A program made the position numbers and the translations under genes. Under the pieces are notes generated by a model that did not search any database, was not told the origin of the DNA, and saw only the letters and a program-made list of their open reading frames with translations. A stretch of 34,741 bases of DNA from an uncultured Oscillospiraceae bacterium (lineage in GTDB: Bacteria > Bacillota > Clostridia > Oscillospirales > Oscillospiraceae): positions 1 through 34,741 of the forward strand of contig CANQKA010000014.1 of NCBI GenBank assembly GCA_947624395.1, read 5' to 3'. Shown piece after piece: positions 1-34,741 of this stretch; position 1 is the first letter of the stretch, and each line of letters starts with the position of its first letter.

Positions 1-512
1 TCATAGCCCACCACCTGCAGCAGCGTGCCCTTCTGGGCCAGCGGGCCGATGGCGATATCGTTGAAGTCCTGGAGCATATGCACCGTGGACCGGACGTAGA
101 CCCTGGACTCCTGCAGCAGCGCCGACTGGTCGTCCGTCACGTTGGAGCAGGGCACATAGCCCATTTTGCCGTCCAAAAACACGTGGTAATATTCCCGGCC
201 GTTCTCCGCCACGAAGGGCTCCCAGCTCTCCATCTGTATGGGCGTGCCCCGGCCATATTCCCCGGCGGGGGCCAGGCCCTCGTTATAAAAGGTCGTGGCC
301 AGCTGCCCCTCGTCCGCCATCAGGTAGGCGGTGACGGGGTTCGGCCAGTCGGACACATCCGCCGGGGCGGCGTTGGCCTTCTCCATGGACCGCAGGTCCA
401 GGAACACCGTGCTGCACAGCCCGAACACGACCAGCAGCGCGGCCACGAACAAAATTTTCTGGCCCGGTGACAGCGCGTGGCGTTCCCTCTGTTTTTTTTC
501 GACCTGGGACAT
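1..512 (-). CDS. Membrane-anchored SH3-like protein, partial (C-terminus off the window)
   Basis: The first 170 residues are visible; the reading frame is still open at the left edge. The ATG at 512 follows AGGAGG with 7-8 nt spacing. The N-terminus is charged (MSQVEKKQRERH), then one hydrophobic segment at about residues 19-37 (ILFVAALLVVFGL) would act as a signal anchor, placing the rest outside the cell. Two stretches look like SH3b strands: GREYYHVFLDGKMGYVPCS at about 105-125, and VYVRSTVHML followed by KGTLLQVVGY at the visible end. Such modules usually bind peptidoglycan or act as targeting domains in clostridial envelope proteins. No catalytic domain is seen; one could lie beyond the edge. 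The SH3 assignment is motif-level inference. A 125-bp gap separates it from dpaB, so it may be the last gene of that transcript or independent. Confidence 0.6.
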   Translation of the reverse strand, partial: MSQVEKKQRERHALSPGQKILFVAALLVVFGLCSTVFLDLRSMEKANAAPADVSDWPNPVTAYLMADEGQLATTFYNEGLAPAGEYGRGTPIQMESWEPFVAENGREYYHVFLDGKMGYVPCSNVTDDQSALLQESRVYVRSTVHMLQDFNDIAIGPLAQKGTLLQVVGY

Positions 513-578
513 TGCGACGCCTCCTGGGGATAGTTCCCGGAAAGCATACCACAAAAGCCCCGATAATGCAAGTTTGCG

Positions 579-612
579 GGCCCGCCGCAAGGCTTTCCGC
601 CCCCGGCGGGCC
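579..612. repeat. GC-rich inverted repeat after dpaB
   Basis: GGCCCGCCG at 579-587 and CGGCGGGCC at 604-612 form a perfect 9-bp stem with a 16-nt loop, 26 bp past the dpaB stop. No clear U-tract follows on the minus strand, so it could be a weak terminator or an mRNA 3'-end stabiliser. Confidence 0.4.
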
Positions 613-637
613 TTGATACCGATCCCTGACAGGACCC

Positions 638-1204
638 TCACACCAGCACCGGCTGGAGCTGCCGCCCCTGGAAGGCGGCGCAAACGGCGGGCGCTATTTT
701 GTCATAGGCGCAGCTGAGGCTGGCGGGCTTTTTCTCCGGGTCGTCCTGGCCGAAGGGGACGAAGTAGATGTTCTTGCGCACCAGAAGCCGGCCGATGTTC
801 TCCGCCGACGCGCCCAGCCCGTCGTTCGTGGAAACGCCGATGAGAAGCGGCTTGCCGTTTCGCAGGTGCCCTTTGGCGGCCATGGTCACGGCCGTGTCCG
901 TCACGCCCCGGCTGAGCTTTGCCAGCGTATTGCCCGTGCAGGGCACGATGGCCAGCACGTCGATCATATTTTTCGGCCCCAGCGGCTCGGCCTGCTGTAT
1001 GCTGGTGACCGGCGCCTTGCCAGTGGCCTGGGCCAAAAGCTCCATCCACTTCTCCCCCGCGCCGAAGCGGCTGTCCTTCTGGGCGTTCTCGCTGAATATG
1101 GCCGTCACGTCGAACTGGCCGCACAGCGCCGGCAGCACCGCCGCCAGCTTTTCAAAGGAACAGTAAGAGCCGGTCAGTGCCAGCCCCAGACGAATTTTAT
1201 CCAC
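638..1204 (-). CDS. dpaB: Dipicolinate synthase subunit B
   Basis: 188 aa, the usual length for SpoVFB/DpaB. This flavoprotein-like subunit works with DpaA to turn 4-hydroxy-tetrahydrodipicolinate into dipicolinic acid in the mother cell; the product is loaded into the spore core with calcium. The family pattern is clear: an N-terminal Rossmann-like start (IRLGLALTGSYCSFEKL), a central LAIVPCTGNTLAKLSRGVTD segment (about 84-103), PLLIGVSTNDGLGASAENIG (about 119-138) and the terminal QDDP..KP region. The start is GTG at 1204, preceded by GGAGGA about 10 nt upstream inside the end of dpaA. The two genes overlap by 8 bp, so translational coupling is expected. Sporulation-specific expression is family knowledge; no sigma-K promoter was found. 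Confidence 0.93.
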   Translation of the reverse strand: MDKIRLGLALTGSYCSFEKLAAVLPALCGQFDVTAIFSENAQKDSRFGAGEKWMELLAQATGKAPVTSIQQAEPLGPKNMIDVLAIVPCTGNTLAKLSRGVTDTAVTMAAKGHLRNGKPLLIGVSTNDGLGASAENIGRLLVRKNIYFVPFGQDDPEKKPASLSCAYDKIAPAVCAAFQGRQLQPVLV

Positions 1205-1820
1205 GTTCGTTTTCCTCCTCCATGACCCGATATATGGCCTCCGCCATCACGTCTGCGGCGGCCTTGGGGGCGTATAGCCCCGGCAGTCCCGGCGCTTTCA
1301 GCACCGGCGCGTCCGTGGCCCACCCGCCGGGCGCGCTTGCCACGTCGATGCACAGCGCCCCGCCGTAGTCGCCCCGCAGCACCGGGGCCGGGACCGTGTT
1401 CACCACGCCGTCGAAGCTGGCCGGTATGTGCTCCATGTCTACCGCCGCGAAGCCCCTGGCTCTGGCGGCGGCCCTGGCCTTTTCGCTCCGGGCAGCCACG
1501 GTCACATGAGCCCCCAGCGCGCCCAGCATCCCGGCCAGAAAGCCCCCGATGCGCCCGAAGCCGGCCACCAGCACCTCCATACCCGCCAGGCCCCGGTTGG
1601 ACCGGCGCATAAGCAGCTCCAACGCCCCCTCGGCGGTGAGGGCGGCGTTTTCTATCACGTATATCTCGTCCCGGTAATAGGGCACCCCCTGTCGCCAGGA
1701 CGGCGGCGCGATCTGATTGGCGCTGTCGGGCGTGAGCCGGTGGCCATCCACCTCCAGCCGCCGCTTTAAGTACATATACCGGGGATCGGTCCCCAGCAGG
1801 GTAAAGTCCATATCTTCCAT
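1197..1820 (-). CDS. dpaA: Dipicolinate synthase subunit A, internally shortened
   Basis: 207 aa. The NAD(P)-binding subunit of dipicolinate synthase. The ATG at 1820 is chosen because GAGAGGTG sits just upstream and because FTLLGTDPRYMYLKRRLEVDGH (residues 6-27) matches the family N-terminus; the frame is open further upstream, but that part does not resemble the family. The C-terminal half is intact: catalytic-region start IYVIENAALTAEGALEL (53-69), Rossmann glycine motif VLVAGFGRIGG (83-93), VNTVPAPVL, IDVASAPGG and the closing LPGLYAPKAAADV. The gap between residues 27 and 50 is only about 22 residues, whereas Bacillus subtilis SpoVFA (297 aa) has roughly 100 there. About 80 residues of the first Rossmann lobe are therefore absent, with the frame kept. 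Whether the enzyme still works is unknown. It overlaps dpaB by 8 bp. Confidence 0.85.
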   Translation of the reverse strand: MEDMDFTLLGTDPRYMYLKRRLEVDGHRLTPDSANQIAPPSWRQGVPYYRDEIYVIENAALTAEGALELLMRRSNRGLAGMEVLVAGFGRIGGFLAGMLGALGAHVTVAARSEKARAAARARGFAAVDMEHIPASFDGVVNTVPAPVLRGDYGGALCIDVASAPGGWATDAPVLKAPGLPGLYAPKAAADVMAEAIYRVMEEENERG

Positions 1821-1861
1821 CACCTCTCGCCATCCTATGCCGCCCCCGCCCAAATTGCCAA

Positions 1862-1895
1862 AAACCAAAAAGGTGTCTCCGGCACAGCCGGAGAC
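1862..1895 (-). terminator. Rho-independent terminator after the MBL-fold gene
   Basis: GTCTCCGGC (1875-1883) and GCCGGAGAC (1887-1895) form a perfect 9-bp stem with a 3-nt loop. On the minus strand it is followed by ACC, then TTTTTGGTTTTT. It lies between the MBL-fold gene and dpaA and should end the rlmI-MBL transcript. Confidence 0.8.
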
Positions 1896-1913
1896 GCGCT
1901 GGATTCTAATGTT

Positions 1914-2050
1914 TCTCTCCCTCCGTCGCGGCTTACGCCGCGCCACCTCCCTCGTCAGAGGGAGGCTTTTTCCAATGAATTTTCCTTATTCAAAGGCCCC
2001 CTCTGACGAGGGGGCTGTCGCCGCCTTTCGGCGGCGACTGGGGGAGAGAC
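1914..2050. repeat. Two-hairpin intergenic repeat, two units in inverted orientation
   Basis: The plus-strand unit (about 1982-2050) has GCCCCCTC-tgac-GAGGGGGC, then GTCGCCGCC-tttc-GGCGGCGAC, then TGGGGGAGAGA. The unit at 1914-1974 is the same design on the other strand (GCCTCCCTC-tga-cGAGGGAGG, then CGCGGC-gtaa-GCCGCG, then GGAGGGAGAGA). Other units lie at 4212-4595 and 6911-6981. No protein is credible here; the open frames it creates are artefacts of the repeat. Confidence 0.85.
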
Positions 2051-2053
2051 AGG

Positions 2054-2932
2054 TTATCTCCTCGCCCACATCATCGTATTATCCTCAAATCCCGCCGTCA
2101 GCCGTCCCGTATCCTTCAGCCACGCCAAATACGACCGGACCGTGCTGCCCACCAGCGCGTGCTGCTCGAACGTCATGACCAGCTCATATTTGTTGAACAG
2201 CGCCCGCAGCACCGCCTCAAAAGAAGCCGGGGTCCTGCACACGTCTAAAATATCCTCCGCCACGGCGTGCACCGCGTCGATGTTGACCTGCGCCAGCGGC
2301 GCTATGTCCTCCGTCACGTCCGCGTGGGCCGGGACGAAGATAGCCGCGTCCATAGTCTTGACCCGTTCCAGCGTATCCAGATAGGCCCCCACGTCCCAGA
2401 CGTACCCCACCCGGTACTTGTCCAGGGTCTGTCGGCTGGACAGGCAGTCGGCAATGTACGCCACGCCGTCGGCCGTGCGAAAGCCCACCATGTCGAAGCT
2501 GTGACCGGGCAGAGGCAGCATCTCAAAGCCCTCCGGCAGCGCCTCCGGCGTGAGATACTGCGCGTCGCTGTCCTGGGCCATCAAAAACTTGTGCCGCAGG
2601 TCCTTCCCCGGCCAGCCGCCATATAGCCCCGCCGGTTCCAGCACCGGGTGGCGGGTGACGGCGCACTCGATGCCGGGGGCGTAAATTTTGCACCCGGTCT
2701 GGTTTTGCAAATATCTGTTCCCGCCGATGTGGTCGGCATGGGAGTGGGTGTTGTAAATGGCCCTCAAGTGCCAGCCCTTTGCGTCCAGAACTTGCCGTAT
2801 CTTTCGGCCCGCGTCCTTGTCGCTTCCGCTGTCGATGAGGCAGACCTCGGCGTCATTTAAGCGCACCAGTCCGGCCTTGGCGGGGCTTTGGATATAGCCG
2901 CATTTTTCCGTGAGCATGTTCAGTTCGTACAT
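2054..2932 (-). CDS. MBL-fold metallo-hydrolase
   Basis: 292 aa cytoplasmic metallo-beta-lactamase-fold hydrolase with no signal peptide. The zinc motif THSHADH (His63, His65, Asp67, His68) is complete. LPLPGHSFDMVGF (about 139-151) supplies the third metal histidine and YIADCLSS (about 159-166) the bridging aspartate; VPAHAD further on is the usual late histidine. The family includes glyoxalase-II-like thioesterases, lactonases and RNases, and nothing here fixes the substrate; beta-CASP RNase features are absent. The ATG at 2932 has AAAGGAG 8 nt upstream. It lies 12 bp after the methyltransferase gene and is probably co-transcribed with it. A strong terminator follows. Confidence 0.85.
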   Translation of the reverse strand: MYELNMLTEKCGYIQSPAKAGLVRLNDAEVCLIDSGSDKDAGRKIRQVLDAKGWHLRAIYNTHSHADHIGGNRYLQNQTGCKIYAPGIECAVTRHPVLEPAGLYGGWPGKDLRHKFLMAQDSDAQYLTPEALPEGFEMLPLPGHSFDMVGFRTADGVAYIADCLSSRQTLDKYRVGYVWDVGAYLDTLERVKTMDAAIFVPAHADVTEDIAPLAQVNIDAVHAVAEDILDVCRTPASFEAVLRALFNKYELVMTFEQHALVGSTVRSYLAWLKDTGRLTAGFEDNTMMWARR

Positions 2933-2944
2933 ATGCCGCTCCTT

Positions 2945-4156
2945 TCAGTGCTCCGCGCACACCTGGAAAATGAAGAACTTGAGATAATCCGAATCCTCCG
3001 CGCCCCATAAGATGGGGTGGTCCGGCGCCTGGGTGCGAAATTCCACCTGCCTTAAGCGCTTGCGCACATTGTTGGCCGCCTGTCGCACCGTCTGGCCCAG
3101 CAGCGCCGCGTCCACGAAGTGGGAGCAGGAGCATGTGGCCAGATACCCGCCGTCCCTGACCAATTGCAGCGCCCGCAGGTTGATCTGCCGGTAGCCCTTC
3201 ACCGCGTTTTTCACCGCCCCCCGGCTCTTGGCGAAGGCCGGCGGGTCCAGTATCACCAGGTCGAATTTTTCCTTTTTGCGAATGAGCTCCGGCAGCAGCT
3301 CGAACACGTCCGCGCACTGAAACGTCACCCGGTCATCCAGCCCGTTCAGCGCGGCGTTTTCCCGCGCTTGTGCAATGGCCAGCTCCGACGCGTCCACGGC
3401 CAGCACGCTTTTGGCCCCGGCCTGGGCCGCGTTCAGGGCGAATGACCCGGTGTGGGTGAAGCAGTCCAGCACTTTCGCGCCCTGGCACAGTGGCCGGATG
3501 GCCCGGCGGTTATATTTCTGGTCCAGGAAAAATCCGGTCTTCTGCCCCTCGGCCACGTCCACCAGATACCGGACCCCGTTTTCCACGATCTCCGCCTTTG
3601 TGTCGAAGTTTTGGCCCCCGATAAACCCCGTGACCAGCGGCAGACCCTCCCGCTCCCGGACCGGCGCGTCGCTGCGCTCGTACACGCCCCGGATGCTTAT
3701 CCCGTCCTCGGCCAGGATTTCCAGCAGCAGCTCCAAAATGGTCGATTTCAACCGGTCGATGCCCAGGGCCAACGACTGGACCACCAGCACGTCGGCGAAC
3801 TTATCCACCACCAGCCCCGGCAGAAAATCCGCCTCTCCGAATATCACCCGGCAGCAGGCCGTGTCCACGGTCTTTTTCCGGTATTCCCAGGCGTTTCGCA
3901 CCCGCATACGCAGAAAGTCCCTGTCGATGACGGCGCTCTCGTCCCGGCTCATCACCCGCACCAGCAGCTTAGATTTCCGGTTGATAAATCCCTGGCAGAG
4001 GAATTTCCCCTGATGATCGCGTACGTCCACGATATCCCCGTCGGCGCAGGACCCCTCAATGGAGGCGACCTCGTTATCATATACCCACGGCCCGCCGGCC
4101 TTTAAGGCCCGCCCCTGGCCCTCTTTCAGCGTCACAACGGCGTTGTTCATGCCCAT
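2945..4156 (-). CDS. rlmI: Class I SAM-dependent rRNA (cytosine-C5) methyltransferase, RlmI/RlmK family
   Basis: 403 aa, the family length. The order of domains is an N-terminal PUA-type RNA-binding domain (about 1-75; LKAGGPWVYDNEV), a linker domain with LVVDKFADVLVVQ, and a C-terminal Rossmann methyltransferase. SAM-binding motif I is VLDCFTHTGSFALNAAQ (about 229-245) and motif II is VLAVDASELA. The active-site motif ILDPPAFAKS and the cysteine motif TCSCSHFV are both present. In E. coli RlmI methylates a cytosine of 23S rRNA; the exact target here is inferred. Two starts are possible, ATG 4156 or ATG 4150, both served by AAAGG; the outer one is given. The gene is the first of a two-gene unit with the MBL-fold gene. 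Confidence 0.88.
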   Translation of the reverse strand: MGMNNAVVTLKEGQGRALKAGGPWVYDNEVASIEGSCADGDIVDVRDHQGKFLCQGFINRKSKLLVRVMSRDESAVIDRDFLRMRVRNAWEYRKKTVDTACCRVIFGEADFLPGLVVDKFADVLVVQSLALGIDRLKSTILELLLEILAEDGISIRGVYERSDAPVREREGLPLVTGFIGGQNFDTKAEIVENGVRYLVDVAEGQKTGFFLDQKYNRRAIRPLCQGAKVLDCFTHTGSFALNAAQAGAKSVLAVDASELAIAQARENAALNGLDDRVTFQCADVFELLPELIRKKEKFDLVILDPPAFAKSRGAVKNAVKGYRQINLRALQLVRDGGYLATCSCSHFVDAALLGQTVRQAANNVRKRLRQVEFRTQAPDHPILWGAEDSDYLKFFIFQVCAEH

Positions 4157-4211
4157 CCCGCCTTTCGCGGGATATTGTACAGGATATTTTTAAGTGTGTA
4201 AAGAACAAATA

Positions 4212-4595
4212 AAAGCCCTCCTTGTCAAAGGGGGGTGCCCGCCATCGGCGGGCGGGGGGATTGCCCCTCGCGCCGCAGCGCGGCCCCCTCTGACGAGGGG
4301 GCTGTCAGCGCCTTTTCGGGGCCCCCAAAAGGCACGCTTGCCTTTTGGGGAGAGGAGGAGCCGCGGGCTATCCGGGATTGGCCGCTTGCGGCGAATCCCG
4401 GCCTAGCCATGCGTGCTCCGACGAGACTGGGGGAGAGATAATCTAAATCTTACCTTATCGAACGGCCCCCCTGTGCAAGGGGGGCTGTCATGCGTCAGCA
4501 TGACTGGGGGGTTGTTACCAGACTTAAAAGCACGGTAACAACCCCTCCGCCTCGCTCCGCTCGGCACCTCCCCTTACACAGGGGAGGCTTTCCAA
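4212..4595. repeat. Cluster of four two-hairpin repeat units filling the gap 4157-4599
   Basis: Units: 4212-4262 (GCCCGCC-atc-GGCGGGC second hairpin), 4281-4440 (first hairpin GCCCCCTC-tgac-GAGGGGGC; the second-hairpin region is enlarged by two extra stem-loops, CCCCAAAAGGC/GCCTTTTGGGG and GGGATTgGCCGC/GCGGCgAATCCC), 4462-4520 (GTCATGC-gtca-GCATGAC) and an inverted unit at 4534-4595. The last two face each other through GGGGTTGTTACC and GGTAACAACCCC (4508-4519 and 4534-4545), making a composite palindrome of about 130 bp. No gene is seen in this gap. Confidence 0.85.
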
Positions 4596-4599
4596 GCGG

Positions 4600-6294
4600 T
4601 CACTTTATCCCCTTTTCAAATTCCTCCGCCAGCGCCAACGTATCCTCCACGCTGAACTCCGGCATAGGCGCGGCCAGGGTGAACAGCAGCTCTTTGTCCG
4701 TGTCGTACCATGTCAGATAGGTCCCTGTAGCGCCCACCCGTCCGCCGAAGTGGTCCGGCACGGCGTAGTACCCCTCATAGCCGCCCACGGTGCACGTTTC
4801 CATGTCCATTCCGGCGGTCAGCGGCCAGGTGGTGGACGTGACCCGCCGGTTGGCAAATGCCGTGGCGTTTTGCAGCACGGTCCTGTCCGCGTCGCCCCAG
4901 TACCGCTCGTAGGTCAGGCTCGCCCACTTGTCCGTGTCATAGCTCTCGCCGCTGTCCGGCCGGTAGTAGTTGAGGCTCACGCTGTCATAATAGTCCGCCG
5001 GCCCCGGCGTGGGCGCGGTACTGTCCAGGCCCGCCCGGTACAGCGCCTGGTCCTCCACCGCGTTCACATAGGACTGGGTGAACGCCCACCCCGCCGGCAG
5101 CAGACCGTCCAGGGAATAGTCCCCCAGATCGTCGTAAACGCCCTGTATCGGCTCGGTGATGTCCCGGTAAGAGCTTGGGTTATCCCGCATGTTCTGCTCC
5201 ATGCCCGCGGCCACGTTTTCCGCCACGGCGGGCGCGTTGATCTGGTCCAGGGCAATAAAATCGATGCTGTCCGCCACGGCCTCCAGCTCCGCCAGGGTCA
5301 GGCCCTCCCGCCGGCCCGGATAGAACCAGAAGGTCACGTGGCAGTTTTCCATGTCCGCGAACAGGAACGAGCCCACTTGCTCCAACGCGATGTCCACCTC
5401 CGTACCGGAACTGGTGGTGTACGTCTCAAAGTCCGCCAGAGCCGGGTCCCCGCCCAGGACCAGAAAATCCGTGAGAGTACCCCGGACCGCCCGGATCACG
5501 TTGAAGCCCAGCGCCTCGCCGCCATCCGGCCGGGCCATGCTCAGGCCGCTGGCCTCAAAGCTTCCGTCGTCGTAGACCTGGAAGGTGTGCCGTTCGTCCT
5601 CGTCCTCCGCCGTTGGATAGAAGCTGTCCAAAGCCAGGGCGTCCAAAAATTCCCGCTCCGTGTCATATAACGCCAAGCGCTCCAAAAGCCGCAGGCCGTA
5701 CTTTTCCGCGATCTCGTCCAGCTTGTCCGCCAGCACCCCATAGCCCACGCCATAGATCAGCCGGTGGGGGTCCGAGTAGTCCAGCAGGTCCCGTGCGTCC
5801 AGGGGCACGTCGCTGAAGTAAAACTCCGCCCACTCCTTCTGGGCCTCGTATTCCCGATTCTTGCCCATGGAGCTGTAATAGGTCCCCTTCTCGCCGGACC
5901 AGGCGGCGTACTGCGCCGCGCCTGTGGGAACAGGCTCAACGGGCTGGTCCATGACCTCGGCGTCGGCATTGCCGCCCACGGCGCTGTACTGGACGATGGC
6001 GCTGCCGTCCTGGGCCGTCATGAAGCGTCCGCCCTCCAGCACCCGGTCGTCCATGGTCCGCTGGTACACCGCGTAGGCCGTGCCGGACAAGAGCGCCGCG
6101 AACGCCGCCGCCAGCAGCACGGTCCGCAGCACGTGCCGGGACTTTTTCTCTCGGACAGGGCTATGCCCCCGCAGAGCGTCTATCTTTGCCGCCGTCATGG
6201 ATTTTATCTTCTCCGGGTCCACGCGCCCCCGGTCGGGCATGTCGTATTCCTCATCCCGATACCGGGCCATCACATCACTGAACCGCACGATCAT
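4600..6294 (-). CDS. Membrane-anchored protein, probable anti-sigma factor of the adjacent ECF sigma
   Basis: 564 aa. A cytoplasmic N-terminus of about 54 residues (MIVRFSDVMARYRDEEYDM...) is followed by one transmembrane segment at about 55-77 (VLRTVLLAAAFAALLSGTAYA) and a large outside domain with no motif I recognise. The shape (short cytoplasmic part, one membrane span, large sensor domain) and the overlap with the sigma factor gene argue for an anti-sigma or sigma-coupled sensor of the DUF4179/DUF4367 type. The ATG at 6294 is set by GGAGG 8 nt upstream, inside the sigma gene; the two genes overlap by 20 bp, so their translation is coupled. The outer domain is acidic and rich in Tyr and Trp. 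Function is inferred from context; no binding partner or signal can be named. Confidence 0.7.
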   Translation of the reverse strand: MIVRFSDVMARYRDEEYDMPDRGRVDPEKIKSMTAAKIDALRGHSPVREKKSRHVLRTVLLAAAFAALLSGTAYAVYQRTMDDRVLEGGRFMTAQDGSAIVQYSAVGGNADAEVMDQPVEPVPTGAAQYAAWSGEKGTYYSSMGKNREYEAQKEWAEFYFSDVPLDARDLLDYSDPHRLIYGVGYGVLADKLDEIAEKYGLRLLERLALYDTEREFLDALALDSFYPTAEDEDERHTFQVYDDGSFEASGLSMARPDGGEALGFNVIRAVRGTLTDFLVLGGDPALADFETYTTSSGTEVDIALEQVGSFLFADMENCHVTFWFYPGRREGLTLAELEAVADSIDFIALDQINAPAVAENVAAGMEQNMRDNPSSYRDITEPIQGVYDDLGDYSLDGLLPAGWAFTQSYVNAVEDQALYRAGLDSTAPTPGPADYYDSVSLNYYRPDSGESYDTDKWASLTYERYWGDADRTVLQNATAFANRRVTSTTWPLTAGMDMETCTVGGYEGYYAVPDHFGGRVGATGTYLTWYDTDKELLFTLAAPMPEFSVEDTLALAEEFEKGIK

Positions 6295-6832
6295 CGCTCA
6301 TACCTCCTTCCGTCAATGCCTCCCGGAGCCTGTCACGGCCCCGCTTCAACCGCTGTCGCACCGCCGCCGGACTCATGCGCAGCAGCCCCGCGATCTGCCG
6401 GGCCGTCTGGCAGTAGTAATAGTGCCGGACGAATATCTCCCTGTCCGGCTCGTCCATGGCCTGCACCGCGGCCCGCACGGCCTCGTCCCGCTCCCGGTCC
6501 GCCGCCAGCGCCTCCGGGTCCGCCCCCGGCAGGGCCAGCACGTCTTCCTCCAGCTCCAGGTCCGCCTGACTTTGCCGCAGCCGGTTGATGGCCCGCGTCC
6601 GGGCGATCTGGCCCAGATACCCCTTCACCCGGCCAACTTTGGCCCTGTCCCGGTTTTGCCACAGCGCCACGAACACGTCCGACGTGACCTCCTCCACGTC
6701 CTGGGCGGTCATGGTCTGACCCAGAATATTCCATGCGATGGCGGCCACATAGGCCGTGTACCTGTCGATGAACCATTCCAGGCCCTCCGGTCTGTCCGCC
6801 CGGAGCATGGCCAGGGCATGCGCTTCCGTCAC
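6275..6832 (-). CDS. ECF-type RNA polymerase sigma factor
   Basis: 185 aa from the GTG at 6832, chosen because a perfect AAGGAGGTGA stands just upstream; the frame is open for 13 more codons. Region 2 is recognisable in the helix WFIDRYTAYVAAIAWNILG and in DVEEVTSDVFVALWQNRD (about 45-62), followed by IARTRAINRLR, which contacts the -10. Region 4 is MDEPDREIFVRHYYYCQTARQIAGLL, then a helix-turn-helix with MSPAAVRQRLKRGRDRLRE, which contacts the -35. ECF factors of this type answer envelope or environmental stress and are held by a membrane anti-sigma factor, here the overlapping downstream gene. Confidence 0.92.
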   Translation of the reverse strand: MTEAHALAMLRADRPEGLEWFIDRYTAYVAAIAWNILGQTMTAQDVEEVTSDVFVALWQNRDRAKVGRVKGYLGQIARTRAINRLRQSQADLELEEDVLALPGADPEALAADRERDEAVRAAVQAMDEPDREIFVRHYYYCQTARQIAGLLRMSPAAVRQRLKRGRDRLREALTEGGMSDDRAVQ

Positions 6833-6860
6833 GGCGCTCACCTCCTTGCCCTCGTCACCT

Positions 6861-6893
6861 ATTATAAACACAGCCCAGCAGAAAGTGTGACAA
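6861..6893 (-). promoter_or_regulatory. Possible promoter of the sigma/anti-sigma operon
   Basis: On the minus strand a perfect TATAAT (6861-6866) lies 28 bp ahead of the GTG start. The best upstream hexamer, TTGTCA (6888-6893), is 21 bp away, too far for a standard housekeeping promoter, so the -35 assignment is doubtful. Confidence 0.35.
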
Positions 6894-6910
6894 AGAGGGA
6901 GAATTTAAAT

Positions 6911-6981
6911 CCTTTTCCTTATAAAAAGGCCCCCTCTGACGAGGGGGCTGTCAGCGCTCCGCGCTGACTGGGGGAGAGACA
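6911..6981. repeat. Two-hairpin intergenic repeat, single unit
   Basis: The unit has the 5' flank TTCCTTATAAAAAGGC, hairpin I GCCCCCTC-tgac-GAGGGGGC, hairpin II GTCAGCGC-tcc-GCGCTGAC and the tail TGGGGGAGAGA. It lies between the end of the nine-gene transporter operon and the sigma factor gene, where it may also act as a transcript end. Confidence 0.85.
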
Positions 6982-6991
6982 AATCAAATCC

Positions 6992-8302
6992 CTACGCAAA
7001 CACGCCCAAAGCTGCATTGAGCACGAACACGCCTGCCAGCAGATACAGCGCCGGATCCACCAGCGCGGCCCGCTTCCGGCAGGCCATCACCACCACATAG
7101 GACACCACGCCCAGCATAACGCCGGTGGTAATGGAAAACGTGAATGGCATGCCCACGATCATCAAAAAGCATGGCAGCGAGATCTCCGTATGCTTCCAGG
7201 TGATCTGGGTGATGCCGCTCATCATGAACATACCCACCATGACCAGCGGCGCCGCCAGCGCAGCCCCGGACACCATTCCCACCAGCGGCGTGAACGGAAG
7301 CACGCACAGGAACAGCAGCCCGGTCACCACGGCGGACAGGCCCGTGCGAGCGCCCTCCCGAATGCCGGTGGCGGACTCCGCCACCACGATCACATTGGTG
7401 ACCCCCAGCACCGCCCCGGCGCAGGTGGCGGCACCGCAGCAGAGAAAGGCCCCCTTTTGTCCCACCACGTCGCCGGTCGAATCCATCAATTTTGTGTCGC
7501 CCGCCACGCCCTGCAGCGTGCCCACCACGTCAAAGTGCTGGGACACCACCAAACTCAGCAGCGCGGATATGAGCGGGACAGGCCCCAATGCCAGCAGACC
7601 GGCGAAGTCCGGCTTAAACGCGCCCAGAGACAGCTTCGGCGCGGCCGTCAGGCTCTGAGGCAGCACCGTCACCCCCAGCGGCACGCCCAGCACCGTGGTC
7701 ACCGCGACGCCTATTATAAGCGCACCGGGAACTTTCTTCATCACCAGCACGGCCGTGATGAAGATGCCCGCCAGCGCCAGCAGCGGCCCCGGCGCGGTCA
7801 ACGCTCCCATATCCACGATGTTGTCGTTGGCGGTGATAAGCCCCGCGTTGATGAGCCCGGACAGGGTGAGCAGCAGCCCCAATCCGGCGGACAGGGCGAA
7901 CTTGAAGGGCATGGGCAGCGCGTCGTTCAGCCGCTGCCGCAAGGGGCTGGCCGCCAACGCCAGAAACAGCACCCCGGACAGCAGCACCAACGCCAGACCC
8001 TGCTGCCATGTGCACCCATAGCGTTGGCAGATGGTATAGGTAAACATGGTGGGAAAGCCCAGTCCGGGCACCAGCGCGAAGGGCAGGTTGGACACCAGCC
8101 CAAACAATATGCTGCCCAGCGCGGCGATAAGGCAGGTGGCCGTCATGACCTCCCGCACGTCCATACCCGCGCCGGCGAGCAGGTTCGGAATGACCAGTAT
8201 CAAATACGCCGAGGCGCAAAACGTGGTGCACCCGCCCAGTATCTCTTTGCCCACAGTCGTGCCCCGCTGGGACAGATGGAAGAATCGGTCCAGTTTGTTC
8301 AT
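6992..8302 (-). CDS. NCS2-family (AzgA-type) purine permease, copy 1
   Basis: 436 aa polytopic membrane protein, with about 12-14 membrane segments expected. Family marks include TTFCASAYLILVIPNLL near the N-terminus, the TM3 region LVPGLGFPTMFTYTIC and AESATGIREGARTGLSAVVTG, the AzgA-type signature in the C-terminal half. Relatives import hypoxanthine, guanine or adenine with protons; the substrate here is not determined. ATG 8302 is preferred over the GTG at 8311 because AAGGGGG lies 8 nt ahead of the ATG and abuts the GTG. It is the last gene of the run that begins at 19714 and follows copy 2 by 13 bp. The TM3 segment differs from copies 2 and 3 (PTMFTYT rather than NAFFTYT), so its specificity may differ. 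Confidence 0.88.
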   Translation of the reverse strand: MNKLDRFFHLSQRGTTVGKEILGGCTTFCASAYLILVIPNLLAGAGMDVREVMTATCLIAALGSILFGLVSNLPFALVPGLGFPTMFTYTICQRYGCTWQQGLALVLLSGVLFLALAASPLRQRLNDALPMPFKFALSAGLGLLLTLSGLINAGLITANDNIVDMGALTAPGPLLALAGIFITAVLVMKKVPGALIIGVAVTTVLGVPLGVTVLPQSLTAAPKLSLGAFKPDFAGLLALGPVPLISALLSLVVSQHFDVVGTLQGVAGDTKLMDSTGDVVGQKGAFLCCGAATCAGAVLGVTNVIVVAESATGIREGARTGLSAVVTGLLFLCVLPFTPLVGMVSGAALAAPLVMVGMFMMSGITQITWKHTEISLPCFLMIVGMPFTFSITTGVMLGVVSYVVVMACRKRAALVDPALYLLAGVFVLNAALGVFA

Positions 8303-8315
8303 CTCACACACCCCC

Positions 8316-9623
8316 TTAGATCGCCGAAAGCACGTACATGACCACGAACAGCGCAGTCAAAACGTATGTGACCGGGGGTATCTTCTTCCCTTTTCCGCTC
8401 ACCAGGCTGATGGCGGTGTAGGCGATGAAGCCCACCCCGATACCGTCCGCCACGGAGTATGTAAAGGGGATCATTATCATGGTGAGGAAGCAGGGCAGCG
8501 CGATCTCCACCTGATGCCAGTAGATATTTGTGGCGTTGTGTATCATCAGCATGCCGATGAGCACCAGCGCCGGCGACGTGGCCGCACCGGGTATCACCCC
8601 CGCGATGGGGGCCAGCAGGATGGATGCCAGAAACAGCACGCCCGTGGCGGCGGTATAGAGCCCGGTCCTTGCCCCGTCCGCCACGCCGGTGGACCCTTCG
8701 ATCGGCACGCCTATGGCCGGAGCGCCCAGCAGCGGCGCCACCGCAGTGGACAACGCCACCGCCGTCATGCCCCGGCTGTACCGGCCCAACCCGCCCTTTT
8801 CGTCCAGCAGGTCGCCCGCACCGGCGATGCATATGAGCGCACCCAGGGTGTCAAAGCACAGGCACATGGTGAACGTGACCACCGCCGTCACCAGCGGCAT
8901 CACCCCCAGCGAGAGAACCCCGCCGAAGTCCGCCGACAGCAGCAGCGGCCGCAGGCTGGACAGATCCAGCTTCATGGACTGCGGCGCTTGGGTCACCCCC
9001 AGGGGGAACCCCACCAGCGTGGTCACCACGATGCCGATGAGGATGGCGCCTTTCACCTTCCAGGCCATCAGCACGCCGGTGAACAGCAGCCCCAGAATGG
9101 CCAGAAACGTGGCCGGTGTGCCGATATCCCCCAGCACCAGCGCGCCGTCCTGCGCCTGGACGATGCCGGAGTTCAAAAGCCCAATAAGAGCGATGAACAG
9201 CCCCAATCCCGCGCTGATGGCGTTTTTCATGCTTGGCGGGATGCAGGACACCATCTGGTCCCGCAGGGGCGTCAGGCTTATCACCAGATAGGCCACGCCG
9301 GACAGGCTCACCACCGCCAGCGCCTGGGCCCATGTATACCCCATGGTGAGGCAGAGGGTATAGGTGAAAAACGCGTTGAGGCCCACCCCGGGGGACAGCA
9401 TAAAGGGCAGGTTAAAGGCGGCGGCCAGAAAGCACGCCAGCGCGGAAGAAAGACACGTTGCCAGCAGCACGCCGGTATAGTCCATCCCGGTCATGCCCAG
9501 GTAGCTTGGCGTGACGAACAGGATATACGCCACGGAGAAAAAGGACGTGAGCGCCCCGAGAAGTTCCCGCCGCACGGTGGTCCCATGCGCTGTCAGGCCA
9601 AACAGGCGGTCCAATGCTTTCAT
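8316..9623 (-). CDS. NCS2-family (AzgA-type) purine permease, copy 2
   Basis: 435 aa integral membrane carrier. TSFFSVAYILFVTPSYL and LSPGVGLNAFFTYTLC match the first and third helices of the AzgA group, and EGSTGVADGARTGLYTAATG is the conserved C-terminal loop. The ATG at 9623 has GGAGG 7 nt upstream; the frame is open for 29 codons before it without family similarity. ATG and the TGA of the preceding HD-domain gene share the sequence ATGA (4-bp overlap), so the two proteins are made from one transcript in a coupled way. Proton-driven nucleobase import is the family role; guanine/hypoxanthine is a guess from the subgroup. Confidence 0.88.
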   Translation of the reverse strand: MKALDRLFGLTAHGTTVRRELLGALTSFFSVAYILFVTPSYLGMTGMDYTGVLLATCLSSALACFLAAAFNLPFMLSPGVGLNAFFTYTLCLTMGYTWAQALAVVSLSGVAYLVISLTPLRDQMVSCIPPSMKNAISAGLGLFIALIGLLNSGIVQAQDGALVLGDIGTPATFLAILGLLFTGVLMAWKVKGAILIGIVVTTLVGFPLGVTQAPQSMKLDLSSLRPLLLSADFGGVLSLGVMPLVTAVVTFTMCLCFDTLGALICIAGAGDLLDEKGGLGRYSRGMTAVALSTAVAPLLGAPAIGVPIEGSTGVADGARTGLYTAATGVLFLASILLAPIAGVIPGAATSPALVLIGMLMIHNATNIYWHQVEIALPCFLTMIMIPFTYSVADGIGVGFIAYTAISLVSGKGKKIPPVTYVLTALFVVMYVLSAI

Positions 9624-10495
9624 CGTCCCGCCTCCGTCTTCTCCATCCGCAGCACCACGTCGGTCTGCGTGATGACAAAGGCCGAGCGCTCGGCCGCCAC
9701 CCGGCGGCACAGCAGCAGCTTTTCCCGCAGCTTGTCGGTCACGTCCCGGACGCCCTCGCGTATCTCCGGGTCGTCCGACCAGGCGTGGACGATCGCCAGC
9801 TCCGGCGTCAGCTCCACCTGCCGGATGGCCATATGCTTGTGAAACTCCCGCCGGTCTCTGGCGCTGGGCATATGCTCCACGTCGTAGAGAAAGCTGATAT
9901 TCCGGTCTGCGGATATATCCAGCTCATCCGCCAGACATATGAGCGCCGCCAGGTATGGCAAACTCACGGTCTTCCCCGGCTCCACCTGGAACGCGGGCGG
10001 GTATTCCCGCTCGTCCAGCAGATCTGTCTTCCGATGCCCCCGGCAGACCTGTATAACGGCCCTTGCGTATGCCCCGTTGGGGATATCCATCAGGTGCCAG
10101 TACTTTTCCAGATACAGCCCGGACAGCTCCTGGTGGTGGTCCCGCACCGCCCAGGCCCTGGCGTTATCATCCTCCGGCTCCGGGATGCCCAGCACCTGGC
10201 GAAATTCCTCAAAGTCCGCCACGGACACGCCCATGCCCACGTCGTGGAACAGCGCCCCCATCAGCAGGATATACAGGTCCTCCGCCGTGAGCTTCTCCAA
10301 CTGACTGCCAATGAGCTGATTGCACAGGTCCAGAATATCCAGGGAATGCAGCGCCGTGTGGTCCGTAAAATCGGGAAAATAGTTCTCATACCGGCTGAGC
10401 ATCCGCTGGGACACCACCACACAGTCCCGATACCGGTCGTGCAGCTCCGGCGCGCACCGGGCCAGCCGCCGCTCTATGCCATAGTCCAGTTCCAT
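9620..10495 (-). CDS. HD-domain phosphohydrolase-like protein
   Basis: 291 aa, soluble. Metal-binding pattern: DHTALHS (His46, His50), then ALFHDVGMG (His84-Asp85), DHHQELS near 119-125, and ALICLADELDISADR near 185-200, which gives the last aspartate. This is the layout of HD hydrolases acting on nucleotides or cyclic dinucleotides, and of HD modules found with HATPase proteins. The substrate cannot be told from sequence. It is sandwiched between two NCS2 permeases (4-bp overlap with one, 16-bp gap from the other), so a role in purine handling is an attractive inference. GGGAGG stands about 7 nt ahead of the ATG at 10495. Confidence 0.8.
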   Translation of the reverse strand: MELDYGIERRLARCAPELHDRYRDCVVVSQRMLSRYENYFPDFTDHTALHSLDILDLCNQLIGSQLEKLTAEDLYILLMGALFHDVGMGVSVADFEEFRQVLGIPEPEDDNARAWAVRDHHQELSGLYLEKYWHLMDIPNGAYARAVIQVCRGHRKTDLLDEREYPPAFQVEPGKTVSLPYLAALICLADELDISADRNISFLYDVEHMPSARDRREFHKHMAIRQVELTPELAIVHAWSDDPEIREGVRDVTDKLREKLLLCRRVAAERSAFVITQTDVVLRMEKTEAGR

Positions 10496-10511
10496 TGCGA
10501 CCCTCCCTATC

Positions 10512-11918
10512 TCAGTGGGTCACAAAGAACATGACGGCAAACAGCGCCGCGATCACCCATGTTCCCGCTTTAACGTCTCTCGCCTTCCCGGTGAACACGC
10601 TGATGAACGTATGGGAGATGACGCCAAAGGCGATGCCGTAGGAGATATTATAGGTCAGGGGCATGATGGCCAGGGTGAGAAACGCCGGCACCGCGTCCTC
10701 CGTCTTCAGCCAGTCTATGTTCCTGGCGCAGTTCATCATCATGATGCCCACGTAGACCAGCGCCGCCGCCGTGGCGCACCCGGGCACCAGCATGGCGATG
10801 GGGCTCAAAAACATGCTGACGAAAAACAGCGCCCCGGTCACCATGGCGGCCAGCCCCGTCTTGCCGCCCTCCGCGATACCCGCGGACGCCTCCACATAGG
10901 AGCTCACCGTGGACGTTCCGCAGATGGCGCCGGCCGTGGTGGCGATGGCGTCGGCCAGCATCGCCCTGTCCATGTTGGGCACTTCCCCTTCTTCGGTCAG
11001 AAGGTTGCCCCTGGCGCACGCCCCGTACAGGGTGCCTATGGTGTCGAACATATCCACCAGGCAGAAGGCCAGCGCCGTCGTGGCGATCATGAGGGCCAGC
11101 TCCGTGGCGCTGTGGTCGGCAAGATACGCCGAAAAATCAAATCCCTCCGTAAATACCTTCCCGAACGCGTATTTTCCGAAATCTCCGAACGCCGCGAACG
11201 GGTTGAAATTCATACCATCCGTAAAGCCCTCATAAAACCCCGGGACCGTAAGCCCCAGCAGGTAATAGAGCGCCGTTCCGCCCAGTATGCCCCAGAGCAC
11301 CGCGCCCTTGACCCGTTTGCACGTCAGCACCGCTATCGCGATCAGCGCCGCCAACGTCACGAGCTGTGGAAAGATACCCCCCCACGTGACATTGCCGGAC
11401 AGCAGATTGAACGACGCCAGGCTCACGAACGTGGACTCGTTCGCCACCACGATACCGGAATCCTTCAGTCCGATGAACGCGATGAACAGCCCCACGCCCG
11501 CGGGTATGGCCACCCGCACCGCCGTTGGGATCGCCTCGAATATCTTCTTCCGCAGACCCGTCACGGTCAGCAATATGAACATCACCCCGTCCAGCAAAAT
11601 AAGCACCAGCGCGTTGGCGTAGCTCAGCCCGAAGCCCAGGCACACCGTATACACGAAAAACGCGTTGGAGCCCATGGCGGCCGCCTGGGCCAGCGGGATA
11701 TTCGCCAGCAGCCCGATCAGCACCGTCCCGATACAGGCGGAGATGGCCGTGGCGATATAGATGGCGTTATAGGACACCCCCGGCAGCTCCGCGAACATGC
11801 CGGAGTTGACCATGAGGATATACGCCATGGTCATAAAGGTCGTGACCCCCGCCAGCACCTCCGTTTTCACGGTGGAGCCGGCCTCTTTTACGTGGAAGAA
11901 TTTTTCCGGTGATACCAT
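10512..11918 (-). CDS. NCS2-family (AzgA/PbuG-type) purine permease, copy 3
   Basis: 468 aa, the most typical of the three copies. TTFMTMAYILMVNSGMF, AMGSNAFFVYTVCLG, VDMFDTIGTLYG (residues in the central helices) and SSYVEASAGIAEGGKTGLAA are all close to the guanine/hypoxanthine permease PbuG/AzgA pattern. A loop of about 45 residues (GFYEGFTDGMNF...) before the VDMFDT helix makes it longer than copies 1 and 2. GGAGG is 11 nt ahead of the ATG at 11918. The gap to the upstream SDF carrier gene is only 25 bp and has no terminator, so it is taken as part of the same operon. Confidence 0.9.
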   Translation of the reverse strand: MVSPEKFFHVKEAGSTVKTEVLAGVTTFMTMAYILMVNSGMFAELPGVSYNAIYIATAISACIGTVLIGLLANIPLAQAAAMGSNAFFVYTVCLGFGLSYANALVLILLDGVMFILLTVTGLRKKIFEAIPTAVRVAIPAGVGLFIAFIGLKDSGIVVANESTFVSLASFNLLSGNVTWGGIFPQLVTLAALIAIAVLTCKRVKGAVLWGILGGTALYYLLGLTVPGFYEGFTDGMNFNPFAAFGDFGKYAFGKVFTEGFDFSAYLADHSATELALMIATTALAFCLVDMFDTIGTLYGACARGNLLTEEGEVPNMDRAMLADAIATTAGAICGTSTVSSYVEASAGIAEGGKTGLAAMVTGALFFVSMFLSPIAMLVPGCATAAALVYVGIMMMNCARNIDWLKTEDAVPAFLTLAIMPLTYNISYGIAFGVISHTFISVFTGKARDVKAGTWVIAALFAVMFFVTH

Positions 11919-11943
11919 CGAGCTTTATACCTCCGCTCTTTTT

Positions 11944-13548
11944 TTATCGTTTTTTCTTTGTTGACGCCGCGCTCCGCAGCGTATCCATGTCCAGCATATC
12001 CAGCGACCCGCCCAGGTCCGTCAGCGCCATTTGCAGGCAGAACAGGTCCGACGATGTGGCGATGAACTCCAATATCACGTTCAGCGCCGTCATCACGGCC
12101 ACCGCCTCCATGGGTATGCCAAGCTGGGTAAACAGCAGCGTGTAGCACGTCAGCGCCGACCCCGGCACCGGCGGGCACGCGATAGCCAGCATCACGCAGA
12201 TGAACAGCGCCGTCAACAGCCACGCCGGCGTGATAGCCACGCCGTAGATCTCCGCCATGCTCATGCTGGCGACCAGAAACAGCACCACCGCGCCGGGCAT
12301 GTATATGACCTGCCCCAAGGGGATGCCGAAGCGGGTGATCTTCTCGTGTATGCCCAGCTGCTTTTCGCAGCACTCCTGGTTGGTGGGAAAGGCCGCCACG
12401 GAGGACGCCGTGCTCAGGCCGATGAGGAAGGTGGGCATGGTCTTTTTCAGCAGCGTCACGGGCCCGACCTTCCACCGGACACACACCAGCGCTAAGCTGC
12501 ACGCCATCATTACCGCCGTGCCCAGAACTATGACGGGGATGAGCTTATAGGACCGGGCCAAAAGCCGGAACCCGTCCCCCAGAAACATCTTGAAGACGCT
12601 GCCGAACACGAACACGGGGACCAGCGAGCTTATCGCCTCCATGATGAGCTGGACCACGTAGTTGGACTGCTCCACGAACGTGGCCGCCACCGAGACCTTT
12701 TCCCCCAACAGCAGCAGCGCTATCCCGATGAGCACCGCCACGAAGATGATCTGCAGGGGATTGCCCTCCGTGAAGGGCGTGAAGAAGTTGGCCGGCACGA
12801 TATCCAGCACCATGTCCATCAGTTCCGACGGGTCGAATGTCTGGCCGCCTCCCGCGGCCATGGGGAAGAACGGCACCACAGCCGCTCCCGCAATGACCCC
12901 CAACACGACGGTGAACAAAATGAGCTTGGTGATCATCCGCTTGCCTATCCGGCCGAAGGAGGCCACGTCCCCCATGCAGCAGATGCCCCATGTCACCGAC
13001 AGGAATATCATGGGTCCGGATATGGCGGTGAGCAGGCCCATGAACGTGTTGAAAACAGGCGTCACCAGCTTGTCCGTCAGCACCAGCCGCACCGCCTCCG
13101 GCAAAAGCCTGCACAGATAGCCCAGCACCGCCGCCAGCACCAGGGCGATGGCCAAAGAGACCATGAGGGACCTTTTTTTCCGCTTTGGGGTGAACAGGAC
13201 CCGGTTCGTACCGTCCTTATAATGCCACAGCGGCGCCAGGCCCATCTGGGCCATCATGCCCGTCAGTGCCCCGCTGTCCGGCCCGTCCTGCTCCGCCAGC
13301 GGGTCCAGGGACGGACCGGTCAGGGAAAGCTCCACCCGCGGGGCGCGAAACCGCCACCGGCAGCGCAGAGTAAACTCCCCCGCCGTTCCCTCGTCCCGGT
13401 AGCGCAGCAGCGCTTCCTCCAGGGCCAGCCGGACCCGCAGGGCGTCCTTTCGTTCCACCTTGGCGGCCGTGAGAAATTCGTAGGCCGCCTCCCCGGCCTC
13501 GTCGATGCCGGGACCTGTCAGGTCATATCTTTTTTCCACGTTCTCCAT
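11944..13548 (-). CDS. SDF-family carrier with N-terminal pseudo-HATPase (RsbW-like) domain, copy 1
   Basis: 534 aa. Residues 1-120 resemble the HATPase_c_2 fold of anti-sigma kinases: a helix LRVRLALEEALLRYRD (38-52) in the N-box place, a G1-like loop LTGPSLDPL (76-84) and a last strand DGTNRVLF (112-119). The invariant Asn of the N-box is Arg49 and the G1 Asp is missing, so ATP hydrolysis is unlikely. Residues about 128-510 are a sodium:dicarboxylate symporter (SDF/DAACS) domain with HP1 GLSTASSVAAFPTN (377-390). The NMDGT cation motif reads YMPGA (416-420), and the positions of GltPh D390, R397, N401 and D405 read N490, A497, D501 and L505. Substrate and coupling ion are therefore open. 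ATG 13548 has GAGG 8 nt upstream, 14 bp after the ABC fusion gene. Confidence 0.82.
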   Translation of the reverse strand: MENVEKRYDLTGPGIDEAGEAAYEFLTAAKVERKDALRVRLALEEALLRYRDEGTAGEFTLRCRWRFRAPRVELSLTGPSLDPLAEQDGPDSGALTGMMAQMGLAPLWHYKDGTNRVLFTPKRKKRSLMVSLAIALVLAAVLGYLCRLLPEAVRLVLTDKLVTPVFNTFMGLLTAISGPMIFLSVTWGICCMGDVASFGRIGKRMITKLILFTVVLGVIAGAAVVPFFPMAAGGGQTFDPSELMDMVLDIVPANFFTPFTEGNPLQIIFVAVLIGIALLLLGEKVSVAATFVEQSNYVVQLIMEAISSLVPVFVFGSVFKMFLGDGFRLLARSYKLIPVIVLGTAVMMACSLALVCVRWKVGPVTLLKKTMPTFLIGLSTASSVAAFPTNQECCEKQLGIHEKITRFGIPLGQVIYMPGAVVLFLVASMSMAEIYGVAITPAWLLTALFICVMLAIACPPVPGSALTCYTLLFTQLGIPMEAVAVMTALNVILEFIATSSDLFCLQMALTDLGGSLDMLDMDTLRSAASTKKKR

Positions 13549-13562
13549 AAGGCGTTCCTCGC

Positions 13563-16500
13563 TTAAAATACAATGGTCACCGTATTTACCCCGTCGGCGT
13601 AGGCGTGCTCGCTGCTCTTCGTCCTGCTGAGCGCCAGCGCCGCGCTCAGCTCGTCGCCCTCGGTCAGCGGGTCGAATTCCGCCCCCTCCCAGCGGATGAC
13701 GGCCTCGCACTCGCTCCCGTCCTCGCTGCAAAGGGCGTCGAAGCTCAGGCTGTTCTCCCCCACATCCGGCAGCGCGGGCAGGATGCTGGTCACGCACAGC
13801 TCCTCGAATATCTGCTGATATTTCAGCGACTGGGGCGCGCCCAGAAGCTGCTTGCGGGCAAACCGGTCGATGTCGCCCGACGCGCCGATGAAGTCGAACC
13901 CCTTGGAGTCGATGTCCAGGTGGAGCGTCTTCAGCCGGTGGACGAACGCCCGGCACCGGTCCGTCCTGGGGTGGTCGAACACCTGCTCCGGCGTACCGTC
14001 CTCGAAAATAACGCCCTCGTCCATGTAAAATACCCGCGTGGACACGTCATGGGCGAACTTCATCTCATGGGTCACGATGAGCATGGTCAGGCCCTGCTCG
14101 GCCAGACTGCGGATGACCGCCAGCACCTCGCCCACCATGGTGGGGTCCAGGGCGCTGGTGGGCTCGTCAAAGAGCACGATCTCCGGCTGCATGTTCAGGG
14201 TCCTCGCGATGGCGACGCGCTGCTTCTGCCCGCCGGACAGCTCGTCCGGGTAATTGAGCGCCTTTTCCGCCAACCCGACCTTGGTCAGCAGCCCCATGCC
14301 CCGCTCGTAAGCCTCCTGCCTTGTGCAGCCCAGCAGCTCCACCGGCCCCAGCATGATATTTTCGATCACCGTCAAATGGGCGAACAGGTTGAAGCTCTGG
14401 AACACCATACCCATGCGCTGGCGCACCGCGCCCAGCTGGGCCGGCTTCACCCCGGTCACCGGCTGGCCGAACACCTGAATATCGCCCTCTGTCGGCGTTT
14501 CCAGCCGGTTAATGCACCGCAAAAGGGTGCTCTTGCCCGTGCCGGACGGCCCGATGATGGAGATAACGTCCCCGGTATTTATCACGGCGTTCACGTCCTT
14601 TAAGGGCGTTGCGTTGGGATAGACCTTCTTCAAGTGGGATATGGTGATGACCGGCCCGCCGTTCTGGGCCGCTTTCTTTTCCTCCGGCGCCTCCCCGATG
14701 GCCACGCGCATGTCCACGCCCTTTGGCTCACGGCGACGGCGGCGGGGGTCGATCTTCCGCTCCGCCAGACCCAGCAGCGATGTCAGACACCAGGCCAGGA
14801 TGAAATACAGCACCGCCGTCAATATCAGCGGGAAGAACGCCTCGAACGTCCGGCTGCGGATAAGGTCGGTGGCCTTTGTCAGGTCCTGCACCGCGATATA
14901 GCCCACCACGGAGGTCATCTTCACCATGGAGATGAACTCGCCCTTATACACCGGCAGGATATGCCGCGCCGCCTGGGGCGCTATGATCTTTGTGAACGTC
15001 TTGACCCGGCCGAAGCCCATGGCCTGGGCGGCCTCCCACTGGCCCGCGTCCACGGCGTTTATGCCGGTCCTGATCATCTCGGACACATACACGGCGAAGT
15101 TGATGGAGAAGCCGATGATGGCCACCACCACCCCGTCCAGTCTCGCCCCGGCGAACACCACGTAGAACAGCACCATCAGCAGCACCAGCACCGGGATACC
15201 CTGGACCAGCCGGACGAACGCCGCCGTGATGCCGGAGGCGATCTTATTCCGGCTGCGGCGCACCATGCACAGCCCGAAGCCCAGCACCGTGCCGAACAGC
15301 GCCGAGAATATCGAGATGACGAACGTGACGCCCAGGCCGGATAAAATCATCTCCCACCGGTCCTCCTGGACGAAGTTCTTATAAAAGCTGTCCTTGAGCC
15401 CCTCCCAGAAGCCCTTTTCCTCCGCCTGCACTGCCACGCCCATATCCTCGGCCCGGACCATGAGCGTCATGCCGCCCACATAGTGGGTGGTGGGGAAATC
15501 GATGCTCTGCTTCCGCTCGTCGGTGATGCTCATGGCGCCGGACACGATGTCCGCCCGGCCGCTGTTCAGCATCTGGATAAGCGAGTTAAAAGTGCTCTGG
15601 GTGATCTCCAGCTTCATCCCCAGCTCCTTGGCGATGAGCGTGACCAGCTCCACCTCATAGCCCAGGGACTGGCCGTTCCCGCCCACATAGCTCATGGGCT
15701 CCAGCGTGGAGTCGTGGGCGTACCGCAGCGTGCCGTTGGGCGCGTCGTACTCGCCCACGTCGATGGTTTTTTTGCTGTCGTCGGCGCTGAGCCATTTCTC
15801 CCGCAGCGCGTCCAGGGTGCCATCCTCCGTATACCGCTCGATGATGGCGCTTATTTCATCCGTCAGGGGGCTGTCCTTTTGCAGGCCCAGGCCGTAGGAA
15901 TCCGGCGCCACCGGCTCGGGAAACACCGCCAGATCGGGCTGTCTCGCCGCCGCCAGCTGGGCCACGGGCATATCGTGGGCCACGGCGTCCAGCGCGCCCG
16001 ACTGCAGCGCCAGCAGCGAATCGGAGGCGTCGTCGTAATACTTAAACTCGCACCCGCTGGCCACCTGGCTCACAAGATCGTCGGAAATACTGCCCGACAT
16101 GACGCCTATGGTGGCGCCGTCAAAGTCCTGAAACGTCCGGAATCGAATCTGACCCTGGCTCTGGCCCCGGTTGGCCACCACGGCCACCACGCCGCCGGTG
16201 TAATCCGACTCGGCGAAGTTCACGCTTTCCGCCCGTTCCTCCGTCACCGTCAGGCCGGTGGCCGACACGTCATATGTCCCCGTGGCAAGGCCCGCGAAAA
16301 TGGACGAGACCTCCGTGCCGGTCACTTCCAGCCCGTAGCCGTACGCCTTGCAGAAGCGGGCCATGATATCCACGTCGTAGCCCACGATCTGCCCGTTAAG
16401 AATATAGCAGAAGGGCGCCACGTCCGTTTTTACCGCCATGTGGACGACGCCGTTATCCGCCGGGAAGGCGGTCCAGTCCTCCACCACCTTTTTGCTCTCG

Positions 16501-16976
16501 TCCGCGCCCAGCCAGATGCTGTCTATCTCTTTCAGGGTCCCGTCGGCCTTGATCTGCGCCAAAAATTCGTTATACTCGTCCCGCAGCGCCGCGCCCCGGT
16601 CGGTCTTGGCAAAGGCGGCGGCGTAGCTCTCCTCCACCAGCACGTCGGGCAGATAGGTCACCGCCTGGTTTTCTGCGCACAGGGTCCGGGCGATGGGCTC
16701 GTCGATCAAAAACCCGGCGACCTTTCCCTGCTCCACCGCCAGCGCCAGATCCGGCACCCGGTCGTAATACTGCTTGTCCGCGTCCTTGATAAGGTTGTCG
16801 GTATGTACGTCAAAGCTGGAACCGGTCATCACGCCGATGGCCTGTCCGTCCAGCTGCCGGATATCGGTTATCTGCTCGCTTTCTTCCCCGCTGTCGTTTT
16901 TCGCGCAGCCGCTCAGAAGCAGACTGATAAGCAGCACCGGCACGCACAGGGTGCGCCAGAACTTTTTATTTTTCAT
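13563..16976 (-). CDS. Single-chain polar amino acid ABC transporter: lipoprotein SBP modules, permease, ATPase and C-terminal pseudo-HATPase
   Basis: About 1137 aa (ATG 16976, or the adjacent ATG 16979; residue numbers from the latter). Signal peptide with lipobox LLSGC (Cys25). Residues 40-165 match only the second lobe of an SBP_bac_3 binding protein, 176-400 a whole one ([20 protein letters not shown]), and 416-510 only the first lobe. Residues 542-745 are a HisM/GlnP-type permease ([23 protein letters not shown] coupling loop). The ATPase follows: Walker [10 protein letters not shown] (810-818), signature LSGGQKQR (914-921), Walker B IVLFDEP (934-940), switch His971. Residues about 1050-1138 resemble the HATPase modules of the flanking SDF proteins ([27 protein letters not shown]). 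It overlaps the upstream SDF gene by 1-4 bp. Amino acid import is inferred from the family. Confidence 0.85.
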
Positions 16977-18562
16977 CATGACACGCTCCTTTTCAGATCA
17001 TCTTTATCAAGCATCCCAACGCTCTCCGTCGCCAGCGTCACCTGCATCTGCAAACAGGCCACGCCGGCGGCCGTCTCAAAAAAGTCCAGGATCCCGTTGG
17101 CGGCGATCGCCAGGGCCAGCGCCTCCGCGGGGATGCCAAGCTGGGCAAACAGGACCGTGAACACGGAAAGGGCCCCGCCGGGTATGGGCGGCAGCGCCAT
17201 GGACAGAAGCCCTACCGTCAGCACCGACATGACGAGAAACAGCGGCGTGATGGGAATACCATAGGATTCCGCCATGCACAGGGCCATGATAAAAAGTCCG
17301 ACCACAAAACCCGGCTTATACAGCACCTGCCCCAGGGGGATGGCAAAATCCGATATCTTTTTCGGGATGCCCAGCTCTTTTACGCACGTCTCCAGGTTCG
17401 TGGCCAGAGCCGCGGCCGAGGATGCCGTCGTCAGGGCGATGAGATAGGCCGGCAGCGCTTTTTTCAGCAGCTGACCGGGGCTGACCTTCAGCCGGAAGCC
17501 CGCCCGGAAGATATAAAACAGCGGCAGGATGACGCACGCCGGTATCGCCAGCGCGAACACCTTGAGCAGGCTGGAAACGCCGCTGCCAAAATCGGATATG
17601 ACCAGGTTGAACAGGCTCAAAAACACGAACAGCGGGATGATCTTCCCCAGCGCGCCCATCAAAAACTGCACCGCGTCGTACAGCTGCATCATGGTATTCT
17701 GGGCCGCCGACACCCGCTCGCCCAATATGAGCAGGGCCAGCCCCAGGCAGATGCCCAAAAATACCAGCTGCAGGGCGTTGCCGTTCATAAACGGTGAGAT
17801 GATATCCGCCGGCACGATGTCCAGCACCATCTGATAGATCCCCGAATAATTGCCGGAGAGCTTATCGCCCGCCGAGGCCACCGGGAACACCAGACTTCCC
17901 GCCAGGGCCATGGCCGCCGTCAGGATAAACGTCCCCCCGAGCATGCGCAGGATAAGTTTTTTGCCCACCTTGCCCACCACCGCCAGATCGCCGATGCTCA
18001 CGATGGAGCAGCAGATAGCCAAAAACACCAGCGGGGAGGACACCGCCCGCAGCGCCCCCACGATCATGTTGAACAGGGGTTCCGTGACCGACAGCGCGCC
18101 CGACTGTATGACCGGGAACCGCCTCGCGGCCGCGCCCAGAAACACCGCCAGGAACACCGCCGCCAGCAGCACGGCCACCTGGCCCATGGACGACCTTTTC
18201 TTTCTGGGGTTGCAGACCAGGCAGTTTTTCCCGTTCTTATAGGCGTATGTAAACGAAAGGCCCGCCTGGGACAGCATATGGCTGCTCAGCACCAGCGCGT
18301 CGTTGTCCCACGCGTCCGTGGCCGGCCCCTCCACGCTTACGCGCAAAAAGGACCGCCCGAATTTCCGCCCGCATTCCACCCGGACCGGCGCGCCTTCCAT
18401 CGTTTCCAGCCACACGCCCAGTATCTCTTCCAGCGACAGGCGCAGCCGTATAACGTCTTTCCTGTCCGTCCCCGCCTCCGTCAGCGCCTGCACGCATATT
18501 TCGGATACCGCGTCGATCGTCAGCGCCGTCAGCCTGAAGTTTTCATTTCGGCTGCTCACCAT
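16976..18562 (-). CDS. SDF-family carrier with N-terminal pseudo-HATPase (RsbW-like) domain, copy 2
   Basis: 528 aa, a paralogue of the carrier at 11944-13548 with the same two-part plan. Residues 1-120 are HATPase-like: [16 protein letters not shown] (38-53), EGPATDAW (78-85) and a closing NGKNCLVC (110-117). The N-box Asn position is Val50 and the G1 acid is absent. The membrane part (about 126-510) has HP1 [14 protein letters not shown] (376-389); the NMDGT motif reads YKPGF, and the GltPh positions D390/R397/N401/D405 read N489/E496/G500/L504. GGGAGG lies about 10 nt ahead of the ATG at 18562. It ends in the 4-bp overlap ATGA with the ABC fusion gene. Both carriers share the motif losses, so these are likely an adapted subfamily rather than decay. 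Confidence 0.82.
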
Positions 18563-18666
18563 ACCCGTTTACCTCCCGTCAAGCCCGTGTTCGTCAGATG
18601 ATGCCGTGATCTTTTGCCAGCGCCCTGATGCTCCTGTCGTAAGTCGCCTCCGCCTCTTTCTCCCTC

Positions 18667-18963
18667 TCACTCAATGGTCAGGATGTCCGAAAAACCGGTG
18701 ACCTCGAACACCTCCATGACCGTCTCGTTCACGTTTTTGATCTTCATCTCGCCCTGTCTGTTCATGATTTTCTGCATGGCCAGCAGCACCCGCAGGCCGG
18801 CGGACGATATATAGTCCAGCCTGGCAAGATCCAGCACCAGGCCCGTCAGCCCCTCCACGCTGCCTCTGAGCTCCTGCTCCAGCTTCGGGGCGGTGGTGGT
18901 GTCCAATCTCCCCTCCAGCGCCACCGTCAAAGTCGTTCCGTCCAAAGTCATTTGCGTGTTCAT
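18667..18963 (-). CDS. STAS-domain protein, SpoIIAA/RsbV-like anti-sigma factor antagonist
   Basis: 98 aa, all one STAS domain. Pattern: LTVALEGRLDTTTAPKLEQE (about 12-31), GLVLDLARLDYISSAGLRVL (41-60), then MKIKNVNETVMEVFEVTGF. Ser54 in SSAGLR is in the place of the serine that anti-sigma kinases phosphorylate in SpoIIAA and RsbV. The ATG at 18963 has GGAGG with 7-nt spacing; in-frame codons further upstream lack a site. No sigma factor or kinase of the SpoIIAB type and no PP2C phosphatase is encoded nearby. Instead, the next three genes in the operon carry RsbW-like modules fused to transporters, which makes those modules its likely partners (inference). Confidence 0.9.
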   Translation of the reverse strand: MNTQMTLDGTTLTVALEGRLDTTTAPKLEQELRGSVEGLTGLVLDLARLDYISSAGLRVLLAMQKIMNRQGEMKIKNVNETVMEVFEVTGFSDILTIE

Positions 18964-18994
18964 GGTTTTACCTCCAAAATGAATATCGTTTTTC

Positions 18995-19714
18995 TCATGC
19001 CTCATCCCCTGCGGGATGCTTCAAATACTCCACAAACTCGTCTGTCGTCATGGTGAACGCGATCTCCGTCCGCGACGGGTCCCGCACCAGAAATTCCGTC
19101 AGCCCGTACTCCTGCGCTCCGCCCCAGTCGTATGTATAGCCCAGTCTCGTCCAGGGGTAATCGCTCTCAAAATAGGAATACAGGATGTTTGCGTCAAACC
19201 ACTCTTTCCACGCGCCCGTGACCAGGCTGTAGTCGTTTTCCATCTGTTTCGTCACGTCGGTGACGAACGCCGGCCGCACCACGTCCTCTGGCGACACCCA
19301 GAACGCGGTGAATCTTGTGTACCCCTCGTCCGCGTGTACGCCCAGAAGCTGGGCGAACCGGAGCGTCCAGTCCGTCACACCTTCTCCGTTTTCCTTAAAC
19401 CAGCTCTCCATCTCGCCCAGGGAAGTCGCCCATATATCGCCGTATTCCCCGATTTGTGTTCCGGGCTCGCACCCGTCCGGGTAATCGTGCCACGTCAGCA
19501 GCAGGACCCTTTCACCGGCGTCGTCCCAGACCGTCCGGCCGTCCTCCGCCGTCAGGGTGACCAGCGGACGAATTTCCTCATCCTCGGCAAACACCGCGTC
19601 GGTCATCGCCGCTTGCCACCGGCCGTCGTCCGCGGCCTCCGCTCTCTGCCCGCCGATCGTGAAAACCGCCATGACCAGAAGCGCGGTCATCCAAAACCCG
19701 CCCCGTTTCTTCAC
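18995..19714 (-). CDS. Secreted protein of unknown function, first gene of the transporter operon
   Basis: 239 aa. A signal peptide at about 1-27 (KKRGGFWMTALLVMAVF, then GGQRAEAADD with an AEA cleavage site) exports it; there is no lipobox cysteine. The mature part has aromatic segments such as VLLLTWHDYPDGCEPG, EMESWFKENGEGVTDWTLR and YTRFTAFWVSPEDVVRPA, with no motif I can name. Only two cysteines appear overall, or fewer in some regions, so it is not a disulfide-rich effector. The start is GTG at 19714, with AGGTG about 9 nt ahead. It is the first gene after the LytTR-type operator at 19803-19832, and the STAS gene begins 31 bp after its stop. A role in sensing or binding the operon's substrate outside the cell is conceivable but unsupported. 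Confidence 0.65.
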   Translation of the reverse strand: MKKRGGFWMTALLVMAVFTIGGQRAEAADDGRWQAAMTDAVFAEDEEIRPLVTLTAEDGRTVWDDAGERVLLLTWHDYPDGCEPGTQIGEYGDIWATSLGEMESWFKENGEGVTDWTLRFAQLLGVHADEGYTRFTAFWVSPEDVVRPAFVTDVTKQMENDYSLVTGAWKEWFDANILYSYFESDYPWTRLGYTYDWGGAQEYGLTEFLVRDPSRTEIAFTMTTDEFVEYLKHPAGDEA

Positions 19715-19763
19715 GCTCCGTCACCTGCTTTTTCTAATATATAGCTTCTCTCGCAGACGGTAT

Positions 19764-19769
19764 AATCTA
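19764..19769 (-). promoter_or_regulatory. Candidate -10 of the transporter operon
   Basis: On the minus strand TAGATT (4 of 6 matches to TATAAT) lies 34 bp from the inner edge of the operator at 19803-19832, the same distance as the TATTCT in front of the maturase gene. No good -35 is seen, as expected for an activator-dependent promoter. Confidence 0.4.
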
Positions 19770-19802
19770 ACACAGCAGTAGTTTAAACAGGGAATAACAC
19801 CG

Positions 19803-19832
19803 AAATTGGTCGTTTTTATTCCGAAATTGGTC
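19803..19832 (-). promoter_or_regulatory. LytTR-type operator, two 9-bp direct repeats (transporter operon)
   Basis: On the minus strand GACCAATTT occurs twice exactly, separated by the 12-bp spacer CGGAATAAAAAC. Direct 9-bp repeats with a 12-bp gap are the known layout for AgrA/LytTR regulators. The site is about 90 bp ahead of the secreted-protein gene. A near copy lies at 21643-21672. Confidence 0.75.
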
Positions 19833-19843
19833 ATTCCCGTCAA

Positions 19844-19873
19844 AGAAAAAGCCGCCCGCGGGCGGCTTTTTCT
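19844..19873. terminator. Bidirectional-looking terminator after the RiPP precursor gene
   Basis: AGAAAAAGCCGCC-cgcg-GGCGGCTTTTTCT is an almost perfect palindrome with a U-tract on either strand. On the minus strand it ends the maturase-peptide transcript about 30 bp after the precursor stop, just ahead of the next operator. Confidence 0.85.
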
Positions 19874-19903
19874 GTTTCCGTTATTATCCGCCGCCGCCGC
19901 CTT

Positions 19904-20155
19904 TTAAGGTAGGGGTCCTTCGACCGGGTTCGTATCATCTCCCCATCCGCTAAAAACGCATTGACAGCGGCGCTTCTTAAAGTCATCATCTCCCGCGCCG
20001 CCGAGGAAGCAGCCGCAGGGACTATCGGTCCCGCCGCCTTCTCCGCCGCCGGCAAACTCGCACATGCAGTGGTCTCCCCCGGCTACCGCGTCCAGCTCGT
20101 CCAGGTCCAGCTCTCTCGCATGGCCCAGAACTTCGTTTTTCTTCTCTTCCGACAT
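19904..20155 (-). CDS. RiPP precursor peptide with double-glycine leader and three CxC core repeats
   Basis: 83 aa, preceded by AGGAGG 8 nt ahead of the ATG at 20155. The leader is acidic and helical and ends in LDLDELDAVAGG (residues 16-27), a typical double-glycine cleavage motif of Nif11/bacteriocin-like leaders. The core then shows CMC (30-32), CGC (47-49) and CQC (64-66), exactly 17 residues apart, each followed by F or L two residues later and glycines at repeat positions 7 and 9. All six cysteines are in these motifs. It lies 29 bp downstream of the radical SAM/SPASM gene, which makes thioether (sactipeptide or ranthipeptide) cross-linking the likely modification. No peptidase-containing exporter is in the window. 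The product may be an antimicrobial or a pheromone for the neighbouring two-component system. Confidence 0.85.
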   Translation of the reverse strand: MSEEKKNEVLGHARELDLDELDAVAGGDHCMCEFAGGGEGGGTDSPCGCFLGGAGDDDFKKRRCQCVFSGWGDDTNPVEGPLP

Positions 20156-20184
20156 TTTCTTATCCTCCTATATAATAATATTTT

Positions 20185-21576
20185 TTACTGCTTTTCCGGC
20201 AGTTTGATCTTCTCCATGACCCGGTCGATCTTGTCGATCCAGCCGCCTTTGAACAGGACGCAGGCCGCCATATCCCGGCCCATGATGTCCTCCGGGGTGG
20301 TATCCAGCGCGCTGGCCCTGCACCCGCCCAGGCAGTACCCGGCGTGCTCGCAGTCCCGGCATTCCGGATTGTGGGCCAGCACCTCCGAGGCTTTGGTCTC
20401 GATGAGGCGCATGTAAGACGAATCGGTGATGCACTGCTTCAATCCCAGCTCCGTTATGAGCGGATAGTTCTCCTGGATGGACATGCCGGACAAAGACATG
20501 CAGGGCAGCGCCCGACCCTCCGCGGAGATGTACATCACCATGCGGGCGTGGCCGCAGACGCACTCCCGAGCCGGGTCCTGGCACCAGGTTTTTTGCAGGG
20601 GGATGTACCAATGCCGGGGGTCGTCGGGCGAGGCGCTGAAAAATCCGCCCAGCTGCAGCACCAGGGGCATGCCGTCCTCGTAATACTGGGGAATGTAATC
20701 CAGGTAAAGCTGGAAAAGCTCGTCCATGTCGATGGAGGGGCCGTACCCGCCCTCCTTCCACGCGCCCACGTCCGAGATGGGGTTGGTCTTCAAACTGCCG
20801 CAGCCCACGCTTGCCAGGAACCGTATAGATTCCCGCAGCGTGTGCTTGTTCCGCTCGTGGATGCACATCTCCGCGCCGGTGGGAAAGCCGTGGTCCCGGC
20901 AGCGCAAAAACGCGTCCGTCACATACTTTTCCGCGCCGGGGACGCCCCGCAGCCAGTCGTGCCAGCCCACGCCGTCAAAGCTCATGTTGAACTCGGGGCA
21001 GATGCCCCGGTCCTCCAGCTTTTGCAAGAGCTCGTCCGTCACCAGACGGCCGTTGGAGTAGATGGTGGCAATGTTCACGCCGCCGTCCAGCAGCGTGTCC
21101 ACGATGTCGAAAAAGTCCGCCCGCACCAGCGGCTCTCCGCCGGTCAATGTCACGTTCGCGATGCCGCAGTCCACGATCTGTCTGGCGATGCTCATCGCCG
21201 TCTCGTGGTCCAGTTCTCCGTACTTGGCGTCCGGGGCGGACATATAGCAGTGCTTGCACCGGTAGTTGCACCGCCCCGTCACGGACCAGTGGGCCGTGCG
21301 GATATACCGGTTGTCATAGAACCGGTAAAGCTGCTCGTCCTTCAGCTTTGTCCCCGGCTCGCAGGGGCGTATGACCCCCTCCTCTTCCAGCTTTTTCAGC
21401 GCCTTCTGCCGCTGCTCAGACGCGCCGGCCATATCTGTCTGGCCGTCCATGTCCAGCAGCAGCTCCATATCCTCTTTTTTATAAAACGCGGCCCGCCCGC
21501 TGCGCCGGTCCAGCAGCGCGAACGGCAGCTTCTTCCAGCCCCGCAGGGCATATCGCTCGTTCAGTATGTAATACAC
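20185..21576 (-). CDS. Radical SAM/SPASM peptide maturase
   Basis: 463 aa. Residues 1-90 look like a PqqD-type peptide-recognition (RRE) winged helix (FALLDRRSGRAAFYKKED; ALKKLEEEGVIRPCEPG). The radical SAM motif is CNYRCKHC (Cys103, Cys107, Cys110), followed by NVTLTGGEPLVRADFFDI, which binds SAM. A SPASM domain occupies the C-terminal third, with cysteines in QDPARECVCGHAR, ALPCMSLSG, ECRDCEHAGYCLGGCRA and AACVLF, enough for two extra iron-sulfur clusters. Enzymes of this build form thioether or carbon-carbon links in ribosomal peptides. The start is GTG at 21576, with AAGGAG 8 nt ahead. Unusually, the maturase precedes its substrate gene. A LytTR-type operator lies 67 bp upstream. Confidence 0.92.
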   Translation of the reverse strand: MYYILNERYALRGWKKLPFALLDRRSGRAAFYKKEDMELLLDMDGQTDMAGASEQRQKALKKLEEEGVIRPCEPGTKLKDEQLYRFYDNRYIRTAHWSVTGRCNYRCKHCYMSAPDAKYGELDHETAMSIARQIVDCGIANVTLTGGEPLVRADFFDIVDTLLDGGVNIATIYSNGRLVTDELLQKLEDRGICPEFNMSFDGVGWHDWLRGVPGAEKYVTDAFLRCRDHGFPTGAEMCIHERNKHTLRESIRFLASVGCGSLKTNPISDVGAWKEGGYGPSIDMDELFQLYLDYIPQYYEDGMPLVLQLGGFFSASPDDPRHWYIPLQKTWCQDPARECVCGHARMVMYISAEGRALPCMSLSGMSIQENYPLITELGLKQCITDSSYMRLIETKASEVLAHNPECRDCEHAGYCLGGCRASALDTTPEDIMGRDMAACVLFKGGWIDKIDRVMEKIKLPEKQ

Positions 21577-21603
21577 TTGTTTCTCTCCTTATCTGGCGGG
21601 TCC

Positions 21604-21609
21604 AGAATA
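21604..21609 (-). promoter_or_regulatory. Candidate -10 of the maturase-peptide operon
   Basis: TATTCT on the minus strand, 34 bp from the inner edge of the operator at 21643-21672, and about 28 bp ahead of the GTG start. No recognisable -35, which fits activator dependence. Confidence 0.4.
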
Positions 21610-21642
21610 CCACAGAGCGACGACGAACGGGGAACGATCCGC

Positions 21643-21672
21643 AAATTGGTCGTTTTGATTCCGAAATTCGTC
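21643..21672 (-). promoter_or_regulatory. LytTR-type operator, two 9-bp direct repeats (maturase operon)
   Basis: On the minus strand the site reads GACGAATTT, spacer CGGAATCAAAAC, GACCAATTT. It differs from the site at 19803-19832 at only two of 30 positions, one in a repeat and one in the spacer. Confidence 0.75.
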
Positions 21673-21685
21673 CCCGCGCAAAAGC

Positions 21686-21706
21686 AAAAGCCGCCCGAAG
21701 GCGGCT
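21686..21706 (-). terminator. Terminator overlapping the kinase stop codon
   Basis: GCCGCC-ttcg-GGCGGC on the minus strand is followed by TTTTGCTTTT. The stem begins within the TGA stop codon region of the histidine kinase gene, so the regulatory genes end here and the maturase operon starts from its own promoter. Confidence 0.85.
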
Positions 21707-22986
21707 CATGGATTCAAAATCACGCAGGCGGTACAAACGCCCTCCTGCACCGTATAATTGATCTCCCCGTGATACTTGCCGGAGGAGGAGACGATGCTGT
21801 CGATGCCCACGCCTCTGGCGGCGGGCAGCCCGTTTTCCAGCTCCAGCCACGCCCCGCAGGGATTGCTGACGGCGATCACCGTCTTGTTCCCCACGTTTCG
21901 GATATGGGCCTGGATAGGCCCGGCGCTTTTCCGCGCCACGCAGGCGTTCAGCGCGTTTTCCAGCAGGTTAGCCAGTATGGCCACGAAATCCACGTCGGCC
22001 ACCGCCGACCGCGCCGGCGTGTCCGCCTGGGCGATATACTCCACGCCCGCCTCCTTCGCCTTCCCCGCGTAAGAGCTCAGTATGCCGTTGACCGTCACGT
22101 TCGGGCACCATGCGGGAAAGCTCTCCGTGGCCGCCTGTCTCTGCCCCAGATAGGCCAATATCCCCTCTGTATTGCCCTCACGGGCCATGGCCGCGATCTG
22201 CTCGTCGTGGTGGCGCAGGTCGTGGCGGACCCGACGGTTTTCCTGCTCTGCCTTTCTCGCGTTTTCCACGTAGGCCGTCAGATACTCCACGTTTTGCTTC
22301 ACCAGCTCGTCCCTTGCCTCCCGGCGCATCTGATAGATATTGCTGACGATCAGGATGCTTGCCATGCCAAAGGAGCACACCAGCAGCGAGAACAGCACCA
22401 GCGTATTGGGGTTGATGGCGTTATCCGCGCTGATACGGGACAGCACCGCCACGAACGCGAAAAAATAGATCATGGACACGACGCTGAGCGATATCCAGTT
22501 TTTTGTCCGCGTCCCGCTGATCTCCCGTATGGCCGGCCTGCCAAATTTGTTATAGGCCAACAGGATGGCAAAGCTGATGACGCCGTAGATAACGCCCCGC
22601 ACAAAATACACGAACGTTTCCGACCTGCCCGCCACAAAGGCGTAGCCCCCCAGAAAGGACACGGACAGCGAGATGCAGAACACGCAGCCGTATGTGATCC
22701 AGAGATAGCACTTCTTCCAAAACCCGTCTGCTGACACGTCGTTATAAACGCCCCAAAAGTACAGATAGGACAGCGTCAGCACGATGGGCAGCCTCCACGG
22801 CTTTGCCAGACAGAAAAACCCGAAGCAGCAGCTCAGAAACAGGAACACCCCCGCCGACCCCCACAGCATCGCCGTCTTTTTCGCCGGGTATTTCCTCTCC
22901 TGCAGCAAAAGCCCCGCCGTCAGGTGCGTCGCGAAAAACAGCAGGCTGACGCAAAGGGCTATCACAATGATCTGTATCGTGCCCAT
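21706..22986 (-). CDS. AgrC-like sensor histidine kinase (GHKL type)
   Basis: 426 aa. Residues 1-215 contain about six hydrophobic segments (for example IQIIVIALCVSLLFFA, LPIVLTLSYLYFWGVY and TLVLFSLLVCSFGMA), the polytopic peptide-sensing half typical of AgrC/ComD kinases. A helical linker follows. The phosphoacceptor motif is RRVRHDLRHH (His255), the N-box is ANLLENALNA (339-348) and the G-box is RGVGIDSIV (391-399), the shortened form usual in this class. It starts at the ATG sharing TGATG with the regulator stop (1-bp overlap), so the pair is translated together. The likely ligand is a secreted peptide, plausibly the modified product of the gene at 19904-20155 (inference). Confidence 0.9.
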   Translation of the reverse strand: MGTIQIIVIALCVSLLFFATHLTAGLLLQERKYPAKKTAMLWGSAGVFLFLSCCFGFFCLAKPWRLPIVLTLSYLYFWGVYNDVSADGFWKKCYLWITYGCVFCISLSVSFLGGYAFVAGRSETFVYFVRGVIYGVISFAILLAYNKFGRPAIREISGTRTKNWISLSVVSMIYFFAFVAVLSRISADNAINPNTLVLFSLLVCSFGMASILIVSNIYQMRREARDELVKQNVEYLTAYVENARKAEQENRRVRHDLRHHDEQIAAMAREGNTEGILAYLGQRQAATESFPAWCPNVTVNGILSSYAGKAKEAGVEYIAQADTPARSAVADVDFVAILANLLENALNACVARKSAGPIQAHIRNVGNKTVIAVSNPCGAWLELENGLPAARGVGIDSIVSSSGKYHGEINYTVQEGVCTACVILNP

Positions 22987-23711
22987 CAGTTTCTCGCCTC
23001 ATTCAGGTAAAAGTCGAAATACGCCTGCTTTATCTCCCCCCTGCGCCGCTTTGGCACCGGGATGAGCGTCCCGTCGTCCATCACCAGGTCCGACCCGGAA
23101 AAGCAGCGCACGTGGTTCAGGTTGACGATGAAGGAGCTGCCGCACGCCGTCATGCTCTGGTGGTCCTCAATACTTTCCTGCATCTGCGTTGGCAGCGACC
23201 ACACGGAGAGCTTTTGCCCGGAGACCAGCGCCACTTCCCGCCGCTTGTCCTTTGTCTCGATATACAAAATATCCTCCAGCGCGATACGGTGTACCTTTCT
23301 CTCGCTGCGGAGCAGTATCCACGTCCTCTGCTCCCGCCTGGCCACGACCCGTTCCAGGGCCCCGTCAAGCTGCTCCTGGGTATAGGGCTTGCAGATATAG
23401 TCCGCCGCGTGGATGGAAAAGGCGTCCACCGCGTAATCCGGGCTGGTCGTCAGGAAGATGATATCGGTATTCTCGCTGAGCCGAAGAATGTCCCGCGCCA
23501 GATCTGTTCCCAGCATACCGGGCATACAGATATCCAGTATCGCAATGTCAGGCGCGCCTGTTCTGTCGATGGCTTCCAGCATTTCGATGGCGGACGAATA
23601 CACGTCAAATTCCACGCCGTGCTCGCCATGTGCGGCCGCGTAGACGCCCAGATCGTCCGCTATCTTTTTTCTCTCGACCGCCTCGTCGTCACAAACCGAT
23701 ATTTTCAGCAC
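22986..23711 (-). CDS. LytTR-family response regulator (AgrA-like)
   Basis: 241 aa from the GTG at 23711. The receiver domain (1-120) has acidic CDDE (7-10), the phosphoacceptor Asp60 in IAILDICMPG, switch TTS (88-90) and Lys108 in ICKPYT. The LytTR DNA-binding domain (about 128-238) includes IALEDILYIETKDKRREV, then FIVNLNHVRCFSGSDLVMDD and IPVPKRRRGEIKQAYFDF. LytTR proteins bind paired 9-bp direct repeats two helical turns apart, and two such sites occur in the window. The GTG is chosen because GGAAG is correctly spaced and because an upstream ATG (23738) lies ahead of the predicted transcription start of the promoter at 23743-23772. It is co-transcribed with the kinase. Confidence 0.92.
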   Translation of the reverse strand: MLKISVCDDEAVERKKIADDLGVYAAAHGEHGVEFDVYSSAIEMLEAIDRTGAPDIAILDICMPGMLGTDLARDILRLSENTDIIFLTTSPDYAVDAFSIHAADYICKPYTQEQLDGALERVVARREQRTWILLRSERKVHRIALEDILYIETKDKRREVALVSGQKLSVWSLPTQMQESIEDHQSMTACGSSFIVNLNHVRCFSGSDLVMDDGTLIPVPKRRRGEIKQAYFDFYLNEARN

Positions 23712-23742
23712 TGTCCCGCTTCCTTTCTCTGCATACAAAGAC

Positions 23743-23772
23743 AGTATACCACTCAGAAACCGGCCCTTGCAA
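23743..23772 (-). promoter_or_regulatory. Housekeeping promoter of the two-component genes
   Basis: On the minus strand TTGCAA (23767-23772), an 18-bp spacer and TATACT (23743-23748). It has no LytTR-type repeat, so the regulator genes seem to be expressed constitutively rather than autoregulated. Confidence 0.7.
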
Positions 23773-23781
23773 GACGGGACG

Positions 23782-23816
23782 AAAAAGCAAAGGCGTGGCA
23801 GCCGCCACGCCTTTGC
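23782..23816 (-). terminator. Strong terminator after the mannosidase gene
   Basis: A perfect 13-bp stem, 23787-23799 with 23804-23816 (GCAAAGGCGTGGC and its complement), with a 4-nt loop; the minus strand continues with TTTTT. It isolates the GH38 gene from the regulator promoter. Confidence 0.9.
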
Positions 23817-23823
23817 AGATATC

Positions 23824-26800
23824 TTATTTCACCAGTATCGACCGGATCTCGAAGGGCTTCATGGTGAACCGCACCCGGCCGTTTTCCACAGGCAGCTCCT
23901 CCTCGACCTCCTCCAGCAAATTCACGCCATAGGCCTTTTGGCGCCCCTCGGGCAGGGTCAGCACGGTTTTCGTCCGGGCGTTTTCGCTCTCATACAGCCG
24001 CAGTATCACCCCAACCCCGTCCTCGGCCTGCTTCACCGTCTCCAATATCACATTGTCCGGACCCACGGCGGCGTAGCTGTACCGGGCATCGGGCTTGCCG
24101 TGGCCGACGGCATAGGCCGGCTGGTTCAGCTTATAGGCCTCCCGGACCGTCCCGGCCTGCTGCCAGCCCTCCCCGTGGGGATAGAGGGCGTAGGTGAACC
24201 GGTGTTCCTCCACGTCCGCGTTGGGATTTGGCTCCACGCCGCACTTTATCAGCGTCAGCGCCACCACCCCGTCCAGCACCGAGTGGCCGTATTTGCAGTC
24301 ATTCAAAAGGCTCACGCCGTAGTGCCCCTCGGAGTAGTCCATCCACTTTTGCGCGCAGCTTTCAAATCTGGCCATATCCCATGTGGTGTTGGCGTGGACC
24401 TTCCGCTTGACGGAGCCGAACTGGACCTCGAACGTCGCCTCGTCGGTGTGGATATCCAGGGGGAACTCCGCCTTCAGCAGGTGCTGGTGCTCCTTCCAGT
24501 CCGCCCATGTCTCGAAGTCGATACGGCGGGTATCGGCGTAAAAGCGCACCTTTTGCCGGATGACGCTCCGGCTGCACCTGTATTCCATCTCCGCCGTGGC
24601 CCGGACCGGCCCTTCTTCCGTCCAGCGCATGGATACCAGCTCGTCCACCGGCCAGCTCTTCTCCGTGTAGAACATGTCGATGTCCCAGTTGTCGTAGTAT
24701 ATGGGCTTATCCTCGAATAGCCGCAGCTGGTTGAGCTTTTTCCCCGGCAGTGCCAGCTCCCGGTCGTATTCTTTGTCGTACAGGGACGCGATATGCCCCG
24801 CCTCGTCGAATGTGACGGCGTAAAACGGCGTCTCGATATGATACTCGTCCGGCCGCGTGAACGCGCTCGCCGCCTTTGGCGTGTCCGTGGCCGTCAAGGC
24901 CATCCACCCCTTGGGGGGCAGACCTTTCACATACGCCACGGCCCCGTCGGCCATCTGCTGGACGGGATACACGTTCCCGTCCGGGTCACGCAGCGCCCCG
25001 GCGCTTATATCCCCCAGGCACACCGCGTCGTCCCGCCGGAACCCAAGGGTGTTGAACACGGTCACGGCCTGGCCCGGCCCGGCCAGCTTTTCCAGCCTGT
25101 CGCGAATAAGCGCGCCCGTCTCGGCCAAAAGCCCCTCGTACTCGGCCTTTGTGACCTCGTATACCTCGCCGATGGAGCTTCCCGGCAGGATGTCGTGGAA
25201 CTGGTTCAACAGGACCACGTCCCGCCACAGCCGTGCAAGCGTTTCCGCCGGATGATCGCCGGACAGCACCCCCAGCAGCTCCGCGTCCATCAGGGCCAGC
25301 TCGCTTTTCCGGTTGCCCCGCTTATTGCGGGCCATGGAGGTATAGGTCCCCCGGTGGTACTCGAAGTAAAATTCTCCCTCCCACCGTTCCAGACGCCTGT
25401 TGCCCCGGACCCGCTGGGCCAGCTGGTCAAAATAGGTCCTGGCCGTCTCCTGGCGGACCCTGGGCATTCCGGGCAGGCCCTTTTCCATGCGCACCGACGT
25501 CTCCAGCATATCGCGGGTGGGACCGCCGCCACCGTCGCCGTAGCCGTAGGACACCAGAATATCGTTGTTGATCTCCTTGTTCTGGTACCGCTCCCAGCCG
25601 CCCATGAGCGCGTCCGGGTGTAAAAAGCCGTTGTAGGTGGTGAAGAAGCTGGTTTTCGGGTCCTGCCCCACGCCCACGGTGGTGATGAGATGGGCCAGTA
25701 CCTCGGACCCGTCGATGCCCCGCCATATAAACGTGTCGTTGGGTATCTTATTGAGCTGGTTCCATGCCAGCTTGGTGGTCATGAAATAGTCCACCCCGGC
25801 CTTTTTCATGATCTGGGGCAGCGCCCCCGAATAGCCGAACACGTCCGGCAGCCAGAGTATCTTGCAGTCGTAGCCGAACTCCTGTCTGAAAAACCGCTTG
25901 CCGTACAGAAATTGCCGCACCAGGCTCTCCCCGCTGGTCAGGTTCGTGTCCATTTCCAGCCATGTGGCACCCTCTACCTCCCAGCGGCCCTGGGCTACCC
26001 GCTCTTTGATGCGGGCGTACAGATCCGGATAGCGCTGTTTGAGGAAATAGTAAAGCACCGGCTGGCTGGACATGAATTTATAGCCGGGGTACTCGTCCAT
26101 GAGCTTGAGCACCGTGGCGAAGGACCGGACCACCTTCTCCCGCGTCTGGGCCACGGTCCACCACCATGCCACGTCGATATGGGTGTGGCCGATGCAGGTG
26201 GCGATGACCTCGTCATGCCCGCCCATTTTTTCATAGAGCTCCCGGCTGATATATGCCTGCGCCGCGGCCAGGGAGGCGTAAAAGTCCTCCGAATATGGCT
26301 GGCGCATGTCCAGCAGGTTCACGGTGTCGTTCAGCACGGTCTGGATGTCCAGCCGGACTTTGCTGTCCTGTCCCATGCGGGCAAAGCCCTGTAAGGGTAC
26401 CTGCATGTCCCAATAGAGCCTGTTGATATCCTCGTCCAGGGTGTACAGCTCCGCCAGGAAGCAGAACTCCCGGTGCAGCGTGCCCGTGTACGCCTGTACG
26501 TCCACGGTCAGCGTCCGCCCGCCCTTTGCGTGCCGGTCCAGCAATATCTCCCGGTGGTTCATGTCCGCGCCCTGGACGGGCACGCCGTCGATGAAAATGA
26601 GAAACTGGGGATTTTTCCCGTCGTCCCACTCCTCGATCTGGGTCTTCACCCGCAGCCACACGCTCTTGCCGTCATAGGCGTCCGGGACGGTCACCCGGCC
26701 CCGAAACCAGTAGTGCTCGCCGGGGATGCCTTTGAAGTCCCCGCCGTGGCCCTTGAATTTGCCCTCGAAATTATCCGTACCGGCGTAGACGGCATACCAG

Positions 26801-26973
26801 CGCATGCTCTCGCTGTCGAAGTCCTCCCAGGCGGGACCGTTGGCGTCCGCCTCCTCCGGCCGGAAATAGAGCCCGCGCTTATACTGCCAGCGTGTAAGGG
26901 GCGCGCTGTCCAAAAACCGCAGCCGCCCCAGCTGGTCGCAGATCACCCGGATACGTTGGTCGATGAAATACAT
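23824..26973 (-). CDS. Alpha-mannosidase, glycoside hydrolase family 38
   Basis: 1049 aa, a usual length for bacterial GH38 enzymes, with no signal peptide, so it acts in the cytoplasm on imported mannosides. The N-terminal 250 residues are the beta-rich domain preceding the barrel (HYWFRGRVTVP...). The catalytic barrel has the zinc motif IGHTHIDVAWWW (His263, His265, Asp267), EGATWLEMDTNL, and the nucleophile Asp377 in WLPDVFGYSGALPQ. A further His/Asp pair is in NQFHDILPGSSIGEVYE. C-terminal beta domains complete the fold. The ATG at 26973 has GAGAGG 9 nt ahead. It lies downstream of the sugar ABC transporter genes and has its own promoter at 27009-27037. Together with the GH20 gene this suggests use of N-glycan-type oligosaccharides. 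Confidence 0.94.
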   Translation of the reverse strand: MYFIDQRIRVICDQLGRLRFLDSAPLTRWQYKRGLYFRPEEADANGPAWEDFDSESMRWYAVYAGTDNFEGKFKGHGGDFKGIPGEHYWFRGRVTVPDAYDGKSVWLRVKTQIEEWDDGKNPQFLIFIDGVPVQGADMNHREILLDRHAKGGRTLTVDVQAYTGTLHREFCFLAELYTLDEDINRLYWDMQVPLQGFARMGQDSKVRLDIQTVLNDTVNLLDMRQPYSEDFYASLAAAQAYISRELYEKMGGHDEVIATCIGHTHIDVAWWWTVAQTREKVVRSFATVLKLMDEYPGYKFMSSQPVLYYFLKQRYPDLYARIKERVAQGRWEVEGATWLEMDTNLTSGESLVRQFLYGKRFFRQEFGYDCKILWLPDVFGYSGALPQIMKKAGVDYFMTTKLAWNQLNKIPNDTFIWRGIDGSEVLAHLITTVGVGQDPKTSFFTTYNGFLHPDALMGGWERYQNKEINNDILVSYGYGDGGGGPTRDMLETSVRMEKGLPGMPRVRQETARTYFDQLAQRVRGNRRLERWEGEFYFEYHRGTYTSMARNKRGNRKSELALMDAELLGVLSGDHPAETLARLWRDVVLLNQFHDILPGSSIGEVYEVTKAEYEGLLAETGALIRDRLEKLAGPGQAVTVFNTLGFRRDDAVCLGDISAGALRDPDGNVYPVQQMADGAVAYVKGLPPKGWMALTATDTPKAASAFTRPDEYHIETPFYAVTFDEAGHIASLYDKEYDRELALPGKKLNQLRLFEDKPIYYDNWDIDMFYTEKSWPVDELVSMRWTEEGPVRATAEMEYRCSRSVIRQKVRFYADTRRIDFETWADWKEHQHLLKAEFPLDIHTDEATFEVQFGSVKRKVHANTTWDMARFESCAQKWMDYSEGHYGVSLLNDCKYGHSVLDGVVALTLIKCGVEPNPNADVEEHRFTYALYPHGEGWQQAGTVREAYKLNQPAYAVGHGKPDARYSYAAVGPDNVILETVKQAEDGVGVILRLYESENARTKTVLTLPEGRQKAYGVNLLEEVEEELPVENGRVRFTMKPFEIRSILVK

Positions 26974-27008
26974 ATGAGATACCTCTCGGTCATTTTGGTG
27001 GCGCTGCC

Positions 27009-27037
27009 ATTATATAGGATAGCAGGAAGATAAACAA
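27009..27037 (-). promoter_or_regulatory. Promoter of the GH38 gene
   Basis: On the minus strand TTGTTT (27032-27037), a 17-bp spacer and a perfect TATAAT (27009-27014), about 36 bp ahead of the start codon. It overlaps the downstream flank of the hairpin at 27039-27063. Confidence 0.7.
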
Positions 27038-27038
27038 G

Positions 27039-27063
27039 GGGGCCATTGTGAACCAATGGCCCC
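27039..27063 (-). terminator. Terminator or attenuator after the binding-protein gene
   Basis: GGGGCCATTG and CAATGGCCCC form a 10-bp stem with a 5-nt loop, followed on the minus strand by CTTGTTTATCTT, a poor U-tract. Partial read-through into the mannosidase gene is likely. Confidence 0.6.
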
Positions 27064-27100
27064 AGAATATTGCTTTACTTGTCTGTCAGTTCACGTCGGC

Positions 27101-28579
27101 TCAGCCGGCCAGCCACGCGTCGAACTGGCTCTGGGCCTCGGCAACTATCTCGTCAAATCCCTCGGCCCGCATAGCCTCCATCATGTTGGGCACTTCCACG
27201 TCAGGGTCGCCGGTGCCGGTCTGGATCAGGCCCTTGTACTCGGCGAAGATGGCCTGGCAGGCGGCCAGCTGGTCGGCCACGGGGGTGGCGTCGAAGATGA
27301 AGCCCAGCGCCGGGGACGGCGTGGCGTTCTCGTTCTGGACCTGGACCTCGTTGACATAGTAGTTCTCGGGGACCACGTACTGGTCTTCCGCAGGAGCTTC
27401 CTCGCCCTCGGCGGGCTCATACTTGGTGGCCTCCAGGGTCATGTCGAAGAAGGTGCCCTGGGTATAGGCGGCCAGGGTCCAGTCGGTGTTGAGCTTGTAA
27501 ACGCCGGTCTCGCCGGTGTCCTTATCCTGGACATACTCGAAGTTCACGCCTTCCTCGCCGTAGGCCAGCGCGTCACGCAGCCAGCTGTCGGTGTTGACCA
27601 GCTCCAGCACCTTCAGCGCCTCCAGCGGATGCTCGGAGGAAGCGGAGATGCAGGCCATGGAGCCCTGCACGGTGTCGTTGGACAGCACCGTATCCTCGAA
27701 CTGGCTCACGACCACGGGGCAGCCGCGGCCCTCGCCCCAGCCCTTGGCGGCGGAGGGCCAGCCCTGGGCCACGCCCAGCGCGCAGATGCCGGTGGCCTCG
27801 TCGGCCACGGCCGCGTCGGAGTTGATGAGGCCGGCGTTGAAGTACTCATGCATGGTCCGCAGGTCGGCCAGCACGTCCTCCTGCTCGAACACGGGGACGA
27901 TCTTGTTCTCGCCGCTGGTGTAGCTGATGCCGATGGTGGGCAGGCCGGTGCCGAAGTTATCGTACTTGTTGCCGATGATGGCGGAGATGCCGTCCTTGTT
28001 CATCAGGAACACGTCGCCGGTCTCTTCATGAACAGCTTCCAGGATGGGCCCGATATCCGCCAGGGTGTGGGCGTCGGCATACTCGGGGTGATCCGCCACA
28101 TACTCTTCCGTCCAGACGAAGTACTGGGTCATGGAGGAGTCCTTATAGGCGGGGATGGCGTACAGCTTGCCGTCGATCTCGCAGGCCTTCAGGTAATCCT
28201 CGGGGATGGTCTCGGTCAGGCCCGGCGTCTCCTTGATGAGCTCGGTCAGGTCGGCGAAAGCGCCCATGTTCACGTCGCCGATATAGGAGCCGGAGTCGGT
28301 GAACATGATGTCATAGGGCTCGTTGGTCTGCACGATGACGCTGCGCCGGTCGCCCCAGTCGCCCCAGGAGATGCACTGCACATCCAGATGCACGCCGATC
28401 TTTTCCTCCAGGTAGGCGTCAACTTTGGCCTTCCAGGAGTCATAGTTGGCGGGCTGGCCGCCGCCCACCATGTACCAGGTGATGGTGGGGATGTCGTCCG
28501 CCAGCGCGCTGGCGCCCAGGCAGGCGAACATGGAAACGACCATCACGACTGCCAGGAGCATGGATAACAACTTTTTCAT
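27101..28579 (-). CDS. Extracellular solute-binding protein of a sugar ABC transporter (LplA-like)
   Basis: 492 aa. The signal sequence KKLLSMLLAVVMVVSMFACLGASALA ends near an ALA/DD cleavage site; the cysteine in MFAC does not fit a good lipobox, so anchoring as a lipoprotein is uncertain. The mature N-terminus (TITWYMVGGGQPANYDSW) and segments such as LYAIPAYKDSSMTQYFVWTEE match family 1 binding proteins, and the C-terminal part (SPALGFIFDATPVADQLAAC onward) resembles the DUF3502 end of LplA-type proteins. It would capture an oligosaccharide for the two permeases encoded just upstream. AGGAGG stands 8 nt ahead of the ATG at 28579. No ATPase gene is present; in this transporter class a shared MsmX-like ATPase encoded elsewhere is usual. 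Confidence 0.9.
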   Translation of the reverse strand: MKKLLSMLLAVVMVVSMFACLGASALADDIPTITWYMVGGGQPANYDSWKAKVDAYLEEKIGVHLDVQCISWGDWGDRRSVIVQTNEPYDIMFTDSGSYIGDVNMGAFADLTELIKETPGLTETIPEDYLKACEIDGKLYAIPAYKDSSMTQYFVWTEEYVADHPEYADAHTLADIGPILEAVHEETGDVFLMNKDGISAIIGNKYDNFGTGLPTIGISYTSGENKIVPVFEQEDVLADLRTMHEYFNAGLINSDAAVADEATGICALGVAQGWPSAAKGWGEGRGCPVVVSQFEDTVLSNDTVQGSMACISASSEHPLEALKVLELVNTDSWLRDALAYGEEGVNFEYVQDKDTGETGVYKLNTDWTLAAYTQGTFFDMTLEATKYEPAEGEEAPAEDQYVVPENYYVNEVQVQNENATPSPALGFIFDATPVADQLAACQAIFAEYKGLIQTGTGDPDVEVPNMMEAMRAEGFDEIVAEAQSQFDAWLAG

Positions 28580-28621
28580 GTGGGTTCCTCCTAAATAAAA
28601 TTTTTCAGGTATTTATTGATA

Positions 28622-28635
28622 CGGCCCGGAGGCCG
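28622..28635 (-). other. Small stem-loop between permease and binding-protein genes
   Basis: CGGCC-cgga-GGCCG in the 74-bp gap, with an A/T-rich stretch after it on the minus strand. It may be an mRNA processing or stabilising element that raises binding-protein output relative to the permeases. Confidence 0.35.
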
Positions 28636-28653
28636 AAGCAATACTTGCCGCTC

Positions 28654-29577
28654 TCAGCCCTTCACCGCGCCCACGGTCAGGCCGGAGATAAAGTACTTCT
28701 GGAAAAACGGGTACACGCACGCGATAGGCACCGCCACCACGAACGCGATGGCCATGCGCACGCTCTCCTGGGGCATGTTCTTTTTCAGGTCGCTTGCCGT
28801 GCTCAAAAGGGCCGTGGGGTTCTTGGTCAGATAGGCCAGGTTATTTTGCATGGCGTTGAGCATCGCCTGTAAGGACCGCAGGTTATCGCTGCTGATATAC
28901 AGCTGGGCCTGAAACCAGTCGTTCCAGTAGCCGAAGGCCAAAAACAGCCCGATGGTGGCCAGCACCGGCTTGGATATGGGCAGCACGATCCGGGAGAAGA
29001 TGGTGAACTGGCTGGCCCCGTCGATCTTGGCCGACTCGATCACCTCGTCCGGTATGGTCGTGCGGAAGAACGTGCGGGTGATGGTCACGTTGAAGCTGGA
29101 CACCGCCAGGGGCAGTATCAATATCCACATGGTGTCCCGCAGGTGCAGTATCTGGGAGTTGACCATATAGGACGCGGCCATGCCGCCGCCGAAGATCATG
29201 GGGATGAACACCACGATAGCCATAAAGCCGTTGAGCCGGTATTCCCGGCGGCTCAGCACATAGCCCATCAGCGTGGTCAGCGCCACGCCCAGCACCGTGC
29301 CCAGCACGGTGACGTACACCGACACCCACAGGGCGTGCAAAATGGTCTGCCGCTGGCCCCACAGGTACTTATACGCCTCGCCGGAGAAGGTCTCGGCGGT
29401 GACGTACAGCTGATACCCCTGGCGGCGTATCACGTCGTTGTTCGTCAGGGAGATGACGAAGATGAATATGATGGGCAGAAAGCACGCCAGCGCCACGACC
29501 AGGAAGAAGATGTTGAAGATGGCGTTGGTGGCCGGCTTTATCCGGTTCAGGTGGGTCACGCCGTCGCCCTGATGCAT
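28654..29577 (-). CDS. Sugar ABC transporter permease, LplC/YtcP-like
   Basis: 307 aa from the ATG at 29577, which has AAAGGA 7 nt ahead; GTG 29604 or TTG 29595 are less likely alternatives in the same frame. Six membrane segments are visible, starting with NAIFNIFFLVVALACFLPII. The coupling-loop motif (EAA loop) reads ESAKIDGASQFTIFSRIVLPISKP, typical of the MalG side of carbohydrate importers. The C-terminus ends KYFISGLTVGAVKG, the usual end of this family. It pairs with the LplB-like permease encoded 31 bp upstream and with the binding protein encoded next. The substrate is inferred from the neighbouring GH38 and GH20 genes to be a mannose- or HexNAc-containing oligosaccharide. Confidence 0.9.
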   Translation of the reverse strand: MHQGDGVTHLNRIKPATNAIFNIFFLVVALACFLPIIFIFVISLTNNDVIRRQGYQLYVTAETFSGEAYKYLWGQRQTILHALWVSVYVTVLGTVLGVALTTLMGYVLSRREYRLNGFMAIVVFIPMIFGGGMAASYMVNSQILHLRDTMWILILPLAVSSFNVTITRTFFRTTIPDEVIESAKIDGASQFTIFSRIVLPISKPVLATIGLFLAFGYWNDWFQAQLYISSDNLRSLQAMLNAMQNNLAYLTKNPTALLSTASDLKKNMPQESVRMAIAFVVAVPIACVYPFFQKYFISGLTVGAVKG

Positions 29578-29608
29578 TTTCTTTTCCTTTGCCAATGGAC
29601 CCACCCCC

Positions 29609-30589
29609 TCAGATCAGCGCGCTGGCCCTATCGACCTTGCGCACGATGCCGTTGGCGATCAAAATGGTGATGCACCCCACCACCGACTGGAACAGGCTGG
29701 CCGCCGCCGTCTTGCCCAGGCTCACGGAATTGGAGGTCAGCATTTGATAGATCTTCACATCGAAAGTTGCCACCACCGGCGTAAGCGGCTGGTTGGCGCC
29801 ACGGGACACCTGGTAGAAAAGGCCGAAGTCCGTGGAGAATATATGTCCCACCGACAGGATGAACATCATGATGATAATGGGCTTCAAGCTGGGCAGGGTC
29901 ACATACCGGCCCTGCTGGAACTTGCTGGCCCCGTCCAGCACCGCCGCCTCGTACAACGTGGAGTCGATGCCCGTGATGCTTGCCAGGTACACCACCATAC
30001 TGTACCCGATGGATTTCCAAATGTGCATGATGATGAGGATATAGGGCCAGTATTTCGGCTCGAAATACCAGTTGATGCTCTCCCCGCCCAGGGCCCGTAT
30101 CAGCGCGTTCAAAAGCCCCTTGTCCGTGATGAGGAACGCGTAAACGAAATAGGTGACCACCACCCAGCTCATGAAGTGGGGCATGAACATCAGCGTCTGA
30201 TACGTCTTGGACTTGCGCTTGGAGTATATGTTGCTGATCATGATGGCGAACAGCACCGGCAGCACGATGTCCAAAATGATGAACGCCACGTTATACAGCA
30301 GCGTATTGCGCAGTATCTGGGGGAAGTCCCGCAGGCCGAAGAAGTATTTGAAGTTGTCAAAGCGCACCCAGTCGCTCTTTAAAAGGCTGGTCACAAAGCC
30401 CGCGCCGGGGGTGATCTTGTAGTCCTTGAAGGCGATGATAACGCCGAACATGGGCAGGTAGCAGAACAGTATGTACCACACGAAGGTGGGCAGGCTCAGC
30501 AGCGTAAGCTCCGTGTCGTCCTTTGTCCACCGGCGGCGCTTTTTCGGCGCCAGCTCGGTCCGCCTCTTTTTCCCTTCCGTCCGTCCCAT
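29609..30589 (-). CDS. Sugar ABC transporter permease, LplB-like
   Basis: 326 aa. A basic N-terminus (GRTEGKKRRTELAPKKRRR) precedes the first membrane segment LPTFVWYILFCYLPMFGVII, whose wording with FKDYKITPG is a strong mark of the LplB/YteP group. The coupling loop is YEAAVLDGASKFQQGRYVTLPSLKP. Six membrane segments are expected, with MFILSVGHIFSTDFGLFYQV before the last pair. It is the first gene of the transporter operon; AAGGGGG lies 10 nt ahead of the ATG at 30589. A TATAAT is found about 50 bp further upstream. Confidence 0.92.
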   Translation of the reverse strand: MGRTEGKKRRTELAPKKRRRWTKDDTELTLLSLPTFVWYILFCYLPMFGVIIAFKDYKITPGAGFVTSLLKSDWVRFDNFKYFFGLRDFPQILRNTLLYNVAFIILDIVLPVLFAIMISNIYSKRKSKTYQTLMFMPHFMSWVVVTYFVYAFLITDKGLLNALIRALGGESINWYFEPKYWPYILIIMHIWKSIGYSMVVYLASITGIDSTLYEAAVLDGASKFQQGRYVTLPSLKPIIIMMFILSVGHIFSTDFGLFYQVSRGANQPLTPVVATFDVKIYQMLTSNSVSLGKTAAASLFQSVVGCITILIANGIVRKVDRASALI

Positions 30590-30640
30590 ACCAGGCGCAC
30601 CCCCTTATCGACAAAACGCACAAAAACGATTCCCATGTTG

Positions 30641-30646
30641 ATTATA
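30641..30646 (-). promoter_or_regulatory. -10 element of the sugar transporter operon
   Basis: Perfect TATAAT on the minus strand, about 52 bp ahead of the LplB-like start. The hexamer 17 bp upstream (TATATA) is a poor -35, so an activator may be needed. The 297-bp gap 30590-30886 holds this, the divergent promoter of the GH20 gene and a pair of short direct repeats. Confidence 0.5.
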
Positions 30647-30845
30647 CACTTTGTGCCATTTGATATATAGTATCTAAAAGTCATTTAATAGTACTAATAG
30701 GATACTTTTCCAGGAAATTATGCAAAAATCCGCACTGCGTTACGGCTCCGTCTGTTAAATTGCACAAAATCCGTCAGTTTCGCATGTGAGAACTGCCGAT
30801 TTTTTCCAGAAAAGACATTTTCTGTTCCACATTTCGCCCCCGGCC

Positions 30846-30854
30846 TGTTATGAT
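30846..30854 (+). promoter_or_regulatory. Extended -10 promoter of the GH20 gene
   Basis: TGT followed by TATGAT, an extended -10 (TGN-TATGAT), 33 bp ahead of the GH20 start. No convincing -35 is seen. Confidence 0.5.
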
Positions 30855-30886
30855 GGACGTAAATCATGAAAAAGGAGCGTGCAGCT

Positions 30887-32752
30887 ATGCCACAGAAGAT
30901 ACATTTGACCGGTCAAATGCCGGAAAACTGGGAGCTTGCATTGGCGGAGCTCAAGGAAGAGCTGGGCTTTGTCCCGGCGGAGGACGGCATGGAGATCGTC
31001 TGCCGGCAGGGCGAGGCCCTGGCCGTGGACAGCGACGGGACACAGGTCTGCCTCACCTGGGCCCAACCCATCCAGTTTTACCGGGCCCTGAGCCTCATCC
31101 CCCTGCCCCTTGCCCCCTGTTCCATCCACGAAAAACCCCGGTTCGCCTCTGTGGGGCCGATGTTCGACTGCTCCCGCAACGCGGTATTGAAGCCGGAGGC
31201 GGTGAAGCTGTTTTTACGCAAAATGGCCCTGATGGGCCTCAACCTGGGCATGCTGTACACCGAGGACACCTACGAGATACCGGAGCAGCCCTTTTTTGGC
31301 TACAAGCGCGGCCGGTACACCTATGAGGAACTGAAGGCCCTGGACGATTACGCCGCCCTGTTCGGCATCGAGCTTTGCCCCTGCATCCAGGTCCTGGGCC
31401 ACTTAAAGCGGGTGCTGCACTGGCCGGCGTTCCACGCCCTGCGGGACAACGCCGAGGTCCTCCTGGCGGACGATGAGTGTACATACGCGCTCATCGACCA
31501 GATGCTCCGGGCGGCCAGCGCGCCATTTCGCTCCCGGCGCATCCACATCGGCATGGACGAGGCATATGGCGTGGGCCTGGGCGAGCACCTGGCCCGCTTT
31601 GGCTACGAGGACCCGCGCAGCGTCATCGGCCGGCATTTGACCCGTGTGCTGGACATCGCGGACAAGTACGGCTTGCAGCCCATGATGTGGAGCGACATGT
31701 ATTTCCACCTGGACGGCGGCGGCTATCACAGCGAGAACATGCCCTCGGAAAAGGCCATCGCCGCCGTGGACAGGCGGGTGAGCCTTGTCTATTGGGACTA
31801 TTACCACGCCAAAGAAGAGCAGTACGCCTGGGCGCTGAAAAAGCACGCCGTCTTCGGCGTGCCCACCGTCTTTGCCGGCGGCCTCTGGACCTGGCCCGGC
31901 CCCGCGCCGGTCTATCCTCTGGCCATCGAGAACACGGTGGCGGGCCTTTCCGCCTGCATGAAGGCGGACGTGGACACGGTGCTGGCCACCGCCTGGGGGG
32001 ACAATGGCGCGGAGTGCAATATGCTGGCCGCTCTTCTTGGCATGCAGCTTTACGGCGAGATGACCTACACCGGCGCGTACGACCCGGACGCGCTGGCGGC
32101 GCGGTTCCGCCGCTGCTGCGGGGCGGACGCCCGGGCCTTTTTGGACCTGAGCCGCCTCAATTACACCCCCGCCATCAAGAACCTGCCCGCCGACCCGGCG
32201 AACGTGTGCAAGTTCATGCTGTACCAGGACCCGCTGGTGCAGCTTTTCGAGGCGGACACGGAGGGGTATCATCTGGCGGAGCACTTCGCCGCGCTGGTGC
32301 CTCTGTACGCCCGCCACGCGGCGGAAAACCCGGCCTACGAGCTGCTTTTCGAGCACTACGCCGCCCTGGCTCACGCCCTGGCCCTCAAATGCGCCTGGCA
32401 CGAAAACGCCGCCAGGGCGGTCCGCACCGGCGACCGGGAGCTGGCGGCGGAGCTGGCCGGGAGCGTCCCCGCCGCCATCGAGGCGGTGCAGATATTGCGG
32501 CAGCTCTGGCGGCGGCTGTGGGAGAGCACCAACAAGCCCAACGGCTTTGAGGTGATCGACGTGCGCCTGGGGGGCGTGGCCGCCCGCTTGGACACCGCAC
32601 GGGAGAAGATGCGCGCCTTTGCCGACGGCCGGGTGGACGATATCCCGGAGCTTTCCGAGCCGTCGCTTATATGCAAGCGCCGGCCCGACGGCTCCATCGG
32701 CTGCACCAACACCATGGACGAGATCGCCACGGCGTGCACCATTGATTGGTGA
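30887..32752 (+). CDS. Glycoside hydrolase family 20 beta-N-acetylhexosaminidase-like enzyme
   Basis: 621 aa, cytoplasmic. The ATG at 30887 is chosen over the in-frame ATG at 30866 because AGGAG lies 9 nt before it. Residues 1-85 form the N-terminal alpha/beta domain of GH20; the barrel begins at PRFASVGPMFDCSRN. The catalytic pair Asp224-Glu225 is in RIHIGMDEAYGVGLG, followed by MMWSDMYFH and FAGGLWTWPGP, which line the sugar site. The C-terminal 200 residues are helical. It removes terminal beta-linked GlcNAc or GalNAc in related enzymes. It is divergent from the sugar ABC transporter and probably acts on what that system imports. A GNAT gene starts within its stop codon. Confidence 0.85.
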   Translation: MPQKIHLTGQMPENWELALAELKEELGFVPAEDGMEIVCRQGEALAVDSDGTQVCLTWAQPIQFYRALSLIPLPLAPCSIHEKPRFASVGPMFDCSRNAVLKPEAVKLFLRKMALMGLNLGMLYTEDTYEIPEQPFFGYKRGRYTYEELKALDDYAALFGIELCPCIQVLGHLKRVLHWPAFHALRDNAEVLLADDECTYALIDQMLRAASAPFRSRRIHIGMDEAYGVGLGEHLARFGYEDPRSVIGRHLTRVLDIADKYGLQPMMWSDMYFHLDGGGYHSENMPSEKAIAAVDRRVSLVYWDYYHAKEEQYAWALKKHAVFGVPTVFAGGLWTWPGPAPVYPLAIENTVAGLSACMKADVDTVLATAWGDNGAECNMLAALLGMQLYGEMTYTGAYDPDALAARFRRCCGADARAFLDLSRLNYTPAIKNLPADPANVCKFMLYQDPLVQLFEADTEGYHLAEHFAALVPLYARHAAENPAYELLFEHYAALAHALALKCAWHENAARAVRTGDRELAAELAGSVPAAIEAVQILRQLWRRLWESTNKPNGFEVIDVRLGGVAARLDTAREKMRAFADGRVDDIPELSEPSLICKRRPDGSIGCTNTMDEIATACTIDW

Positions 32753-33276
32753 TGGATATGCGGATAGAGACGGCGAGAATGGTTGTCCGGGATTTTACGC
32801 CAAACGATCTAAACGATCTGCAGGAGATCCTCGGCGACAGCGAAACGATGCAAAATTGCGAGCCCGCCTATTCGCTTGAAAAGACGGGGCGATTTCTGCA
32901 TGAATTTTGCATCGGAAAACGCGGCGCGCTGGCGGCGGAGCTGAAAGAGACTCACAAAGTCATCGGTTATATCCTGTTTAAGCCGTGGGGTGATGATGTC
33001 TATGAGATCGGCTGGATATTCAACAAAAAATATTGGCGTCAGGGCTATGCGTATGAGTCCTGCTCCGCGGTGCTGCAATACGGTTTTTCTGCCATGAAAC
33101 TGCATAAAGTCGTCGCGGAGACCGTTGACGGTGAGAAGTCGGTGGGATTGATGGAAAAGCTGGGCATGAAGCGCGAGGGAGTACAGAGAAGTCAGACACA
33201 AAACAATGAGGGGAATTGGGTAGACCTGTATTTGTACGGATCACTTCAAGATGAATTTCAGTTGACGAAAAGCTAA
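32752..33276 (+). CDS. GNAT-family acetyltransferase (RimJ/RimL-like)
   Basis: 174 aa from the ATG that shares TGATG with the GH20 stop; ATG 32758 is an alternative and neither has a clear ribosome binding site, so coupling to GH20 translation is likely. ETARMVVRDFTPNDL is the usual N-terminal strand of RimJ-like acetyltransferases. The acetyl-CoA loop is NKKYWRQGYAYESCSAVLQY, with the QGYA part in the pyrophosphate-binding place, and the end NEGNWVDLYLYGSL matches the family. The substrate may be a protein N-terminus, an amino sugar or a drug; nothing decides. Base composition is visibly lower in GC than in its neighbours, and the gene may be a later arrival. Confidence 0.85.
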   Translation: MDMRIETARMVVRDFTPNDLNDLQEILGDSETMQNCEPAYSLEKTGRFLHEFCIGKRGALAAELKETHKVIGYILFKPWGDDVYEIGWIFNKKYWRQGYAYESCSAVLQYGFSAMKLHKVVAETVDGEKSVGLMEKLGMKREGVQRSQTQNNEGNWVDLYLYGSLQDEFQLTKS

Positions 33277-33296
33277 GTCCCAATAAAACCTTATAC

Positions 33297-33349
33297 AAAA
33301 AAGACCGTTGACGCACCGGCTCGCCGGTGAAAAGTCAACGGTCTTTTTT
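33297..33349. terminator. Bidirectional terminator between convergent genes
   Basis: AAAAGACCGTTGAC and GTCAACGGTCTTTT close a long stem that also encloses an inner hairpin, CACCGG-ctcg-CCGGTG (33314-33329). U-tracts are present on both strands, serving the GNAT gene on plus and the repeat protein gene on minus. Confidence 0.9.
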
Positions 33350-33371
33350 ACGCTGTTTTTATGTTGGTATC

Positions 33372-33809
33372 TTACTTGCCGCGCAGGGCCTTACGGGCCT
33401 GGTCGATCTCCTTTTGCAGCTCGTCCAGCTCCTTGTCCAGCTCCTGGGCCACGTATTCCTCCAGGGCCATCTGCTCCAACACGGCCTGGGCCGCCGCGAT
33501 CATGGCCTGCTCGATCTCCGGGCCTACGCCCACCAGCTCCACGCCCTCGTCCTCGTCGTTGAGCCAAACCATGTCGGGGATGCCGTTGGCGTCGGAGTCG
33601 TGGAAGAACAGGTCGAACTCGCCGTTGCCGTTCAGGTCCACCGCCAGCGTGTCCACGTCGCCGTCGCCGGCCACGTCCAGCAGCGCCACGTCGGGCATGC
33701 CGTCCCCGTCCACGTCGATGAGGATCTCATCCTTGGTGCTGCGGACCAGCGTCTTGCGCAGGTCCCGGTCCAGGCGCATTTTCCGTTTGATCTTGCGAAG
33801 ATTACCCAT
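33372..33809 (-). CDS. Small protein with four calcium-loop-like 13-residue repeats
   Basis: 145 aa, no signal peptide. A basic N-terminus (GNLRKIKRKMRLDRDLRK) is followed by four tandem repeats of 13 residues at about 31-83: DVDGDGMPDVAL, DVAGDGDVDTLA, DLNGNGEFDLFF and DSDANGIPDMVW. Each resembles the acidic DxDxDG loop of EF-hand, dockerin and related calcium repeats. The C-terminal third is helical and rich in Glu, Leu and Lys (about 97-145), probably a coiled coil. Proteins with these loops are mostly extracellular; a cytoplasmic one is less usual. AGGAGG lies 9 nt ahead of the ATG at 33809. I do not recognise a named family; a metal-binding structural protein is the safest description. 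Confidence 0.75.
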   Translation of the reverse strand: MGNLRKIKRKMRLDRDLRKTLVRSTKDEILIDVDGDGMPDVALLDVAGDGDVDTLAVDLNGNGEFDLFFHDSDANGIPDMVWLNDEDEGVELVGVGPEIEQAMIAAAQAVLEQMALEEYVAQELDKELDELQKEIDQARKALRGK

Positions 33810-33872
33810 GCTGAGTGCCTCCTATGCTTTGATAAGCATATCTTATCACTGTGCCCCTGATTTTTCAAGTAC

Positions 33873-34466
33873 TCATAATGCCGCCGCCACGGCCCTGGCC
33901 CGCACCTCTCCCTCGGCCACCAGGGGCTCCGGGTCGGCTGTCATGTCCAGCCCCTCCGCCGCCACGCAGATATACTGGTCAAAGCCGAAAAACCGGCTCA
34001 GCGCCTCCATGGTCCGGCTGCCCTGCTCCAAGTCCGCCCAGGCCGTACCCTCATAGACGCCGCCCCGTGTAGTCAGAAAGACCAGGTGCTTGCCCCGGCA
34101 CAGGCCCCGCATGCCGTCGGCCAGCATCTCAAAGCTGATACCAGCCACGCTGACATTTTCGATGTACACCTTCAAGATAGCGGGAAAGCTCAGCTCCCAA
34201 AACGGCGCGGCCACCACCACCTCGTCCGCCGCGGCGAACTGGCGGGCAAAGCGCAAACTCTCGTCATCCAGCGCCCCTCGGGACAGCAGCTCGTCCCGGA
34301 CATGCAGCGTTTCCGCCGTCAGGGGCTTCAATCCCTCCCGGCCGGGGTCCACCGTTGTCACGTGAAACCGGCTCTTGTCCAGCGCCCCGATAAACGCCCG
34401 CGCCAGCCTTGCCGTCCGGGACTGGTCCCCCCGGACGCAGCAATCCACAAAAAGAACCTCGCGCAT
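33873..34466 (-). CDS. Flavodoxin-fold NAD(P)H-dependent oxidoreductase, FMN azoreductase-like
   Basis: 197 aa. The start at ATG 34466 follows AGGGG at 7 nt; an open frame continues upstream without similarity. VLFVDCCVRGDQSRTARLARAF (about 4-25) is the phosphate-binding first loop of the AzoR/NQO group, AADEVVVAAPFWELSFPAILK (about 84-104) carries the PxWNFxxPAxLK-type FMN and dimer motif with E in place of N, and LVFLTTRGGVYEG is the third flavin loop. Relatives reduce azo dyes, quinones or nitro compounds with FMN. The length is as expected. It follows the tRNA editing gene by a 20-bp gap and may be co-transcribed with it. Confidence 0.88.
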   Translation of the reverse strand: MREVLFVDCCVRGDQSRTARLARAFIGALDKSRFHVTTVDPGREGLKPLTAETLHVRDELLSRGALDDESLRFARQFAAADEVVVAAPFWELSFPAILKVYIENVSVAGISFEMLADGMRGLCRGKHLVFLTTRGGVYEGTAWADLEQGSRTMEALSRFFGFDQYICVAAEGLDMTADPEPLVAEGEVRARAVAAAL

Positions 34467-34486
34467 GATCTTACCCCTTTCTGACC

Positions 34487-34741
34487 TCATCCGAAAAATG
34501 CTTCCAGCTCCGCTTTGGTCGCCTGACACCGGCCGGATACCATCTGGCTCTGCCCGCCGCCTTTGGCACCCAGCTCCTGGCCATGCTCCCGGAGAAAGGC
34601 CCGCATATCGGTCTGCCTGCTGCCCATGACGAACCGCCAGTCCCGCTCTTTGCCGGAGAACACCGCGCACACGCCCCCGGCCTTTTCCATCCCGGCGTTG
34701 ACCAGGGCCCGCATGCCGTCCTCGTCCGACTGGACGAACAG
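34487..34741 (-). CDS. Alanyl-tRNA editing protein (AlaX-like), C-terminal part only
   Basis: The last 84 residues of a gene that enters from the right edge. CAVFSGKERDWRFVMGS and GQELGAKGGGQSQMVSGRCQA, with the glycine-rich KGGGQSQMVSG, are the DHHA1 domain shared by alanyl-tRNA synthetase and free-standing AlaX editing proteins. The ending TKAELEAFFG with no further domain fits AlaX-L better than the synthetase, but the synthetase cannot be excluded without the missing N-terminus. AlaX removes serine or glycine wrongly attached to tRNA-Ala. Confidence 0.75.
   Translation of the reverse strand: MFVQSDEDGMRALVNAGMEKAGGVCAVFSGKERDWRFVMGSRQTDMRAFLREHGQELGAKGGGQSQMVSGRCQATKAELEAFFG

Follow-up and report, generated by a model that had tools for sequence, protein, structure and literature searches.

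RsbW-like pseudokinase modules fused to transporters beside a STAS protein in gut Clostridia: a candidate partner-switching system with transport as its output

The window, that is, the whole stretch of 34,741 nucleotides that was analysed, comes from an uncultured Oscillospiraceae bacterium. It holds on its minus strand four genes in the order STAS, SDF1, ABC, and SDF2. Their spacing is operon-like, with a 104-base gap between STAS and SDF1, 4 bases shared by the SDF1 and ABC genes, and an SDF2 start 14 bases past the ABC stop; ORFs are longest-ORF calls, and gaps and starts are therefore rough. The features are as follows.

18667..18963, minus strand: STAS protein of 98 amino acids, RsbV/SpoIIAA-like (PF01740, TIGR00377; alignment to RsbV, 6m36)
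16976..18562, minus strand: SDF1, an SDF-family membrane protein with an N-terminal pseudo-RsbW module (Pfam, relatives)
18200..18562, minus strand: pseudo-RsbW module of SDF1, with Val50 in place of the N-box Asn (module alignment)
13563..16979, minus strand: single-chain polar amino acid-type ABC importer (SBP domains, permease, ATPase) with a C-terminal pseudo-RsbW module
13566..13913, minus strand: the C-terminal pseudo-RsbW module of the ABC protein
11944..13548, minus strand: SDF2, an SDF-family membrane protein with an N-terminal pseudo-RsbW module (Pfam)
13180..13548, minus strand: pseudo-RsbW module of SDF2, with Arg38, Arg40, Glu44, and Glu45 in helix 2 and Arg49 replacing the N-box Asn

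Pfam assigned STAS, SDF (PF00375), and ABC domains in the four proteins, and its scan gave no domain over the ~120 N-terminal residues of each SDF protein or the ~110 C-terminal residues of the ABC protein. Neither an RsbW-like kinase gene nor a PP2C phosphatase gene was found in the window.

Several other genes were noticed beside the run. A 239-aa protein (window 18995-19714) has an N-terminal signal-like stretch, identified by sight, and no Pfam match; it was matched in 12 of the 184 loci searched, one being the window's own genome and the others including L209, L212, L162, and L086. Just upstream, a Cys-rich 83-aa peptide (19904-20155) adjoins a radical SAM gene (20185-21576), forming a RiPP-like pair. 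The peptide leader is bacteriocin-like (PF10439, E 0.005, below the cut-off), and beyond the window's own genome the peptide was matched only in the near relative L043/L093. A GHKL-like kinase (21706-22986) and a LytTR-like regulator (22986-23738), families assigned by sight, were matched in 31 and 39 of the 184 loci searched, respectively, some of these loci overlapping.

The first-pass annotation had described HATPase_c_2-like domains in the two SDF carriers and the single-chain ABC protein, N-terminal in the former and C-terminal in the latter, and models and alignment confirmed both points. The model of the SDF2 module reached a pLDDT of 89.2 and a pTM of 0.82. For the SDF2 and ABC modules (pLDDT 89-90), the best matches in Foldseek and VIA were anti-sigma kinases of the RsbW/SpoIIAB type, so that the structure prediction proposed as a check returned an RsbW-like fold for both modules folded and no other fold. 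VIA ranked other GHKL families below RsbW/SpoIIAB for the modules, which does not by itself exclude them. Matches by sequence profile were faint: the SDF2 module scored 14.8 bits against Pfam HATPase_c_2, under the threshold of 27.4, the window ABC module had no HATPase_c_2 match in Pfam, and a PDB sequence search with the SDF module profile gave 0 matches at E<=1. On the models, we assign the modules of SDF1, SDF2, and the ABC protein to the RsbW/SpoIIAB-type (HATPase_c_2) fold, that of SDF1 by homology to the two folded modules, with which it forms a row in the same alignment. A chance resemblance to RsbW was considered and rejected, as fold, profile, and neighbourhood evidence all agree.

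We aligned jointly 36 SDF modules, 24 ABC modules, 5 MATE modules (a shallow set), and 10 kinases. The N-box Asn and the G1 Asp are absent from all three window modules, as the annotation had stated. Of the 10 kinases, 9 have the G1 Asp, as do 3 of the 5 MATE modules and none of the 36 SDF or 24 ABC modules; the N-box Asn occurs in 10/10 kinases, 7/36 SDF, 2/5 MATE, and 0/24 ABC modules. ABC modules have lost the G2 glycines, and SDF modules do not conserve them, with a single Gly of SDF2 left in alignment; the GGxG pattern was not found in the window modules. By alignment, then, the window modules depart from an active RsbW-type serine kinase at the N-box Asn, the G1 Asp, and the G2 glycines.

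Helix 2 is conserved. Its Glu44 and Glu45 map by alignment to RsbW Ser48 and Glu49. Glu44 is found in 36/36 SDF modules and the next position is Glu or Asp in 34/36, while both equivalents are Glu in every ABC (24/24) and MATE (5/5) module. Ranked by conservation among the 123 positions of the SDF module, Glu44 is 3rd, Arg38 11th, Glu45 13th, Arg40 29th, and the N-box position 100th. In the available part of the RsbV-RsbW crystal structure report, RsbW Lys44 and Ser48 bond Tyr53 of RsbV, Glu49 bonds its phospho-site Ser56, and Asp42 bonds Arg84 and Arg87 (PMC7340262); these residue numbers were carried over to the modules and the STAS protein through the alignment. The alignment shows the modules as predicted pseudokinases that keep the STAS-facing positions of helix 2.

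The STAS protein had been called SpoIIAA/RsbV-like with its serine retained, and this was confirmed. Besides matching PF01740 and TIGR00377, it aligns to RsbV (6m36) over the full length, Asp21, Tyr51, and Ser54 corresponding to RsbV Asp23, Tyr53, and Ser56. Ser54, the phospho-Ser equivalent, is kept in 55/55 distinct STAS proteins from the window and related loci. According to the alignment, Asp21, Tyr51, and Glu84 sit at RsbW-contacting positions of RsbV. Glu84 aligns with RsbV Arg87, and of the 55 distinct sequences 54 have Glu and one has Asp at this position; the SpoIIAA of the same genome has Lys there, and its SpoIIAB has Asp at the RsbW Asp42 position (by sight). The latter position, Arg38 in the modules, is Arg in 31, Lys in 1, and acidic in 0 of the 36 SDF modules, Lys or Arg in 14 and acidic in 0 of the 24 ABC modules, and Gln in 7 and Lys in 3 of the 10 kinases of these loci; the 5 MATE modules do not have Arg38 in common and show no pattern at that position. 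The charge contact between RsbW and RsbV looks, by alignment, reversed here, such that module Arg38 would face STAS Glu84. Because the MATE modules do not share this Arg and the kinases carry Gln or Lys, the pair is well marked only in SDF modules, with ABC modules showing it in part. The reversal predicts one specific contact and a means of separating the circuit from the sporulation SpoIIAA/SpoIIAB pair.

In a sample of the order, fused SDF proteins were found at E<=1e-40 in 12 of 394 genomes, at 17 places, the match beginning at query residue 1-11 in 16 and at residue 23 in one. A scan of genome contigs yielded 168 relatives and 76 loci. Fused loci belong mainly to Lachnospiraceae and Oscillospiraceae MAGs, many gut-derived, and isolates carrying fused SDF include Blautia schinkii DSM 10518, Sporofaciens musculi, and Petralouisia muris. 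A plasmid tblastn with SDF returned 33 records, all weak matches, none of which spanned 80% of the query. We counted neighbours at 74 of the 76 loci, L113 and L155 being left out as they have no intact fused ORF. The STAS neighbour that the annotation expected in related genomes was present at 34 of the 74 fused loci (at one solely as a fusion) and absent from the contig stretch around the fused SDF at 40. A SpoIIE-type PP2C gene was found at 23, a kinase-like gene at 17 (7 of these fused to PP2C), an ABC gene with a module at 38, and a MATE fusion at 4; the counts of 17 and 38 are strict, MATE and fragment ORFs being excluded (looser counts, 18 and 41). At 38 of the 74, none of STAS, PP2C, or kinase was found in the contig stretch searched. 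In Blautia schinkii DSM 10518 (L152), SDF, STAS, kinase-like, ABC, STAS-fusion, and MATE genes lie within ~11 kb.

Around 20 non-fused SDF genes taken as controls, STAS, PP2C, kinase, ABC-module, and MATE-fusion genes were found at 0/20. Nineteen of the controls are from the window's genus and 1 from another genus of the family, and flanks ran up to 8 kb, often shorter, with both flanks >=3 kb in only 11/20; among fused loci in that flank size class, STAS lay within 3 kb in 20/50. For non-redundant fused loci, the window included, the STAS count was 17/31. These counts come from loci and genomes that are not independent, with many incomplete MAGs and home-made HMMs iterated on the same loci. 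At another locus, in another family, an NRPS-like protein (L053:7576-11766) with condensation, AMP-binding, carrier, and reductase-type domains adjoins the STAS and fused SDF genes.

We searched for unlinked STAS genes in 20 genomes, corresponding to half of the 40 STAS-less loci. The STAS family was found elsewhere in 18 of the 20, 16 of these at >125 bits, and 2/20 gave no STAS family match, several of the 20 being incomplete MAGs. The survey of co-occurrence that the annotation had proposed supports its claim: in the order sample, the STAS family is present in 11/12 genomes with the SDF fusion vs 70/382 without (Fisher p 1.6e-7, kinship ignored), at a cut-off of 1e-32 chosen after inspection of the unlinked-STAS results, and with the SDF and STAS surveys assumed to cover one and the same set of 394 genomes, as their totals are equal and genome labels recur in both.

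The occurrence of the STAS family without the SDF fusion in 70 genomes of the order is a counterpoint to our main reading, as are the fused loci with no partner gene nearby, the lack of a kinase and a phosphatase in the window, and the N-box Asn retained in 7 SDF and 2 MATE modules. We took the best-scoring STAS-centred loci from 20 of these 70 genomes and found PP2C at 17, a MATE protein with a C-terminal HATPase at 7 (split over two ORFs in L208), and an ABC fusion at 3. Pfam gave MatE plus HATPase_c_2 in 2/2 MATE fusions scanned (L213 and L217). The 96 loci (76 + 20) hold 55 single-domain STAS genes; on the same strand and within 150 bases, 21 have a fused transporter gene, 17 a PP2C or kinase gene (two of them being also near a fused transporter), and 16 no system gene.

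A possibility is that the modules merely dimerise or cluster the transporters, the STAS neighbour serving another role. The RsbW dimer does form through helix 1 and strand 1, according to the available part of its structure report (PMC7340262). Such a role would leave unexplained the conservation of the STAS-facing positions of helix 2, the association of the STAS family with the SDF fusion, and the recurrence of this STAS family next to ABC and MATE transporters that carry fused modules, and we regard it as very improbable.

Contig C8 of the window's own genome carries a STAS gene and a STAS fusion, and it also encodes a kinase whose motifs are intact, a SpoIIE-type phosphatase, and a MATE-HATPase protein; the MATE and phosphotransferase parts were identified by sight. 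This indicated that the kinase and the phosphatase missing from the window exist in the same genome. The arrangement of partner switching, a kinase and a PP2C phosphatase beside STAS, was thus found in part of the related loci and on C8. Together with the MATE fusions, these genes lend further support to the partner-switching reading of the first-pass annotation, as do the conserved docking face of the modules and its apparently reversed charge. Nine phosphatases were scanned, of which 1 has dCache + HAMP and 2 have 5TM-5TMR_LYT, all over the cut-off; owing to these Cache and 5TM sensor domains, outside signals are a plausible input.

Some related loci hold further variants. A STAS domain is fused to an aminoglycoside-phosphotransferase-like kinase at L060:9312-10493 (by sight), and Pfam gave a STAS-APH-HATPase triple fusion at L217:12451-14040. 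At L217, L221, L222, L223, and L226, proteins of ~200 aa (a longer ORF in L226) that resemble the module helices adjoin STAS; the four scanned had no Pfam match. ABC exporters of the C39-peptidase type stand beside phosphatase, kinase, and STAS genes at L060, L210, L224, and L225 (by sight), an arrangement like that of systems for peptide export.

Partner switching is best known as a route to free sigma factors. The modules could be anti-sigma domains that are tethered to the membrane and keep a sigma factor sequestered, as in classical partner switching, and their RsbW/SpoIIAB fold would suit that role. On C8, the STAS gene has an ECF-like sigma gene 52 bases upstream of it, which counts against a sigma-free reading, and a sigma-factor-like ORF is found ~5 kb from the operon (window 6275-6871), and also in L093. 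A recurrent sigma gene was not found, however: a home-made model detected sigma-like genes in only 5/101 sources, which partly overlap, two of the five finds being the same gene in near-identical genomes, and in 2/20 STAS-centred loci. This search covers genes in the loci and does not exclude unlinked sigma factors. In addition, none of the 36 SDF and 24 ABC modules carries an acidic residue where RsbW has Asp42. Sequestration of a sigma factor by the modules is, in our judgement, the least probable of the explanations considered.

The SDF cores themselves are unusual. They belong to the same family as the DctA/GltP-type symporters (PF00375), from which they differ in that the NMDG motif is found in 0/102 fused SDF proteins and an Arg equivalent to Arg397 in 1/102. 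In GltPh, NMDGT and Arg397 are the canonical cation and substrate residues. Among the non-fused controls, NMDGT was present in 17/20 and Arg at the Arg397 position in 17/20; L092, a distant relative, retains NMDGT. The fused proteins thus lack the NMDGT/Arg397 signature of an SDF Na+/dicarboxylate symporter, and cores devoid of these residues possibly perform no transport at all. Judging from these positions, they may have other substrates or may be receptors.

The latter option would make the transporters inputs: the SDF proteins, and perhaps the ABC proteins, would be receptors whose ligand changes the STAS held by the modules, feeding STAS to the kinase and to another output. The motif counts do argue against ordinary Na+/aspartate symport, and Pseudomonas CbrA is described, in the available parts of two reports, as a transporter-kinase transceptor (PMC7096432, PMC13022988). 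Yet the separate phosphatase, with a Cache or 5TM sensor in 3/9 scanned, already offers an input, Pfam places the ABC and MATE partners in ordinary families of transporters, and no recurrent sigma gene was found, though GHKL/LytTR-like pairs recur. We consider a receptor role of this kind unlikely.

We favour instead, as the probable explanation, a partner-switching system with transporters, and not a sigma factor, as its output. An outside signal would activate the phosphatase; dephosphorylated STAS would then dock on the pseudo-RsbW modules of the SDF and ABC transporters and, elsewhere, of MATE transporters; and docked STAS would alter the activity or assembly of the transporter. Phosphorylation of STAS by the kinase would release it from the modules. 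Since STAS would dock on several fused transporters, one STAS protein would set several at once. The docking step, which we infer from the fold, the parts, and the co-occurrence, is likely. That STAS controls transport, in whichever direction, is only somewhat probable, because the fused SDF cores have lost NMDG and nearly always the substrate Arg. The full proposal, a sigma-free relay of gut Clostridia in which one STAS protein would control SDF, ABC, and MATE transporters through their modules, insulated from the sporulation SpoIIAA/SpoIIAB pair by the reversed charge, has in our view slightly better than an even chance of being correct.

RsbU-RsbW-RsbV and SpoIIE-SpoIIAB-SpoIIAA comprise the same PP2C phosphatase, HATPase kinase, and STAS protein with a conserved Ser. 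Here, in contrast, extra RsbW-type copies with a degenerate nucleotide site are fused to membrane transporters, no recurrent sigma factor was found, and the acid/base docking pair looks reversed for the SDF modules. In the available part of its report, MlaB is a STAS protein bound to the ABC ATPase MlaF, phosphorylation being raised as a possibility (PMC7367683). MlaB, too, is a STAS protein that stands alone and acts on a transporter, but it binds the ABC ATPase domain itself, whereas the transporters here carry a distinct RsbW-like module, and some of the loci have kinase and phosphatase genes close by. SulP/SLC26 proteins also tie STAS domains to transporters; as far as the available text of a review goes (PMC8256260), their STAS domain is built in, whereas in the present system STAS is a protein of its own and the fused part is the module that it presumably binds. 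The same text gives stand-alone STAS proteins roles in gene regulation. CbrA and CrbS (SLC5 + histidine kinase) likewise hold a transporter and a GHKL-type ATPase domain in one chain; the available parts of the sources present them as histidine kinases of two-component systems, whereas degenerate RsbW-type modules and a STAS neighbour are found here. Among the matches listed in the open-licence literature, the available text describes no RsbW-type modules fused to SDF, ABC, or MATE transporters.

Collectively, the parts are known from RsbU/W/V, and the RsbW-type docking modules on transporters are the new element. If the proposal is true, the same protein switch would work on membrane transport itself, after translation, and would reach several families of transporters at once. 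Domains left unannotated on the transporters of gut bacteria would have an explanation, and degenerate RsbW-like domains a use. STAS control of transporters could then be tested on the complete set of parts and on the contact pair predicted here.
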